Shown: one piece after another, positions 1 through 64,000 of the stretch
How positions within the stretch are numbered: the stretch's first letter is position 1
Layout of the letters: each line of letters starts with the position of its first letter
Assembly: GCF_004793765.1 (NCBI RefSeq)
Contig: NZ_SRYM01000007.1
Span: 1 to 64,000 of the forward strand
Direction: 5' to 3'
Length of the DNA: 64,000 nt
DNA from: Parabacteroides distasonis
GTDB taxonomy: Bacteria > Bacteroidota > Bacteroidia > Bacteroidales > Tannerellaceae
Translations under genes and position numbers: made by a program
The notes under the pieces: model-generated
Seen by the model: the letters and a program-made list of their open reading frames with translations, nothing else
Told to the model about the DNA's origin: nothing
The model's database searches: none

Positions 1-25
1 GTGGACCAAATTTATTTAATTTTTA

Positions 26-54
26 ACTAGCTCCCATTTTTATGGGACACTAGT
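26..54. repeat. Inverted repeat at a rearrangement or insertion junction
   Basis: Bases 26-30 (ACTAG) and 50-54 (CTAGT) enclose a second pair, TCCCAT at 32-37 and ATGGGA at 42-47. From about base 56 rightward the DNA is the repeat unit of the adjacent surface-protein gene. To the left it no longer resembles the matching part of the other repeat copies, and an in-frame TAG lies at 51-53. This looks like the end of a mobile element or a recombination breakpoint. No transposase is visible in the 53 bases available, so the type of event cannot be decided. Confidence 0.45.
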
Positions 55-3000
55 GGAAAGTTTCATATAATGAAGGAGGAACAGTAAAAGTAAACAATAA
101 CAAAGTCGATAATGGTACGAGTACTACCGTGACCGCTTCTACGAATGTTCAATTATCCATAGTCCCTAATTCAGGTTATCATTTGAAGAGTGTGACAGTT
201 GGAGGTGTAGACAAAACGAGTGAAGTGAGTAACAACCAGTTAACGATTACTTCCATATCAAAAAATCAGGAGATTTCTATACTGTTTGAGAAAGATGCTC
301 CAGTTAGTTATATAGTGAAAGTTTCATATAATGAAGGTGGAACGGTAAAAGTAAACAATAACAAAGTCGATAATGGTACGAGTACTACCGTGACCGCTTC
401 TACGAATGTTCAATTATCCATAGTCCCTAATTCAGGTTATCATTTGAAGAGTGTGACAGTTGGAGGTGTAGACAAAACGAGTGAAGTGAGTAACAACCAG
501 TTAACGATTACTTCCATATCAAAAAATCAGGAGATTTCTATACTGTTTGAGAAAGATGCTCCAGTTAGTTATATAGTGAAAGTTTCATATAATGAAGGTG
601 GAACGGTAAAAGTAAACAATAACAAAGTCGATAATGGTACGAGTACTACCGTGACCGCTTCTACGAATGTTCAATTATCCATAGTCCCTAATTCAGGTTA
701 TCATTTGAAGAGTGTGACAGTTGGAGGTGTAGACAAAACGAGTGAAGTGAGGAATAACCAGTTAACGATTACTTCCATATCAAAAAATCAGGAGATTTCT
801 ATACTATTTGAGAAAGATGCTTCTATAAACTACACTGTAAAGGTCTCTTATAATGAAGGTGGTAAGATAAAAGTAAATAATAACTTTGTAGATAATGGTA
901 CCATCACGACTGTTACTGTTCCTGCAGACGTCCAATTATCTGTTGTGCCAGATAAGGGCTATCATTTGAAGCAAATAATGGTAGGTAGTGTAGATAAAAC
1001 AAATGAAGTGAAGGAAAATCAGTTGTTTTTTTATTCAATATCTGAAAATTTAGAGGTCTCTGTTGCTTTTGAGAAAGATGTACCAACAAGCTATTTCCTT
1101 ACAATTTTTTATAAAGATCGTGCTGGAACTGTAAAGGTTAATGGTGTTGAGGCTTCACATGGTCAAGGTATCCCAATTTCTGCATCTTCTACAGAGTTTA
1201 TATTTCTTCCAGCCGAAGGGTATCGCTTAAAGAAAGCAATATTATATTATCAAGTTATGGAAGTCTCTTACCAAGATATAACAGAACAAATTAAGAATAA
1301 TCGCTACACTCTTCTTTCTTCTACATCTGATTTGAGATTAGATGTAGAGTTCGAGCAGATACCATTTTTTAGTTTTCAAATAGAAGGGGGAGCCGGATTG
1401 ATAAAGATTGACAATGAAATAGTTCTGTCTAATTATTATTCATATATGGAAGATGGAAGTTCAACTATTATTCAAATTTTGGATAGTAAGTACTCTGAAA
1501 TAGATGAGGTTCTCTTGAATGAGAAAAATATTACAAGCAAAATTAATAATGGATTTTTGAAAATAGAATCTATAGAATCTGATACAAAGTTAAATTTTAA
1601 GTGGAAATCAAAGCAGTATATATTGTCATTAACAGATATTCAAAATATAGAAAAAATATATCTTGAATGGGATGAATTGCCTGTCCAAAAAAATATACAA
1701 GTAGCGGCAAGAAAAGGTTTCCCATTAACAATTTATTCAAATAAATTTTATTCAATCTTGAAGGTGCTATTAGATGGAGAATCTGTATATGAGGCAGATC
1801 CGGAACATGCTATCTATTATGCGAAAATAATAAGTATGGATATGGATAAGGATAAAGAACTGACTGTCATATTAAAGTTGGAAGAAGAAAGAAGTCTGAC
1901 TTTAGATGTGAAAGAACCGGGGACTTTGTCTTCTTATTTGTCTGAAGAAGATATAAAGTTAGTAACAAATCTTCATCTGCAAGGAAATATTGACCAGCGA
2001 GATTTTGTGGTTATGAATCAAATGGAATCATTATCGGATTTGGATATTACTGCAACTGTAAATAAATATATAGATTATCCAGCAAATGAGATTCCCAAAA
2101 AAGCTTTTTATAATAATAAGACAATTCGTTCTATAGCTATTCCTGCTTCTATTGAGTCGGTAGGAGCTCAGGCTTTTTATGGATCTGTTCTAAATGAATT
2201 TACATCTACTGGTATTGGTATGCAATTAAAATCAATAGGAGAGGAAGCTTTTAAGGACTGTAAATATTTGACAGATATGTATTATTGTGACGATATAAAG
2301 GTGATAGAAAAGGGGACATTCGAAAATTGTTCAAATTTGAAACAAATGAGTTCTCAAAATGTGATAGAAATAAAAGAGTCTGCATTTAGAAATTGTAAGA
2401 ATCTAACATTCTATTTGGATGGTAGTTTGGAGAGAATAGGCGATTATGCCTTTGAAAATGTACATGAGGTAAATGATAATGGCTATTACTTTGAAAATCC
2501 TCAATTATCATATATTGGGAAAAATGCTTTGAAGGGTTGCCAAAATGAATCTTTCAATTTTAAGGCATATATGAATTTGAATGAACTCCCTAGCTTTGAA
2601 GGTTGTTCTAAATTGACTTCTATTACTTTGCCTCAGAATGTCAAGCAAATTCCTGTAGGAATATTTGAAGGCTGCACATCCTTGGCTTATGTATATATGA
2701 GCGAAAATATAGAGTATATAGCGGAAAATGCTTTTAGCGATTGTAATTCTTTGTATTATTTGTATATCCCGGTAAGCAAAACACCAGAAGTTTTTAACAA
2801 TAGCTTCTCTGATTTGAATTATCAGTTAACGAAATTAGCTGTACCTGCGGACTATTTACCTTTCTATAAAAATCATCCTGTCTGGGGAAAATTCTCTGTT
2901 ATAGAACCTATAGGCCAAGCGAGTACTTACCCTGTGGAGATCTTTCTTTCAGAGGGGGGAAGTATGAAGTTCAGAGTCAATAAGGATGAATATTGGCAAG

Positions 3001-3428
3001 ATTTTAATTCTTCTTATTATGGGACATTTGATTCGGCTTCTCGTATTGAGTTTTTTGTCAGTCCTTCGGAAGGGTATTCTATCGAATCTGTTTACTTAAA
3101 TGGTGAAAATATTACGGAGTCGCTAAATGACAACAATGGATTTGTAATACCGTATCTGTTGGAAAATACTTCCATCTCAGTTAAGTTTAAGAAAAAGGAT
3201 GTAACCTCTATAGACTCTGTAAATGCAGATAGATATATTTACAGTATAGGTTCGAATCAATTAATCCTACAAGGATTTAAAGTTGGCTCTTTAATTCATG
3301 TTTATGAGACAAGCGGTCGTTTGATATTCCGTTCTGAGGTTCAAAATAATGAAGAAAAGATAGAGTTGCCAAATAAAGGCATTTACTTTATACGTATCGG
3401 AAGTGAAAATATAAAAATTGCTCTCTAA
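54..3428 (+). pseudogene. 5'-truncated BspA-like surface protein with InlB-type repeats and C-terminal sorting domain
   Basis: The reading frame is open from base 54 but has an in-frame stop at 51-53, no signal peptide and no credible start; a GTG at 129 lies inside a repeat. From the N-terminus it has three almost identical 87-residue divergent InlB-B-type repeats, a fourth diverged copy and several weaker ones. BspA-type leucine-rich repeats (motifs such as IPKKAFYNNKTI and IGEEAFKDCKYL) cover roughly residues 600-900, followed by another InlB-like repeat. The C-terminus of about 70 residues has the pattern of a secretion or sorting domain, ending GIYFIRIGSENIKIAL. Such proteins are usually exported adhesins of Bacteroidales. 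The missing 5' end and the junction at base 56 suggest a broken gene or a silent cassette. It could instead be an intact gene whose start lies across a recombination join. Confidence 0.7.
60..1103 (+). repeat. Tandem 261-bp coding repeats (three near-identical, one diverged)
   Basis: Units begin at 60, 321, 582 and 843, exactly 261 bp (87 codons) apart. The first three are nearly identical at DNA level, differing at only a few positions (for example GGA/GGT and AGT/AGG). The fourth keeps the frame and layout but is diverged. Near identity including silent sites implies recent duplication or ongoing gene conversion. Such repeats can change copy number by slippage or recombination. Confidence 0.9.
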
Positions 3429-3511
3429 AATTACGATAGGAATTACGAATCATGGATAATTGTTTCAGGTTGGCAGTTAATAGAACCTATGAATGATGAA
3501 TAGAAAATGCC

Positions 3512-3546
3512 CCCCCTAGCCTTTTTCATATCAGAAGGCTAGGGGG
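3512..3546. terminator. Bidirectional terminator between convergent genes
   Basis: A perfect 12-bp stem (CCCCCTAGCCTT at 3512-3523, AAGGCTAGGGGG at 3535-3546) lies between the end of the BspA-like gene and the end of the convergent ATPase gene. Confidence 0.8.
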
Positions 3547-3553
3547 CGTTGTC

Positions 3554-4687
3554 TTAAACGCCTCCCAATTCCTTTTTTAGCCACACTTTCATCACCGGAT
3601 CTGGAATGATGACCTTGCGTTTCTCTATTTCAATCAACTCTTTTTTAACTAATGCCCTCTTTACGATACTGACATTTGCCGATGAGCCAAGTTTATATTT
3701 CTGTAGAATCTCTTGCGTGGTAAACTCGCTATGTACTCCATCTAGGATGGCGCGTAAAAAATTCATTTGATAAGTCGTCAGACTTTCGGTCTGTTTCTCG
3801 AATAGCGGAGTGTTTTGATCGATGATATCCTGATATGCCTCCTCAAAGTTCTGCTCCGTAGCGACCTTATCTGTATGAATCCATACCAACCATGCTAATT
3901 GCTGCACATAGGATGAATGATTGTCTACCCTTTGGCATATTTTTTCAGCCAGTTCTTTTGAAATCTGCTTACCTGTAGCCTCAAAACGACCACATATATA
4001 ATTGATCCAATCAGAAGTCCCGATTTTTGGCAGATAAATAGCATCGCCGAATTTATAAAAGGGAAGACTCTTTTTTTCAAATAGTTCATTCATCAAATGC
4101 TTCTTGCTACCGAACAAGCAATAAGACACCGACTTTTGTAATTGCCACACGGAACGTAATCGCTTTTGGAATGTCTTCGAATCCTTAAATTCGGCAATCT
4201 GTTGAAATTCATCGATACATACGACAATATTATATCCCTTCTTTTGCGCTATTTTTTCGGGAAGTTGTAATATCTCATCAACATCATTACTTTGAGGATT
4301 CATCTCAAGTGATATGGAAAAATCTGTCATGGGATCGGTGCCTATGGATATTTTAGGGCTGATACGTGAGAGGAATAGCTTGGTATTCTCCAGCCATTCA
4401 TCTAACTTTGAGGAAGTTTGTTTGAGAATGGCTGCAGCGAACGCATCATAAAAATCCCTGTCGCTACGGCATGAGAATATATCAAGATACACGACTTTCA
4501 ATTTGTCGGATTGCGCCAAGTGACATGCTTTCTGCACTAAAGAAGTCTTGCCCCAACGACGAGGTGAAATCAGTACCGTATTTACACCATGCTGAAAGTT
4601 CAACAATAGACGCTCTGTCTCTTTCTCGCGATCGGTAAAATTATCGCCCGATGTCGCGACTCCGAATATAAAAGGCTTATTCTCCAT
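3554..4687 (-). CDS. ATPase_2 (archaeal-type) family ATP-binding protein
   Basis: This is a 377-residue P-loop ATPase of the ATPase_2/AAA-like group common in Bacteroidales. The nucleotide-binding loop is the atypical SPRRWGKTS (residues 41-49), typical of this family, and the Walker B segment is VVCIDEF (about 155-161). The C-terminal third resembles a winged helix, which could bind DNA. Members occur near mobile or surface genes but have no settled function. It is monocistronic, convergent with the surface-protein gene, with a TATCTTTG-type -7 box upstream at 4712-4719 on the minus strand. The start ATG fits the family N-terminus (IFGVATSGDNFTDRE). The family call is sound; the biological role is unknown. 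Confidence 0.85.
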   Translation of the reverse strand: MENKPFIFGVATSGDNFTDREKETERLLLNFQHGVNTVLISPRRWGKTSLVQKACHLAQSDKLKVVYLDIFSCRSDRDFYDAFAAAILKQTSSKLDEWLENTKLFLSRISPKISIGTDPMTDFSISLEMNPQSNDVDEILQLPEKIAQKKGYNIVVCIDEFQQIAEFKDSKTFQKRLRSVWQLQKSVSYCLFGSKKHLMNELFEKKSLPFYKFGDAIYLPKIGTSDWINYICGRFEATGKQISKELAEKICQRVDNHSSYVQQLAWLVWIHTDKVATEQNFEEAYQDIIDQNTPLFEKQTESLTTYQMNFLRAILDGVHSEFTTQEILQKYKLGSSANVSIVKRALVKKELIEIEKRKVIIPDPVMKVWLKKELGGV

Positions 4688-4735
4688 GATTTTTCAACTA
4701 TTATTCTATCGCAAAGATAATCAATATTAGGTTTG

Positions 4736-4764
4736 TAATAAAGTTGTTACTAATAAAGTTGTTA
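4736..4764 (+). repeat. Short direct repeat in the divergent intergenic region
   Basis: TAATAAAGTTGTTA occurs twice, at 4736-4749 and 4751-4764, between the divergent ATPase_2 and S9 peptidase genes. The position would suit a regulator-binding site, but it may be simple sequence duplication. Confidence 0.4.
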
Positions 4765-4825
4765 TTTATCTTTCTAGTAGCTTGTAGAAGAAGTATCTTA
4801 CACATAACTAATGATCGCTATCTGC

Positions 4826-4855
4826 TTGGTATCTTGCGGAAAGTTTATACTTTTG
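4826..4855 (+). promoter_or_regulatory. Sigma-ABfr-type promoter for the S9 peptidase gene
   Basis: TTG at 4826-4828, 19 bp, then TACTTTTG at 4848-4855. This matches the Bacteroidetes primary promoter pattern and lies about 30 bp before the start codon. Confidence 0.7.
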
Positions 4856-4884
4856 AGGCGAATAACAGACAATACTAAGAATCT

Positions 4885-7299
4885 ATGAATGTAAAAACAC
4901 TTTTTTATGCGGTAGCCTTCTTGAGTTTATCATGGGTGCCTTTTACCTATGCGCAAGATGTCCTACCGGAATATACGCAAGCACGCCGCTTCGCCCCGTC
5001 GAATGCGGAACAGCTACTTTTCTCTTATACCCTTACCCCCAATTATTTTAATAATAGTGACAAGTTCTGGTATGAGTATAAGACGAGTGAGGGGACAAAC
5101 TGGTATCTGGTGGACCCCGATTCGAGAAATAAACGATTATTATTCGATCGGGATGAGTTGGCGGCACAGATAAGCGAGATCGTGAGAGAGCCTTTTACCG
5201 GACAACAACTTCCTATCGAGGATTTACGCTTAAAGGAAGATGATCGCACGTTTACTTTCTCGATAAAGGGTACGAACGGGAACTATTTTTTCTCGTATGA
5301 TTATCCGTCGTCCCGGTTGACTCGGATTACGAAAGACGGGATTCCTGCTAAAATCCGTTGGGCGAATGTATCGCCGGATAAAAAGCGGGTCGTCTTTGCG
5401 AAAGATTTGAACCTGTATGTCATGAGTTATGAGGATTATGAGAAGGCCGTGAAGGACCCGGAGGATAAGACGATATCCGAGATCGCCTTGACTACGGATG
5501 GCGAAAAAGATTTTGGCTTTGGTATGCCCCGGACCTTCTTGAATACCGATACTTTATGTGACCATAAGCGGAAATATGTAATGGGGAACTGGTCTCCCGA
5601 TGGTCGTTATTTCGCCGCGACTTTGTCGGATCAACGTGAGGTACAAGATTTATGGGTGATTAACTCGATCGCCAAACCTCGTCCTACACTTGAGACCTAT
5701 AAATATCAGATGCCGGGAGAGGCGGGTTCTCCAATCGTTCATTTATATCTCTTTGATTTGGAAAATGCCGGAAAGCGGAAAGAAATCCGGGTGGATTGTT
5801 TTAAAGATCAAACAATCAATCTAGCCTCCAAACCGGATAAGGAGCGTACGGGACTCACTCGGAACTCGATCTGGTTGGGAGATAACCAGACCTTCTATTT
5901 GACCCGTGTCAGCCGGGATATGAAACGGGTGGATATCTGTTCGTATACGATCGGGGAGGATTCGGTAAAAGCGATCATTGAGGAACGTCTGAATACCTCT
6001 ATAGAAACCCGCCCGCTAGCGATGACCGATAATGGTAAGGACTTGATCCATTGGAGCGAACGGGATGGTTGGGCGCATTTGTATCTATATGACGCACAAG
6101 GAAATTTGAAAAACCGTATCACCAAAGGGCCTTGGCATGTGGACGCCATCGTAGACGTGGACAGTAAGAATCGTGTCGTTTACTTTAAGGCGAATGCCCG
6201 GGAAAAGGGAGATACGACTCCTTATTACGAGCATTTGTACCGGGTGAATCTGGATGGTTCGGGCTTAAAGCTGATTACTCCGGGCGATTATTTCCATCTG
6301 GTCTCTATGGATAAATCCATGCGATATATCGTGGATAACTATTCTCGTGTCAATACGATCCCGGCTACGGCATTGTATGATAACCAAGGTAACCGATTGA
6401 TGACCTTGGAGGAGAGTGACTTCTCCCAATTATTCATGGCAGGTTATAAATTCCCTGAGCCTTTTTCGGTAAAGGCGGCCGACGGGGTGACCGATTTGTA
6501 TGGTGTCATGTATAAGCCTTTTGATTTTGATTCCACGAAAGTATATCCGGTCATTAACTATGTATACCCCGGACCGCAACAGGAGGGAACTTTCTTTCGC
6601 TACATCCCGATGAATCCTCGTACGGATCGTTTGGCGCAAGCCGGATTTGTCGTGGTTTGCATGGGACACAGGGGAGGGCATCCCAGTCGCTCCAAGTGGT
6701 ATCATAATTATGGATATGGAAATTTGCGTGATTATCCGATGGCGGATCATAAAGTAGCTATCGAGCAGTTGTGCGCTCGTTATAAATTCATGGATATCAA
6801 CCGGGTCGGCATACACGGACACTCCGGTGGCGGTTTCATGTCTACAGCGGCTATGCTGCTTTATCCGGATTTCTTTAAGGTGGCGGTATCTTGTGCCGGC
6901 AATCATGACAATAACATTTATAACCGGTGGTGGGGAGAGAAACATCATGGGGTAAAGGAGATCACGGATGATATGGGAAATATCTCGTTCGATATTCGCA
7001 TCCCGACCAATCAGGAATTGGCGAGGAACTTGAAAGGCCATCTGTTATTAATCCATGGCGATATCGATAATAATGTGCATCCGGCGAATACCATTGTTGT
7101 CGTGGACGAGTTGATCAAGGCGGGCAAGCGCTTTGATATGTTGATCGTACCGGGAAAACGTCATCATTTTGATGACTATAATGAGTATTATTACTGGCGG
7201 ATGGTCGATTACTTCTCTGAGTATTTGAGAGGCGAACGGGAAACAGGTGTGGATATAAAAGATTTGAAACTGGGCAATTGGTTTCAGGGGTATCAGTGA
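4885..7299 (+). CDS. S9 family (DPP IV / prolyl oligopeptidase-like) serine peptidase
   Basis: An 804-residue exported peptidase: signal peptide (cleavage likely after FTYAQ), a beta-propeller domain of the DPPIV N-terminal type over roughly residues 70-520, and a C-terminal alpha/beta-hydrolase domain. The catalytic serine is in GHSGGG (Ser647), the acid in HGDIDNNV (Asp728 by comparison with DPP4) and the histidine in GKRHHF (His760 or 761). It should remove dipeptides from oligopeptides in the periplasm or at the cell surface, feeding peptide fermentation. It has its own promoter, and an HD-domain gene follows 60 bp downstream. The exact cleavage preference cannot be read from sequence. 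Confidence 0.92.
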   Translation: MNVKTLFYAVAFLSLSWVPFTYAQDVLPEYTQARRFAPSNAEQLLFSYTLTPNYFNNSDKFWYEYKTSEGTNWYLVDPDSRNKRLLFDRDELAAQISEIVREPFTGQQLPIEDLRLKEDDRTFTFSIKGTNGNYFFSYDYPSSRLTRITKDGIPAKIRWANVSPDKKRVVFAKDLNLYVMSYEDYEKAVKDPEDKTISEIALTTDGEKDFGFGMPRTFLNTDTLCDHKRKYVMGNWSPDGRYFAATLSDQREVQDLWVINSIAKPRPTLETYKYQMPGEAGSPIVHLYLFDLENAGKRKEIRVDCFKDQTINLASKPDKERTGLTRNSIWLGDNQTFYLTRVSRDMKRVDICSYTIGEDSVKAIIEERLNTSIETRPLAMTDNGKDLIHWSERDGWAHLYLYDAQGNLKNRITKGPWHVDAIVDVDSKNRVVYFKANAREKGDTTPYYEHLYRVNLDGSGLKLITPGDYFHLVSMDKSMRYIVDNYSRVNTIPATALYDNQGNRLMTLEESDFSQLFMAGYKFPEPFSVKAADGVTDLYGVMYKPFDFDSTKVYPVINYVYPGPQQEGTFFRYIPMNPRTDRLAQAGFVVVCMGHRGGHPSRSKWYHNYGYGNLRDYPMADHKVAIEQLCARYKFMDINRVGIHGHSGGGFMSTAAMLLYPDFFKVAVSCAGNHDNNIYNRWWGEKHHGVKEITDDMGNISFDIRIPTNQELARNLKGHLLLIHGDIDNNVHPANTIVVVDELIKAGKRFDMLIVPGKRHHFDDYNEYYYWRMVDYFSEYLRGERETGVDIKDLKLGNWFQGYQ

Positions 7300-7358
7300 T
7301 GAGAAGTAGTATATGTGAGAGAGATTGTTTATTTTTGTCTCGCAAAAAAATAAATAGG

Positions 7359-7901
7359 ATGAAACCTCTTGATATAATAAAGAAATATTATCCGGAAAGT
7401 TCGGATGCCTACCGGATTTTGGTGACTCATAGCCGCAGCGTGGCGGATAAGGCATTAGCATTGGCCCGTTTGCATCCGGAGATGAATCTGGATCTGACTT
7501 TTATTGAGGAAGCGGCGATGTTGCATGACATAGGGATCTTTTTGTGTAACGCTCCGGATATCGATTGCCATGGGGAGGCCGATTATATCTGCCATGGCTA
7601 TCTGGGAGCCGATTTAATGCGGAAAGAGGGGTATCCTCGCCACGCCTTAGTTTGCGAGAGGCATACGGGAACGGGGCTTTCGCTTGCCATGATCGAGGAG
7701 CGGAACCTGCCTGTTCCATATCGGGATATGCGTCCCGTGTCATTGGAAGAACAATTGATCTGTTTCGCCGATAAATTCTTTAGTAAGACTAAATTGACGA
7801 AAGAGAAACCGGCTGATAAGATAAAACAGAGCTTATCCAAGTATGGAAATGAGACAGTTGGGCAGTTTGAACACTGGTGTAAACTCTTTTTAGGGGAATA
7901 A
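7359..7901 (+). CDS. HD-domain phosphohydrolase
   Basis: A 180-residue HD-superfamily protein, probably a metal-dependent phosphohydrolase. His24 and the His56-Asp57 pair in MLHDIG are visible, with a later Asp in CFADKF, so the metal-binding set H...HD...D is complete. The start at ATG 7359 is preferred because an upstream in-frame start would overlap the S9 peptidase gene and add 27 residues unlike the family. It probably shares a transcript with the S9 gene. Substrate unknown. Confidence 0.85.
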   Translation: MKPLDIIKKYYPESSDAYRILVTHSRSVADKALALARLHPEMNLDLTFIEEAAMLHDIGIFLCNAPDIDCHGEADYICHGYLGADLMRKEGYPRHALVCERHTGTGLSLAMIEERNLPVPYRDMRPVSLEEQLICFADKFFSKTKLTKEKPADKIKQSLSKYGNETVGQFEHWCKLFLGE

Positions 7902-7966
7902 AAGCATAAGGGCTCGTTTATTTATTATACATTTGCACGCTGTAACACACTGCAAAGAACGAAGTA

Positions 7967-10711
7967 ATGTTTTTGATATATAGAGTCCTAATCATTCTAT
8001 TCGTTTTCCTCTTGGGAGGCTTGGGCGTGCAAGCGCAGGAGATTGTCGCTCCTGCCGATAGCTTGGCGCAGACTGATTCTCTCTTGGTGGCTCCTACGGA
8101 TAGTACAACGTTAGCGGGAGATTCGATTCCAGAAAAGCAGACCGGGCTAGATGCTCCGGTCAGTTATCAAGCGACCGATTCTATCGTGATGACGGCTGGC
8201 AACTGGGCATATCTTTACGGGGAAGGCGATGTCAAATACCAGAATATCGAGCTGCAGTCCGAATTGATTGAGATGAATATGGATAGTAGCATCGTGTTCG
8301 CTAAGTTTGGACTCGACTCTATCGGGCAGGAGTTTGGCTATCCGTTGTTTAAGGAGGGCGATCAGCAGTATGAGTCGAAGACGATGCGGTATAATTTTGG
8401 TACCAAGAAAGGATATATCACGGACGTGATTACCCAGCAGGGCGAAGGGTATGTTACCGCCGGGCGAACGAAAAAGATGGAAGGGGATATCTTGAACATG
8501 GTGGGTGGTAAGTACACGACTTGCGATGAGCATGAGCATCCTCACTTTTACATCCAGATGACGAAAGCGAAGGTGCGCCCGAAAAAGAATATCGTAACGG
8601 GTCCGGTCTATCTGGTCTTGGAGGACGTGCCGTTGTATCCGATCGGGTTACCTTTCTGTTTCTTCCCGTTCTCGAGTACATATTCATCCGGTATTATTAT
8701 GCCGACTTTCGGAGACGAGTCTACCAGAGGTTTCTTCTTGCGTGATGGTGGATATTATTTCGCCTTGAGCGATTATATGGACTTGGCTTTATTGGGAGAG
8801 ATTTATACGAAAGGATCTTGGGGATTGTCGGCCAAGTCGGCTTACCGCAAACGTTATAAATTCTCGGGCAGTTTTAATGCTTCTTATTTGGTGACGAAAT
8901 TGGGAGATAAGGGCTTGCCAGACTATAATTTATCCAAGGACTTCAAGGTTAACTGGACACATACGCAAGACCCTAAGGCGAATCCTTATCTGTCTTTCTC
9001 GGCGAGCGTAAACTTCTCGACCTCTTCGTATGACCGCAATAATCAGAACAGTTTATACCCGAATGCGAATGGGTATGCCGACGTGAACCAGAATACGAAG
9101 AGTTCATCCATTAACGTAACGAAACGTTTCCCGAATAACCCGTTCACGATCTCTGGTACGATGAGTATAAACCAGACGACCCGTGATTCTTCTATTGCCG
9201 TGACCTTGCCTAGCATGACGGTTACGATGAGTCGTATCTTCCCTTTCAAGCGGAAACATCCGGTCGGGAAGGAGCGTTGGTACGAGAAGATCTCCATGAG
9301 TTATTCCGGTACGTTTAGTAATAGTATAACGACAAAAGAAAACTTATTATTCAAATCGAATTTGATCAAAGATTGGCAGAATGCTATGCAGCACTCGATT
9401 CCGGTAAGCGCTACATTCTCCGTGCTCAAGTACTTGAATATTTCTCCCTCTTTCAATTATAAGGAACGTTGGTACACCAACAAGATCGAACAGGAATATG
9501 ATACGCAGAAACAGGCTTTGGTAGCCCGCGACACTACGTATGGTTTTTATCGTATTTACGATTTTAACGCTTCTATCTCTGCGTCTACTACCTTGTATGG
9601 TTTTTATAAACCGTTGCCATTCTTAGGTAATAAGGTTGAGATGATCCGTCACCGCTTCGAGCCGTCTATTACGGTAAGCGCCCAGCCGGACTTCGCTTCC
9701 TCTCGTTTTGGTTTTTATGAGACTTATGTATATCAAGACGCGAATGGTGAGGATCGTGAATATACGTATTCTCCGTTCGCTCATAATATGTATGGCGTTC
9801 CGGGAACGGGAAAGCAAGGAAATATCAGTTTTGACGTAAATAACAATATTGAGATGAAGGTGCGTTCGGATAAGGACTCTACCGGATTTAAGAAGATTAG
9901 TCTGATTGATAAGTTATCGTTAGGCATGAGCTATAATATGGCGGCGGATTCATTTAAGTGGAGTGACTTGAGTGTAGGTTTACGTTTGAAATTATCCAAG
10001 AGCTATACGTTGAACTTGAATGGTCAGTTCGATACCTATACGTACGATGAGAATGGGCGGCGTGTCGATATTCCCCGTTGGAAAGCAGGAAAGGGTATTG
10101 GTCGTTTGCGAGGGACTAGCACCAGTTTTTCTTATACATTTAATAATGATACGTTTAAGAAGTTGTTTGGAGGAGGGGATGGTTCATCGGATAAATCCGG
10201 GAATCAATCGGCTTCCACGGATCCGAACGCAGATCCGGATGGCTTGAACCCGGATGGGGAAGGGGATGGTGAGAATAAGGAAAGTGGTGGCCGTCTGTTG
10301 GGCAAAAAGAAAGAGACCGGCGAGACGGATTCCGATGGCTATCTGATTTCTAAGATTCCTTGGAGCCTCTCGTTTAGTTATGGTTTGAGCTTACGGTATG
10401 GTGATTTTAATCGTTCTAAACTGGAGTATGATTACGCCTTGACCCACTCTTTGAGCTTTAACGGAAATATCCAGCCAACAAAGAACTGGCGTTTTAACTT
10501 TAACGCTACTTATGATTTTGACGCTAAGAAGATTTCTTATATGACTTGTAACGTAACTCGTAACTTGCACTGTTGGCAAATGACGGCTAGTTTCGTTCCG
10601 GTCGGTCCTTATAAATCCTATACATTCAGTATCGCTGTAAGCTCTGCTTTATTGAAAGACTTGAAGTATGATAAGAGAAGTAATTATAGGGATGGACAGC
10701 AATGGTATTGA
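7967..10711 (+). CDS. lptD: LPS-assembly outer-membrane protein LptD
   Basis: A 914-residue protein with signal peptide (cleavage near VQAQE), an N-terminal OstA/LptA-like jelly-roll region (about residues 65-220) and a long C-terminal beta-barrel with alternating aromatic strands, ending in an aromatic residue. LptD with LptE inserts LPS into the outer leaflet. Typical Bacteroidetes LptD lacks the cysteine pattern of the E. coli protein, and that is the case here. A hydrophilic Gly/Ser/Asp-rich stretch of about 45 residues near 734-780 is likely an external or periplasmic loop. A TACATTTG -7 box at 7928-7935 suggests its own promoter. Confidence 0.87.
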   Translation: MFLIYRVLIILFVFLLGGLGVQAQEIVAPADSLAQTDSLLVAPTDSTTLAGDSIPEKQTGLDAPVSYQATDSIVMTAGNWAYLYGEGDVKYQNIELQSELIEMNMDSSIVFAKFGLDSIGQEFGYPLFKEGDQQYESKTMRYNFGTKKGYITDVITQQGEGYVTAGRTKKMEGDILNMVGGKYTTCDEHEHPHFYIQMTKAKVRPKKNIVTGPVYLVLEDVPLYPIGLPFCFFPFSSTYSSGIIMPTFGDESTRGFFLRDGGYYFALSDYMDLALLGEIYTKGSWGLSAKSAYRKRYKFSGSFNASYLVTKLGDKGLPDYNLSKDFKVNWTHTQDPKANPYLSFSASVNFSTSSYDRNNQNSLYPNANGYADVNQNTKSSSINVTKRFPNNPFTISGTMSINQTTRDSSIAVTLPSMTVTMSRIFPFKRKHPVGKERWYEKISMSYSGTFSNSITTKENLLFKSNLIKDWQNAMQHSIPVSATFSVLKYLNISPSFNYKERWYTNKIEQEYDTQKQALVARDTTYGFYRIYDFNASISASTTLYGFYKPLPFLGNKVEMIRHRFEPSITVSAQPDFASSRFGFYETYVYQDANGEDREYTYSPFAHNMYGVPGTGKQGNISFDVNNNIEMKVRSDKDSTGFKKISLIDKLSLGMSYNMAADSFKWSDLSVGLRLKLSKSYTLNLNGQFDTYTYDENGRRVDIPRWKAGKGIGRLRGTSTSFSYTFNNDTFKKLFGGGDGSSDKSGNQSASTDPNADPDGLNPDGEGDGENKESGGRLLGKKKETGETDSDGYLISKIPWSLSFSYGLSLRYGDFNRSKLEYDYALTHSLSFNGNIQPTKNWRFNFNATYDFDAKKISYMTCNVTRNLHCWQMTASFVPVGPYKSYTFSIAVSSALLKDLKYDKRSNYRDGQQWY

Positions 10712-10726
10712 TAATTGAAAATTGAT

Positions 10727-10780
10727 AATTGAGAATTGAAAATTAAAGTTATACAATCCAATAATTTTCAATTCTCAATT
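10727..10780. terminator. AT-rich inverted repeat between convergent lptD and ung
   Basis: Perfect 19-bp arms (10727-10745 and 10762-10780; core GAGAATTGAAAATT) separated by 16 bp lie exactly between the two convergent stops. Extra copies of the same AATTGA-rich words flank it. It probably serves as a bidirectional terminator. Confidence 0.7.
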
Positions 10781-10792
10781 TTTAATTCTCAA

Positions 10793-11455
10793 TTACCATT
10801 CGATGGGAGTTTGCCCGGTCGCGATTAAATAATCATTGGCTTTGCTGAAATGCTTGTTTCCGAAGAATCCCCGGTAAGCGGAAAGTGGGGACGGATGGGC
10901 TGATTTAAGAATCAGATTACGGGATGGATCGATGAAAGCACCTTTCTTTTGTGCGTAAGAACCCCATAATATGTAAACGATATGGTTTCTTTCAGCCGCC
11001 AGACGATGAATAACAGCATCGGTAAAGGTCTCCCAACCTCTATTTTGATGGGAACCGGCTTGATGCGCTCGTACCGTGAGCGTGGCGTTCAGTAATAATA
11101 CGCCTTGATCGGCCCAACGAATCAAATTGCCAGTTGTTGGAACTGAATGCCCTAGATCATCTTGTATTTCTTTGAATATATTGATGAGGGAAGGGGGGAA
11201 AGGTACCCCATCCAGCACGGAGAAACAAAGTCCATGCGCCTGTCCCGGCTCGTGATAAGGATCTTGGCCGAGGATAACGACCTTCACTTTATCGAATGGG
11301 CAGTGCTCAAAAGCGTTGAACATATAAGGACCGGGAGGATAAACAGTACCTTGGCGGTATTCTTGTTTAACGAAATCGGTCAATTGCTTGAAATAATCTT
11401 TTTCAAACTCGTCGGCTAACCGTTTTTTCCAGCTTTCTTCAATCTTTACATCCAT
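10793..11455 (-). CDS. ung: Uracil-DNA glycosylase
   Basis: A 220-residue family-1 uracil-DNA glycosylase that removes uracil from DNA at the start of base-excision repair. The water-activating motif GQDPYH is at residues 63-68 (Asp65), the uracil-pocket region LLLNATLTVR is present, and the DNA-intercalation loop HPSPLSAYRG is near the C-terminus. Length matches the family. It lies 21 bp downstream of asnA on the same strand, so the two may be cotranscribed. Confidence 0.96.
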   Translation of the reverse strand: MDVKIEESWKKRLADEFEKDYFKQLTDFVKQEYRQGTVYPPGPYMFNAFEHCPFDKVKVVILGQDPYHEPGQAHGLCFSVLDGVPFPPSLINIFKEIQDDLGHSVPTTGNLIRWADQGVLLLNATLTVRAHQAGSHQNRGWETFTDAVIHRLAAERNHIVYILWGSYAQKKGAFIDPSRNLILKSAHPSPLSAYRGFFGNKHFSKANDYLIATGQTPIEW

Positions 11456-11476
11456 AATATAATAATTGGCTGTTAA

Positions 11477-12514
11477 CTAAATAAGTATCATTCCAGCCGC
11501 ACGTGCTTCCTTGCGCATCTCCTCCGGCCAAATACTTGCCTGTATCTCTCCGATATGAGCCTTACGAAGATAGAACATACACAACCGGCTTTGTCCGATA
11601 CCTCCACCGATACTTTGCGGAAGTTCACTGTTCAAGAGGCGTTTGTGGAAATAGAGTTCCTTTTTCTCCTCGGCTTTGCAAATATCCAATTGGCGTAACA
11701 AGGCTTCTTTATTGACGCGGATACCCATAGAGGATAGTTCCAAAGAACGGTTTAGTATATCATCCCAAACCAATAAATCCCCGTTCAATCCGGTTTGTCC
11801 ATTCTCGGCGATCGTAGACCAATCATCGTAGTCCGGAGCACGTCCGTCATGTTTCTCTCCATTGCTTAGCGAGCATCCGATACCGATAATGAATACGGCC
11901 CCGTATTCCTTGGTAATAGCGTCTTCCCGCTCTTTCGGTGTAAAGGTAGGATATTTTTGTAACAAATCCTCGGAATGGATGAAATGAATCTGTTGGGGGA
12001 GCGTCGGGCGGATTTGAGGAAACATCTCGTAAACTAAATATTCGGTACGGACCATAGCGGCATATATGCGGCGAACGATTTCCTTAAGGAAATCGATATT
12101 ACGTTCGCTTTCGCTCATCACACGTTCCCAGTCCCATTGATCCACATATAAAGAGTGTAAATTACCTAGTTCCTCGTCTGATCGGATAGCGTTCATATCG
12201 GTATAAATACCGTAACCTTCTTCAATGTGGTAATCGGCGAGAGTCAGTCGTTTCCATTTGGCGAGTGAGTGTACGATCTCTGCTTTAGAGTCGTTTAAAT
12301 CCTTGATCGGAAAAGTGACGGCTCGCTCGGTTCCGTTAAGATCATCATTGATACCCATGCCCTTAAGCACGAATAAAGGTGCGGTTATGCGTCTTAGGCG
12401 CAGCTCGGATGAGAGGTTTTGCTGGAAAAAGTCCTTGATCTTCTTGATTCCCATTTCAGTCTGGGATAAGTTAAGTAAGGCTTTATATCCTGCGGGTTTA
12501 ATAAGATAGCTCAT
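11477..12514 (-). CDS. asnA: Aspartate--ammonia ligase
   Basis: A 345-residue AsnA-type asparagine synthetase, related to class II aminoacyl-tRNA synthetases, which makes asparagine from aspartate, ammonia and ATP. Family segments are plain: the N-terminal YLIKPAGYKA, WKRLTLADY, SLYVDQWDWE and the C-terminal SIGGGIGQSRLCM loop. Length is close to E. coli AsnA. The promoter is at 12552-12581, and ung follows on the same strand. Confidence 0.96.
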   Translation of the reverse strand: MSYLIKPAGYKALLNLSQTEMGIKKIKDFFQQNLSSELRLRRITAPLFVLKGMGINDDLNGTERAVTFPIKDLNDSKAEIVHSLAKWKRLTLADYHIEEGYGIYTDMNAIRSDEELGNLHSLYVDQWDWERVMSESERNIDFLKEIVRRIYAAMVRTEYLVYEMFPQIRPTLPQQIHFIHSEDLLQKYPTFTPKEREDAITKEYGAVFIIGIGCSLSNGEKHDGRAPDYDDWSTIAENGQTGLNGDLLVWDDILNRSLELSSMGIRVNKEALLRQLDICKAEEKKELYFHKRLLNSELPQSIGGGIGQSRLCMFYLRKAHIGEIQASIWPEEMRKEARAAGMILI

Positions 12515-12551
12515 ATACTTGTTGTGCTTTGTATTTGTAAAATATGTGCGG

Positions 12552-12581
12552 CAAAGATAATGATTAATGGCAAAATAACAA
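12552..12581 (-). promoter_or_regulatory. Sigma-ABfr-type promoter for asnA
   Basis: On the minus strand, TATCTTTG (12559-12552) is preceded by TTG (12581-12579) with 19 bp between. It lies 38 bp upstream of the asnA start. Confidence 0.65.
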
Positions 12582-12668
12582 GAATGTGATCGCTTTTATT
12601 TGCAAAATGGCAGAATAAGCGGAATACTTATATGCAAAATATCAAAAATAAAATATTTCTCTCCTGTA

Positions 12669-12700
12669 TTTGCTAAACTAAGATATTATATGTACTTTTG
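12669..12700 (+). promoter_or_regulatory. Promoter of tRNA-Arg
   Basis: TTTG at 12669-12672, 20 bp, TACTTTTG at 12693-12700. Transcription would begin just before the tRNA at 12711. This is one of the best consensus matches in the window. Confidence 0.8.
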
Positions 12701-12710
12701 CATAGTTTTT

Positions 12711-12784
12711 GGCTCGGTAGCTTAGTTGAATAGAGCGTCAGATTCCGGTTCTGAAGGTCGTGGGTTTGAGTCCCACCCGGGTCA
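12711..12784 (+). tRNA. tRNA-Arg (anticodon CCG)
   Basis: It folds as a cloverleaf: acceptor GGCTCGG with CCGGGTC (two G-U pairs), anticodon stem TCAGA/TCTGA around loop TTCCGGT, T stem GTGGG/CCCAC, discriminator A. The CCG anticodon reads CGG. CCA is not encoded. Confidence 0.95.
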
Positions 12785-12785
12785 C

Positions 12786-12825
12786 AAAAAGTCCTTGGTA
12801 ATCACTAGATTATTGAGGATTTTTT
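12786..12825 (+). terminator. Terminator after tRNA-Arg
   Basis: An 18-bp stem with a few G-U pairs (12786-12803 with 12808-12825) around an ACTA loop, ending in T6, directly follows the tRNA. Confidence 0.6.
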
Positions 12826-12903
12826 GTTTATGTGATTTTAAGGTAAGCTATCATCTGGATATATTCTTGCTCTACTCGTTCTTGTTTGCCCTAAAAACTA
12901 TAA

Positions 12904-13320
12904 CTACATGTGTAAAATAGGATATTCTTTACCTTCTCAGTCCAAATCTGACCTTTTGTATGTGTTAAAGCCTATATGTTCATAAAAACCGACAGCTTGA
13001 CTATTTTGCTCATTTACATCGACTTTTGTTACTTGCAAATTATCTATGGCATAAGTGATTAATTTTTTTCCTATTCCTATACCTCGATAATTATTGTCAA
13101 TGAATAACATTTCAAGATTTTCTTTCGCGATTCCCATAAATCCGGCTAAGATTCCCTCTTGTTCAAATCCGAATAGAGTGACATGTTGAAAATATACTGG
13201 AAGTTGTTCCTTATAGTATAGAAAATCTTCCTCTTTAAGAAAATCATGTGTATTCAATACTACACTTTCCTAGATTTCCATCAAACGTGTATAATCCATT
13301 ACTTTAATTTTTCTAATCAT
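12904..13320 (-). pseudogene. GNAT N-acetyltransferase, inactivated by two nonsense codons
   Basis: Read in one frame from ATG 13320 to TAG 12904, this is a complete small GNAT acetyltransferase. The N-terminus is MIRKIKVMDYTRLMEI, the acetyl-CoA loop is NNYRGIGIGKKL, and the end is RSDLD-EGKEYPILHM. Two stops interrupt it: TAG at 13272-13270, where relatives usually have Trp (TGG) after MEI, and TGA at 12939-12937 in the conserved C-terminal tail. No bases are missing or added. A shortened protein could still start at the internal TTG (13257), but it would lose the first strand and the last 11 residues. Two independent nonsense changes argue for decay rather than sequencing error. Confidence 0.85.
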
Positions 13321-13522
13321 AATTGTAAGTACTATTTGAAGCCGCACGGTTCGGAACTTTTACATTCAAAGTTCGGAACTCAAGTTAAAAAATACGTTTA
13401 CGGATTCTGTTTGGTGCTTGCGGTGTGGTACCTGATTTCCGGCGCTTTTGCAGAACTAACCTTATTCCGTTTTTGTTTTATTACCAGAAAGATGAATTGA
13501 TAAGATAAAAAATAGAGGAGTT

Positions 13523-13958
13523 ATGTCAGCATTTTACAAATTTCTTTTTCCAATGAAGCCGGATGGTATAGCTATATCGTTGCTGTTGTTGGCGCTTCGT
13601 TTGTTATTCGGTGGGTTTGCTTTCGCATGGAATACGGAAGTGGACGAATTTTGAGAGCATGTCTGCCGCATTGCCGGACCCACTGGGAGTTGGGCATTCT
13701 GTTTCGCTCGGTTTGGCCATTTTTTGGGAGTTTTTTGTTCGATTGGCTTTATTTTTGGTGTGTTCTATCGGTTGGCAATGATCCCGATGATTTTTGCCAT
13801 GGGAATGGCTTTCTTCGTGATTCACGGGAATGACCCGTTTTCTTTGAAAGAGTTGGCATTCGTTTACTTGGTCGTTTTTATCTTAATATATAGTAAGACC
13901 TGGTAAGTTCTCGTTAGATTGTCTGATCACCGTTTTTGTCACTTGGTTAGTGAAGTAG
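13523..13958 (+). pseudogene. DoxX-family membrane protein, multiply frameshifted
   Basis: It starts at ATG 13523 (MSAFYKFLFPMKPDGIAI...LLLALRLLFGG), then shifts near 13615 and stops at 13652. The next frame reads LLSHGIRKWTNFESMSA and ALPDPLGVGHSVSLGLAIF. A second shift near T-runs at 13716-13738 moves to CSIGFIFGVFYRLAMIPMIF and HGNDPFSLKELAFVYL. A third shift near 13892 restores RPGKFSLDCLITVF. Joined, these give a full four-helix DoxX protein of about 140 residues. DoxX proteins are small inner-membrane proteins of poorly defined redox-related role. The gene is clearly dead, unless the three shifts are sequencing errors. Confidence 0.82.
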
Positions 13959-13985
13959 GACTCTTTTTTATTCTGTATTATAATG

Positions 13986-14261
13986 CAATATGTTTAATAA
14001 AGTTCCCCCAGGACTACGTATTTTTAGGTTGCGTTTTCTCAAAAGTGTGTCCATTTGTAAGAACTAAAACAGCTATATTCATTAACCTTGTCATCCTTAA
14101 CTGACTACAAAGAGATCTGTAACAGCCAAACCACACAATTTTCGTGTGCTTACCTTGATCTCCAGCAATGAACGTGAAAAAAAATTGTGTATTTTTGTGA
14201 CGTAATAACAAGAATGGTTACAAAAACACGTAGTCCTGGGGGAACTTTATTAAATATATTG
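13986..14261. promoter_or_regulatory. Invertible promoter segment flanked by long inverted repeats
   Basis: A 27-bp sequence (13993-14019, core GTTCCCCCAGGACTACGT) recurs as its exact reverse complement at 14228-14254. With two mismatches the arms extend to 40 bp (13986-14025 and 14222-14261). The 208 bp between them hold no gene. A TATTTTTG box (14190-14197) on the plus strand fits the Bacteroidetes -7 element and points at the glycosyltransferase whose ATG is 6 bp beyond the right arm. This is the architecture of the phase-variable capsule promoters of Bacteroidales, which serine or tyrosine recombinases flip. As written the box faces the gene, the presumed ON state. No matching upstream TTTG is seen and no recombinase is encoded nearby. 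Confidence 0.8.
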
Positions 14262-14266
14262 TAATA

Positions 14267-15481
14267 ATGAGAGTGCTTATTATTAGTAATTGGTTTTATC
14301 CAAATAACGTAATAGCGGCGTTTCGAATAGAAGCTTTCGCTAAATACTTTCAGTTGGCAGGACATTCGGTTACGGTAGTGACAGAGGGAGAAGTTGACGA
14401 GACTAAATTATGGCATGGTTGTGAGATTAATTATGTCAAGAATCCTTTGATTACAGATTCTTATATGGCCCGTTGTGTAAAAGCGGGAAAGAGGTGGGTG
14501 CCGAGACGAATTGTGAATGGTTTGTTGTGTCGTATTACTGCTGATAGTAAGTTTATGTGGCGTTTTAAAGCTTATAACAAAGCAGCTTCATTGTGTGAGT
14601 CAAACTCTTTTGATGTGGTCTTAAGCTCATTTGGTCCATTGGCTCCTCACATGATCGCATTTAGATTGCGAAGAAACGGGTACAGGTTTTATTGGATAGC
14701 TGATATGCGTGACGAGATGTCAAAGCATATTTATATACCCCGTAATCAGGCTAGGCTTCTTATAGCCTATGAGCGTAAGATCGTGAATTCATCGAATTTG
14801 GTATTATCGGTATCCCAACCTTTGCTTAGCGATTTTAAATGTTATTGTAATCATGATCATTTCTTGGAGATCAAGAATGGTTATGATTATGAAGAGATAC
14901 ACGATGTTCGTTTCCAATCTCAATTTACCATGGCATTTATCGGTCGCTTTTACGGAGGGGCAAGTCCCGATAATTGGTTTAAGGCTTTCTCTGAACTTAT
15001 AAATGAAGAAAAGTTACCTTCAGATTGTCAGATAAAAATCATTGGAAATCTTTTGAAACTGGATGTTCCCGAGGATATCGTTCCTAATGTCTTGCAGATA
15101 GAATCCGTGGCTCATTCAGAAGCCATTCAGATGTCGTTGGATGTGGATACGCTTGTCGTGATTCATTCTACAGGAAGAAAAGGAGTGTATACGGGCAAAC
15201 TGTTTGATTATCTTGCTACTAATAAACCGATATTGGCACTTTGTGATCCCGAAGATGTAGTAGGTCGGTTACTGAATGAGACTAAAGCTGGTTTTACGGT
15301 GGACAATGCTGATATTGAGGGTATAAAGAAAATGATACTGCGATGTTATTCTATCTGGAAAAACAAGGAGGTATTGCCACGCGATTGGGAAAAGATTCGT
15401 CGATATACACGGAAGAATCAATGTAAGATACTTCTTGATTATCTTGCTAATGAAGCAGGAATATATAATGTCTCTGATTGA
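14267..15481 (+). CDS. Glycosyltransferase family 4-like protein under an invertible promoter
   Basis: A 404-residue GT-B fold glycosyltransferase. The N-terminal Rossmann half begins MRVLIISNWFYPNN, and the acceptor-side segments DVVLSSFGPLAPH and WIADMRDEM follow. The C-terminal donor half contains FIGRFYGG, IIGN, and the GKLFDYLATNKPIL motif common in GT4 enzymes that build exopolysaccharide or O-antigen. It should act at the cytoplasmic face of the inner membrane. It stands alone between the invertible segment and a convergent flippase gene, so switching would affect one sugar-transfer step rather than a whole capsule locus. Donor sugar and acceptor cannot be read from the sequence. Confidence 0.88.
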   Translation: MRVLIISNWFYPNNVIAAFRIEAFAKYFQLAGHSVTVVTEGEVDETKLWHGCEINYVKNPLITDSYMARCVKAGKRWVPRRIVNGLLCRITADSKFMWRFKAYNKAASLCESNSFDVVLSSFGPLAPHMIAFRLRRNGYRFYWIADMRDEMSKHIYIPRNQARLLIAYERKIVNSSNLVLSVSQPLLSDFKCYCNHDHFLEIKNGYDYEEIHDVRFQSQFTMAFIGRFYGGASPDNWFKAFSELINEEKLPSDCQIKIIGNLLKLDVPEDIVPNVLQIESVAHSEAIQMSLDVDTLVVIHSTGRKGVYTGKLFDYLATNKPILALCDPEDVVGRLLNETKAGFTVDNADIEGIKKMILRCYSIWKNKEVLPRDWEKIRRYTRKNQCKILLDYLANEAGIYNVSD

Positions 15482-15505
15482 TAAATATTTATCGATAGAT
15501 GTTTA

Positions 15506-17011
15506 TCAGAATTGTTCTTTTTTCTTGGTTCTTGATATTATCGGTTTTAATATCTTTTGATAATTAATACCCAATAAATTGGAAATGAATATGTAAAGCG
15601 GAAGATATATGCCGAATTCAAGAGCCAAAAGAGTATAAATATGTGTCATGTTTATTGAAGAAATAGCTATTTTTGTTGCGATACATGAGAAGATGGCAGC
15701 GAATAGCATTTTGAGCGTCTTTACCCAAGGCATGAATTTAACGATTGTAGTTTCTAGCGAACGGGCTATAATTAGGATAAGAATTATTAAGCAAAAAAGA
15801 GTGCTGAAGGTAGTAATAATTGCGATACCTATCGTGGAAGGGAAAAAGTTTACACACAATAGATTTAAGCTGACAAGCAGTATTGCGGTGATCAAATGTG
15901 TGTCAGAAAATGCTTTGCTTTTTCCCAGTGCTAGCATGATAGGAGAATAAGGGACGATGCGTATTAAATTAATAATGGTAGCGATTCTGAATAAAGTTAT
16001 CGATTGCAGGTATTTTTCTCCATATAAGAGGTTTATGATCTCTTCTGCGAAAATGAAACAAAATATTGATAATGGGTAAATAATTGCTGAGGATTTGTAG
16101 GTTACGGATTTCCATAACTTTATAAATTCATGCTTGTTGATACCGTGGTTCGACATCTTTGAGAATTCCGGAAGCAGGATAGTCGCTGTAGCGCTAATGA
16201 GCATTCCTGCAAATGGTAATTCGCGGTATCCGTTGCTAAATGCAGCGAAGTCTTTTACCCCGAAATATCTGCTTATGAAAAACAGGCTGGCGGAACTGAT
16301 TATAAAGCCATATAGATTAGCGGAGGATATAGGTTTTATAAATCTAAATATTTCATTCATAGGTATTTGAGACTTTCTTGGCTTAACGCCTCTGAACGGT
16401 ATGGTAATTAATATAAGCCCGGTTAGGCAAGTGATAATAGCTGATATGACAAAGCCTATAATGGCGCTAGATGCGTTGGCGTTTATAAGTATAATGGGTA
16501 GTATGGTACATACAATCATAAATGTACGGCTGATGGCAACATATATAATTACGATTCTTGACATACCATATACTGTAAGAATACTCTCTACCCCCATAAC
16601 TGGCATTAGTAACATGGGAGTTATTGAGAAATACATAAGGTTGTAAGTTAGCGACGGATTTTTTAATAAATCCGCTATTTGATAAGCGCCAAACAGTAAA
16701 ATACAAGAAACGATAGCAGATATTCCAAGGAATAGCAAGTTTAATCTTTTTATAATATTTAAACCTTCCTCTATTGGGACACGAGCAAGGAAATAGGAAT
16801 AAGCTTTGGGCAATCCAAGGGAAAAGACAATAAGTAAAATCGAATAAACATAAATAACTTGGCGGTATGTACCATATTCATTTTGTGGCATAAGATGACT
16901 GAATACTATGGATGTTATTAATCCGGTACTATGTGATATTAAGTTCGCCAACATCAGCAATAGAACTTGAATAGTACGATTATCGCATTTTTTCAACATC
17001 TTAGATTGCAT
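15506..17011 (-). CDS. Wzx-type oligosaccharide flippase
   Basis: A 501-residue polytopic membrane protein of the polysaccharide-transport (MATE/MOP) superfamily with about 12-14 hydrophobic helices. Family-like features are the N-terminal segment with Tyr-Gly-Thr-Tyr-Arg near residue 45 and a basic C-terminus. It should flip lipid-linked glycans across the inner membrane. It runs toward the glycosyltransferase and ends 24 bp from it, so the pair probably belongs to one surface-glycan function although transcribed separately. No initiating glycosyltransferase or polymerase is nearby, so the locus looks like a remnant or satellite. Start chosen at ATG 17011; Met5 is also possible. Confidence 0.88.
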   Translation of the reverse strand: MQSKMLKKCDNRTIQVLLLMLANLISHSTGLITSIVFSHLMPQNEYGTYRQVIYVYSILLIVFSLGLPKAYSYFLARVPIEEGLNIIKRLNLLFLGISAIVSCILLFGAYQIADLLKNPSLTYNLMYFSITPMLLMPVMGVESILTVYGMSRIVIIYVAISRTFMIVCTILPIILINANASSAIIGFVISAIITCLTGLILITIPFRGVKPRKSQIPMNEIFRFIKPISSANLYGFIISSASLFFISRYFGVKDFAAFSNGYRELPFAGMLISATATILLPEFSKMSNHGINKHEFIKLWKSVTYKSSAIIYPLSIFCFIFAEEIINLLYGEKYLQSITLFRIATIINLIRIVPYSPIMLALGKSKAFSDTHLITAILLVSLNLLCVNFFPSTIGIAIITTFSTLFCLIILILIIARSLETTIVKFMPWVKTLKMLFAAIFSCIATKIAISSINMTHIYTLLALEFGIYLPLYIFISNLLGINYQKILKPIISRTKKKEQF

Positions 17012-17098
17012 TAGATACTGATAATTTTACAATGAATTTTGTAAGTTAGCTACATAATAATATATTGTGGAAAAGTCTTCAAGAGAAGTTAGGTTTCG

Positions 17099-17173
17099 TG
17101 GGCGTTGACGGATTCGAACCGCCGACCCTCTGCTTGTAAGGCAGATGCTCTGAACCAGCTGAGCTAAACGCCC
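17099..17173 (-). tRNA. tRNA-Val (anticodon TAC), array copy 4 in transcription order
   Basis: Acceptor GGGCGTT/AACGCCC with discriminator A, anticodon stem TCTGC/GCAGA around loop CTTACAA (TAC, reads GTA). It is the promoter-distal member of four identical copies with a 109-bp period. Confidence 0.96.
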
Positions 17174-17207
17174 GAAATTCTTTCGGTAAAAAGAATAAAT
17201 TTAAAAG

Positions 17208-17282
17208 TGGGCGTTGACGGATTCGAACCGCCGACCCTCTGCTTGTAAGGCAGATGCTCTGAACCAGCTGAGCTAAACGCCC
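17208..17282 (-). tRNA. tRNA-Val (anticodon TAC), array copy 3
   Basis: Identical to the other copies, including the 34-bp spacer that contains AAATTCTTTCGG. The identical spacers show amplification of the gene together with its spacer. Confidence 0.96.
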
Positions 17283-17316
17283 GAAATTCTTTCGGTAAAA
17301 AGAATAAATTTAAAAG

Positions 17317-17391
17317 TGGGCGTTGACGGATTCGAACCGCCGACCCTCTGCTTGTAAGGCAGATGCTCTGAACCAGCTGAGCTAAACGCCC
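17317..17391 (-). tRNA. tRNA-Val (anticodon TAC), array copy 2
   Basis: Same cloverleaf and flanks as its neighbours, with a 109-bp repeat period. It is probably processed from one polycistronic transcript. Confidence 0.96.
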
Positions 17392-17425
17392 GAAATTCTT
17401 TCGGTAAAAAGAATAAATTTAAAAG

Positions 17426-17500
17426 TGGGCGTTGACGGATTCGAACCGCCGACCCTCTGCTTGTAAGGCAGATGCTCTGAACCAGCTGAGCTAAACGCCC
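17426..17500 (-). tRNA. tRNA-Val (anticodon TAC), array copy 1
   Basis: Promoter-proximal copy. Its 5' flank (17501 onward) differs from the inter-gene spacer and holds the array promoter at 17546-17576. Confidence 0.96.
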
Positions 17501-17545
17501 TTAAATTTGCTTCTTTTTCATTCGCTTTATCTCTCTAAAGCGTTG

Positions 17546-17576
17546 CAAAGATACGGCTTTTTTTATTACCTCCAAA
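17546..17576 (-). promoter_or_regulatory. Promoter of the tRNA-Val array
   Basis: On the minus strand, TTTG (17576-17573), 19 bp, TATCTTTG (17553-17546). It is a full consensus match about 45 bp before the first tRNA-Val. Confidence 0.8.
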
Positions 17577-17865
17577 TATTTTGACAATAAAATGCGAAAA
17601 AAATAATAAGTTTACGTTAGCCGCTACCCCATGCTGATCATATTGCGGGAGTTGCTATCCATAGGAAATACGATTTTTATTGATAGAAAATCTAATTACT
17701 ATAGATGGTAATTGGTTAGCCAAAATTCAAAGAGAGTCTCTCAGATGAAATTGAGAAGAAGGATGATTGTCCTAAAAAAGGGGCATTTAGTTAAAAATAA
17801 CGATTGTCTACCTTATTATTCAATGGAAAAGGTTTAACTTTGTAGCTCTATATTAATTAACGTAT
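17577..17865. other. Intergenic region between the tRNA-Val array and purB
   Basis: No gene-like frame or RNA structure is recognised here. Only a TAACTTTG box at 17835-17842 (plus strand), a likely -7 element for purB, stands out. Confidence 0.5.
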
Positions 17866-19209
17866 ATGGTATTATCGACACTGACTGCTATTTCGCCCGT
17901 GGATGGGCGATACAGGAATAAGGCTGAGAATCTGGCCGCTTATTTTTCAGAGTACGCACTTATCAAGTATAGAGTGCGAGTTGAGATCGAGTATTTTATT
18001 ACTCTGTCTGAGTTTCTTCCGCAATTGGGCGAGTTAAATACAGCGGAAGTGAAAGAGGGACTCCGTAGGATTTATCAGGAGTTCACGGAAGAGGACGCTC
18101 TGCGAGTAAAGGAGATCGAGAGCGTGACGAACCACGATGTGAAAGCGGTGGAATATTTTATAAAGGAAAAAACAAATCATTTTCTTGCGGAGAAATACCA
18201 CGAGTTTATTCATTTCGGATTGACCTCGCAGGATATCAATAATACGTCCGTTCCCTTGTCTATCAAAGACGCTTTGCGGGAAGTATATTTTCCCAGCTTG
18301 GAAGAGGTGATCGGCTCCTTGAAGAAATACGCCGAGGAATGGATGGATATCCCGATGTTGGCTAAAACACATGGGCAGCCGGCTTCCCCTACTCGTCTTG
18401 GTAAGGAGGTGATGGTATTTGTTTATCGTCTGGAGCAGCAATTGTCTTTATTAAAGGCTACTCCGATCTCCGCCAAGTTTGGTGGAGCTACGGGTAATTT
18501 CAATGCGCATCATGTGGCTTATCCGGAATATGACTGGCGGGCTTTCGGTAATAAGTTTGTCAGCGAGGTCTTGGGGCTGAAGCGCGAGGAGTGGACCACA
18601 CAGATATCGAACTATGATAATTTGGCCGCTATCTTTGATGGCTTGAAGCGTATCAATACAATCTTGATCGACTTGAACCGTGATTTTTGGCAGTATATTT
18701 CTATGGAGTATTTCAAGCAGAAGATCAAGGCGGGAGAGATTGGTTCGTCGGCAATGCCACATAAGGTGAACCCGATCGACTTCGAGAACGCAGAGGGTAA
18801 TCTAGGTATTGCGAACGCTATATTGGAGCATTTGGCGACTAAGTTGCCAGTATCCCGTTTGCAAAGAGATTTGACGGATTCTACCGTGTTGAGAAACGTG
18901 GGTGTGCCTTTGGCGCATATAGAAATTGCGCTCAAGAGCTTAACAAAAGGATTGGGTAAATTGTTATTGAACGAGAGTGCCTTATCCCGGGATTTGGATA
19001 ATTGCTGGGCTGTGGTTGCCGAAGGTATTCAGACGGTATTGCGTCGTGAGGGATATCCGAGGCCTTACGAGGCTCTGAAAGCCCTGACTCGTACGAACCA
19101 GACAGTTACGGAGCAGTCTATCAAGGAATTTATCGAGACCTTGGATGTGAACGATCGGATTAAAGATGAATTAAGGGCGATAACGCCTCATAATTATACA
19201 GGAATTTAG
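17866..19209 (+). CDS. purB: Adenylosuccinate lyase
   Basis: A 447-residue fumarase/aspartase-superfamily enzyme. It catalyses the two fumarate-releasing steps of purine synthesis (SAICAR to AICAR, adenylosuccinate to AMP). It opens with LTAISPVDGRY as in the longer PurB group, has the KTHGQPASPTRLGKE segment, and carries the superfamily signature GSSAMPHKVNP at residues 293-303. Length fits the E. coli-type enzyme. A small hairpin follows the stop. Confidence 0.97.
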   Translation: MVLSTLTAISPVDGRYRNKAENLAAYFSEYALIKYRVRVEIEYFITLSEFLPQLGELNTAEVKEGLRRIYQEFTEEDALRVKEIESVTNHDVKAVEYFIKEKTNHFLAEKYHEFIHFGLTSQDINNTSVPLSIKDALREVYFPSLEEVIGSLKKYAEEWMDIPMLAKTHGQPASPTRLGKEVMVFVYRLEQQLSLLKATPISAKFGGATGNFNAHHVAYPEYDWRAFGNKFVSEVLGLKREEWTTQISNYDNLAAIFDGLKRINTILIDLNRDFWQYISMEYFKQKIKAGEIGSSAMPHKVNPIDFENAEGNLGIANAILEHLATKLPVSRLQRDLTDSTVLRNVGVPLAHIEIALKSLTKGLGKLLLNESALSRDLDNCWAVVAEGIQTVLRREGYPRPYEALKALTRTNQTVTEQSIKEFIETLDVNDRIKDELRAITPHNYTGI

Positions 19210-19219
19210 TGATAATACG

Positions 19220-19245
19220 GGTAGCCGTGAGGCTACCAAGTTTTT
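19220..19245 (+). terminator. Hairpin after purB
   Basis: GGTAGCC-GTGA-GGCTACC (19220-19237) followed by AAGTTTTT, 24 bp before the next start codon. It may be a terminator or a partial attenuator ahead of the RluB-like gene. Confidence 0.55.
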
Positions 19246-19268
19246 AACCATTGTTTAATTTATAACAA

Positions 19269-20756
19269 ATGAGTACAGAAGAAAGAGATGAATCTCAACT
19301 GCGTCCAAAAAAAGTGATACCAAGTATCAGACGGGAAAACACAGACCAAGAAGGTGAAAGAAGACCTTACAATCAGGGTTATAATAAACCTGAGGGTAGC
19401 TATGAACGTAGACCGTACCGGTCTTATGGAGATAATAACCACCCTTCCTACGGGGATCGTCCGAGCCGTCCGCGCTCTTTCGATAACAATCGTGAAGGTG
19501 GGTATAATAACAATCGCGAAGGTGGTTATAGTAGCCGTGAAGGTGGATATGGCAACAGTCGTTCGTCTTATGGTAACAACAATCGTGGAGGTTATGCTAA
19601 CAATCGTGTGGGGGGCTATAATAGTGGCCGTCCGTCTTATGGAAATAATCGCCCGTCATACGGGAATGGCGGAGGACAGTACAATCGTCCGTCTCGCCCG
19701 AATTATGATGGACCGGCGAAGGCTTATTCCGCTTCTCTTTCCGGAGAGAGGATGTCTGGTGATGGAATGAAGAAAAGGAGACCACGTGTAGGTGATACCC
19801 GTGTGGATTACAATGAGTCGCGTTCAGGTGCAGGGAACGGTTATGCGCCCAGACGTTCATATGGTAACGATAACTCCTATGGTGGTAATCGTCAAGGAGG
19901 TGGTGGATATGGAAATAATCGCCGTCCTTCTTACAATAGTAATCGCCGTCCAGGTGGAGGTGGTGGTTTCCAAAGATCGCAGGGGTACAATGTACGTCCG
20001 AAACAAATCAAGTATAAGGAAGTCTTGGCAGACCCAAACGAACCGATTCGTTTGAACAAATTCTTATCTAACGCTGGTGTTTGCTCTCGTCGTGAGGCGG
20101 ATGAGTTTATCCAGAAAGGGGCTGTTAAGGTAAATGATGTAGTGGTAACGGAATTGGGTACTAAGATTACTCGTCAAGATATTGTTACATTTAACGAGAA
20201 GCCAGTTCAGATCGAGAGCAAGGTGTATATTGTATTAAACAAGCCGAAGAATTGCGTAACGACTTCTGATGATCCTCAAGAACGCCTGACGGTGATGGAT
20301 TTGGTGAAGAACGCTTGCCAAGAACGTATCTATCCGGTAGGCCGTTTGGACCGTAATACGACAGGTGTCTTGTTATTGACGAACGATGGTGATCTAGCCT
20401 CTAAATTGACTCATCCGTCTTTCAAGAAGAAGAAGATCTACCACGTGTGGTTGGATAAGAACGTGGCTATCGAGGATATGGAGAAAATTGCTAATGGACT
20501 TGAGCTTGAGGATGGAGAGATCCATGCGGACGCTATCAGCTATGCTAGCGAGGACGATAAGAGTCAAGTGGGTATCGAGATCCATTCCGGCCGTAACCGT
20601 ATCGTGCGCCGTATCTTCGAATCGTTGGGATATCATGTGACGAAATTGGACCGTGTTTATTTCGCAGGTTTGACAAAGAAGAACTTGGGCCGCGGTAAAT
20701 GGCGTTACTTAAATGAAAGGGAAGTGAACGCTCTTAGGATGGGAGCTTTCGAATAA
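19269..20756 (+). CDS. rluB: RluB/RsuA-family rRNA pseudouridine synthase with long disordered N-terminus
   Basis: A 495-residue protein. Residues 1 to about 255 are low-complexity and rich in Arg, Gly, Tyr, Asn and Ser, with recurring REGGY, NNRGGY and RPSYGN words. An S4 RNA-binding domain follows (from about residue 260, IRLNKFLSNAGVCSRREAD), then the catalytic domain with GRLDRNTTG (Asp361) and GRNRIVRRIF. It probably isomerises a uridine in 23S rRNA (RluB-like); RsuA/RluE alternatives are less likely. A tail this long resembles eukaryotic RGG/FG-type RNA-binding regions and is seen in some Bacteroidetes relatives. The gene is followed 15 bp later by asnS. Confidence 0.88.
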   Translation: MSTEERDESQLRPKKVIPSIRRENTDQEGERRPYNQGYNKPEGSYERRPYRSYGDNNHPSYGDRPSRPRSFDNNREGGYNNNREGGYSSREGGYGNSRSSYGNNNRGGYANNRVGGYNSGRPSYGNNRPSYGNGGGQYNRPSRPNYDGPAKAYSASLSGERMSGDGMKKRRPRVGDTRVDYNESRSGAGNGYAPRRSYGNDNSYGGNRQGGGGYGNNRRPSYNSNRRPGGGGGFQRSQGYNVRPKQIKYKEVLADPNEPIRLNKFLSNAGVCSRREADEFIQKGAVKVNDVVVTELGTKITRQDIVTFNEKPVQIESKVYIVLNKPKNCVTTSDDPQERLTVMDLVKNACQERIYPVGRLDRNTTGVLLLTNDGDLASKLTHPSFKKKKIYHVWLDKNVAIEDMEKIANGLELEDGEIHADAISYASEDDKSQVGIEIHSGRNRIVRRIFESLGYHVTKLDRVYFAGLTKKNLGRGKWRYLNEREVNALRMGAFE

Positions 20757-20771
20757 CAAAAAACGATACAG

Positions 20772-22178
20772 ATGGAAACAATTAAACGAACAAAAATTGT
20801 AGATGTGCTGAAAAGCGATGCTTTTGGTACTACCGTGAATGTGAAAGGATGGGTTCGTACCCGTCGTGGCAGCAAACAGGTGAGTTTTATTGCCTTGAAT
20901 GACGGTTCTACAATCAATAATGTTCAGATCGTTGTAGATGTAGATAAATTGGGTGATGAGTTCTTGAAACCGATTACAACGGGAGCTAGTATCAGCGTAA
21001 ATGGTATCTTGACACAATCCCAAGGTAAGGGACAAAATGTGGAGATACAGGCTACCGAGATTGAGATCTTTGGTACGGCTGATCCAGTTACTTATCCATT
21101 GCAGAAAAAGGGACACTCCATGGAGTTTTTACGTGAGATCGCTCATTTGCGTCCCCGTACGAATACATTTGGTGCGGTATTCCGTATTCGTCACAATATG
21201 GCTTACGCTATCCATAAGTTTTTCCATGATAGAGGCTTTTTCTATTTCCATACGCCGATCATCACGGCTTCCGATTGTGAGGGTGCCGGACAGATGTTCC
21301 AAGTTACTACCAAGAATTTGTACGACTTGAAAAAGGATGAGAACGGCTCTATCATTTACGAGGACGATTTCTTTGGCAAGCAGGCTAGCTTGACGGTTTC
21401 TGGACAGTTGGAGGGTGAGTTGGCAGCTACAGCGTTGGGACAGATTTATACGTTTGGTCCCACGTTCCGTGCGGAGAACTCAAATACGCCTCGTCATTTG
21501 GCAGAATTCTGGATGATTGAGCCGGAAGTCGCTTTCAATGATATCACGGACAATATGGAGTTGGCCGAGGAGTTCATTAAATATTGCGTACAATGGGCGT
21601 TGGATAACTGTATGGAAGATATCAAGTTCTTGAACGATATGTTTGATAAGGAATTGATCGCTCGTCTGGAAGGGGTCTTGAAAGATTCATTTGTTCGCTT
21701 GCCGTACACTGAAGGTATCAAGATATTGGAAGAGGCTGTCGCTAAAGGACATAAATTTGAGTTCCCCGTTTATTGGGGTGTAGACTTGGCTTCCGAGCAT
21801 GAACGTTTCTTGGTGGAAGATCATTTCAAACGTCCAGTAATTTTAACGGATTACCCGAAAGAGATCAAGGCTTTCTATATGAAGCAAAACGAGGATGGAA
21901 AGACGGTACGTGCCATGGACGTATTATTCCCGAAGATAGGAGAGATTATCGGTGGTTCCGAGCGTGAGGCTGACTATGATAAGCTAATGACTCGTATTGA
22001 AGAATTGAGCATCCCGATGAAGGATATGTGGTGGTACTTAGATACTCGCCGTTTTGGTACGGTACCTCACTCTGGTTTCGGTTTGGGCTTTGAGCGTCTT
22101 TTGCTGTTCGTTACAGGCATGGCAAATATACGTGATGTGATACCTTTCCCGCGTACACCGAATAACGCTGAGTTCTAA
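20772..22178 (+). CDS. asnS: Asparaginyl-tRNA synthetase
   Basis: A 468-residue class IIb synthetase charging tRNA-Asn. It has an N-terminal OB fold ([19 protein letters not shown]), motif 2 around [20 protein letters not shown] and motif 3 [10 protein letters not shown] near the C-terminus. The start, 15 bp after the RluB-like gene, suggests cotranscription. A strong bidirectional terminator follows. The window also encodes AsnA, so asparagine is made as a free amino acid and loaded directly. Confidence 0.97.
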
Positions 22179-22199
22179 TAGTGCTTAGTGATCATGATA

Positions 22200-22242
22200 A
22201 AAAGAGTCCGTGATTGGTTGAAACCAGATTACGGACTCTTTT
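22200..22242. terminator. Bidirectional terminator between asnS and lrp-like gene
   Basis: AAAAGAGTCCGT (22200-22211) pairs with ACGGACTCTTTT (22231-22242), with the stem continuing inward. It has A and T tracts on both sides and sits between convergent genes. Confidence 0.9.
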
Positions 22243-22261
22243 CTTATATAACTTCCTTTGT

Positions 22262-22732
22262 TTAATCGTTGTCTAGATCAATAGGAATTTGCCTTTTGAA
22301 TGCCTCCTTAAAGGATATAAGCGATTCGGTGCGAGCCAAGCCCAATGGTTGAAGCTTGTTGTGGATAATGCTTAGCAAATGTTGATTGTTCTTGGCGTAT
22401 ATTTTTATAAACAGGTCGTATTGTCCCGTCGTATAATGGCATTCCACGACTTCCGGTATCTGCAACAACGCTTCGGTAACGCTTGGAAATTGTCCGGGAG
22501 ACTTTAGGAATAGCCCCATATATGCGCAAGTTTCATATCCAACCTTTGTGTTATCCACGATGAATTCTGAACCTTTGATAACCCCTAAATTAGTCAACTT
22601 TTGTATGCGTTGGTGGATAGCTGCTCCAGAGACATTACATTCTCTAGCTACTTCCAAAAATGGCATACGCGCATTGCCGATGATTAGTTTAAGTATCTTC
22701 TCGTCCAGTTCATCTAGTTGATGATGTGCCAT
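22262..22732 (-). CDS. Lrp/AsnC-family transcriptional regulator
   Basis: A 156-residue protein with an N-terminal winged helix-turn-helix (LDEKILKLIIGNARMPFLEVA...GAAIHQRIQKL) and a C-terminal RAM/AsnC ligand-binding domain (PEVVECHYTTGQYDLFIKI). Such proteins form octamers and often repress their own gene in response to amino acids. A perfect 16-bp inverted repeat straddles its promoter region, a likely operator. It is divergent from the GNAT gene at 22876. Confidence 0.93.
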   Translation of the reverse strand: MAHHQLDELDEKILKLIIGNARMPFLEVARECNVSGAAIHQRIQKLTNLGVIKGSEFIVDNTKVGYETCAYMGLFLKSPGQFPSVTEALLQIPEVVECHYTTGQYDLFIKIYAKNNQHLLSIIHNKLQPLGLARTESLISFKEAFKRQIPIDLDND

Positions 22733-22737
22733 ATATT

Positions 22738-22792
22738 CATTATATTTGTATTACTGTTAGATTATATCTTTCAATTTAATACAAATATAATG
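22738..22792. promoter_or_regulatory. Operator-like inverted repeat with divergent -7 boxes
   Basis: CATTATATTTGTATTA (22738-22753) recurs exactly inverted at 22777-22792, 23 bp apart. Each arm contains TATATTTG, a consensus -7 element. The right arm's box reads toward the lrp-like gene and the left arm's toward the GNAT gene. A dimeric or octameric Lrp protein could bind both arms and control both directions. Confidence 0.6.
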
Positions 22793-22875
22793 ATAATCTT
22801 ATAATCACCTAAAGGTTATGGTAGATTATTTTGATTTTGTAAGCATTCTTTATTCAATTATTAAGTATTTATTTT

Positions 22876-23424
22876 ATGAGCGCAGATCATGTGATAATTA
22901 GTAAGCCTGTCCGGGAGATAACCGATTCTTTATTGGATCTAGTAGAGAAAACATATACTAGTTCTTTCCCCAAAGAAGAACGTCGTGATTTCTCTTTGGT
23001 ACGTAAGCTTTTGGAGGAAGATCGCCGTTTCGAGATGTATGCGTTGCTACGGGATGGTATTTATGTGGGTTTCATTACGGGATGGCAATTTGAGAGCTTT
23101 GTTTATGTGGAACATTTTGCGATTGACGAGTCTGTTCGTAACGGAGGAATCGGAGCGAAAGCAATGACAAGTTTTTTAGCCCTCCACAAAGATCCGGTTG
23201 TCTTAGAGGTAGAGATGCCGATAGAGAAGATGAGTAAGCGTAGAATCGGCTTTTATGAACGTCTAGGGTTTGTTTTGGATTATCATGTATATTTCCAACC
23301 TCCCTATCGTAAGGGAGATGTATTTTTAGAAATGCGTTTGATGGCTCATGGGAAACTTGATCTTGAGCGATCTTTTGAACGAATTAAGACTATTATTCAC
23401 CAAAACGTTTATGGAATGGAATAA
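22876..23424 (+). CDS. GNAT family N-acetyltransferase
   Basis: A 182-residue GNAT protein. The central fold is visible (FESFVYVEHFAID, then the acetyl-CoA loop RNGGIGAKAM, then FYERLGFVLDYHVYFQPPY). The substrate is unknown. It is divergent from the Lrp-like gene across a shared inverted repeat, so it may be a target of that regulator. A rho-independent terminator follows directly. Confidence 0.87.
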   Translation: MSADHVIISKPVREITDSLLDLVEKTYTSSFPKEERRDFSLVRKLLEEDRRFEMYALLRDGIYVGFITGWQFESFVYVEHFAIDESVRNGGIGAKAMTSFLALHKDPVVLEVEMPIEKMSKRRIGFYERLGFVLDYHVYFQPPYRKGDVFLEMRLMAHGKLDLERSFERIKTIIHQNVYGME

Positions 23425-23455
23425 AAAAGGGCGGGAAATAAATCCCACCCTTTTT
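23424..23455. terminator. Bidirectional terminator between GNAT and exbD genes
   Basis: AAAAAGGGCGGGA pairs with TCCCACCCTTTTT (one mismatch) around AATAAA, between convergent stops. Confidence 0.85.
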
Positions 23456-23478
23456 ATAACGTTACATCTGAATAATTA

Positions 23479-23946
23479 TTACTCTACACGTTGTGCTGCG
23501 GAATAACTAATTTTCAATGCGTATGCCTCACGAAGAGCCTGCTTGATATCAGTGATCGTTCCCATCTTGGTTTCTTTATCTGCCTTGATAGAAACTGTCA
23601 TAAACGGCTGATCCTCTTCTTTCATACTGGACTTTTCCTGTGCGATATAATCCTGAATTTCCGAAGTCTCTGCAAAAGCGTCATTCAACTGGATACGAGT
23701 CTCAGAACCCATCTTCGCTCTCAAATCTCTAGTTGGCTTACCTACATAGATAAATGTAACCAAAGATTTCTTCTCCAATTTTTGAAGCTCTGTAGCTTGT
23801 GGAGCATGGAACTCTACTTTCAATGTTACCTCACGCATAGATGTTACCATCATGATGAAGAACAAGAAAGCGAACACCAAGTCAGGTAATGATGATGTAT
23901 TCAATTCGGGCATTTCGCGACCACCCGCTTTACTAAACTTTCCCAT
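23479..23946 (-). CDS. exbD: ExbD/TolR-family biopolymer transport protein (second copy)
   Basis: A 155-residue protein with one N-terminal helix (SSLPDLVFAFLFFIMMVTSM) that carries the conserved Asp of ExbD, then a periplasmic domain. With ExbB it forms the proton-driven motor that powers TonB or a Tol-like protein. It is the last gene of the operon ExbB, membrane protein, ExbD, ExbD, and starts 2 bp after the preceding exbD. Confidence 0.9.
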   Translation of the reverse strand: MGKFSKAGGREMPELNTSSLPDLVFAFLFFIMMVTSMREVTLKVEFHAPQATELQKLEKKSLVTFIYVGKPTRDLRAKMGSETRIQLNDAFAETSEIQDYIAQEKSSMKEEDQPFMTVSIKADKETKMGTITDIKQALREAYALKISYSAAQRVE

Positions 23947-23948
23947 TA

Positions 23949-24536
23949 CTATTTACCTCCATAATTTTTAGGTTCAGCTTCTGATATCTTTTGCGGATAA
24001 ATCTGCTGCACGGCTTTTTGTTGTTCATCGTCCAAATCTGCGAAATTTTTTCCAAACTTAGACATAGAAACTTTATTTCTCAACTCATTATAAGCGGCTG
24101 CGATTTCGTTTTGTACATCGATATATGCTTGGTATTCGGTACCACGGTCATTCTGTAAAGAAATCACATGATTTTTCGTTACCATCATTTTTCCGAAGAA
24201 TGGAACATCAGCCTCAACACGTTCAGGCTTATGCTCGTCATTATAAGGATTATCAATGAACTCTTTGATTCTTTCTTTCAATTGCTTGATATCGACAAAT
24301 TGATCACCACAAAGAATCTGGTTGTTACTGTTGATCAATACAACCAGCAAGTTTCTCTTTTTGATGTCAACATCGGTATCGTTCTTCTGATCTTTAGGTA
24401 CAGGAGGCGGCAAACGTCTTGCCAAACCTTTATCTGTATCCATTGATGTAGTAATAAGGAAGAAGATAAGCAACATGAAAGCGATATCGGCCGAAGAAGA
24501 ACCATTAATACCCGGTGTCTTTCTTTTCTTACCCAT
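23949..24536 (-). CDS. exbD: ExbD/TolR-family biopolymer transport protein (first copy)
   Basis: A 195-residue ExbD with the N-terminal basic stretch GKKRKTPGINGSSSADIAFMLLIFFLI, containing the helix Asp, and a longer periplasmic region than its neighbour. Paired unequal ExbD proteins are common in Bacteroidetes and may form heteromeric motors. It is 32 bp downstream of a small membrane protein gene. Confidence 0.92.
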   Translation of the reverse strand: MGKKRKTPGINGSSSADIAFMLLIFFLITTSMDTDKGLARRLPPPVPKDQKNDTDVDIKKRNLLVVLINSNNQILCGDQFVDIKQLKERIKEFIDNPYNDEHKPERVEADVPFFGKMMVTKNHVISLQNDRGTEYQAYIDVQNEIAAAYNELRNKVSMSKFGKNFADLDDEQQKAVQQIYPQKISEAEPKNYGGK

Positions 24537-24568
24537 TTCTTTCTTGTTTTATCAGTTCGTTATTACTA

Positions 24569-25042
24569 TTATTTCCCTAAGATTCTCTTGATAGATCCCC
24601 AAAAGATACAAGCGATAATCATTACAATCAAGGCGAATGTTGACATAATCCACATATCGGATATTTTCAACCAACCAGCCGTATTGTATTCTTGAGAGTC
24701 TGCGTTTAAACCTTCCAATGGAGTGGCATCACCCATTGTATAAGTGATGAACAAAAGAGCTGCGAAACATACTAACGTAATCAGGGAGGTGATCGCCGAC
24801 TTCGTGTCTGTTTTCAATAAACCGATAAATTGCCAGATCGCAAACAAGACCGTACTGATGATTGTTGCGAAGAACAATGCTGATGTCCAATTAATCAGGA
24901 GCCCTGTGTAAATCGGCTCTTTCATTTCTGCGGCGGGATCTACGACTCCACCTGCGAAAAACATACCCAAGATGACAATACTGATAATTGCGCTTATCAA
25001 TAATGTCCAGCTGGATATTTTTCTTATTTTAGTAACTGCCAT
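24569..25042 (-). CDS. Conserved membrane protein of the Exb operon
   Basis: A 157-residue protein with four predicted membrane helices and a loop rich in polar residues (GDATPLEGLNADSQEYNTAGWLK) between helices 3 and 4. It lies between exbB and exbD with short gaps (9 and 32 bp), so it is cotranscribed. It has no known catalytic motif. Position suggests an accessory subunit of the ExbBD motor; this is inferred from context only. Confidence 0.75.
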   Translation of the reverse strand: MAVTKIRKISSWTLLISAIISIVILGMFFAGGVVDPAAEMKEPIYTGLLINWTSALFFATIISTVLFAIWQFIGLLKTDTKSAITSLITLVCFAALLFITYTMGDATPLEGLNADSQEYNTAGWLKISDMWIMSTFALIVMIIACIFWGSIKRILGK

Positions 25043-25051
25043 AATTCGTTC

Positions 25052-25786
25052 TTATTTTTTGAATTTGACGTTGTATTTGATAACCAAATCAAGCAATGTG
25101 ATAGAAGCATCCTCCATTTGATTCAAGATTGCCTCTAATTTGCTTAACAAATAATTATAGAATACCTGAAGGATCAAAGCAACGATCAAACCACCTACTG
25201 TAGTAATCAAGGCCACTTTCATACCACCTGCTACAACCGTCGGGCTGATATCACCAACTTGCTCGATTTTATCGAACGCCATGATCATACCTACTACAGT
25301 ACCCAAGAATCCTAAAGACGGAGCCATTGCGATAAACAATGTGATCCAAGACATATTCTTTTCCAAAAGACCTCCTTGAACACCACCGTAAGAAACGATA
25401 GATTTTTCTACAACGTCAATACCTTGGTCAATTCTCATTAATCCTTGGTAAGCGATAGAAGCGATAGGGCCTCTTGTGTCACGAGCGATAGCTTTAGCAC
25501 CTTCAACATCACCTTTGTCTAAAGCATCTTCGATACCCTTCAATAATTTGCTGGAATTTGTTTCAGCTAAGTTCAAGTAGATAATTCTCTCTAAGCAGAA
25601 AGCCAAACCGAAAATCAAAGCGATCGCAACCAAACTCATGAAGTCGGCACCACCTTCGATAAACTTTGTCTTTAATGCTTGATACATACCTCCTTCAATT
25701 GCTGGAGCCGCATCCTGTGCGAATGCTACGGTAGAAGTTCCAAGGGCACATAAGCCCAAGAATGCTTTTGCAAATAACTTTTTCAT
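25052..25786 (-). CDS. exbB: MotA/TolQ/ExbB proton channel family protein
   Basis: A 244-residue protein with a cleavable-looking N-terminal signal (FLGLCALGTSTVAFAQD), followed by the ExbB three-helix core. The TolQ/ExbB signature is visible: APSLGFLGTVVGMI and the last helix pair with VAGGMKVALITTVGGLIVAL. It forms the pentameric stator around ExbD. It heads a four-gene operon; tonB lies 2.2 kb upstream on the same strand but is a separate unit. Confidence 0.94.
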   Translation of the reverse strand: MKKLFAKAFLGLCALGTSTVAFAQDAAPAIEGGMYQALKTKFIEGGADFMSLVAIALIFGLAFCLERIIYLNLAETNSSKLLKGIEDALDKGDVEGAKAIARDTRGPIASIAYQGLMRIDQGIDVVEKSIVSYGGVQGGLLEKNMSWITLFIAMAPSLGFLGTVVGMIMAFDKIEQVGDISPTVVAGGMKVALITTVGGLIVALILQVFYNYLLSKLEAILNQMEDASITLLDLVIKYNVKFKK

Positions 25787-25866
25787 TGTGTGTTTAATTT
25801 TTAAGATTAATAATTCTCTTATTTGTTTTTATTTTATTGTTAATTAATTCATGGTATTCTCCACTG

Positions 25867-25954
25867 CGGAGAGAGCGGGATTCGAACCCGCGAAACCCTT
25901 TAGGGGTTTACACGCTTTCCAGGCGTGCCTCTTCAACCACTCGAGCATCTCTCC
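25867..25954 (-). tRNA. tRNA-Ser (anticodon GGA)
   Basis: An 88-nt class II tRNA: acceptor GGAGAGA/TCTCTCC, anticodon stem CACGC/GCGTG with loop CTGGAAA (GGA, reads TCC and TCT), a long variable arm (AAACCCCTAAAGGGTTT) and T stem GCGGG/CCCGC. Discriminator G as expected for serine. Confidence 0.95.
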
Positions 25955-26101
25955 AATTATTCGCCTAACTTCTTCTAAAACGACCGCAAAATACGAAAAA
26001 ATTCCCATATGCAATCTTTTCAGTGCACAAATCTATAGTTTTTGCTTGACATATACACAATATCCACGAAATAAATTTTGACTTCATTCGAAAAAAAGTG
26101 T

Positions 26102-26887
26102 CTATATGGGTTTATTTACGCTTTTAAACAATTCTAATGTGTTTTTTCGAGTAGCGTTTACGGTTTCCTCTAATGTGAGACCGAAAGTTTTCGCCACTTT
26201 CTCTGCCGTCTTCCATATGTAAGTAGGTTCATTCCGTCTACCTCTGTAGGGGACTGGTGAAAGATAGGGAGCATCTGTTTCCAATAGTATCTTTTCAATA
26301 TCCGTTTGCCGGATGACTTCGGAGAGTTTTGAATTTTTAAAGGTAACAACTCCGTTTATCCCAATCTTGAAGGTGGGCAGTTTCTTTATTTCTTCCAGTT
26401 CTTCCGTTGTGCCGGTAAAACTATGAAATACGCCTTTAAGTCTTTCCGCTCCGACTTTATGTATGCATTCCAAAACTTCCGGATATGCGTCACGGGTATG
26501 TATGGCTACGGGTAAGTTCAGATCAATGCTCCAACGCAGTTGTTCCTCGAAAACGATTTGCTGCTCCTTCAAATAGGTCTTATCCCAATATAGATCGATC
26601 CCGATTTCACCAATCCCGCAATAGGTGCGTTTCGATAGGTAGGATTCCGTTTGTTTTAGGATATCGATATAATTACTATCCACACTGGTCGGGTGCAATC
26701 CCATCATGGGGAAAACAAACTCTGGGTATCGGTCGCATAAATCGTGCATTCTGTCAATCGTAGTCAGGTCTACGTTTGGCAGAAGCAGGGTGTCGATACC
26801 AGAGTCTTTTGCTTTTTGAGCCAGTTCGTCTTGTTCTGGGTCGAAATCCTCCAGATATAAATGGCAATGTGTGTCTATTAACCTCAT
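26102..26887 (-). CDS. TatD-family metal-dependent hydrolase
   Basis: A 261-residue TIM-barrel amidohydrolase of the TatD DNase group. Metal ligands are visible in IDTHCHL (N-terminus), GEIGIDLYW, HTRDAYPE, GVFHSFTG and ETDAPYLSP. The family includes 3'-5' exonucleases used in DNA repair and quality control. It starts 3 bp after the polyprenyl synthase gene stops, so the two are cotranscribed, an arrangement seen across Bacteroidetes. Confidence 0.93.
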   Translation of the reverse strand: MRLIDTHCHLYLEDFDPEQDELAQKAKDSGIDTLLLPNVDLTTIDRMHDLCDRYPEFVFPMMGLHPTSVDSNYIDILKQTESYLSKRTYCGIGEIGIDLYWDKTYLKEQQIVFEEQLRWSIDLNLPVAIHTRDAYPEVLECIHKVGAERLKGVFHSFTGTTEELEEIKKLPTFKIGINGVVTFKNSKLSEVIRQTDIEKILLETDAPYLSPVPYRGRRNEPTYIWKTAEKVAKTFGLTLEETVNATRKNTLELFKSVNKPI

Positions 26888-26890
26888 GGA

Positions 26891-27865
26891 TTAGGATTGT
26901 CTATGCATTAAATGATCACAAACCTTTTTTAGGATCGTTAATTTTTCGGGGGCGACTTGTAAAGCGTTTAAGTTCTCTACGGATGCGTCGTAATAGGTTT
27001 GGATTTTATTTTCTGTTAATTGTTTTAGCTGTAATTCGTTGTAGATAGAGGTGAATGCCTGTATTTTTTGAGCCGGATCGAATGCTTTTTTATCCATCCA
27101 GCTACGGAGAGTTTCCGCTTGTTCTTTATTGGCCAGTCTGAGAGCGTTGATCAATAAGAATGTTTTCTTGTTGCAAAGGATATCACCACCAATGTTTTTC
27201 CCGAAAGTGGCGGTGTCACCATATACATCTAGTAAATCATCTTGCAGTTGAAACGCTAGACCGATATTAATACCAAACGCATATAGATTGTCTGCGTCTT
27301 CTTGTGAGGCACCTCCAAGTAAAGCACCTATCTTAAGGGCGCAGGCCAGTAATACGGCTGTCTTTAGCCGGATCATCTCGATGTATTCTTCCTCACTCAC
27401 ATTCATGCGAGACTCGAATTCCATGTCGAATTGTTGGCCGCCACATATTTCCGCCGCTGTTTGTGTAAATAAATCCAACACTTGTTTGAGGTAGTTGGAG
27501 GCCGTTGATCCGATTAATTGATAAGCCGCTATTAACATCGCGTCTCCGGAAAGAATTGCCGTATTGGCATTCCATACCTTGTGTACGGTAGGTTTGTTCC
27601 TTCTTTTATTAGCTTCATCCATTAGGTCGTCGTGTAGCAAGGTGAAGTTATGGAAAACTTCCAGACCTAAAGCTGGCTTGATTGCATTCTCTATATTATT
27701 ATTATATATATTACATGCCATCAACGTTAACGCCGGACGTATTCTTTTTCCTCCGAGGGACAAGATGTACTCTATCGGCTCGTATAAACTTTTGGGAGGA
27801 TTTGTGAATTGTAGTTGAGAGATCTCGCTTTCTATTCTTTGAAGTATATTCTCGAATGTTAACAT
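26891..27865 (-). CDS. Polyprenyl diphosphate synthase
   Basis: A 324-residue trans-prenyltransferase (polyprenyl_synt). The two Asp-rich motifs are LLHDDLMDEANKRR (first, DDLMD) and QLQDDLLDVYGD (second), with GGKRIRP for isopentenyl diphosphate binding near the N-terminus. It extends allylic diphosphates, probably to the quinone side chain or a medium-length chain; chain length cannot be fixed from sequence alone. First gene of a two-gene unit with tatD. Confidence 0.93.
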   Translation of the reverse strand: MLTFENILQRIESEISQLQFTNPPKSLYEPIEYILSLGGKRIRPALTLMACNIYNNNIENAIKPALGLEVFHNFTLLHDDLMDEANKRRNKPTVHKVWNANTAILSGDAMLIAAYQLIGSTASNYLKQVLDLFTQTAAEICGGQQFDMEFESRMNVSEEEYIEMIRLKTAVLLACALKIGALLGGASQEDADNLYAFGINIGLAFQLQDDLLDVYGDTATFGKNIGGDILCNKKTFLLINALRLANKEQAETLRSWMDKKAFDPAQKIQAFTSIYNELQLKQLTENKIQTYYDASVENLNALQVAPEKLTILKKVCDHLMHRQS

Positions 27866-27894
27866 AGCTGTATCAATTAATGGAGTTATGAAAT

Positions 27895-27927
27895 AAAAAA
27901 AGGCTGCGAGAATGAAGCAGCCTTTTT
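27895..27927. terminator. Terminator downstream of tonB
   Basis: AAAAAAGGCTGC pairs with GCAGCCTTTTT around a 9-base loop. It separates tonB from the next co-oriented gene. Confidence 0.9.
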
Positions 27928-27945
27928 GATATGTTTAATGTTATA

Positions 27946-28638
27946 CTATTGCAATCTGAACGTGATAGGCACAGTATACTTAACACGTACTGGTTTACCT
28001 CTCTGCTTACCCGGGGTCCATTTAGGCATGGTACCGATCACACGAAGAGCTTCTTTATCCAATGATGGGTCTACGCCACGTAATACCTCAGCGTCTACTA
28101 CTGATCCGTCTCGGTTAACCACGAATGCGCAGATTACACGACCTTGGATACCGTTTTCCTGTGCGATTACCGGATATTTGATTGATTTAGCGATAAACTT
28201 CAGCAATTCTGCATCTCCACCAGGGAACTTCGGCATTTCCTCTACAACCGTAAAAATCTGTTGTGCAGACTCTTCTTCCTCTTCTACAACTGCGGGGGGA
28301 GTATAAACAGCCTCCTGCGCTGAGGTTTGGTCATCCTCTGATGATAAGATATCTTGCTGTTCCAATTCAACGTCATCTTCAACAACGTTCAAAACCTCGG
28401 TTACAACTGGTGCTGGAGGTGGGGGAGGTGGAGGAGGCGTGTTCTCCGGTCTCGTGATTTCCACTTCTTCCTCGGCGATGATGTCTGCTACACCCTCGCT
28501 GGCCTGAACGACCATTACATCGCGGGTACTCCATTCGAAGCCTACGAACAAGACAGCTAAGCCCACTACAAATCCCATAAGGATGCTTAGGGTCTTACCT
28601 CTCTCAAGGTCCGCTTTCGGTGATTTTTTAATTTCCAT
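27946..28638 (-). CDS. tonB: TonB-family energy transducer
   Basis: A 230-residue protein with one N-terminal membrane helix (after a basic MEIKKSPKADLERGK), a Glu-rich and Pro-rich periplasmic linker (NTPPPPPPPPAPV), and a C-terminal TonB domain (FPGGDAELLKFIAKSIKYP...GKPVRVKYTVPITF). It carries energy from ExbBD to outer-membrane TonB-dependent transporters such as SusC proteins. It has its own consensus promoter and terminator. Confidence 0.95.
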   Translation of the reverse strand: MEIKKSPKADLERGKTLSILMGFVVGLAVLFVGFEWSTRDVMVVQASEGVADIIAEEEVEITRPENTPPPPPPPPAPVVTEVLNVVEDDVELEQQDILSSEDDQTSAQEAVYTPPAVVEEEEESAQQIFTVVEEMPKFPGGDAELLKFIAKSIKYPVIAQENGIQGRVICAFVVNRDGSVVDAEVLRGVDPSLDKEALRVIGTMPKWTPGKQRGKPVRVKYTVPITFRLQ

Positions 28639-28674
28639 ACGTTTATAATAATTTATAAGTGTTTTTCACTTCTG

Positions 28675-28707
28675 CAAAAATACAAATTATTTCATATATC
28701 AAACAAA
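28675..28707 (-). promoter_or_regulatory. Promoter of tonB
   Basis: On the minus strand, TTTG (28707-28704), 21 bp, TATTTTTG (28682-28675), about 37 bp before the tonB start. An alternative TTTG gives a 17-bp spacer. Confidence 0.6.
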
Positions 28708-28816
28708 AATGAGAGCGATAATATACCTTTTTGGCATTTTTCCCGTTTTTGTTAATGCGAAATTTGTATTTCTGAGATTTACGGGCGTAAAGTAAAAACA
28801 TTTTTCCGAATTAATG

Positions 28817-28824
28817 TATCTTTG
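28817..28824 (+). promoter_or_regulatory. -7 element ahead of porQ, deciding its start
   Basis: TATCTTTG at 28817-28824 overlaps a possible upstream TTG start (28822). Transcription would begin around 28830, so that TTG cannot be used and ATG 28846 is the likely start. Confidence 0.6.
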
Positions 28825-28845
28825 AACGATTTTTTGCATGAAAAT

Positions 28846-29856
28846 ATGAGAAATAAACTATTTATACTGATTTTATTCGTTGTTACACTGTCTGTCTCAG
28901 CGCAAAACGGGAGCGAGGCGTACACTTTCTTACGTTTTCCGACCTCGGTTCGGGCTAACGCCTTGGGTGGGCATACCGTGGCGTTGGTAGAAAGAGACCC
29001 TTCGCTTATTTTCCATAATCCGGCGTTGCTGGGTGCGGAGATGGATGGGATGATCAATTTGAATTATATGAATTACTTCTCGGATATCAACGTAGGAAGT
29101 GCCTTGTTCACGAAAGCGCATGGTGAGAAAGGAGCTTGGGGTGTAGGCGCTACGTTTATAAGCTATGGCGATATCAAGGAGGTGTTGCCGGATAATGTAG
29201 TGACCGGAGCGAGTCTTTCGGCGAAAGATATCAGTGTGAATGGTTTCTACTCTCGTGACTTGAACGAGCGTTGGCGAGGTGGATTATCGCTGAAGTTCTT
29301 GTATTCGGGGCTGGCGGATTATACCTCGATCGGCTTGTGCGTGGATGCGGGATTGAGTTATTATAATTCGGATAAGGGTTTTTCTTTTGGTTTCGCCTTG
29401 AAGAATATCGGCGCGCAACTGAAAGCTTATGAAGATGAGCGACAAAAGATGCCTTGGGATATCCAGATGGGTATCACGCAGAAGATGGCGCATGCGCCGA
29501 TTCGTTTTTCTTTGACGGCCCAGTACTTGAACCGTTGGAAGTTTGATTATATCGATAATACGGATAAAGAGTATGGCGGGGATTCTTTCGTTAAGACGTT
29601 AGCGAAGCATTTTATCATTGGTGTGGATTTTATCCCGTCCGATAACTTCTGGGTGGGCGTAGGATTCAATCCGAAGGTTAATATGGATATGAAGTTGAAA
29701 GGTGGGGGAAGTTTCTCTGGCTTCTCGGCTGGCGCAGGCGTAAGGATCAAGATGTTTGACGTGGGCTTCTCGCTGGCGAAATATCATCCGTCTGCCATGT
29801 CGATGATGGTTAGCGTATCTACGACTTTGGCCGATTTCAAGAAAGTGACAGAATAA
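28846..29856 (+). CDS. porQ: Type IX secretion system protein PorQ
   Basis: 336 residues from ATG 28846, with a signal peptide (ending VSLSVSAQN-like, cleaved near AQNG) and a 14-strand-type outer-membrane barrel. Family segments include YTFLRFPTSVRANALGG, DPSLIFHNPALLG and GFSFGFALKNIGAQLKAY. PorQ is a FadL-like T9SS component related to PorV/LptO. It is followed 25 bp later by cmk, a gene pairing conserved in Bacteroidetes. The presence of C-terminal sorting-domain proteins in this window fits a working T9SS. Confidence 0.85.
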   Translation: MRNKLFILILFVVTLSVSAQNGSEAYTFLRFPTSVRANALGGHTVALVERDPSLIFHNPALLGAEMDGMINLNYMNYFSDINVGSALFTKAHGEKGAWGVGATFISYGDIKEVLPDNVVTGASLSAKDISVNGFYSRDLNERWRGGLSLKFLYSGLADYTSIGLCVDAGLSYYNSDKGFSFGFALKNIGAQLKAYEDERQKMPWDIQMGITQKMAHAPIRFSLTAQYLNRWKFDYIDNTDKEYGGDSFVKTLAKHFIIGVDFIPSDNFWVGVGFNPKVNMDMKLKGGGSFSGFSAGAGVRIKMFDVGFSLAKYHPSAMSMMVSVSTTLADFKKVTE

Positions 29857-29881
29857 ACTTATACATTAAATATATATATAT

Positions 29882-30571
29882 ATGAAGAAAATAGTTATCG
29901 CTATAGACGGCCACTCTTCCAGTGGCAAAAGTACCATGGCTAAAGATCTTGCCAAGGAGATCGGATATACGTATATCGATACGGGTGCCATGTATCGGGC
30001 CGTGACTTTGTATTGCATTCAGCATGGATTTTTTGAGGGGGAGAAGATCAAGGAAGACGAATTGAAAGCTGCGATTGATCATATCGATCTCTCATTTCGT
30101 TTGAATGCGGAGACCGGCCGGCCGGATACTTATTTGAACGGCGTGAATGTAGAGAAAGAGATCCGTGGTATGGAAGTGGCGGATAAGGTGAGCCCGGTGG
30201 CTGCGCTGGGTTTTGTGCGCCGTGCGTTGGTCGCTAAGCAACAAGAGATGGGGAAGGCGAAAGGTATCGTGATGGATGGTCGTGATATCGGTACGGTCGT
30301 ATTCCCGGAAGCGGAATTGAAGCTTTTCGTGACGGCCTCGCCGGAGGTACGTGCCAAGCGCCGGATGGATGAGCTGGAGGCGAAAGGGATTCCCGCCTCT
30401 TACGAGGAAGTGCTGGAGAATGTGAAGAAACGGGATTATATAGATTCAACCCGGGAGGAAAGTCCTTTGAGACAAGCGGATGATGCCTTGGTGCTGGATA
30501 ATTCCCATATGACCTTGGAAGAGCAAAAGGCTTGGTTGCTGCAACAATATCATAAAGCGATCGGTTCATAA
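29882..30571 (+). CDS. cmk: (d)CMP kinase
   Basis: A 229-residue cytidylate kinase phosphorylating CMP and dCMP. P-loop GHSSSGKST is at residues 8-16, [14 protein letters not shown] follows, and the family segment [17 protein letters not shown] is present with [10 protein letters not shown]. It lies downstream of porQ in the same direction. Confidence 0.96.
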
Positions 30572-30618
30572 ACAAGTATTTGGAGTATCTTATAAAGGAA
30601 ACTTTTGTCTCTTCGGAT

Positions 30619-30698
30619 GAAAACTGTAGTTTCGTTACTGGAAAACTTGAGTTTCCCCTACAGAAAACTCAAGTTTTGCTATGAAGAAACTTTAGTTT
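30619..30698. repeat. 22-bp-periodic palindrome array (AAACTnnAGTTT x4)
   Basis: The palindrome AAACTnnAGTTT begins at 30621, 30643, 30665 and 30687, exactly 22 bp apart, with a degenerate fifth position at 30709. The two central bases and the 10-bp spacers differ between copies. It lies between cmk and ispH with no coding frame. Confidence 0.8.
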
Positions 30699-30755
30699 CT
30701 TGTGATTGAAAAATGAGAAAACTGTAAGTGCTTGTTTATTAATGATATTATAGAT

Positions 30756-31628
30756 ATGATAGAAGTCAAGATAGATAAAGATTCCGGATTCTGTTTTGGG
30801 GTTGTCACTGCCATAGAAAGCGCTGAGCGGGAGCTGGATAATACGGATACGCTGTATTGCCTAGGCGATATCGTTCATAACAGTTTAGAGGTGGAGCGGT
30901 TGGAGCATATGGGGCTGCATACGATCGATCATGAGGGACTTTCAAGGTTGAGAGACCGGAAGGTGTTGCTCCGGGCACATGGTGAGCCGCCTTCTACCTA
31001 TGCTTTGGCGAAGCGAAACAATATCACGATTATAGACGCTACTTGCCCGGTCGTCTTGCGTTTGCAGCGTAAGATCCATAAATGTTATCAAGAGACCCGG
31101 GCGAATAACACCCAGTTGGTTATCTATGGGAAGAAAGGCCATGCGGAGGTGAATGGCTTGGTGGGCCAGACGGAAGGTACGGCGATTGTTATCGAGAAAA
31201 TAGAAGACCTCGATCGCCTGGACTTTACCCGTGCGATCAGCCTGTTTTCCCAAACCACGAAGTCCTTGGATGGATTCAAGGCAGTAGTGGCGGAGATCAA
31301 GCAGCGGATGGCGGAAGGGGTGGAGTTCAACTATTACGATACGATTTGCCGTCAGGTGGCGAATCGTCTTCCGAATATAAAAGCGTTCGCCTCCAGCCAC
31401 GATTGGGTCTATTTTGTGGCCGGTCGTAAAAGTTCCAACGGAAAGATGCTGTTCGAGGAGTGCCGCAAAGCGAACCCGAATACGCTTTTTATTTCCGAGG
31501 TATCGGAGATTACCGAGCCTTTGCCCGAGGGCGTGCGCCGGGTTGGGGTTTGCGGCGCTACATCCACTCCTAAATGGTTGATGGAGGAAGTGGCGGTCCG
31601 GATCAAGGAACTGAATGCTTCTGAATGA
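30756..31628 (+). CDS. ispH: 4-hydroxy-3-methylbut-2-enyl diphosphate reductase
   Basis: A 290-residue iron-sulfur enzyme, the last step of the MEP isoprenoid pathway. The three cluster cysteines are Cys13 (GFCFG), Cys97 (ATCPVV) and Cys198 (TICRQV). The substrate-binding SSNGKM and ATSTP segments are present. ATG 30756 is chosen because it gives the usual short lead MIEVKIDKDSGFCFG; an in-frame upstream ATG adds eight unlike residues. Confidence 0.96.
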   Translation: MIEVKIDKDSGFCFGVVTAIESAERELDNTDTLYCLGDIVHNSLEVERLEHMGLHTIDHEGLSRLRDRKVLLRAHGEPPSTYALAKRNNITIIDATCPVVLRLQRKIHKCYQETRANNTQLVIYGKKGHAEVNGLVGQTEGTAIVIEKIEDLDRLDFTRAISLFSQTTKSLDGFKAVVAEIKQRMAEGVEFNYYDTICRQVANRLPNIKAFASSHDWVYFVAGRKSSNGKMLFEECRKANPNTLFISEVSEITEPLPEGVRRVGVCGATSTPKWLMEEVAVRIKELNASE

Positions 31629-31690
31629 TATTTTGATTAAGATTATGTGAACTTTCAGGGAGAAAGACAGGAGAATAACTAAATATTTAC

Positions 31691-31698
31691 TACTTTTG
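31691..31698 (+). promoter_or_regulatory. -7 element ahead of pfkA, deciding its start
   Basis: TACTTTTG at 31691-31698. It contains the TTG that would be an upstream start (31696), so translation must begin later, at ATG 31726. Confidence 0.55.
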
Positions 31699-31725
31699 CC
31701 GAAGAACATTAAAATCAATGACGCT

Positions 31726-32706
31726 ATGTCTATAGTAAAGTGTGTTGGTATTTTAACGTCCGGAGGTGATGCCCCGGGAATGAACGCCGCTATTCGTGCG
31801 GTAACACGTTCCGCTATTTATAACGGAATGAGAGTGAAAGGTATTTACCGTGGTTACAAAGGGTTGATCCTAGATGAGATTGAAGAGTTTAAGACACAAA
31901 ATGTCAGTAATATAATTCAACGCGGTGGAACAATTCTTAAGACCGCCCGTTGCGTGGAGTTCAAGACTCCCGAGGGACGAAAACAGGCCTATGATAAGTT
32001 GCAAGAGCATGGGATCGATGCTTTGATCGCTATCGGTGGTGACGGAACGTTGACGGGAGCGCGTATTTTCGCTCAGGAGTTTAATTTCCCGGTCGTAGGA
32101 TTGCCGGGTACGATTGATAATGACTTGTATGGCACGGATACGACGATCGGCTATGATACAGCCTTGAACACGATCATGGAATGCGTGGATAAGATCCGTG
32201 ATACGGCTACCTCGCATGATCGTCTGTTCTTTGTGGAGGTTATGGGGCGCGACGCCGGTTTCTTGGCGTTGAACGGAGCGATCGCTTCTGGTGCCGAAGC
32301 CGCTATTATCCCGGAAATCTCCTTGGAGAAAGATCAATTGGCTGAGATGATCGAGAATGGATTCCGTAAGTCCAAGAACAGTAGTATCGTATTAGTTGCC
32401 GAGAGTGAGGTAACCGGTGGTGCTATGGGGGTCGCTGAGCGTGTGAAGAAGGAATATCCGCAGTTCGACGTGCGTGTCTCTATCTTAGGTCACTTGCAGC
32501 GCGGTGGTTCTCCTACGGCACAAGATCGGATCTTGGCGACGCGCATGGGCGTGGCTGCGATCGACGCCTTGTTGGATGATCAGCGTAACGTGATGATGGG
32601 TATCCAGAACGACCAGATCGTCTATGTACCGTTCTCTAAAGCGATCAAGAATGATAAGCCCATTAACCGGGATTTGTTGAACACGCTCCGTGTTTCTTCC
32701 ATCTAA
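31726..32706 (+). CDS. pfkA: ATP-dependent 6-phosphofructokinase
   Basis: A 326-residue PfkA. It has the N-terminal ATP site [18 protein letters not shown], the GGDGTLTGA loop, the catalytic [20 protein letters not shown] segment and [15 protein letters not shown]. The Gly-Gly-Asp-Gly sequence suggests use of ATP rather than pyrophosphate. Monocistronic with its own -7 box and a strong terminator. Start chosen from the promoter position and family N-terminus. Confidence 0.96.
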
Positions 32707-32733
32707 ATAAGGCGATATATTTAATATGAATAG

Positions 32734-32770
32734 AAACCCGGATGTAGCGATCGTATACATCCGGGTTTTT
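32734..32770 (+). terminator. Terminator after pfkA
   Basis: AAACCCGGATGTA pairs with TACATCCGGGTTTTT. Confidence 0.9.
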
Positions 32771-32789
32771 ATGTGAAGAACCTGATATC

Positions 32790-34541
32790 ATGAAGAAGTA
32801 TAGCGGCGTGGCCTTGTATGTAATCGTATTTGTTTTTCTGTTTATCTTCTTGAGGATATTCAGTGAGTACCACTTTTATTGTGTTGAGCAGAACCAGTTA
32901 TTCCAGTTAACTCCCTCTTTTATTATCGATAAGCTGATACAACCGGGAGGTTTATCGATGGTTCTTTCCGGCTGTTTGGTACAGTTCTTCATTCTCCCGA
33001 ATGTGGGAGCTATGATAACGGCGGCCCTGTTGACAAGCCTGGGGGGCCTGCTTGGGGCGATCTTGAGACGGATTGATCCACGGAGCCATGGCATTTTATG
33101 GGTCTGGCTTCCTGTCCTATCTTTGTTGTTTGTGCAATGGGATTTTAATTATATGTTCCAAGGGACGGTTGCCTTTGGTATGATGTTGTTTGCTTTATAT
33201 CTCGTTTTAGGGATAAGGAATTTCATATCTCGTTTGATAGCAAGTCTGTTTGCTTCCCTGTTACTCTTTGGGTTGGCCGGGCCGGTCTCTTTGTTGTTTG
33301 CCTTGTCCATGATGGGATACGAGGCGATGAGCCGGACACTCCGTTGGTATTATGCTGTGATTTTACCGATGATCGTGTTGATCTTGGGTGGGGTATGTGT
33401 GCGTTACTCGGTGATTGGAGAATACCGTTTTGTCTTTTTACCGGATGGTTATTATTATTTCCGTTTGGTGCCGGGTAAGGTAATTTATTTCTCATGGATC
33501 GCTTTCTATGCGGCGTTGGTTGTAACCTGCCTTTGCAAAAACAAGGAATCATGGGCTGGTAAAAAGCCTTTGGCGCAGGGAATCTCCCAATTTGTTATCT
33601 TAGGACTTATCTTTTGGAAAGGCTTCGATCTATATGGTGAGCAGAAATCATACCGTTTGAAGATGATGGACTATTTTACCCGGACAGAGCAATGGGACCG
33701 GATCTTGGTATCATGCAAGGAACCGACCACTAATCAACTCTATTTATGTTACCAAAATATGGCTTTGGCCCGGAAAGGTATTCTGGCGGATGAGGCGTTT
33801 AAGTACACGCAGCACGGGCCTCGTGGATTAATGGTGGCATGGAATAAATCAACCACCCTGTCCGCCTTGTTGAGTGATGTTTATTTTACGATGGGAAATG
33901 TCGCCGCGGCTCAAGAGATGGCTTTTGAGAGTAATATCGGTGCCTTATGTGATGGAAATCCCCGCATGACGCAACGTTTGGTGCAAACGAACTTGATTTA
34001 TGGAGCCTATCCGGTCGCAGAGAAATATATCGCTGTCTTGGAGAATACTTTCTATTATAAGGATTGGGCCAAAGCGCAGCGGAAATTCCTGTATAATGAT
34101 GAGGCGGTCGAGACAGATCCTCTATTGGGGAATATGCGCAGGAACCTGCTATCCGAGAATCATCTGAGTCAGATAGATGGATTCGACATGGACTTGATTC
34201 GCTTGGCGGAGCAGAATCCTTCCAATAAAGCCGCTTTCCACTATGTCGGCGTATTCTATCTTTTAGCAAAAGATGTGACGCGTTTTAAGACGTTGGTGGA
34301 AACCTATTACGGCACGGATTTACTCCCTTCTTTACCGGTCTCTTTTCAAGAGGCGGTCATCATCCTATCGGAGAAAGATCCGGATTACTGGAAACGTTTC
34401 GGTGTCTCAGAATCTATCGTAGGGAGATTCGCCGATTATAAGAGGCAAGTGCTCGCCGGGCGGAATAATAGTAATGTGCTGCCCGGTTTGATGTATCGCT
34501 CTTATGGCGATACCTATTGGTATTATTATATGTTTAAATAA
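32790..34541 (+). CDS. DUF6057-type polytopic membrane protein
   Basis: 583 residues. The N-terminal half (about 1-275) has roughly eight membrane helices. The C-terminal half is soluble and helical with TPR-like features (YQNMALARKG, LLSDVYFTMGNVAAAQEMAFE, NLIYGAYPVAEKYIAVLE). The layout matches DUF6057, a Bacteroidales family with no known role; that family name is from memory. The next gene starts 3 bp after its stop, so the pair is translated together. Layout suggests a membrane anchor with a periplasmic or cytoplasmic scaffold. Confidence 0.78.
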   Translation: MKKYSGVALYVIVFVFLFIFLRIFSEYHFYCVEQNQLFQLTPSFIIDKLIQPGGLSMVLSGCLVQFFILPNVGAMITAALLTSLGGLLGAILRRIDPRSHGILWVWLPVLSLLFVQWDFNYMFQGTVAFGMMLFALYLVLGIRNFISRLIASLFASLLLFGLAGPVSLLFALSMMGYEAMSRTLRWYYAVILPMIVLILGGVCVRYSVIGEYRFVFLPDGYYYFRLVPGKVIYFSWIAFYAALVVTCLCKNKESWAGKKPLAQGISQFVILGLIFWKGFDLYGEQKSYRLKMMDYFTRTEQWDRILVSCKEPTTNQLYLCYQNMALARKGILADEAFKYTQHGPRGLMVAWNKSTTLSALLSDVYFTMGNVAAAQEMAFESNIGALCDGNPRMTQRLVQTNLIYGAYPVAEKYIAVLENTFYYKDWAKAQRKFLYNDEAVETDPLLGNMRRNLLSENHLSQIDGFDMDLIRLAEQNPSNKAAFHYVGVFYLLAKDVTRFKTLVETYYGTDLLPSLPVSFQEAVIILSEKDPDYWKRFGVSESIVGRFADYKRQVLAGRNNSNVLPGLMYRSYGDTYWYYYMFK

Positions 34542-34544
34542 GAG

Positions 34545-36014
34545 ATGAGAAGAATGTATATAAGAGGCATATTTATGTGGATGATTCTGGGCTTGATGGC
34601 TTGTTCCGGTCCGGTACGCATACAGAAGAATTTGGAAGTCAAGCCGGATATCTTCCCGGATTATGCGGATGTGACAATCCCGCCGAATATAGCTCCCTTG
34701 AATTTTAAGTTGAAAGATGCTTGCGCTGAGGCCCGTGCCATTCTCGAATGTGGCCCGGAGAAATTAGAGATCAAGACTGGGAAAGACGCTTGTTTCGTGA
34801 TCCCGGCCTCCGGTTGGAAAAGGCTGCTGCGTGCCGCTTCCGGGAATCATCTGAATGTAACCGTACAAGCCTTCGTGAATGATGAATGGATCGCGTATGC
34901 CCCATTCACCATTAAGGTGGCGAAGGAGCCGGTCGATGGTTGGCTGGCTTACCGTTTAATCGAGCCGGGTTATGAGTTGTGGAACCGTATGGGTATCTAT
35001 CAACGTAACTTGGAAAATTATACGGAGAACGCGATCATCGAAAATAAGATGAGCGGCAATAACTGTATGAACTGCCATTCTTTCTGTATGCAGAATCCGG
35101 AGAAAATGCTTTTCCATATGCGTGAGACCTACTCTTGTACCTTATTGATCGATGGAGATAAAGTGGAGAAGCTGAATACGAAGACCGATCAGACCCTTTC
35201 TCCGCTTGTCTATCCTTCTTGGCATCCTTCCGGAAAATATGTCGCTTTTTCCGTGAATAAAACCAAGCAAGCGTTTCATATGAACGATAGGAATCGGGTG
35301 GAGGTATTCGACTCAGCCTCGGATGTGGTCGTCTATGATACGCAAAAGCATGAGATCGTGACTTCTCCGCTGCTGTCTTCAGAGGGAGCGTTCGAGACTT
35401 TCCCTACATTTTCCCCGGATGGAAATACGCTCTATTTTTGTTCGGCTAAAGCCCGTACGATGCCCAAGGAATACGATCAAGTGAGATACGATCTATGCTC
35501 AGTCTCGTTCGATCCCGCTACACGCTGTTTCGGGACGGTAGTCGATACTTTGTATAAGGCATCGGAGATCGATAAAAGCGTTTCTTTTCCCCGGGTTTCC
35601 CCGGATGGAAAGTATTTGCTCTATACCTTGTCCGGTTATGGGAATTTCTCTATTTGGCATAAGGATGCCGATTTGTACATGATTGATTTATCGACCCGGC
35701 AAAGTTATGCATTGGAGGCGGCGAATAGCGACGATGTGGAAAGCTATCATTCATGGAGTAGCGATAGTCGTTGGATCGTGTTTAGCAGCCGTCGGATGGA
35801 TGGTTTGTATACAAGGCCGTTCATCGCTTATATTGATGAGAAAGGACAGGCTTGCAAACCTTTTCTGTTACCCCAGAAGGATATAGATTTTTATTTTCGC
35901 TTTATGAAATCTTACAATATACCTGAATTCATCACAGGAGAGGTAAAGAGACAAGGGCGTACGTTGGCCGTGAAAGCGAAAGAGGGTAAAGGAATCGATG
36001 TAAGGTTCAAGTAA
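34545..36014 (+). CDS. TolB-like propeller lipoprotein with a CxxCH motif
   Basis: 489 residues. Lipoprotein signal with lipobox LMAC (Cys20). A short N-terminal domain is followed by a single CMNCH motif at residues 174-178, a possible c-type haem site, with a further Cys at HSFCM. Then come PD40/TolB-type propeller blades (SWHPSGKYVAFSV, TFSPDGNTLYFCS, RVSPDGKYLLYT, SWSSDSRWIVFSS). It is probably anchored on the periplasmic side of a membrane. Tight coupling to the DUF6057 gene points to a joint function, perhaps redox sensing or assembly. Haem attachment is not proven by one motif. Confidence 0.78.
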   Translation: MRRMYIRGIFMWMILGLMACSGPVRIQKNLEVKPDIFPDYADVTIPPNIAPLNFKLKDACAEARAILECGPEKLEIKTGKDACFVIPASGWKRLLRAASGNHLNVTVQAFVNDEWIAYAPFTIKVAKEPVDGWLAYRLIEPGYELWNRMGIYQRNLENYTENAIIENKMSGNNCMNCHSFCMQNPEKMLFHMRETYSCTLLIDGDKVEKLNTKTDQTLSPLVYPSWHPSGKYVAFSVNKTKQAFHMNDRNRVEVFDSASDVVVYDTQKHEIVTSPLLSSEGAFETFPTFSPDGNTLYFCSAKARTMPKEYDQVRYDLCSVSFDPATRCFGTVVDTLYKASEIDKSVSFPRVSPDGKYLLYTLSGYGNFSIWHKDADLYMIDLSTRQSYALEAANSDDVESYHSWSSDSRWIVFSSRRMDGLYTRPFIAYIDEKGQACKPFLLPQKDIDFYFRFMKSYNIPEFITGEVKRQGRTLAVKAKEGKGIDVRFK

Positions 36015-36053
36015 AAAAGAGTGTCGCATGATCCAATCGTGCGACACTCTTAT
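36015..36053. terminator. Bidirectional terminator before meaB
   Basis: AAGAGTGTCGCATGAT pairs with ATCGTGCGACACTCTT (one mismatch), between convergent genes. Confidence 0.9.
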
Positions 36054-36063
36054 GCTTTTATAT

Positions 36064-37161
36064 CTATTTCGTAGCGATATTATCCAAGAACAGATCGATC
36101 ATCCGCTTGGCTGCTACGAACGAGCTGATCTCGTTGTTCAAGACTTGCTTCTCCGTTTGTTCCAGCATGCCTTCTACCGCCGGGTTATGGTAGAACTTAT
36201 CCCGTAGCGTGTCGTTGATGCTTTCGTACATCCAGTATTTAGCTTGTTCGTTACGTTTGTAGTCGAAGTAGCCGTTCTTTTTGGTGAACTCCATGTACTC
36301 TCCGACCATATTCCATATTTCCTTGATACCTAGGTTGTAATAACCGGAATAAGTCAATACTTTCGGAAACCAGCCCGACTCCGAGGGTGGGAAAAGATGT
36401 AAGGCGTTTCGGAACTGAGCGGCGGCGAGATTCGCCTTTTCGATATTGTCTCCATCCGCCTTATTGATAATAATACCGTCCGCCATCTCCATGATACCTC
36501 GTTTGATACCCTGCAACTCATCTCCGGTACCAGCCAATTGAATCAACAGGAAGAAGTCCACCATAGAATGTACGGCAGTCTCGCTTTGTCCGACACCCAC
36601 GGTCTCTACGAATACGGTATCGAAACCGGCGGCCTCGCATAATACGATGGTCTCACGGGTCTTACGAGCGACACCACCTAAGGAGCCAGCGGATGGTGAA
36701 GGACGGATAAAGGCGTTTTTCTCTCTCGACAGAGCTTCCATACGGGTCTTATCTCCTAGGATACTACCTTTCGAGCGTTCGCTACTCGGGTCGATCGCTA
36801 GTACCGCAAGCTTATGTCCTTGGTTGATCAAGTGCATGCCGAAAGAGTCGATAGAGGTACTCTTTCCTGCTCCGGGAACACCCGTAATACCGATACGAAC
36901 CGATTTCCCGGCGAAAGGCAAACATTTCTCGATAATCTCCTGCGCCACCTGTTGGTGCTCATGCTTAGAGCTTTCCACCAAGGTAACCGCTTGACTGAGT
37001 ATCGTGATATTCCCTTTTAAGATACCTTCCACGAATTCGGAAGGCGTATATACCTTGCGTTGGGCACGCTTTTTTATATAAGGATTTACGGTAGGGACAT
37101 CCGCAATGCCCTTATTCACTTTCAATCCCTTGTACTGATCATCGTTTTCTGGATGTTCCAT
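36064..37161 (-). CDS. meaB: Methylmalonyl-CoA mutase-associated GTPase MeaB
   Basis: A 365-residue SIMIBI-class GTPase (ArgK/MeaB). P-loop GVPGAGKSTSID, DPSSERSKGSILGDKTRM, VETVGVGQSE and the specificity segment INKADGDN are all present. It protects and loads cobalamin into methylmalonyl-CoA mutase, needed for propionate and succinate metabolism typical of gut Bacteroidales. The mutase subunits are not in this window. It starts 12 bp after the DUF1573 gene stops and may share its transcript. Confidence 0.95.
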   Translation of the reverse strand: MEHPENDDQYKGLKVNKGIADVPTVNPYIKKRAQRKVYTPSEFVEGILKGNITILSQAVTLVESSKHEHQQVAQEIIEKCLPFAGKSVRIGITGVPGAGKSTSIDSFGMHLINQGHKLAVLAIDPSSERSKGSILGDKTRMEALSREKNAFIRPSPSAGSLGGVARKTRETIVLCEAAGFDTVFVETVGVGQSETAVHSMVDFFLLIQLAGTGDELQGIKRGIMEMADGIIINKADGDNIEKANLAAAQFRNALHLFPPSESGWFPKVLTYSGYYNLGIKEIWNMVGEYMEFTKKNGYFDYKRNEQAKYWMYESINDTLRDKFYHNPAVEGMLEQTEKQVLNNEISSFVAAKRMIDLFLDNIATK

Positions 37162-37173
37162 ATTAATAATTCA

Positions 37174-38283
37174 TTATTTATATGCGGTGACCTTGATCAA
37201 GCGAATAGGCCCGTTCGGGTCGTTGCATACGACATTAATAAGTGCTTCAAGTTTTGTCTTTATCTCTTTCGGTCGCAAGGTTACTTTGAAAGTCGCGGTC
37301 GCTCCCGGTTTAAGTTCTTTCTTGCCGCCGGACAAATCGACACGCTCATCATCACAAGTGACGCTGTAGATCGTGAGCGGAGTCTTTCCGGCATTCGTAA
37401 TCTCAAATGTACCCGATACCTTACCACCGATCAACGGAACGATGCTTTTCTTGTTCGGTAGCTTGCCGAATTCCAATAAAGTACCGGATAATTCCGCTAT
37501 CGGGGCTTGGGTTTTATCCGCAGCGGATAGTTTGCTGAAATTATCGATCACGTTGGCGGAGATCTGGATCTCTCCGGATACTTCCTCCTTTCCGGCGTTC
37601 TGTACCATGACCGGCAAAAGCGTAGAGACTCGTCCTTTCCGCTTCAAGACCTTGGCATCCATAAGGATCGTAATGGCACCGACCTCGTCCGGTTGAAGGG
37701 TAGCCGGGTTCACCTGTATGTTGAGATAGTGAGGTACTTTACCCAAATGAATCGTAGCCGAGGTCTTTCCCTCGTTCTTAATGTTGATCTTCTCGCCCAA
37801 CGTTTCCTCCGGACGGATACTGCTGAATAGAACAGTCTTCGTATGCAGCTTCAGATCACCGATCGAATAAGGATACGTAAAGACCGGCTGCGAAGGTTTC
37901 GAGGTGACATTTCCCTTAATGGCTAGGCTGTAACTCCCTTTCTTCCCATTGCTGAATATTGATATGGTTTTATAAAATGGGCCGGGGCGTCCTTTCGGAT
38001 TATACGTTATCTTAACTTCACCGGACTTACCGGGAGCGATCGGCGACTTGGTCCATTCCGGCCGTGTACAACCGCAAGAGGCGGTAACACGGGTGATGAC
38101 CAAAGGGGCGTCTCCCGTATTCTTTATCGTGAAAGTATGACTGGCGAATCCATCGGCCTCGGCTATTGTCCCGAAATTATAAGTCAACTCATCCGACAAT
38201 ATTTGGGCACCTTGTTGTGCCCAAGCTGTCGTTATAGATATAATTGCTGTAAGAGCAAGGATCAACCTTTTTATATTCAGCAT
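37174..38283 (-). CDS. DUF1573-domain exported protein
   Basis: 369 residues with a signal peptide (ending TTAWAQQ) and about three immunoglobulin-like domains. The first is a clear DUF1573 domain (LTYNFGTIAEADGFASHTF, VTASCGCTRPEW, GRPGPFYKTISIFSNG), and later ones are diverged (FGKLPNKKSIVPLIGG). DUF1573 proteins are abundant, exported and uncharacterised in Bacteroidetes. A shorter paralogue lies 26 bp upstream, so this is a duplicated pair in one operon. Confidence 0.88.
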   Translation of the reverse strand: MLNIKRLILALTAIISITTAWAQQGAQILSDELTYNFGTIAEADGFASHTFTIKNTGDAPLVITRVTASCGCTRPEWTKSPIAPGKSGEVKITYNPKGRPGPFYKTISIFSNGKKGSYSLAIKGNVTSKPSQPVFTYPYSIGDLKLHTKTVLFSSIRPEETLGEKINIKNEGKTSATIHLGKVPHYLNIQVNPATLQPDEVGAITILMDAKVLKRKGRVSTLLPVMVQNAGKEEVSGEIQISANVIDNFSKLSAADKTQAPIAELSGTLLEFGKLPNKKSIVPLIGGKVSGTFEITNAGKTPLTIYSVTCDDERVDLSGGKKELKPGATATFKVTLRPKEIKTKLEALINVVCNDPNGPIRLIKVTAYK

Positions 38284-38309
38284 TCCAATTGGGGGTTTTT
38301 ACGTGTTTT

Positions 38310-38687
38310 TTATTCAACCTCTCCCCGGATGTTCATGATGAAGCTTCCGGTTTTCCCGTTACTGTATACGGAAATGGTCTTCGTGAAAGGACCCGGACGT
38401 CCTGCCGGATCGAAAGTAACCTTGATCTGGGCTTTCTTACCCGGAGCTACCGGTTCTTTCGGCCATTCCGGGGTCGTACATCCGCAAGACGCGATTACAC
38501 GTGTAATGACCAGAGGCATATCGCCCGTATTGGATACTTCAAACGTATGGGATACTTTTCCGTCTGCTTCCTTGATGGTTCCAAAATCGAAACTGGTTGT
38601 TTCTGCGGAAATAACTGCTTTCTTCTGAGCCGAAGCCATTCCTGTCGCTAACAGGATCGCCATAAAAATAAAAACTATTTGTTTCAT
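38310..38687 (-). CDS. Single-domain DUF1573 exported protein
   Basis: 125 residues: a signal peptide (TGMASAQKK) plus one DUF1573 domain (SFDFGTIKEADGKVSHTFEV, VIASCGCTTPEWP, GRPGPFTKTISVYSNGKTG). Sequence and spacing closely match the first domain of the neighbouring 369-residue protein, implying tandem duplication. A consensus promoter is just upstream. Confidence 0.9.
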   Translation of the reverse strand: MKQIVFIFMAILLATGMASAQKKAVISAETTSFDFGTIKEADGKVSHTFEVSNTGDMPLVITRVIASCGCTTPEWPKEPVAPGKKAQIKVTFDPAGRPGPFTKTISVYSNGKTGSFIMNIRGEVE

Positions 38688-38714
38688 CTTATCGTTTAGT
38701 TTTAATTCAAATTA

Positions 38715-38746
38715 CAAAGGTAATGTATTATTTCCAAAGGGACAAA
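38715..38746 (-). promoter_or_regulatory. Promoter of the DUF1573 operon
   Basis: Minus strand: TTTG (38746-38743), 20 bp, TACCTTTG (38722-38715). Full consensus match 28 bp before the start codon. Confidence 0.75.
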
Positions 38747-38801
38747 AAGGCCGCTTCCGGAATGTGCTTCCAAATTGTTTTTATGATGATAGGCCGCAGT
38801 G

Positions 38802-38972
38802 TTATGCACTATCCACCGTTATAGATGCGGAGGCGATGCTGTTCAATACGTCCGTGTCGGTCTCGGTGTTCGCCATTTGGTAAATCAAGGCTGTCTTGTC
38901 AATATAAAGATAGCTGTCTCTGCGGATCTTCTCGAAGTTCTGTATGCCGATGGGATAAATAATCTGGTTCAT
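38802..38972 (-). pseudogene. N-terminal fragment of an AAA-ATPase/nuclease-like protein
   Basis: 56 residues beginning MNQIIYPIGIQNFEKIRRDS and YLYIDKTALIYQMANT, the N-terminus of the large Bacteroidales family that has an AAA-ATPase_like domain and often a C-terminal nuclease-like domain (usually over 500 residues). The family sequence stops just before the P-loop, and an unrelated tail (VLNSIASASITVDSA) leads to a stop. It is a deletion remnant. Confidence 0.75.
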
Positions 38973-39037
38973 ATCACCCTGTGTATTTAATGAGATAACA
39001 CAAAAGTAGTGATTTCGGTTGAAAAAAGTGCGGGACA

Positions 39038-39069
39038 TTGAAAGTTCAGAACTTTTTTGCTTATATTTG
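39038..39069 (+). promoter_or_regulatory. Promoter of the first C10 peptidase unit
   Basis: TTG at 39038-39040, 21 bp, TATATTTG at 39062-39069, about 43 bp before the start codon. Confidence 0.65.
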
Positions 39070-39111
39070 CAAACGATAATACAAGGTGTTTACAACTAAA
39101 CTATTACTAGT

Positions 39112-40494
39112 ATGAAGCGACTGTTTTATTTGCTAATCCTCATTTGCGGATTACTATCCTGCTCCAATGAGTTGGAAGAGACACAAAGTATGGCTTTGGC
39201 CATGAGTGATGAACCTATTTCCCTGTCAGTAAGTGATAAGGAAACGAAGGTAGAGCGAGGTATAAAGGATTATATTTCACATTTGAAATTCGGAAATATA
39301 AACGCACGTAGAAGTACGTTGCAAACCTACTCGCTTACTCCATACATATATAGAGGAGATACAGTGATGTACATCGCTAATTATGCTTCTGGTTGGGATC
39401 TTTTCTCGGCCGATCAACGGACACCTCTTGTTATGCTGTCTTCTGATACAGGTGCTTTTGACCCAAATGATCCTTCGATGGCTCCTGCCTTTAAAAGTTA
39501 TCTAAATAGTGTTGCGGATGAATTATATCGAGTAAAGCAGTCAGGGACAAAGGATGGAAAAACGTATGGGCTTTGGCAGGCCGTATATATTCAAAATGAT
39601 GAGGTGGATTTGCGAAAAATAGAGATAACTCCTCGTGCGGTTGGTACACAACCGGGTAGTGGATATTGGGAATTGATAAGTACGACTAAGCCTGTTACGA
39701 GTACACATATCTCAAATCGATTGACTGCTACCCGATGGGGGCAAGAAAATCCGTGGAATGTTTATGTGCCCTTCGTTGCCGGGAGTGCGACAAAACATTG
39801 TCTGGCTGGATGCGCTGCTGTAGCGGCGGCACAATATCTATATTACTTGCGTTACAAAAACAATAAACCAGCGAGTACCGTGACCACGGCAACCTATTCA
39901 TCCGCTAGTAATACATATAGTTATACAGGAAGTAGTTCTACTATTTGGAATCAGATGGCTAAGACTGCCAGCGATTCTGGTACTGATTATGCGGCAATAT
40001 TGATAGGCTATGTGGGAAATAGTGTCGGTATGGGTTATGGGGAATACGAGAGTGGTGTAAATATAGGGAAGATCATATCTTTTATAAATGGATATGGATA
40101 TAATTATAAGCTTAGCTCTATGGAGTATGGCTATATTACAAGTGAGCTGATTGCGGGCAGAGCGGTATATGCAAGGTCGGATAATACAGGTGGAGAAGGA
40201 GGTCATCAATTTATCATTGATAGATACAGATCTATTACAGAGTCTTCAACAAGTACTTTTGGTTGGGTTGGTACAGACAATTTAGGTCAAGATTCAAATG
40301 AATATGATGAAAACGGAAATATAGTTGGTTATTCTTTCTTTTATGATAGAGAGAATAAAACATCTACATATGCTTATACAATGAATTGGGGATGGGGTAT
40401 TTCTAGCTGGGATAATGTGTATTTTAATGCGTCAGATAATTCGGAGTGGAATACATCTTATAAATTCAATACGAATAGACAGTTCTTGAAATAA
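39112..40494 (+). CDS. C10 (streptopain-like) cysteine peptidase, lipoprotein
   Basis: 460 residues. Lipoprotein signal (LLSCSNE), then an N-terminal Spi-type propeptide region (roughly 25-190) and the C10 catalytic domain. The catalytic cysteine is Cys234 in HCLAGCAAVAAAQYL and the histidine is His365 in GGHQFII; the C-terminal YTMNWGWG segment fits the active-site wall. The family includes SpeB of Streptococcus, PrtT of Porphyromonas and Bfp proteases of Bacteroides fragilis. It is followed 17 bp later by a small lipoprotein gene, an arrangement repeated at 56.2-58.1 kb. No C-terminal sorting domain is seen, so surface retention would be by the lipid anchor. Confidence 0.88.
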   Translation: MKRLFYLLILICGLLSCSNELEETQSMALAMSDEPISLSVSDKETKVERGIKDYISHLKFGNINARRSTLQTYSLTPYIYRGDTVMYIANYASGWDLFSADQRTPLVMLSSDTGAFDPNDPSMAPAFKSYLNSVADELYRVKQSGTKDGKTYGLWQAVYIQNDEVDLRKIEITPRAVGTQPGSGYWELISTTKPVTSTHISNRLTATRWGQENPWNVYVPFVAGSATKHCLAGCAAVAAAQYLYYLRYKNNKPASTVTTATYSSASNTYSYTGSSSTIWNQMAKTASDSGTDYAAILIGYVGNSVGMGYGEYESGVNIGKIISFINGYGYNYKLSSMEYGYITSELIAGRAVYARSDNTGGEGGHQFIIDRYRSITESSTSTFGWVGTDNLGQDSNEYDENGNIVGYSFFYDRENKTSTYAYTMNWGWGISSWDNVYFNASDNSEWNTSYKFNTNRQFLK

Positions 40495-40511
40495 CTATAA
40501 ATTAGCTGTAT

Positions 40512-41150
40512 ATGATGAGAAAATATCGTTTTATAATATTGCCGTGTGTAATTCTATTGAGTTTGTTCACCTTTTCTTGTAGTGAGGATGAGCCTGTTAG
40601 TTGCGAGGAGTTTCAAGCGATTGTTAAAGGAAACTATTTCGTTGGAAAAACAGGAGTATGGCTTGTGCAAACAGAGAATGGGTTTCAAGAGCTAGATATT
40701 ACAATTGATGGTTTGGGACCTGTAATGACTGGATCATTTTGGTTCCTTGATGAAAATACGGTTCTTACCCAGGCTGTTCTTTCGACGAAAGCTCCCGGAG
40801 TGGATGAGCTGGTCTCAAAATGGGGATGGTATTTACATGAGAGAGGGGAGGAACTTGAATTGCTCGTGAAATCGAAATATCAGTACGATTCAGTCACCGG
40901 CCGTTTCTCTACCGATAATCAATCCCTTGTTGGGGAAAAGGAGGGAAATTTGTATTTTGTCGAGAAGATCTCAGATAAAGAACTTGTCATGCGAAGTGAG
41001 TTCGCTGGACCGGTATATCACGATGTGTCTGGATTACGGCATACTTTAGTCAAAGGACTTTCTCCCAATCTTTGCCCGAATTTTCCCTATAAGGTGTTCT
41101 ATTCTAACGAGGAGGCGATCGCTTATGTGAAAGAGGTGCTGGGCGAATAA
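40512..41150 (+). CDS. Small lipoprotein paired with C10 peptidase (possible inhibitor)
   Basis: 212 residues with a lipoprotein signal (LFTFSCSED). The rest looks like a compact beta-rich domain and matches no family I recognise. It starts 17 bp after the C10 peptidase stop and must be cotranscribed. C10 peptidases in Streptococcus (SpeB/Spi) and B. fragilis (Bfp/Bfi) have inhibitor genes beside them, so an inhibitory role is a reasonable guess from position. It has no obvious similarity to the lipoprotein at 56161. Confidence 0.7.
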   Translation: MMRKYRFIILPCVILLSLFTFSCSEDEPVSCEEFQAIVKGNYFVGKTGVWLVQTENGFQELDITIDGLGPVMTGSFWFLDENTVLTQAVLSTKAPGVDELVSKWGWYLHERGEELELLVKSKYQYDSVTGRFSTDNQSLVGEKEGNLYFVEKISDKELVMRSEFAGPVYHDVSGLRHTLVKGLSPNLCPNFPYKVFYSNEEAIAYVKEVLGE

Positions 41151-41157
41151 AACCTTG

Positions 41158-41234
41158 ATGCCCATTCTAAGCTCCTTATGATGCCCATTCAAAGGAGCTT
41201 ACGATGGGCATCATAAGGAACTTAGAATGCCCAT
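41158..41234. repeat. 23-bp-periodic palindromic array between convergent genes
   Basis: ATGCCCAT or its inverse ATGGGCAT begins at 41158, 41181, 41204 (inverse) and 41227, exactly 23 bp apart. The spacer of the third unit is nearly the reverse complement of the first. The array can fold into a 25-bp stem with one mismatch and may act as a terminator for both flanking genes. Confidence 0.8.
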
Positions 41235-41251
41235 CGTAAGAAAAGGTGGAT

Positions 41252-44200
41252 TTAAGGCTCTACCTGTAGTCTTTCTCCGGCGGTGTGCGACACGAATTCC
41301 GGGGCGTACATACATTGAATCGTACTGATACCTCCGGCGTATTCGCCGCTACGGGATACGTAGACCGGATATTCCAAGACGAACGTACCTTCCGGCAGAC
41401 GATTGATGAAGAAATTCTCGGATACGTCTTTCGGGGATCTGTAATACCAGATACCGTCTCTTGATTCCGGGCCGGAAAGTTGATCGGCCGGTTCGAAGCA
41501 GCTCGCACGTAGATCTTTCAAGAATACGTAATTCATTTCACGGTCTGTCCGGATCGTTAGCCGAACGATTACCTTATCTCCGATGCGGAGCGGCTGCTCC
41601 GGTGTTACGGGACGGATTTGGCGGTTGGTACCGTTATTGGTCTCGACGAATAATTTCTTCTCGACACTCAACACCCCTTTTTGTCCTTTTACCTTGTCGA
41701 TCTCTTGGAAGTATTGCTCGTAAACAGCTCCCCATGCCGGCGTGTTTCCTTCCTTGCGGATCGAGAGCACGGGGTTGGCGGAACTATTTGCCGGCTCGTT
41801 CGGAAGTATCGTTTTGAGGTAACCGGTAGCGATTTCCCCTTCCGCTGTACTATAGGTCTTGCCGTCCCATGTCGCTACACAGGTGTTTTGCGTGTTCAGC
41901 CAATCACTACCCGTGAGTAGCAAGGCGTAAATGGCGTTTACCGTGGCGGGTACGGATTCCCAGTTTTGTGTACGTTTCTGGTTTAGCAACCATTGTTTCA
42001 TCCGGTTTGTATTCTGGGTATCCGGTGCGATTTCGTTAAAGACGGACATTAATAAGCAATGCGTGTCGATCGGTGAGGTGAAATAATCGTTTCCCCTGCG
42101 GTTGTTTGCCCAATACATACCTTTCTCTTCGGAGATCGTAGCGGTCTTCTTTAGTCCTGTCAGGATCGCTGTCGTCACCTCCTTTTTACCGTTTCGATGC
42201 ATTAACAAGGCGATTTCGCCCTTGCTGATTAAGGAATATTGATTCCAGTGCTTCTCCGCTTGGTTCGTATAGAAACGGATCGCTTCTCGGGCGTCTTCCA
42301 GTTCCGGGATATCCCGGTAGGAACTACGGACGAATAAGAACTCTACCTGCTCCGGCGAGGGCCATGCGTTTTGCCATTTCTTATCGTATTTCAGCAAGTT
42401 CTCATAATCCGTTTGCATACTTTTGTCCAAGAACTTGAGGGCCTTCATTTGCATCTCTTTCTCCGCTTGCCCATATTGGATCGCGTTTAGCTGTACAAGC
42501 TGTGACATACCTTTCAGGATAGAAAGCGTGATCGCACGGCTTGCGGGGAAACCTTTGAACCAGCTCCATCCACCCTCTTCGTTCTGTTGTTGGATCAGTT
42601 GTTGCAAGGCCGCTTCCCGTAATCCGTCCGCACGGTTTAGGTCGAACAATAAAGACAAGCGTTGTTTTTGCTCTGTCTCGTTATCGGCGGCCAGTACCCA
42701 AGGCGTCTCTTCCAAGAGTATGTTCTTCAGCTCTTGGTTCTTTTCCAAGTTTGAATAGAGGGTAGAGGCATTCCCTCCTTGGGCGGTCCATTGGTTGATC
42801 ACTTTCTGGATGCGGGGATGGGCTTGGGCGATATAGGAAGCCAACGTATTGCTGTAATAAGCGGCAAACCAAGATAAGATATTATCATTGTTCGGCTGTG
42901 TGATCGTTGGTAATGCCTGTACCGCGTACCAAATCGGATTCCCGGTCATCTCCAGCGTGAGACGGAACGGTGTCGCTCCCTCCGAGTTCCCGGAGATACG
43001 GATTTGTTTCTCTCCTTCCTTGAGCAAATAGAACGAGGTACTTTCCGTGATAAGCAATTGATTGGAAAGAACCGGTACGATCTGCTGCTCCCCGTCGCTT
43101 CCCTTTTCAGAGTCGGCTAGGATACGTATGCCCAGTAGGCTGATCTGTTTGGGAACCGGGATCATCCAGCTTACAGTAGCGATGCTATCCGGTTGCAACT
43201 CAAACGGACGTTGTGACTTGCTCAAGCAGATAATCGGTTGGTCTGTAGCGGGATCGAATAGTTCAATGCGTACACGGCCGGATACCGCTTCCTTGGAATT
43301 GTTGATGACTTGCGTGCTGATGCTGACCTCATCCCCTTGGCGGACGAAGCGAGGCAGATTCGGTAAAACCATCAAAGGCCTGCTGCTGATGACCTCTTTC
43401 GTTAGCAGACCGTATTTCAGGTCTTGGGTGTTGGCCAATAGCTGTAGTTTCCAAGTCGTATTACTTTCCGGCAGGGTGAAATTCACGAATACGTCTCCTT
43501 CCGCGTTCGTTTGCAAGGTCGGGTAGAAGAAGGCGGTTTCCGCAAAGTTCTGCCGGATTTGCTCCGGACTTATCGGCTGGCTGCTCTCTTTGGCGAAAGG
43601 ATCGGATAGGCTGAACACGGGTTCCCCTTCCGTAGATTCCACACTAGGCTCTTCTAACACGGCGCTGTCTTCCATGATGTTCATGGATTCCGTCACTACT
43701 GGGGCTGCCGCGGATTTCAGCATGATACCACCCGCATCAGAAGCTAAGCTGTAGAAAACGCCTTTTCGGGTATTCTTCGTATGGAATAGACCGAACCAGT
43801 TTAAACGGTCATACTGATATTGAGGTACTTTTATATACTTGGCCTCTGTCTGGTCATATTGATAACTACGCTGGAACCCGGCTCCGGTTGAGAAACGGGG
43901 AGCTTGTAGCAGGATTGTTCGCTGCGGGGAGAAATACCAACTGAAAGGTATGATTTTATCTAGCGAAGCGTCGTACATGCTGGCCAGTACCTCGGCGGAT
44001 ACGATCGTGGAGTCTGCGTCGGTGATACGGAATTTCCAGCTCTCTTTACTTCCCGGAAGTAAACGATCCCGGAAGGTGATCGGCTTGATGGTCAACTGCC
44101 GGTTGGGTAGCTGAAGCTCTACGGGTACTTGGGTGATATATAGCTCACCCTCTTTTACGAACGTAAAGGATACGATGATGCCGTCTCCATATTCCGGCTT

Positions 44201-46933
44201 GAATGGGATCTTAAACCGATGGTTCGCGTCGCTTAGCTTGATCAACCCGTGATGGATGCGGTTATTTCCGGCAAACCATTCATAGAGCACATAGGCGTCC
44301 TTGTCGGAGGTGCCGAATACGATCTCCGCCTCCTCTCCGGGTAAACAAGTTGTCTTCTCTTTCAGCAGCCAAGTATGGGTAAATACGGGAGGACGCTTGT
44401 CGTTCTTTCCGTATAGGATGAAATCGGACTGGTTTTTACTGGGGCGCCCTTGGCTATCTTTGGCTTCTACTAAAATGCGGTAACGTCCGGAGGGCAATGG
44501 GTTGAAAATAGCCGGACTGATCTCCTTGCCACTGGTAAAGCTACCGGAAGCTACTTGCTTGCCTTCTTGATAGCTCTCTCCGCTATTCTTATCGGATCGG
44601 TTTGCGATCAGTTCTACGATCTTGAAAGTACCGGAGGTGGAAACCTTCTCCCCATTGATCGTCCGGGCTTCGACTACGGCTTTTACCGAGTCTTTCTCGA
44701 TTTGTGGCGGTAGGTTGGTGAATAAGACGATACTGGATTCTCCTACCGAGAAGGTGTAATTCGCCTCTTGGGTCTCTCCTTTGCTATCGGTCACGGTAGC
44801 CGATACCTCGTAGGTCTGATATGCGGAAGCGTATGGATTCGTATCCTCCTCTTTTTGGGGACGGAAAGATACGCTGAATGCCCCATCGCCAGAAAGGGTG
44901 CTACTCCCTTCCGCAACTTGTGTCGGTGCGCTCGGACGGAAATACCTCCACAACAGGAAGGGCCTGCGTGTAATACGCCAAGTGACATCGCCACCGGGCA
45001 GTGACACGCCGGAGAATGTAGCCGCCTTGCCTTGTATGGTAACGGAATCACCAAAAGCGATATCGCCCTTGATCGGGAGGAAGTACGCTTGGAAAGTCGG
45101 ACGTTTGTATTCCTCTACATGAATATATACGCTCATCTGTCCGGTACTTAACCGGAAGACACCGCTTAAGGTCTGTTTGGGGAGGGAGAACTCTCCGTTA
45201 AAAGAACCGAACTCATTGGTCGTGACTTTCTTCTGGGTTATCTCTTTCCCGTTAGCGTCGTATAAGGCCACTGTAAAAGGCTGTCCGGCCACGGCATGCG
45301 GATCGTTGGAATCTTTTACATAGGCGAGGCCTTTGAAGAAAATGGTTTGTCCCGGACGGTAAAGCCCACGATCCGTAAAGATAGAGACTTCTACCGGGTT
45401 CTTTTCCGGTCTGTGGCCGGAACCCATCGGGTAGATATTTGTCAACATAGCGTTGGTATCTCCCGGTCTGCTGGCTTGGAACGCCAATACTTGACTGTTC
45501 GCCGGAAGCGTGGCCAAGCCTTCCCGGTCTGTCTTGACGGTACCCAGTTCTTGCAGGCTACGACGCTGACCGCCGTAATAGGTAACGATAGCGCCATCAA
45601 CAGGCTTCCCGCTAAGATAGTCGGTAACCATGACCTCTTGTTTATTACCGGAAAGATTACGATAGATCGCGGCCAATCGGGTTACGCTAACCGTATTGAT
45701 CGTCTTTAGCTGTTGTCCGGGTACGGTTACGACACATTCATACAATCCCGGTTGATCCATAAATATATGTAAGGTCGTATCTTGCTGCGAATAGCTGTTG
45801 GGCAGTAGCAAAGAGAATGTCTTCTCATTTACGAGTTGTCCCAAGGTGCTGCTACTTGATTTTTTTGCGGATGTATGGGCTGCCGCTTGTAAAGGTGTTT
45901 TCGAGCTTCGATAGATTTGTACGCTGACTTTTTGTACATTCTTATATTCCAGCTTGATCCCCAGTTGCTGTCCCGGATAAACCGTATTGTTTGTAGATAC
46001 GGATAAAGTAGGTTGTTCCAATTGCGCCAAGCGATTCTTTAAGATAGCCGTGCGAGGGTAACCGGAATACCGTTTGATACCCTGCTCGCATAGTTTCACC
46101 TCTTCCGCTTTGATAGAGTCCCATTGGGTAGAGACGTAACGAAACATACTGCCGCTAACCAAATCCAGTTTGGCGATCAAGATCTCGGCTGCATAGTTTT
46201 GAGAAGCTAAGTTCCTGTAAAGCTCATCCAATGTGTTCATGTAAGCCTCGAAAGACTCTTTATCCCTTTTATCCCCGTAAAGGAATCGTAGGTAATCCAA
46301 TTCTGTAAGGAGGACCGATTTCATATTCGGCTCCTTATTTTGAAAGGCGATCAAGCCTTTATAGATCTGTACGGCCGGTTGGATGTCTAATGCCCGGAAA
46401 GCAAGGAACTCATAGAGGGTCGGACGCAAGGTTTGCGAGTCCTTTCCGATCTCCAGAATATCCTTGAACTTGCTGACTGGCGTATTTTGCAATAAGACCG
46501 TAGGTCGTAAGGATGAATCGATCTCTTCCTTGATCTTGTCCGTGAATAAGTTGGAAGTCCATTCCCGGATATCCTCCGGGATATAACCGCTTAATTGGGT
46601 GCGTTGGTTGATGGTCCACTGGTTCCGTTGGTAGTAGTTCTGATACATCTCCGCCAACATGGAATGTAATACCGCCACGGAAGCCGAGTCGGCCAGGCTG
46701 TTGGTGTAATTCTCCACGTTCCGTATCAGTTCCGGGAACTGATCATCGTTTACCTCCATCTGTTCTTTCATTTTAAGGATAAGATTCTTGATCACCATAG
46801 GGGTATTCTTATCGTTTATAGCTTGCGTGATAACAGAACTTTTTTGTTGAGGCTGGGCGGCCCGGCTATACATGATAACCGCCGAGATGCCGCAAAGTAT
46901 CAGGGCAGATAAAATAATTGCTCTTATCTTCAT
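41252..46933 (-). CDS. Alpha-2-macroglobulin family protein without thioester motif
   Basis: 1893 residues with an N-terminal signal or anchor (IILSALILCGISAVIMYS). It has an N-terminal helical region, macroglobulin (MG) domains including an MG2-like segment EVSIFTDRGLYRPGQTIFFKG, the A2M region TWKLQLLANTQDLKYGLLT, and a C-terminal alpha/alpha toroid. The position where thioester-containing relatives have a CxEQ motif reads PTITQPNND, so covalent trapping is not expected. Bacterial homologues lie in the periplasm and are thought to trap foreign proteases. Here it is a single gene with no penicillin-binding protein partner beside it, unlike yfhM/pbpC. Confidence 0.9.
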   Translation of the reverse strand: MKIRAIILSALILCGISAVIMYSRAAQPQQKSSVITQAINDKNTPMVIKNLILKMKEQMEVNDDQFPELIRNVENYTNSLADSASVAVLHSMLAEMYQNYYQRNQWTINQRTQLSGYIPEDIREWTSNLFTDKIKEEIDSSLRPTVLLQNTPVSKFKDILEIGKDSQTLRPTLYEFLAFRALDIQPAVQIYKGLIAFQNKEPNMKSVLLTELDYLRFLYGDKRDKESFEAYMNTLDELYRNLASQNYAAEILIAKLDLVSGSMFRYVSTQWDSIKAEEVKLCEQGIKRYSGYPRTAILKNRLAQLEQPTLSVSTNNTVYPGQQLGIKLEYKNVQKVSVQIYRSSKTPLQAAAHTSAKKSSSSTLGQLVNEKTFSLLLPNSYSQQDTTLHIFMDQPGLYECVVTVPGQQLKTINTVSVTRLAAIYRNLSGNKQEVMVTDYLSGKPVDGAIVTYYGGQRRSLQELGTVKTDREGLATLPANSQVLAFQASRPGDTNAMLTNIYPMGSGHRPEKNPVEVSIFTDRGLYRPGQTIFFKGLAYVKDSNDPHAVAGQPFTVALYDANGKEITQKKVTTNEFGSFNGEFSLPKQTLSGVFRLSTGQMSVYIHVEEYKRPTFQAYFLPIKGDIAFGDSVTIQGKAATFSGVSLPGGDVTWRITRRPFLLWRYFRPSAPTQVAEGSSTLSGDGAFSVSFRPQKEEDTNPYASAYQTYEVSATVTDSKGETQEANYTFSVGESSIVLFTNLPPQIEKDSVKAVVEARTINGEKVSTSGTFKIVELIANRSDKNSGESYQEGKQVASGSFTSGKEISPAIFNPLPSGRYRILVEAKDSQGRPSKNQSDFILYGKNDKRPPVFTHTWLLKEKTTCLPGEEAEIVFGTSDKDAYVLYEWFAGNNRIHHGLIKLSDANHRFKIPFKPEYGDGIIVSFTFVKEGELYITQVPVELQLPNRQLTIKPITFRDRLLPGSKESWKFRITDADSTIVSAEVLASMYDASLDKIIPFSWYFSPQRTILLQAPRFSTGAGFQRSYQYDQTEAKYIKVPQYQYDRLNWFGLFHTKNTRKGVFYSLASDAGGIMLKSAAAPVVTESMNIMEDSAVLEEPSVESTEGEPVFSLSDPFAKESSQPISPEQIRQNFAETAFFYPTLQTNAEGDVFVNFTLPESNTTWKLQLLANTQDLKYGLLTKEVISSRPLMVLPNLPRFVRQGDEVSISTQVINNSKEAVSGRVRIELFDPATDQPIICLSKSQRPFELQPDSIATVSWMIPVPKQISLLGIRILADSEKGSDGEQQIVPVLSNQLLITESTSFYLLKEGEKQIRISGNSEGATPFRLTLEMTGNPIWYAVQALPTITQPNNDNILSWFAAYYSNTLASYIAQAHPRIQKVINQWTAQGGNASTLYSNLEKNQELKNILLEETPWVLAADNETEQKQRLSLLFDLNRADGLREAALQQLIQQQNEEGGWSWFKGFPASRAITLSILKGMSQLVQLNAIQYGQAEKEMQMKALKFLDKSMQTDYENLLKYDKKWQNAWPSPEQVEFLFVRSSYRDIPELEDAREAIRFYTNQAEKHWNQYSLISKGEIALLMHRNGKKEVTTAILTGLKKTATISEEKGMYWANNRRGNDYFTSPIDTHCLLMSVFNEIAPDTQNTNRMKQWLLNQKRTQNWESVPATVNAIYALLLTGSDWLNTQNTCVATWDGKTYSTAEGEIATGYLKTILPNEPANSSANPVLSIRKEGNTPAWGAVYEQYFQEIDKVKGQKGVLSVEKKLFVETNNGTNRQIRPVTPEQPLRIGDKVIVRLTIRTDREMNYVFLKDLRASCFEPADQLSGPESRDGIWYYRSPKDVSENFFINRLPEGTFVLEYPVYVSRSGEYAGGISTIQCMYAPEFVSHTAGERLQVEP

Positions 46934-47020
46934 ATCTTTTGGGTTTTATAAGTTTAACAATAAACCTTTCCTATATAGATACAAAGAAAGAGCAAAAAGT
47001 TGTAAAACGTACGTTAATGT

Positions 47021-47518
47021 TTATTTTTTGCGCACGTAGGTGATGTAGGTGTAGGGGTAAGGATTCTTCTCGTCTGCGGGATGTTCCTCACGCTCAGTCT
47101 CTTCCCAAAGGTCCCAGTTTACGACGGGGAAGAACGAGGTAGCGTCGGGAAACTCATGATGGATGCGGGTAATATACATTTTGTCGGCTATTCTCAAAGC
47201 CTGTCTGTAGACCAACGCGCCGCCAATGATGAATATCTCGTCCTCTTTCTCACATAAATCCAGAGCGGCCCCCATAGACTCGCAAGCGAAACAATTCACG
47301 AAACCAGCCTCGGGCATAGTCGTCAATACGACATTCTTCCGATTGGGCAGTGGCGCTACAGGGAGAGACTCGAATGTCTTACGTCCCATGATTACCGCAT
47401 GTCCCGTGGTTAATTCCTTGAAACGCTTCATGTCTGAAGGCATGTGACATAATAATTGTTGATTCTTTCCGATCGCGCTTTTATCTGCGATTGCTGCGAT
47501 GATAGAAATTGTACTCAT
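47021..47518 (-). CDS. folA: Dihydrofolate reductase
   Basis: 165 residues. ISIIAAIADKSAIGKNQQLLCHMPSDMKRFKELT and VIMGRKTFESLP are the standard substrate and NADPH-binding segments, and the C-terminal TREEHP-type strand is present. It reduces dihydrofolate, which thymidylate synthase (next gene upstream) produces. The thyA-folA order is common. Confidence 0.96.
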   Translation of the reverse strand: MSTISIIAAIADKSAIGKNQQLLCHMPSDMKRFKELTTGHAVIMGRKTFESLPVAPLPNRKNVVLTTMPEAGFVNCFACESMGAALDLCEKEDEIFIIGGALVYRQALRIADKMYITRIHHEFPDATSFFPVVNWDLWEETEREEHPADEKNPYPYTYITYVRKK

Positions 47519-47593
47519 AGACTTATTGATTTATGATTTGTAATTTATGATTTATGAATTAACTGTCAACTGTCCATCGTCAACTGCCAATTC
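47519..47593. other. Low-complexity spacer between thyA and folA
   Basis: It contains repeated TGATTTATGA and CAACTGTC-type words, typical of Bacteroidales intergenic simple sequence. No structure of note. Confidence 0.4.
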
Positions 47594-48388
47594 TCAGACG
47601 GCCACTTCTCCCTTGATATGGGGATGAGGGTCGTATCCGGTCAAATTGAAATCCTCGAACTTAAAATCGAAGATGCTCTTTACGTCCGGGTTGATCTCCA
47701 TACGGGGCAACATGCGTGGCTCACGTGTCAATTGTAATTTGACTTGCTCCAAATGGTTGCTGTAGATATGGGCGTCTCCCAACGTATGAACAAAATCTCC
47801 CGCTTTAAGGCCGGTAGCTTGTGCCATCATTTGTAATAACAAGGCATAGGAGGCAATGTTGAACGGAACGCCAAGGAAAATATCCGCGCTGCGTTGATAC
47901 AATTGTAGGCTCAACCGTCCGTTCGCCACGTAAAACTGGAAGAAAGCGTGGCAAGGAGGCAGGTTCATGTTGTCTAAGTCCGCCACGTTCCATGCGCTTA
48001 CGATAATGCGTCGTGAATCCGGGTTATGCTTGATCGTCTCCACGGCCTCGGTGATCTGGTCGATAGATCCTCCTTTATAATCCGGCCATGACCGCCATTG
48101 GTAACCGTATATATGCCCAAGGCTACCATCCGCGTCGGCCCACTCGTTCCAGATGCGTACGCCATGATCTTGCAGATATTTTACGTTGGTATCTCCATTC
48201 AGGAACCATAACAATTCGTAGATGATAGACTTCAGATGCAGCTTCTTGGTAGTGAGTAGCGGGAATCCCTCTTCCAGATTGAACCGCATCTGATGACCGA
48301 ATACGCTGATCGTTCCCGTACCCGTCCGGTCTTCTTTTCTAACTCCCTCGGTAAGCACTCTATTGAGCAGCTCTAAATATTGTTTCAT
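47594..48388 (-). CDS. thyA: Thymidylate synthase
   Basis: 264 residues, the same length as E. coli ThyA. The catalytic cysteine is Cys146 in PPCHAFF, with RTGTGT for phosphate binding, [11 protein letters not shown] and the folate-contact C-terminus. It methylates dUMP to dTMP. folA follows on the same strand. A TACATTTG -7 box lies at 48419-48412 on the minus strand. Confidence 0.97.
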
Positions 48389-48778
48389 TACTCACTTATT
48401 ACAATAGTGTGCAAATGTACAAAAGTGAATCGTATTATACTAGAATAACGGGTCAAAATATGAAATCGGTTGAGGATTCAAACGGTTTCTTCATGTATCC
48501 TTGGCGGTTTCTTCGGGAGGTATTAGGGGATTTGTATAAAGATTTAGCTTGTCTATCAATCGTTGGACGATCATCTAACAGCTGTTGCATGATCTTCCAA
48601 CGGCTGTTGCATGATCATCTACCAATTGGTGGATGATTAAGATGTCAAGAGGAAGGGTGTAGTACTTCGAGTAGAAATCGGTAAGGATTCCCGAGAAAAT
48701 GCGTAAGGATATTAGACCTCTTGTGGATAGAATGCGTATCTTTGCCCGAAGAATAACATTTATTAATTTTAAAGGAAA
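48389..48778. other. Divergent intergenic region thyA/galM
   Basis: 390 bp with no credible gene. It holds the thyA -7 box, the galM -7 box TATCTTTG (48737-48744), the 22-bp periodic array described separately, and CGGTTTCTTC twice exactly 22 bp apart (48483 and 48505). Confidence 0.6.
48547..48634. repeat. 22-bp-periodic palindromic array upstream of galM
   Basis: Units of exactly 22 bp run 48569-48590, 48591-48612 and 48613-48634, with a weaker one before. Each centres on a palindrome, in order CAATCGTTG, AACAGCTGTT, CAACGGCTGTTG and ACCAATTGGT. The last three centres are 22 bp apart. Unit junctions carry GCATGATC and ATGATCAT. Confidence 0.75.
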
Positions 48779-49930
48779 GTGATGAAAAAACTTTGTTTTG
48801 CGGTCATGGCAATGTGTATGTTATTGTCATGCGGAGGTAAGAATGAGAAGGGGGCGGCTACGGAAGAGGCTACTCTCTCCGGTTTGATGAAGTCGGATTT
48901 TGTATCTGAGGTAGATGGTAAGCCGACTGCTTTGTATGTGTTGAAGAATAAGAAAGGGGCTGAGGCTTGCGTAACGAATTGGGGCGGACGCTTGGTTTCC
49001 GTGATGGTGCCTGATAAGAACGGTAAGATGACGGACGTGGTGCTGGGTTACGATAATATCGCGCAATACGTGGCGAACCCAGACATGAATTATGGTGCCT
49101 TGATCGGACGTTATGGCAACCGTATCGCGAATGGTAAGTTTACGTTGGACGGAACGGAGTATCAACTTCCGCAGAATAATAACGGCCATTGCTTGCATGG
49201 AGGTCCGAAGGGATATCACGCGGTAGTTTGGGACGCGAAACAGATCGATGACCAGACCTTGGAGCTGACCTATCTATCGAAGGACGGTGAGGCTGGTTTC
49301 CCCGGTAATTTGGATATCAAGGTGATCTATAAGCTGACGGAGGATAACGCCGTGGATATTAAGTACGAGGCGACTACCGATAAGGCTACTATAGTGAACC
49401 TGACTAATCATAGTTATTTCAACCTTTCCGGTGTTCCCGGCTCGCAAATCACGGATCATACGATCATGATCGATGCGGATACGTATAATCCGGTGGATGA
49501 GACTTTGATCCCGACCGGTATCGAACCCGTGGAAGGCACGCCGATGGATCTCCGCAAACTGGTAGTGGTAGGTGCTGATATCGACAATCCGTTTACGCAA
49601 TTGGTTTATGGTGGTGGTTACGATCATAACTGGATCTTGAACGCCGCCGGCGATATCAATAAGGTAGCCGCTAAAGTTGTATCTCCGACAAGCGGTATCG
49701 TTATGGAAGTTTACACCAACGAGCCGGGTCTTCAATTCTATGCCGGTAACTCAATGACGAAAGCGGGTGATAAAGGCAAGTTGGGTGTGGTTTACCCACA
49801 CCGTGGCGCCCTATGTCTGGAGACTCAACATTACCCGGATAGCCCGAACCAGCCGACATTCCCGAGCGTAGTGCTTCGTCCGGGCGAGAAATATACGAGT
49901 GAGTGTATTTATAAGTTTACGGTGGAGTAA
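48779..49930 (+). CDS. galM: Aldose 1-epimerase (mutarotase), lipoprotein
   Basis: 383 residues with a lipoprotein signal (MLLSCGGK), so it is exported, unlike cytoplasmic GalM. The catalytic fold is complete: YGALIGRYGNRIANGKFTL, the two histidines in NGHCLHGG and LTNHSYFNLSG, and a late Glu in ALCLETQHYPD. It interconverts alpha and beta anomers of galactose or glucose, here probably periplasmic during glycan breakdown. A terminator follows. Confidence 0.93.
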   Translation: MMKKLCFAVMAMCMLLSCGGKNEKGAATEEATLSGLMKSDFVSEVDGKPTALYVLKNKKGAEACVTNWGGRLVSVMVPDKNGKMTDVVLGYDNIAQYVANPDMNYGALIGRYGNRIANGKFTLDGTEYQLPQNNNGHCLHGGPKGYHAVVWDAKQIDDQTLELTYLSKDGEAGFPGNLDIKVIYKLTEDNAVDIKYEATTDKATIVNLTNHSYFNLSGVPGSQITDHTIMIDADTYNPVDETLIPTGIEPVEGTPMDLRKLVVVGADIDNPFTQLVYGGGYDHNWILNAAGDINKVAAKVVSPTSGIVMEVYTNEPGLQFYAGNSMTKAGDKGKLGVVYPHRGALCLETQHYPDSPNQPTFPSVVLRPGEKYTSECIYKFTVE

Positions 49931-49960
49931 GGATTTATAAGATTATACACAAATAAGGAT

Positions 49961-49996
49961 AAGAGATGCGCCGATGTAGGTGCATCTCTTTTTTCT
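49961..49996 (+). terminator. Terminator after galM
   Basis: AAGAGATGCGCC pairs with GGTGCATCTCTT, followed by T-rich sequence. Confidence 0.85.
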
Positions 49997-50024
49997 TTTC
50001 TGATCTCAGCGTATATTTCCCATC

Positions 50025-50231
50025 ATGGCATCAAAAAACGTGCAGAAAGCATCTGCCATGCAAAATAATTCAATAACTTTGTCTTCGGTGAGTATAGCGA
50101 TTGTTATTTGTGATATGAGTGCGAATAGTACATCTGTGGATATTCAGTTAGATCCGGAAACAAAGGGTGAGTTTTTGTTGTCTATTACGGATGGGGAGAA
50201 TGAGTTAAGTGGAGAGTTCTTTATTGATTAA
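50025..50231 (+). pseudogene. Probable fragment of a DUF3244-like protein
   Basis: A 68-residue frame whose last 35 residues (SVDIQLDPETKGEFLLSITDGENELSGEFFID) look like the end of a DUF3244-type beta domain. The N-terminal part lacks a signal peptide and the first strands. It is probably the 3' remnant of a deleted gene, though a small intact protein cannot be excluded. Confidence 0.45.
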
Positions 50232-50293
50232 AGATTTCCGTGACGTTAATCGAAGTACTGTTACTATTATTAATAACCTAAAAAAGAGAGTTT

Positions 50294-50620
50294 ATGGAAA
50301 AGAAACTGGTTAAATTGTTCGCTCTAGTGGCGATCTTTTGTATCATCGGCTGTAGTGATGATGTTGGTGTCGGTCCTAAGGGAAAACTCTATTTCTACAA
50401 TTCTAGATCTTGGAAAGACAGCGGTCTTTTGATTTATGAAAATTTTGATCCTGAATGTACAGTTCCGTATCATTATTCCACCAAGAAAGACTCTGTTTAT
50501 TTGCGATCTTGTCTTTCGGGTGATCCGATAACTTGGAAGGCTTACCCTAAGTTGGATCTTGATAAATTTATATTTTTTTTAGAAGGTGATATTGAGTTCG
50601 CAGTTTATAAGCATAATTAA
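50294..50620 (+). CDS. Small lipoprotein of unknown function
   Basis: 108 residues with a lipoprotein signal (FCIIGCSDD), then a short polar domain with a pair of Cys residues (PECTVPYH, RSCLSG). I do not recognise a family. It is 10 bp upstream of a frameshifted secreted-protein gene and could be its partner, paralleling the peptidase-lipoprotein pairs elsewhere in the window but in the reverse order. Confidence 0.6.
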   Translation: MEKKLVKLFALVAIFCIIGCSDDVGVGPKGKLYFYNSRSWKDSGLLIYENFDPECTVPYHYSTKKDSVYLRSCLSGDPITWKAYPKLDLDKFIFFLEGDIEFAVYKHN

Positions 50621-50630
50621 ATTTTATTGC

Positions 50631-52386
50631 CATGAGAAATGTTTTTTTGTTTACCCTTTTTCTTGATTTCTGTTTTATCTCAAGCACAAGTTTACGAATT
50701 TCCGATAAGACCCGGTACAACGGAATGGGATAAGTTACGAACAGAAAAAGATCGTTTTTCTGCCATGCTGATTCCTGATGATCAATTAAAACACATGAGT
50801 ACCATTGACTTGTTGATTACTTGCATGAATTATCCAGCCTATGGCTATTTTACTGCGTTTAATGATCCGCAAGAAGGAATAGATATCAATATCCGCAATT
50901 TTAACGGGTTGCAAGAGTTGATGAGGCGAACGGATGCGCCAAATGAATTGTTGTCTATTTATAAACAAATGGACACATTCAAGATGACATTGAAAAATAA
51001 AGCCATAGAGACCAATCTTTTTGGTCAATTAAAAGGTCTTATTTCGAATTGTTATTAGCTCAAGACGCAATTATCGATAAAATGGATGAGGCGAATCTTA
51101 TTGATTTATTGAAAGAAATCCGTAAAAAGTATTATTTGAAATTAGGAAATTCAACGGAATATTGCGTTAAGGATTATTTTGTGTTGTCGGATCTTGTAAA
51201 TAAGATAACCAAGAAACCTTTAGAAAAGAAGCTGGATGAGTTAAATCTATTTTTGAGCGCAGACACTGTTTTTCAATCAATAGCAAGTATTAAACCTCAA
51301 TTTTTAGCGATAAGTGAAACATCGGGATACAGTCAGATAACTATTTATACACCCAAAGGAACTTCTGTTTCGGCTTTAAAATTTGTGGGTACGGATTATA
51401 ATAGTTCAGAGAAGAATGAATTAAAAAACTATTGGTTGAATTATTATAATAATCGTATCACATTTAAAGGAGAAGCTACTTATGCTTACAATTGTCATGC
51501 CTATGCATGGTATTGCTCGGAAGGGCATAGCTATGTTTGGATTAACACCCCGGGAGACGATACCTTTTGGAATGATGGAAGTTATGTATTAACTAACACA
51601 CCGGATGAAAATTGTAAAGTATCTTATTTAGGTTGTGATCATTCGGCTATAACAAGTTCTCGTAATGGATATTTTATTTCCAAATGGGCAGATCTGCCAC
51701 TTTTTGAGCATTTACCTGAAGATTGTCCCTTTGCGTATACGGGATTAAAATATTACACTTATCCGGATCCTACATATAATACAGTACCTCCTAAACCATC
51801 TGTTAAAACTTTCAGAAAAGATAATGATCAATCATTTACCGCTGCTGTGTCTTGTGATTCCCGTTACAATGTTGATCAATATGAATGGAAGAGTGATTAT
51901 CCAAGTGATTGGTCTATTGTAGCTCAAAATGCAAGTAAGTCCAGTGTGAAAGTATATCGTTCAAGTAGTCCTCGTTCTTGCAATTTATCCGCTCGTGCTC
52001 ATAATAGTTACGGTTGGGGTGAATGGCAAGTAATAGGCTGGCTTTATGCATCAAGCACTTATAGCCTTTCTGTTTTACAGAATCCGGTAAGCTCCACATT
52101 GCAAGTACAGATTGCGCCAAATGCAGAAACACAAACTTTACAAGACGGTGCGTTTGCTATGGAGGTTACGAAGCAGCGCCCCATATTGAGCAAACCCTCG
52201 ACGTATAGTATTGGATTGTATAGTAGTACAGGAACTTGTGTTTATCAAAACACAGTGAAAGGCCAAGGAGAAAGTGCCGTTAACTTGAATATTGATGTCT
52301 CTTCTTTGTTGAACGGTATTTATATTTTGCATGTAAAGACTGCGGATGAAGATGCGCAGACATTGAATATCGTTGTAAAACATTAA
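50631..52386 (+). pseudogene. Frameshifted secreted protein with T9SS sorting domain
   Basis: Three frames together make one protein of about 580 residues. ATG 50631 (MRNVF) leads into a T7 run (50642-50648); losing one T restores the signal peptide LPFFLISVLSQAQ and the mature start VYEFPIRPGTTEW. A second shift near 51045 (one base short in TCGAATTG) breaks the frame between GQLKGLIS and LLLAQDAIIDKM. The second half has a conserved NCHAYAWYCSEGHSYVW motif, possibly a cysteine-amidase-like site, and ends in a C-terminal sorting domain of about 95 residues (YSLSVLQNPV, YSIGLYSSTG, LLNGIYILHV). I do not know a named family for the catalytic-looking part. The poly-T slip sits where phase variation could act; the second shift suggests real decay. 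Confidence 0.75.
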
Positions 52387-52463
52387 GATAGAACTTTGTG
52401 GCTCAAGCTATTTAAGAACTAATAGTTCAAATATTGCATTTTTCGGACTTGATCCGTTTTCTC

Positions 52464-52571
52464 CTTAAGTAGATGATCTTACCTTCGTAGGCGAAGTATC
52501 TTAAGTGTATGGGCGAAGTATCTTAAGTGTATGGGCGAAGTATCTTACGTTCGTGAGCCGATACACTTAAG
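52464..52571. repeat. 22-bp-periodic array with CTTAAG-type palindromes
   Basis: CTTACC, CTTAAG, CTTAAG, CTTACG and CTTAAG begin at 52478, 52500, 52522, 52544 and 52566, exactly 22 bp apart, with another CTTAAG at 52464. The 16-bp spacers share GGCGAAGTAT; two are identical. The GGGCGAAGTAT word recurs in the array at 61979. It lies between convergent genes. Confidence 0.85.
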
Positions 52572-52596
52572 ATTCTTTGATTGACAGCCTGCCGAC

Positions 52597-54573
52597 CTAG
52601 AACAAATTATAGTTCGTACGCAACACCTTGAATTCCGTCCTGCGGTTGATCTGGTCGGCGATCTCTTGTTGTTCCGGCGGCAGGGCAAGGATGAATTCCT
52701 CGGTAAGCACATCGCCTTCTTTCAAGAAATCGAATTGTTTAGCCATCTTCTTATTGATCGTCTTGGGAACGCTTTCTCCATATCCTTTCGCTTCCAGGCG
52801 AGCCGCCTCGATACCTCCCGCTATTAGGTAATCCACGACCGATTGTGCACGGCGTTGAGCCAAACGCTCGTTATACTGGTCCGTACCTTTCCGGTCCGTG
52901 TGGGCACCCAGTTCGATCGTTACGTTCGGGTTATCGTTCAGCATCTTGATCATCTCGTCCAAAGCTTTCTTGGATTCTGGACGAAGGGTCGCTTTATCGA
53001 AATCGTAGAAAATGTTATCGATAACAACCGGCTTGCTGATCGGAGAGAGAAAGAAATCCACGATATACGTCTCGTTTTTCTCCTCGGGGCCGGTATGCAA
53101 CTCGTAATTCTGGTTGAGGTAACCACGGGCGCTGGCCATCATGACATAACGGATGTCCCGTTCCAACTCGACACGATAGGTTCCGTCTTTCTTGACCGGG
53201 ACTTTCACGTTCAGTCCGTCTTTTCCGACGATGCGTACGGTAGCGTCCTCGATCGGATATTCATCCACATCGTTTACGATTCCTTCGATGAAGATGGTGA
53301 TCGTAGGCCGTTCAAAGGAATATATATGGTCATAGCCCCGTGCGTCGTTGCGGTTGGAGCAGAAGAAGCCCCGTTCCTCTTTTCCGGCGAAGGTGATACC
53401 GAAATCGTCTGCCATAGAGTTGATGGGAGCGCCTAGGTTCTCGACCTTCCACTTCCCTGTACTGTCTTGCGTGGCCTTGAACAGATCGAGACCGCCCATT
53501 CCCGGATGTCCGTTGGACGCGAAATAAAGGGTGACGGAATCCCGGACATACGGGAACATCTCGTCTCCCGGGGTGTTGATCTCTTCTCCTAGGTTCTCCA
53601 TCGGGCCGAAATCGTTTCCCGCTACCCGGGCACGGAAAATATCCTTGCCACCGAAACCGCCCACGGCGTCGGATACGAAATACAGGTATTTGCCGTCCGG
53701 CGAGATGGAAGGATGACCGAGGGCGGTAACCGAGTCTTTTACGATCGTCGCACGGGTTCCTTTTCCCCATTTGGCGCTGCTTCGGGTAGATATGTAAATC
53801 TCGGCGGTACGAGAACCTTCCGGATCTTGGGCGCAATAGGTATAATACATCGTGTTTCCATCGGGGGAGAAAGAGGGGGTTCCTTCGTCGTATTCCGTAT
53901 TCACCTCGTCTTCGAGTTCTACGGGGGCTAGCCAAGCCCCTTTCTCATCTTGTTTGACAAGGAAGAGGTTATTGTTGTTTTGCCCGGTGATGGCGCTGAC
54001 TTTCGCGTCCTTGTCTTTCGAGCGGGAGGAGGCGAAGTATAGTTGGTCGTATTTATCTCCGGCCAGCATCGGACTGAATTCTCCTCGGCGGGAATTGAAT
54101 TTATCCATACGCCTTACCTCGTAGCGGGTAGGGTTCTTTTTCCATCCGGGAGCCAGCTCGCATCCTTGTATGCCGTTGATGGCTAAAGGATTGCTAGGAT
54201 CGTTCTCCATATAGATATCGTAGTTCTTGATCGCCTCCGGATAACGTCCGGTCTTCTGTAGCATCTGTCCCATGCGTAGGTAGACGGTGCTATCGGGGTA
54301 ATCATAGCGGATGGCGTTCATATAGGCGCTAGTCGCTTTCGCCGTATTATTGATCAACCGGTTACATTCGGCCATACGGTAAGCGATATAGCCGCGCAAA
54401 TCCCTTTTCTTCGGGGATGTTTTCGTGTAAACCTTACGATAAATGGCGGCTGCCTCATAGTATTCCCCGATACGCTGCTTCTCCTCGGCATCGCTCAACT
54501 TCGCCGATTTGCAGGAATACAAGGAAGATACGATAAGCAAAAATAAAACATATATAGTAAAATGCGCTTTCAT
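52597..54573 (-). CDS. PorE-like OmpA-family lipoprotein (TPR, propeller, CRD, OmpA)
   Basis: 658 residues. Lipobox LYSC, then TPR-type helices (about 30-140), a PD40 beta-propeller (about 150-420; SFSPDGNTMYY, PSISPDGKYLYF), a carboxypeptidase-regulatory-like Ig domain (about 430-520), and a C-terminal OmpA peptidoglycan-binding domain (YDFDKATLRPESKKALDEM, ELGAHTDRKGTDQYNERLAQRRAQSV). This four-part layout equals PorE of the Porphyromonas T9SS, which ties the secretion complex to the cell wall. Paralogues with the same layout exist in Bacteroidetes, so the exact identity is tentative. A TATATTTG box lies upstream. Confidence 0.82.
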   Translation of the reverse strand: MKAHFTIYVLFLLIVSSLYSCKSAKLSDAEEKQRIGEYYEAAAIYRKVYTKTSPKKRDLRGYIAYRMAECNRLINNTAKATSAYMNAIRYDYPDSTVYLRMGQMLQKTGRYPEAIKNYDIYMENDPSNPLAINGIQGCELAPGWKKNPTRYEVRRMDKFNSRRGEFSPMLAGDKYDQLYFASSRSKDKDAKVSAITGQNNNNLFLVKQDEKGAWLAPVELEDEVNTEYDEGTPSFSPDGNTMYYTYCAQDPEGSRTAEIYISTRSSAKWGKGTRATIVKDSVTALGHPSISPDGKYLYFVSDAVGGFGGKDIFRARVAGNDFGPMENLGEEINTPGDEMFPYVRDSVTLYFASNGHPGMGGLDLFKATQDSTGKWKVENLGAPINSMADDFGITFAGKEERGFFCSNRNDARGYDHIYSFERPTITIFIEGIVNDVDEYPIEDATVRIVGKDGLNVKVPVKKDGTYRVELERDIRYVMMASARGYLNQNYELHTGPEEKNETYIVDFFLSPISKPVVIDNIFYDFDKATLRPESKKALDEMIKMLNDNPNVTIELGAHTDRKGTDQYNERLAQRRAQSVVDYLIAGGIEAARLEAKGYGESVPKTINKKMAKQFDFLKEGDVLTEEFILALPPEQQEIADQINRRTEFKVLRTNYNLF

Positions 54574-54633
54574 TCAATCTGGAATATATTCGTGCAAATA
54601 TAACGAATTGTATGGGATCTTATTGTATGTCTG

Positions 54634-55848
54634 TTACAATAACAAGGAACTATCCCCATAACTCAGGAACCTGAAATCGTGCTCTAAGGCATACTCATAG
54701 ATGGATTTCCAGTTTCCTTTTACGAAAGCGGAGATCAGCAAGAGCAAGGTGCTTTTGGGCTGGTGGAAATTGGTGACGATTCCTTTTACGATCTTGAACT
54801 CATAGCCCGGGGCGATGATGATTTGCGTAGCCGTTACCAGCGTATCCGCATCATGCTTATCCAGATAATCGAGGATGTTTTGAAGGGATCGCTCCGCTGT
54901 CAGCCGGTTGTTATTGGTGTCGTAAGGCATCCATTGTTTTACGACGAGATCTTCGGAAGTCGCTTCCGGGTTATTATCTAGGATCACGCCCATGTAATAG
55001 AGACTTTCCAAGGTCCGTACGGAAGTCGTTCCTACGGCGATGATATTTCCAAGGTTGCTTTTGATACGTTCGATGGAACAGCGGCGGACGGAGATAAATT
55101 CCGTGTGCATCTCGTGCCCTTCGATCGTGTCGCTTTTTACCGGTTTAAAGGTACCCGCTCCGACATGCAAGGTGACCTCTTCCCGCCCGATGCCCCGAGC
55201 ATCTATATCGGTAAGTACTTCCGGAGTGAAATGAAGTCCGGCGGTCGGTGCGGCGACGGAGCCTTTTATCTTAGAATAAACCGTTTGATAGGTCTGTAGG
55301 TCGCTCTTCTCTGTTTCTCTGTGTAAATAAGGAGGAATTGGCAAGACCCCGGCGGCATCCAAGATATCGGCGAATGTATAAGTCTCGTTATCCCATGTGA
55401 ATTCGATCAAATGTGTGTCATCATGAGACTTTTTCTTATCCGCTGTCAGCACGACCGGTTCATCCTTAATGAAGATCGTTTTGGATAAAGTGCCTTCTTT
55501 CCATTTCTTAAGGTTGCCAACCAAGCAAGTCCAGCTACAGCGTCGGGTCTCTTGAAAAATCAAGGCGTAATCATGAGGCTCGATAGGCTCCAAGCAGAAA
55601 ATCTCGATGCGTGCGCCGGTCTCTTTCTGGAAAAGTAGGCGGGCTTGTATGACCCGGGTATTATTGAATACCATCAAGGCGTTCTGGGGAAGATAATCCG
55701 TGATATGCTTAAAGATACTTTCGCTTATTTCCCCGTTACGGTAGAGTAAAAGTTTGGACTCATCCCTTTTAGGCAGTGGAAATTTGGCTATCCGCTCATT
55801 GGGGAGTGAATAGTCATATTGGTCAATACGTATGTCTCGTGGGTTCAT
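54634..55848 (-). CDS. QueA-like S-adenosylmethionine:tRNA ribosyltransferase-isomerase, long form
   Basis: 404 residues of the QueA family, which adds the epoxycyclopentane ring precursor of queuosine from SAM. Family segments are present: DYSLPNERIAKFPLPKRD, NNTRVIQARL, GSVAAPTAGLHFTPE, LHVGAGTFKPV, MHTEFISV, GTTSVRTLES and TNFHQPKSTLLLL. It is some 50 residues longer than typical QueA, the extra length falling in the middle (about 115-165) and around 300-330. Bacteroidetes often encode two QueA-like proteins; this could be the long paralogue with a modified substrate. Confidence 0.85.
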   Translation of the reverse strand: MNPRDIRIDQYDYSLPNERIAKFPLPKRDESKLLLYRNGEISESIFKHITDYLPQNALMVFNNTRVIQARLLFQKETGARIEIFCLEPIEPHDYALIFQETRRCSWTCLVGNLKKWKEGTLSKTIFIKDEPVVLTADKKKSHDDTHLIEFTWDNETYTFADILDAAGVLPIPPYLHRETEKSDLQTYQTVYSKIKGSVAAPTAGLHFTPEVLTDIDARGIGREEVTLHVGAGTFKPVKSDTIEGHEMHTEFISVRRCSIERIKSNLGNIIAVGTTSVRTLESLYYMGVILDNNPEATSEDLVVKQWMPYDTNNNRLTAERSLQNILDYLDKHDADTLVTATQIIIAPGYEFKIVKGIVTNFHQPKSTLLLLISAFVKGNWKSIYEYALEHDFRFLSYGDSSLLL

Positions 55849-56160
55849 TTGCTACTTGTTTGCAACTAATTTGCAGACAAAAATAGGTAACGAGGCTGGA
55901 TTTTTTGCTGGATTTTTGGGCTTTAACTTTTATTAGAATTGGTATCTATCTTAAAGCAAAAACTTGGATGTAGGTATCGGGGGGTATAGATGGGTCAAAG
56001 ATGGGTATTTGCCGGACGCAGAATTCTGAGACTTGACCAAATGACGCAGACGAACGCAGTGTAATGTATATATTGTTAGTTATCAGAAAAAATAAGTCTG
56101 AGTTCGTCTGTGTCCGGTAATACTGACTTTTGACACACCTCCCCTTGGATTGGAGCTGGA
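55849..56160. other. Intergenic region with a large imperfect palindrome
   Basis: No gene-like frame. It holds the minus-strand -7 box TATTTTTG of the QueA-like gene (55885-55878) and, from about 55991 to 56138, a long imperfect inverted repeat described separately. Confidence 0.5.
55991..56138. repeat. Large imperfect palindrome, MITE-like
   Basis: Best-paired arms are 56009-56034 (containing GCCGGACGCAGA and CTGAGACTT) and 56094-56120 (AAGTCTGAG, TCTGTGTCCGG). The pairing continues outward weakly through GGTCAAAG and TTTTGACAC. Total span is about 148 bp with arms near 50 bp. The word GACGCAGACGAACGCAG lies in the loop. It could be a miniature mobile element or a strong terminator for the lipoprotein gene. 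Confidence 0.55.
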
Positions 56161-56793
56161 TTATTTGACCGGGGATTTTACGAGTGTAGCACTGTTATAG
56201 CCGATACTATCACCATGCAGGCAGACTTGTGTGAGCTGGATATCGCATGTGTTCCTATAACATAGGGCGAAGGTGTCTATGTCTGCATTTGTCCATTCTA
56301 CGGTGAGGTGGAGCCACAACTCCTTGACGGGTATGACTACGGAATCTGCTATACCGCTGATCGGGCGATTTCCGTAAAATCGGATGGAATCGCCGGTTTC
56401 TTTGAATTGACCCTCAAAAGCATGGATCGTCTCTGGATAGATCGAAACACAGGATTTGTCCACATTATCAGCGAGCGTGAAGACATGGTCAATACCGTTT
56501 TCCGTGAAATTCACTTTTCGAATGGCGATATGCCCTTCTTTTAGTATGCCAGTGTCGCTATAATCATAATCGTAAATAGAGTTTGCGTCCTTGTCGCCCA
56601 CCGAAAGATACAGTTGTGGGGAATGATTTGCGCACTCAACCTCAAATATATCGGGCAACGTGTCTTGTGGTTCTTTGGAAGGACCGGGTTCTTCTTGATC
56701 CGGATGGCCGGATACTATGTCTACATCCTTGTCGCCGCAAGCTATTAATTGGGCGAGGAAGATTACTAGCAATAAATTGAATGCTTGTCTCAT
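56161..56793 (-). CDS. Lipoprotein paired with the second C10 peptidase (possible inhibitor)
   Basis: 210 residues with a lipoprotein signal (LAQLIACGDKD), a Pro/Glu-rich linker (SGHPDQEEPGPSKEPQD) and a beta-rich domain with several cysteines (ECANHS, KSCVSI, LCYRNTCDIQ, VCLHGD). Family not recognised. It starts 11 bp after the C10 peptidase stop and is therefore cotranscribed. Position alone suggests an inhibitor or partner of the peptidase. Confidence 0.7.
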   Translation of the reverse strand: MRQAFNLLLVIFLAQLIACGDKDVDIVSGHPDQEEPGPSKEPQDTLPDIFEVECANHSPQLYLSVGDKDANSIYDYDYSDTGILKEGHIAIRKVNFTENGIDHVFTLADNVDKSCVSIYPETIHAFEGQFKETGDSIRFYGNRPISGIADSVVIPVKELWLHLTVEWTNADIDTFALCYRNTCDIQLTQVCLHGDSIGYNSATLVKSPVK

Positions 56794-56804
56794 GGCTTAT
56801 ATGA

Positions 56805-58103
56805 TTAGTTAGGTTTAATGTTAGTTATTGTCATCATATCTGATGTATATAGGAATGATCCGGATGTATAGGCGCTTGTCGTTGTAACTAAATAGTAGCC
56901 GTTACTGGATCCGTTCCAGCCTAGATTGAAATAAAGGTAATAGTTTGTTCCCGTTTCTCCTGTATAACTTTCTTCTATTGGGCTGTTGGGGCATTCTCTG
57001 ACCATTTTTTCAGCCCAATCTTTTGTCTGATATCCTTCTACGACCCAAGTATGTCCTACGCCTCCTGTGCGTGTGCCTCTCATATATACAGGTCGGTTTG
57101 AGTCTATATCTACTTTCACCTTTGAGAAATTATAAGACCCTATTAACATATTGATGTTATATCCCATAAGGGTGAAAGCGTCATAAGCATAATATATGTT
57201 GGAACCACTGCCATCACATCCATATGACATAGAGCATTTATCACCTATTTCTGCTAATAAATTAGCTACTTGTGACCTATATGTGGTATTTGTTAGGTTC
57301 TTTGCATCAGCAACAGATTTCATTCCACTCCAATTGTAAGTGGTATTTCTCAATTTCATATTTACAGGATGTATATAACTACCACTTGTTGGTTTTTGAT
57401 GATGTGCCATAATTTGTGCGATGGCTACAGCTACACATCCAGCTGGATCTTTTTGTGATGTACTAACGCATATTGGCAGACTATCATTATAAGGAGATGG
57501 ACTTTGTCCCCAATTAAGATTCATCGCACACTTTTTAGTCGTTGTTTTTGTGATTTCTTGAAAAAGACCGGTATCGCATGGGTCAACATCAGATGAGAAA
57601 TTTGTTTGATATTCATTGATCGACTTGCTTATAAGTTTATCTGTTTGCTCAAAGAATATATGCTCAAATTCAGGTAAGTTAGACATATCCCACATACCGA
57701 TGCTTGAGAATGCTAAAACTTTTCCTAATACTCTTTTGTCTCCAACCTCAACTACGAACCCTTTCTTTTCCCCAGTTATTGTCTTGAAGTTAATGATATA
57801 AACAGGAATATTCTCATAGCCTTCATTTGAGATTGAATAGGCAACTTGTTGTTGGCCTTGGATTGAAATGGGACGAAAAATCGTTTGAACTTCGGGTATA
57901 AGACTATCCGTTTGTGATTTCGTAACGGTTGACTGATCATCGAGGAACTGTAGGGCATTTGAGATTGCCTCTTGTTCGCTGATTGTATTCACGCTTACTT
58001 GTTCGTTCATGAAAGTGCTGTTATTCTCTTCATGATTTAGGCTTTCGCAAGACATGCAAAGCCATCCTGATAGCACCATGGATAAAAGAAAATGTTTTTT
58101 CAT
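56805..58103 (-). CDS. C10 (streptopain-like) cysteine peptidase, lipoprotein
   Basis: 432 residues from ATG 58103. Lipoprotein signal (GWLCMSCESLN), an N-terminal propeptide with a Spi-type inhibitor fold (about 40-190; ISNALQFLDDQ, VPVYIINFK-like strands), then the C10 catalytic domain with Cys223 in DPAGCVAVAIAQIM, His351 in GVGHTWVVEGY and the YFNLGWNG wall segment. Its signatures are closer to classical C10 enzymes than those of the peptidase at 39112. A longer frame reaches 58490 but would overlap the divergent DUF2027 gene and hide the lipoprotein signal, so ATG 58103 is chosen. Confidence 0.9.
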   Translation of the reverse strand: MKKHFLLSMVLSGWLCMSCESLNHEENNSTFMNEQVSVNTISEQEAISNALQFLDDQSTVTKSQTDSLIPEVQTIFRPISIQGQQQVAYSISNEGYENIPVYIINFKTITGEKKGFVVEVGDKRVLGKVLAFSSIGMWDMSNLPEFEHIFFEQTDKLISKSINEYQTNFSSDVDPCDTGLFQEITKTTTKKCAMNLNWGQSPSPYNDSLPICVSTSQKDPAGCVAVAIAQIMAHHQKPTSGSYIHPVNMKLRNTTYNWSGMKSVADAKNLTNTTYRSQVANLLAEIGDKCSMSYGCDGSGSNIYYAYDAFTLMGYNINMLIGSYNFSKVKVDIDSNRPVYMRGTRTGGVGHTWVVEGYQTKDWAEKMVRECPNSPIEESYTGETGTNYYLYFNLGWNGSSNGYYLVTTTSAYTSGSFLYTSDMMTITNIKPN

Positions 58104-58198
58104 ATTTATAAGAAGATTTATATTTTTTGATCTCGTAAAAATAGTGCCTTTTGTTTTAAACTCCAAGCAAAAGAGCTTGAAAATCCGTGCGGAAAATC

Positions 58199-58228
58199 TT
58201 GTAATTCTAGCTCTCTTACGTACCTTTG
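58199..58228 (+). promoter_or_regulatory. Promoter of the DUF2027-Smr gene
   Basis: TTG at 58199-58201, 19 bp, TACCTTTG at 58221-58228, some 32 bp before the start codon. Confidence 0.7.
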
Positions 58229-58260
58229 CCTGCTGTAACGAATAAATAGAGATATATACA

Positions 58261-59313
58261 ATGAACGTAGGTGATAAAGTTCGCTTCCTGAATAGTGTGG
58301 GAGGTGGAGTCGTACGCGGATTCCGTGGAAAGGACCAAGTGTTGGTTGAGGATGAGGATGGGTTTGAGGTTCCTGCCTTGATCAAGGAATGTGTCGTGGT
58401 TGGGGGCAATGATATGCAAGTGCATAGCTCGAATCGCCCGAAAGTACAGGCTCCGGTAGAGACTCCTTCCCCAAAGAAGCCTGAACCCAAAGAGGAAAAG
58501 GTCGAGGAGACACCGGAGGGAGAGCGTCTGAATGTGTATCTGGCTTATCTCCCGGTCGATCCGATGGCGTTTCAGCAATGCGGCTATGAGACGTATTTCG
58601 TGAATGATAGTAATTACTATTTGTTCTTCAATTATATGAACCGGACGAATAATAGCTGGACGAGCCGTTATAACGGGATTATTGAGCCGAATACGAAAAT
58701 ATTCTTGGAGGAGTTCGGTAAGCCGGAGTTGAATGATCTGGAAAGGATTTGTGTGCAACTGATCGCTTTCAAGAAGGATAGACCCTATTCGTTGAAAAAC
58801 GCCGTATCGGTAGAGTTGCGCTTGGATACGGTTAAGTTCTACAAGCTTCACTGCTTTATGGAGAATGATTTCTTTGAGGAGGATGCCTTGATTTATCCGA
58901 TTATCCGCAACGACTTGCCTGAGAGAGAGCTATTGGTCTCTGCGGCGGAGTTGAAGGAAGCTATGCAGCAAAAGGTTCGCGAGGAACGTAGGACTCCCCG
59001 ACAAATCGTGAAAAAGAAGCCGACGAATAGCGCTATCCTTGAGGTAGATTTGCATATAACCGAGTTGCTGGATAATACAAATGGATTGAGTAATGCGGAT
59101 ATGCTAACTTACCAATTGGAGAAATTCCATGAGGTGCTGGCTCAGTACGCTTCAAAGAAAGGACAGAAGATTGTCTTTATCCACGGAAAAGGCGATGGCG
59201 TACTTCGCAAGGCGATCGAGAAAGAATTGAAGACCCGCTATAAGCAACATTATTATCAAGATGCTTCTTTCCGTGAATATGGCTTTGGAGCGACCATGGT
59301 AACGATTAAGTAA
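58261..59313 (+). CDS. DUF2027 and Smr domain protein
   Basis: 350 residues. An N-terminal small SH3-like stretch (VGDKVRFLNSVGGGVVRGF) of the DUF2027 family leads into a Pro/Glu/Lys-rich linker (about 60-85), a central beta-rich DUF2027 domain, and a C-terminal Smr domain (VDLHITELLDN, IVFIHGKGDGVLRKAIEKEL). Smr domains nick or bind branched DNA, or act on RNA and stalled ribosomes. Role in Bacteroidetes unknown. A CYTH gene follows 27 bp downstream. Confidence 0.9.
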   Translation: MNVGDKVRFLNSVGGGVVRGFRGKDQVLVEDEDGFEVPALIKECVVVGGNDMQVHSSNRPKVQAPVETPSPKKPEPKEEKVEETPEGERLNVYLAYLPVDPMAFQQCGYETYFVNDSNYYLFFNYMNRTNNSWTSRYNGIIEPNTKIFLEEFGKPELNDLERICVQLIAFKKDRPYSLKNAVSVELRLDTVKFYKLHCFMENDFFEEDALIYPIIRNDLPERELLVSAAELKEAMQQKVREERRTPRQIVKKKPTNSAILEVDLHITELLDNTNGLSNADMLTYQLEKFHEVLAQYASKKGQKIVFIHGKGDGVLRKAIEKELKTRYKQHYYQDASFREYGFGATMVTIK

Positions 59314-59340
59314 TAATCATACGCCCAAATATCAGAATAT

Positions 59341-59814
59341 ATGGCCATCGAGATAGAACGGAAATTCTTGGTCTCCGGTGATTTCTTATCGGAGGCTGTT
59401 AGCTCCACTCGTATCGTGCAGGGATATATTTGCTCACAGCCCGGATGTACGGTTCGTATTCGTATCCGGGGAGAGGAGGGATTCCTAACGATCAAAGGCG
59501 CTTCGGATGAGAAAGGCTTGAGCCGTTATGAGTTTGAGCAAAAGATTCCTCTGGTGGATGCCGAGCGGTTGTTGGAGCTTTGCGAGCCGGGTGCGATCGA
59601 CAAGGTTCGTTATCTGGTTCCCATAGGTTGCCATACGTGGGAAGTCGATGTTTTCCACGGGGCGAATGAAGGGTTGATCCTTGCGGAGATCGAGTTATCG
59701 TCTGAAGACGAGCCTTTCGAGAAACCGGCTTGGCTGGGTAAGGAGGTGAGTGGAGATCGCCGTTATTATAATTCAATGTTGACAAAACATCCATTTAATA
59801 GTTCAAATACATGA
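59341..59814 (+). CDS. CYTH domain protein (triphosphate tunnel metalloenzyme)
   Basis: 157 residues. The EIERKFLV signature is at residues 3-10, with alternating charged strands (TVRIRIRGEEGFLTIKG, YEFEQKIP, VRYLVPIGCHTWEVDVF, LILAEIELSSE) that line the triphosphate tunnel. Probable inorganic triphosphatase or an adenylate-cyclase-like fold protein. Its stop overlaps the next start (ATGA), so translation of the S46 peptidase gene is coupled. Confidence 0.92.
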   Translation: MAIEIERKFLVSGDFLSEAVSSTRIVQGYICSQPGCTVRIRIRGEEGFLTIKGASDEKGLSRYEFEQKIPLVDAERLLELCEPGAIDKVRYLVPIGCHTWEVDVFHGANEGLILAEIELSSEDEPFEKPAWLGKEVSGDRRYYNSMLTKHPFNSSNT

Positions 59815-61970
59815 AGAAACTCTTTTTATCTGTAGCGGCCGCTATATTGGCGTTTCCGGCCTTGGCCGATGAGGGCATGTGGCTGCTTCCTTTATTGAAG
59901 CAACAAAAGTTTGCGGAGATGCAGGCCCTTGGTCTGCGATTAAGCGATCAAGAAGTGTATAGCGCCGAGGCTCCTTCCTTGAAAGATGCCGTGGTTCGTT
60001 TTGGTGGTGGTTGTACGGGCGAGATAATCTCTCCGGACGGGTTGGTGCTGACGAATCATCATTGTGGTTATAGTAGCATCCAACGGCATAGTACCCTGGA
60101 ACATGATTATCTGACGGACGGCTTCTGGGCGATGTCTCGTGATAAGGAGCTTCCGAATCCGGGATTGACGGTTACCTTTATCGATAAGATCGATGACGTG
60201 ACGGATTATGTGATAGCGGAACTGAAAAAGATAACGGATCCGAACAGCATGGAATTCTTGTCCGCTAAGTACTTGAACGGCCTCGCTAAAGCGAAAGTGA
60301 GTGAGAAGTTCTTGCAGGATAACCCCGGTACGGAAGTCGAGATCAAGGCTTTTTATGGAGGTAATAAATACTATATGTTTACCAAGAAGATCTATTCGGA
60401 TGTCCGTTTAGTCGGTGCTCCCCCTTCCTCTATCGGTAAGTTCGGTGCGGATACGGATAACTGGATGTGGCCTCGCCATACCGGAGACTTCTCTCTTTTC
60501 CGTGTATATGCCGATGCAAACGGAAATCCGGCACCTTATTCGGAAACCAATGTCCCGCTTCGTCCGAAGCGTTGGTTAAAGCTTTCTATAAAAGGTGTGG
60601 AGGAGAACGATTATGCCATGATCATGGGGTTCCCCGGCCGTACCAATAAATACTATACCTCATGGGAGGTAGCCGAACGTCGGGATATAGATAATGCGGT
60701 ACGTATTAATATCCGTAATCTCCGTCAAGAGGCGATGCTGGAAGAAATGTTGAAAGATCCGCAAGTCCGGATTCAATACGCTAGTAAGTATGCGGGTTCT
60801 ACGAACGCTTATAAGAATGCGATCGGTAGTAACTGGGCGATCAACAAACGTAATTTTGAGCAGGTGAAAAACGATGAGCAGAATCGTTTGATCGCTTGGT
60901 CGAAGAAGATGTGTGAGCCTGCTTATCCGGAAGCGCTTCTGGCATTGGAGCAAATCGTTCATGACCGCAAAGATTTACGTTTCCGTAGTTGGATGTTGGA
61001 TGAGGCATTGAGCCGTGGCATCGAGTTCTCAAAAGTACCGACCAATATCAAGTCTGTTTGTGAGGCTTTGGAGGGGAAGGATCGTGCCGAGCAGCAAAAA
61101 CAGGTCACTCAATTGGAGAGGGCTTTCCATCGTTTCGCAAATAAGGATTATGCGCCGATGGTTGATAAGAAGATAGCGAAAGTCATGCTAAAGGAATATA
61201 GGCGCTTGGTCGCTCCGAAGTCACAGCCGGCTTATTTCTCCGTAATCGATAGCAAGTTTAAGGGGGATGTGGATAAATTCGTTGATTATCTGTTTGATAA
61301 ATCGATCTATGGTAGCGAGAAGAACTTTAATGCGTTTAAGGAGCATCCTTCTGTCAAAGCATTGAGAGAAGATCCGATGATTCTGTTCGCACAATCCGTA
61401 AAAGATGAGAAAAAGGCGTTAGATAAGGCCTTGGCTGATTTTGATGCCGGATATGCGATCGCCCATCGTGCGTATGTGAAAGGACTTTTAGCGATGTATG
61501 GAGACTTGGCTAGTTTTCCGGACGCGAACTCTACGCTTCGTCTGACTTATGGGCAGGTGAAAGGTTACAGTCCTCGTGATTGCGATTATTATGGTCATCA
61601 AACCACTTTAGACGGCGTCATGGAGAAGGAGGATTCTACGAATTGGGAATTTGTGGTTTCTGCTCGTTTGAAGGAATTATATCAAGCAGGAGACTTTGGC
61701 CCTTATAAGATGCCTAACGGTAAAATGCCGGTTGCCTTCTGTGCTACGACCCATACAACGGGAGGGAACTCCGGTAGTCCGGTATTGAATGGGCAAGGAG
61801 AGTTAATAGGTATCAATTTCGACCGTAACTGGGAAGGAGTAGGAGGAGATATCCAATATCTGCCCGACTATCAACGCAGTATTATCGTAGATATCCGTTA
61901 TGTCCTATTCGTAATCGATAAATATGCCGGAGCCGGTTATCTATTGAACGAGATGGAATTCTCAAGATAG
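59811..61970 (+). CDS. dpp11: S46 dipeptidyl-peptidase, DPP11 type (Asp/Glu-specific)
   Basis: 719 residues with a signal peptide (FPALADEG). Catalytic residues are His84 in LTNHHCGYSS, Asp226 in RHTGDFSLF and Ser654 in TTGGNSGSP. The residue that separates DPP11 from DPP7 is 18 positions after the serine; here it is Arg672 (GINFDRNWE), as in DPP11, not Gly as in DPP7. It should release N-terminal dipeptides with Asp or Glu at the second position in the periplasm, complementing the S9 enzyme at 4885. It is translationally coupled to the CYTH gene. Confidence 0.93.
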   Translation: MKKLFLSVAAAILAFPALADEGMWLLPLLKQQKFAEMQALGLRLSDQEVYSAEAPSLKDAVVRFGGGCTGEIISPDGLVLTNHHCGYSSIQRHSTLEHDYLTDGFWAMSRDKELPNPGLTVTFIDKIDDVTDYVIAELKKITDPNSMEFLSAKYLNGLAKAKVSEKFLQDNPGTEVEIKAFYGGNKYYMFTKKIYSDVRLVGAPPSSIGKFGADTDNWMWPRHTGDFSLFRVYADANGNPAPYSETNVPLRPKRWLKLSIKGVEENDYAMIMGFPGRTNKYYTSWEVAERRDIDNAVRINIRNLRQEAMLEEMLKDPQVRIQYASKYAGSTNAYKNAIGSNWAINKRNFEQVKNDEQNRLIAWSKKMCEPAYPEALLALEQIVHDRKDLRFRSWMLDEALSRGIEFSKVPTNIKSVCEALEGKDRAEQQKQVTQLERAFHRFANKDYAPMVDKKIAKVMLKEYRRLVAPKSQPAYFSVIDSKFKGDVDKFVDYLFDKSIYGSEKNFNAFKEHPSVKALREDPMILFAQSVKDEKKALDKALADFDAGYAIAHRAYVKGLLAMYGDLASFPDANSTLRLTYGQVKGYSPRDCDYYGHQTTLDGVMEKEDSTNWEFVVSARLKELYQAGDFGPYKMPNGKMPVAFCATTHTTGGNSGSPVLNGQGELIGINFDRNWEGVGGDIQYLPDYQRSIIVDIRYVLFVIDKYAGAGYLLNEMEFSR

Positions 61971-61978
61971 AGAAGTAA

Positions 61979-62030
61979 GTTAACTTCGTGGGCGAAGTAT
62001 GTTAACATACTTCGCCCATGAACCTAAGTT
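61979..62030. repeat. 22-bp-periodic array with GTTAAC palindromes
   Basis: GTTAAC begins at 61979 and 62001, with CCTAAG at 62023, exactly 22 bp apart. The first spacer contains GTGGGCGAAGTAT, the second its near reverse complement (ATACTTCGCCCA). Together they make a perfect 28-bp palindrome at 61990-62017. It shares GGGCGAAGTAT with the array at 52464. Confidence 0.8.
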
Positions 62031-62047
62031 CCTTTTTCTATAAAGCC

Positions 62048-62090
62048 AAAAAGAGGAGACATATCCCTGAAAGATACGTCTCCTCTTTTT
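62048..62090. terminator. Bidirectional terminator after dpp11
   Basis: AAAAAGAGGAGAC pairs with GTCTCCTCTTTTT around a short inner stem. It also follows the small gene on the opposite strand. Confidence 0.9.
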
Positions 62091-62109
62091 GTATATGTAT
62101 ATCTATAAC

Positions 62110-62277
62110 TTAATAAATCTTATCAAGATCAGCAGCTTTGACTCTGAAGATATGACCATTACGAGAGAATACCAACTCTCCGTCTTCCTTCTTCTTTTGA
62201 TTCACCAAACGCTGAAAAGCTATATTTGCACCTTTTACTATATTCTCTTCGAATTCTCTAACTTCTTGCTCATTCAT
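62110..62277 (-). CDS. Small 55-residue protein overlapping the zeta-toxin-like gene
   Basis: From ATG 62277 to TAA 62110, a polar, mostly helical protein (MNEQEVREFEENIVKGANIA...QKKKEDGELVFSRNGHIFRV). Its start overlaps the last 8 bases of the kinase gene, so the two are translationally coupled. The C-terminus resembles small proteins encoded next to zeta-like kinases in Bacteroidales, but I cannot name a family. Position suggests an antitoxin or partner. It is too short for many gene finders. Confidence 0.7.
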   Translation of the reverse strand: MNEQEVREFEENIVKGANIAFQRLVNQKKKEDGELVFSRNGHIFRVKAADLDKIY

Positions 62278-62869
62278 GATGTTCAAGTTTTGTAAAAATA
62301 TCTAGATTATACACTTCCCTTTTATCATTCTTGAATCCCTTGGCGATCACTTCCATGGGAGACATCGAATTATCTGTTATCATCCAATAGTCACTAATAG
62401 GAAGGTATAGCTCGAATAAATTGTGGATACCGGCCTCATACCGACGCCGTATCGTTGCTTCCGGAATATTGTGACCTCCAGCAGCTACCCTCATTTTCAC
62501 ACGTTCCACGGCTAGATCTGGCGTATTCAACCAGAAGTAAAGCAATGTAACATAATAACCTTCCCTTTGTGCTTCCCGTATCAAGTTTGCTACTGAACGG
62601 GTGGCCAGCGTAGTTTCCATCGCAAAAGTCTCACCAGCACTGATGAGTTCCTTTATTCGCTTATACATAATACGACTAGCTTCAACGGCGACGGCTATAC
62701 TGTCTGCATTAAAAGGGGAAAGTCCCTTGGCTATCTCGTCTGAGTTTACAAACTCCCTACATTTTAGCATTTCTGGTAAAATCGTGAAGGAAGCTGTTGT
62801 TTTTCCTGCTCCGTTGCAACCTGATATTATATACAAATATGGCACTGTTTGCTGTTTTTGATGCTGCAA
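62270..62869 (-). CDS. Zeta-toxin-family P-loop kinase
   Basis: Up to 199 residues. Walker A SGCNGAGKTT, then VNSDEIAKGLSPFN, ETTLATRSVANLI and a segment with alternating Arg (RVKMRVAAGGHNIPEATIRRRYEAG) as in zeta toxins, which phosphorylate UDP-N-acetylglucosamine, or in related kinases. The TTG start at 62869 overlaps a TATATTTG -7 box (62874-62867), so the transcript would begin inside the leader and GTG 62845 (191 residues) may be the true start. The 55-residue gene downstream is coupled by overlap. Kinase order first and small partner second is unlike the classical epsilon-zeta operon. Confidence 0.82.
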   Translation of the reverse strand: MQHQKQQTVPYLYIISGCNGAGKTTASFTILPEMLKCREFVNSDEIAKGLSPFNADSIAVAVEASRIMYKRIKELISAGETFAMETTLATRSVANLIREAQREGYYVTLLYFWLNTPDLAVERVKMRVAAGGHNIPEATIRRRYEAGIHNLFELYLPISDYWMITDNSMSPMEVIAKGFKNDKREVYNLDIFTKLEHHE

Positions 62870-62986
62870 ATATATGTAATAGTTTTTTAATATGCGTCGT
62901 TTTATTTCTCAAAAATCGTAAAAATGTGCAAGGAATGTACTTTTAACTAACAGGTTTGTTGGGGAAAGTGGTGGTTTTGTTAATTT

Positions 62987-64000
62987 TTATACCCAAAGTA
63001 GATCACTCATGATGCCGTCGGAAACGAAGATTCCTGACTTGGATAAAATCAATTTGTCATCGGTTTGTAATAAGAGGCCTTGGTTGATATGGGATTGAGC
63101 TTGCTTTTGACAATAAGAAAGGAGCTTACTGCCAAATTTTGTTTGGATATCAGCGAAAGAGACTCCCCACATGGTTCGAAGACCGGTAATGATGAAGTCG
63201 TTGTACCGGGTGTATAGGTCTAAATTCTCGGATTCTATTGCCAGATGCCCATTTTCTATACCTTCTATATATATAGGTAGAGAAGATGGATTCCATTCCC
63301 GGTCCATTTCGTTATAAGAATGGGCGGAAGGACCGAGCCCCAGATATTTCTTTCCGGTCCAGTAGGAGCTATTGTGCTTGGAGAAGAACCCGGGACGGGC
63401 GAAATTAGATATCTCGTAATGCAAATAGCCTGCTTCTGCCAACCGATCTATTAATGTGGAAAAGAACGAGACGCTTAACTCCTCGTTTATGGGGGGCACT
63501 TTTCCCGCTTCCAGCAATTTGTAAAGTGCGGTACCTTCCTCGTAAATGAGGTGGTAGGCGGAAAGATGGGGAACATCCAACCGGATCGCTTGTTGCAAAT
63601 TCTCTTCCCATGCTTGCTGCGTTTGGTTGGGGAGTCCGTAGATCAAATCGATACTGATATTTGTAATCCCATATTCCTTGCATAGTTCTACAGCTTTAAT
63701 CGCTTGTTCCCGGTCATGACGACGATTCAGAAAACGCAAATCTTCCGAATGAAAACTCTGTACACCCATGCTAACCCGGTTAAAAGGATAATTACGGAGA
63801 AGCGATACATATTCTCGTTTCATGTCATCAGGATTCGCCTCTAAGGTAATCTCCGCTTGCTCAGCTACATTAAAATGACGATAGATAGCTTCGAATATCT
63901 TACCGAAATCTTTCTCATCTAATTGGGAAGGGGTGCCGCCCCCAAAATAAATGGTTTCTAATGCTTCGTTTCCTATATATCCCTTCCGCGATTCCATCTC
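62987..64000 (-). CDS. hemW: Radical SAM coproporphyrinogen III oxidase-like protein HemW (5' end outside window)
   Basis: The C-terminal part of about 338 residues, with the N-terminus and the CxxxCxxC cluster motif beyond the right edge. Seen here are IYFGGGTPSQLDEKDF, NPDDMKREYVSLLRNYPFNRVSMGVQSFH, NISIDLIYGLPNQT and the HemN C-terminal domain. HemW-type proteins act as haem chaperones rather than true HemN oxidases; the length and lack of N-terminal extension in relatives favour HemW. An internal Met near 63997 is not the start. Confidence 0.88.
   Translation of the reverse strand, partial: EMESRKGYIGNEALETIYFGGGTPSQLDEKDFGKIFEAIYRHFNVAEQAEITLEANPDDMKREYVSLLRNYPFNRVSMGVQSFHSEDLRFLNRRHDREQAIKAVELCKEYGITNISIDLIYGLPNQTQQAWEENLQQAIRLDVPHLSAYHLIYEEGTALYKLLEAGKVPPINEELSVSFFSTLIDRLAEAGYLHYEISNFARPGFFSKHNSSYWTGKKYLGLGPSAHSYNEMDREWNPSSLPIYIEGIENGHLAIESENLDLYTRYNDFIITGLRTMWGVSFADIQTKFGSKLLSYCQKQAQSHINQGLLLQTDDKLILSKSGIFVSDGIMSDLLWV

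Follow-up and report, generated by a model that had tools for sequence, protein, structure and literature searches.

A putative invertible promoter with importer-class recombination sites precedes a lone glycosyltransferase gene in Parabacteroides distasonis

Promoter inversion by site-specific recombinases is known from Bacteroides fragilis, where, according to PMC4747536, the serine recombinase Mpi acts on capsule operons and inverts 13 regions. By the same source, Tsr0667 inverts a further nine regions besides three clusters of SusC/SusD genes, so that targets other than SusC genes are already known for its class, and Tsr19 inverts local as well as distant promoters. The source describes a B. 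fragilis system in which a tyrosine recombinase flips promoters of polysaccharide genes near and far. Glycosyltransferase genes are likewise switched on and off in Salmonella, whose phase-variable O-antigen glycosyltransferase operons are under epigenetic control (Dam/OxyR; PMC11868660) without DNA inversion. Here we describe a locus of Parabacteroides distasonis that is probably a switch of an established type acting on an unusual target. Our literature search, which mainly covered papers outside subscription, found no description of a lone glycosyltransferase under a SusC-type invertase.

The locus lies in a stretch of 64,000 nucleotides (hereafter the window; assembly GCF_004793765.1, contig NZ_SRYM01000007.1, positions 1 to 64,000). 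An initial annotation had reported perfect inverted repeats of 27 bp (40 bp with two mismatches) around 208 bp, and these coordinates were confirmed exactly (Table 1). The two mismatches fall on arm positions 7 and 35, and a repeat search lengthens the arm pair to 45 nt at 91% (13981-14025 / 14222-14266). To judge the repeat against chance, the window was resampled 20 times with a first-order Markov model and searched for inverted repeats within 1500 bp. Fourteen of the 20 resamplings held no inverted repeat scoring 14 or more and the best among the other six scored 15, as compared to 34 for the window repeat, which thus far exceeds chance. The segment had no match at E ≤ 0.001 in a DNA search of 58 relatives (in some genomes over the best 12 candidates scored), and the 19-base core had none in IMG/VR.

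Table 1 Features of the putative switch and its surroundings (window positions).
Feature	Position	Strand	Remarks
Left arm of inverted repeat	13986-14025		40 bp; perfect run 13993-14019
Right arm of inverted repeat	14222-14261		perfect run 14228-14254
Left core site AGTTCCCCCAGGACT	14001-14015	+	fits AGTYYYN4GDACT; then ACGT
Right core site, AGTTCCCCCAGGACT inverted	14232-14246	-	identical word to left core
Segment between cores	14016-14231		216 bp; predicted to invert
TATTTTTG, then T	14190-14197	+	matches Bacteroidales -7 box TAnnTTTGY; faces the glycosyltransferase gene
GT4-like glycosyltransferase	14267-15481	+	404 aa; ATG at 14267; predicted target, ON orientation
Wzx-like flippase (Polysacc_synt_3)	15506-17011	-	convergent with the glycosyltransferase gene, 24 nt gap
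Stretch without counterpart in G016	13929-17097		blastn, tblastn; contains switch, glycosyltransferase and flippase

The promoter consensus of the Bacteroidales consists of TTTG at -33 and TANNTTTGY at -7, as given in PMC8748976. The -7 box that the initial annotation had placed facing the gene was found again as the sole TAnnTTTG of the segment when both strands were scanned, and TATTTTTGT fits the -7 consensus. No TTTG stands at the -33 position upstream of TATTTTTG, which counts for little, since a TTTG 18-22 nt upstream accompanies only 4 of 23 boxes of the site class described below. Of 28 segments of this class, 22 carry an outward-facing TAnnTTTG box no more than 100 nt from one end, against 4.4 expected from resampling; the set comprised seven segments of this genome, one of the relative G016 and 20 from the relatives G018, G014 and G023, with two long segments of this genome excluded. 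The six segments lacking such a box were L137, L140, L141, L143, L145 and C85b, the last of which contains no box whatever. In the two long segments, C113 and the second on C100, the ends are free of boxes for 100 nt and boxes lie farther in. The window segment itself contains another inverted repeat, an imperfect one (14128-14142 / 14181-14195; 15 nt, 87%), which sits immediately upstream of the box and is possibly an operator.

The glycosyltransferase reached 25.8 bits against Glyco_transf_4, under the 28.5-bit cut-off (Pfam), and matched no NCBIfam model, while phmmer against the PDB gave a single meaningless match (E 0.13). A relative with 57-58% identity, which exceeds the Glyco_transf_4 cut-off, is encoded in a metagenome-assembled genome of an uncultured Tidjanibacter (L044). 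There, it neighbours a CDP-glycerol-type glycerophosphotransferase, an epimerase and an IspD-like enzyme at a locus without such an inverted repeat. Among 147 genomes searched at E ≤ 1e-20, the protein matched only itself within the genus, and ten further matches (24-28%) all came from other families. We found no relatives in IMG/VR and three distant matches (26-29%) in PLSDB. Relatives of the flippase showed 31-35% identity at most.

Downstream of the glycosyltransferase gene lie the convergent flippase gene and tRNA-Val genes, and the next gene on the forward strand is purB, in line with the proposal of the initial annotation that an invertible-promoter arrangement precedes a single glycosyltransferase. 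In place of the stretch that lacks a counterpart, G016 has 137 bp. Searching the purB locus of six relatives by tblastn revealed neither the glycosyltransferase nor the flippase; five of these loci span the insertion place (G016, G001, G012, G013 and G018), and that of G025 ends at a contig end. Judging from these comparisons, we take the glycosyltransferase and flippase genes to be a horizontally acquired insertion beside the tRNA-Val array. This array (17098-17500), which directly borders the insertion, is a tandem of four identical units of 109 bp, each with a tRNA-Val (tac) gene. On the other side, a doxX-like gene (~13520-13909) matches relatives in more than one reading frame and is thus probably frameshifted here.

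With the anatomy at hand, we turn to the class of the site. The core AGTTCCCCCAGGACT fits AGTYYYN4GDACT, which we take to be the motif of the sites on which Tsr0667, a tyrosine invertase of B. fragilis, acts, although a literature search for this string found no paper. The motif has 44 exact matches in the genome as compared to 97 for a reversed control, so that the motif alone is uninformative and the signal lies in the pairing. Nine inverted pairs of sites with matching core words are present in the genome. Both arms are exact in seven of them (C33, two on C85, C91, C101, C113 and the window on C155), and one arm is one mismatch off in the two further pairs, both on C100, where the motif match at C100:50028 had a partner and yielded the ninth region. 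The core word is the same on both sides of a region and differs between regions, and a rough chance expectation amounts to 0.0004 such pairs within 2 kb. The nine regions are a lower bound, with most isolated motif matches and the three-mismatch matches at C103 and C136 outside the count. For the single motif matches at C97, C102, C144 and C169, the surrounding stretches contained no partner, the match on C169 being close to the end of a 6.4-kb contig.

At each of the eight other paired regions, Pfam identifies a gene with the SusC domains CarbopepD_reg_2 and Plug; the window region alone stands at a glycosyltransferase gene. At C113, the site lies less than 130 bp into the longest reading frame. 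The C113 segment and the second C100 segment are long (1.9 and 1.4 kb) and enclose reading frames of 411 and 289 aa, respectively, and are therefore no simple promoter segments. In the window region, where both arms fit the motif exactly, the arms are also better conserved than in any other of the nine (a perfect run of 27 bp versus 14-21), and their length suggests that the window switch is a young element.

Sites of this class also occur in relatives, from which we examined 20 pairs chosen among the matches listed (ten from G018, six from G014 and four from G023). A SusC gene lay at the site in 13 of them as judged by phmmer, and the remaining seven adjoined ECF sigma factors (two), FimA-type or DUF4469 proteins (three), a beta-helix protein (one) and genes with no Pfam family (one). 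No glycosyltransferase was found among the flanking genes classified, which were a part of those at the 20 sites. One further region, in G016, lies between genes for a HAD hydrolase and a PGI-like protein. Elsewhere in G016 (L103; C1:1898000-1916000), an inverted site pair at 4141 / 14559 is 10.4 kb apart and encloses two SusC genes, each then followed by a further frame taken for SusD, an arrangement that looks as though two complete importer operons could exchange positions.

One region of the class was observed in two orientations. When the C101 region is compared to G016, the 300 bp outside each site are identical (300/300) and longer flanks agree at 98.9-99.1%, and the interior of 536 bp matches at 536/536 only when inverted. 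The C101 segment is thus inverted between the two genomes. Unique sequence beside each core places the crossover inside a 17-bp repeat, which points to site-specific recombination rather than to homologous exchange between the SusC genes on either side. The orientation of the C100 region is equal in both genomes, and the C113 interiors are too divergent for a call.

The most likely candidate for the enzyme acting on the window site is a tyrosine recombinase of 415 aa encoded outside the window (G000:C101:29695-30942), as suggested by its neighbourhood and its co-occurrence with the sites. Its gene is close to the C101 region described above, a SusC/SusD shufflon of the AGTYYYN4GDACT class whose sites are 5 kb away. 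The R, K, H-R, H and Y of the tyrosine-recombinase site, which we presume to be catalytic, are invariant in six aligned orthologues. Of 59 genomes, 25 have a match at E ≤ 1e-40, and these 25 belong to the same genus; some of the matches are incomplete, and three are interrupted by a single stop codon. Genomes with an orthologue (25) hold a median of 2.14 matches per Mb to a stricter motif, versus 0.23 in ten genomes without (p 4e-4, uncorrected for ancestry). Exceptions occur in both directions: in G004, with 18 motif matches, no orthologue was detected among the 30 candidates scored out of 36, and the orthologue is present in G006, G024 and G029 with 0, 1 and 1 motif matches. At the recombinase loci of six relatives, a site lies ~5-7 kb from the gene, five of these (G012, G032, G018, G022 and G005) having been chosen for a nearby site and only G016 not. 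The site near the recombinase gene of G018 has no partner in the stretch examined, and in G014 the nearest site among the matches listed is ~35 kb from the gene.

The initial annotation had likened the locus to the phase-variable capsule promoters of the Bacteroidales, with the reservation that the site may belong to another recombinase family. The reservation is supported by a core that fits the tyrosine-invertase motif and by a site class common to eight SusC-type regions; the kinship with capsule promoters is not supported. What the locus does share with the Mpi capsule promoters of B. fragilis is promoter inversion, here predicted, with a box towards a glycan gene. In contrast to that system, with its serine recombinase and capsule operons (PMC4747536), the site here fits a tyrosine-invertase motif and is shared with SusC regions, and a capsule operon (UpxY with successive glycan genes) is absent downstream. 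We therefore rejected a kinship to Mpi on site class and downstream gene. A different repeat, GCTACTTGGGAAGTAGC or a variant of it, lies beside ~310-aa tyrosine recombinases at five loci (C106, C87, C120, the end of C33 and C89; L062, L063, L064, L066 and L067). These loci constitute a second inversion family, and we infer that they are capsule loci; the three neighbouring genes tested had no Pfam family. A third family is represented on C93 (L068, 9162-10689), where a 319-aa tyrosine recombinase precedes a 466-bp segment bounded by inverted repeats of 53 bp, after which comes a DUF3575 gene.

The locus stands closer to the Tsr0667 regulon of B. fragilis, with a core that fits the motif ascribed to it, class sites at SusC/SusD genes, a shufflon with SusC genes face to face (L077, L080) and a tyrosine recombinase as the likely enzyme. 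It differs by its target, a lone glycosyltransferase, and the likeness is one of site and context. As for the system described in PMC4747536 in which a tyrosine recombinase flips polysaccharide promoters, its target is a three-gene exopolysaccharide operon adjoining the enzyme, unlike the gene here.

Taken together, we consider it likely that the locus is a promoter-inversion switch flipped by the C101 enzyme, which would act in trans on sites of the importer class. A tyrosine recombinase would pair the two core sites, exchange strands and flip the intervening 216 bp. The present orientation has the box facing the glycosyltransferase gene, which would be ON; inversion would turn the box towards the doxX remnant, leaving the gene OFF. 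The regions served by the enzyme would number nine or more, eight of which adjoin SusC-type importer genes. As the glycosyltransferase appears to have come as an insertion together with the flippase, a step in surface-sugar synthesis would stand under an importer-type instead of a capsule-type switch.

An invertible promoter flipped by another enzyme, such as a tyrosine recombinase of the ~310-aa type, the integrase of a mobile element or a serine invertase like Mpi, is in our judgement unlikely. The genome offers many candidates, with 49 Phage_integrase and 4 Resolvase matches, and G004 has sites and no detected orthologue of the C101 enzyme. The ~310-aa enzymes, however, adjoin a different repeat of their own at six loci (the five above and C93). 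No paired class site was present in the 20-kb stretches surrounding the four serine recombinases on C90, C118, C166 and C99, although linkage is not required and a master enzyme may be unlinked. The 313-aa recombinase on C109, which adjoins a NusG-like gene and an AcrB-type operon, was set aside, as the 20 kb around it contain no paired class site either.

The absence of the segment from relatives would also suit a fossil switch, with true class sites locked ON and an enzyme that no longer acts there. The two intact and identical cores, the best-conserved arms of the nine regions and a candidate enzyme with an open frame and its catalytic residues argue against it, and we regard it as very unlikely. 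Still more improbable are readings in which the arms are no recombination sites at all, but terminal repeats of a small non-autonomous mobile element or a feature of a long-stem RNA. Arms of 40 bp around a short non-coding core do give a MITE-like outline, and the second imperfect repeat inside the segment would fit as well. Yet the segment is single copy in the genome, on which ground a multi-copy element was rejected, the arms have their core motif in common with eight other paired regions, and by eye there is no clear target-site duplication.

Returning to the promoter-inversion switch, the ON promoter is aimed into the convergent flippase gene 24 nt beyond the glycosyltransferase gene, and we found no terminator-like site at the junction of the two, so that inversion could affect both genes. 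This raises the rather doubtful idea that a master invertase of importers has captured a foreign glycosyltransferase module as a two-way switch, in which inversion raises the glycosyltransferase and lowers the flippase. If so, the flippase would be lowered via antisense RNA or transcriptional interference, and one enzyme would randomise both the choice of importer and a surface-sugar step.

A lone glycosyltransferase under the site class that varies SusC/SusD would couple variation in glycans to variation in importers within one clone, and this would be likely to affect recognition by phages and antibodies. The locus also illustrates how a newly arrived gene can come under an existing inversion system, and the one enzyme and nine regions named here form a set that can be tested at the bench.
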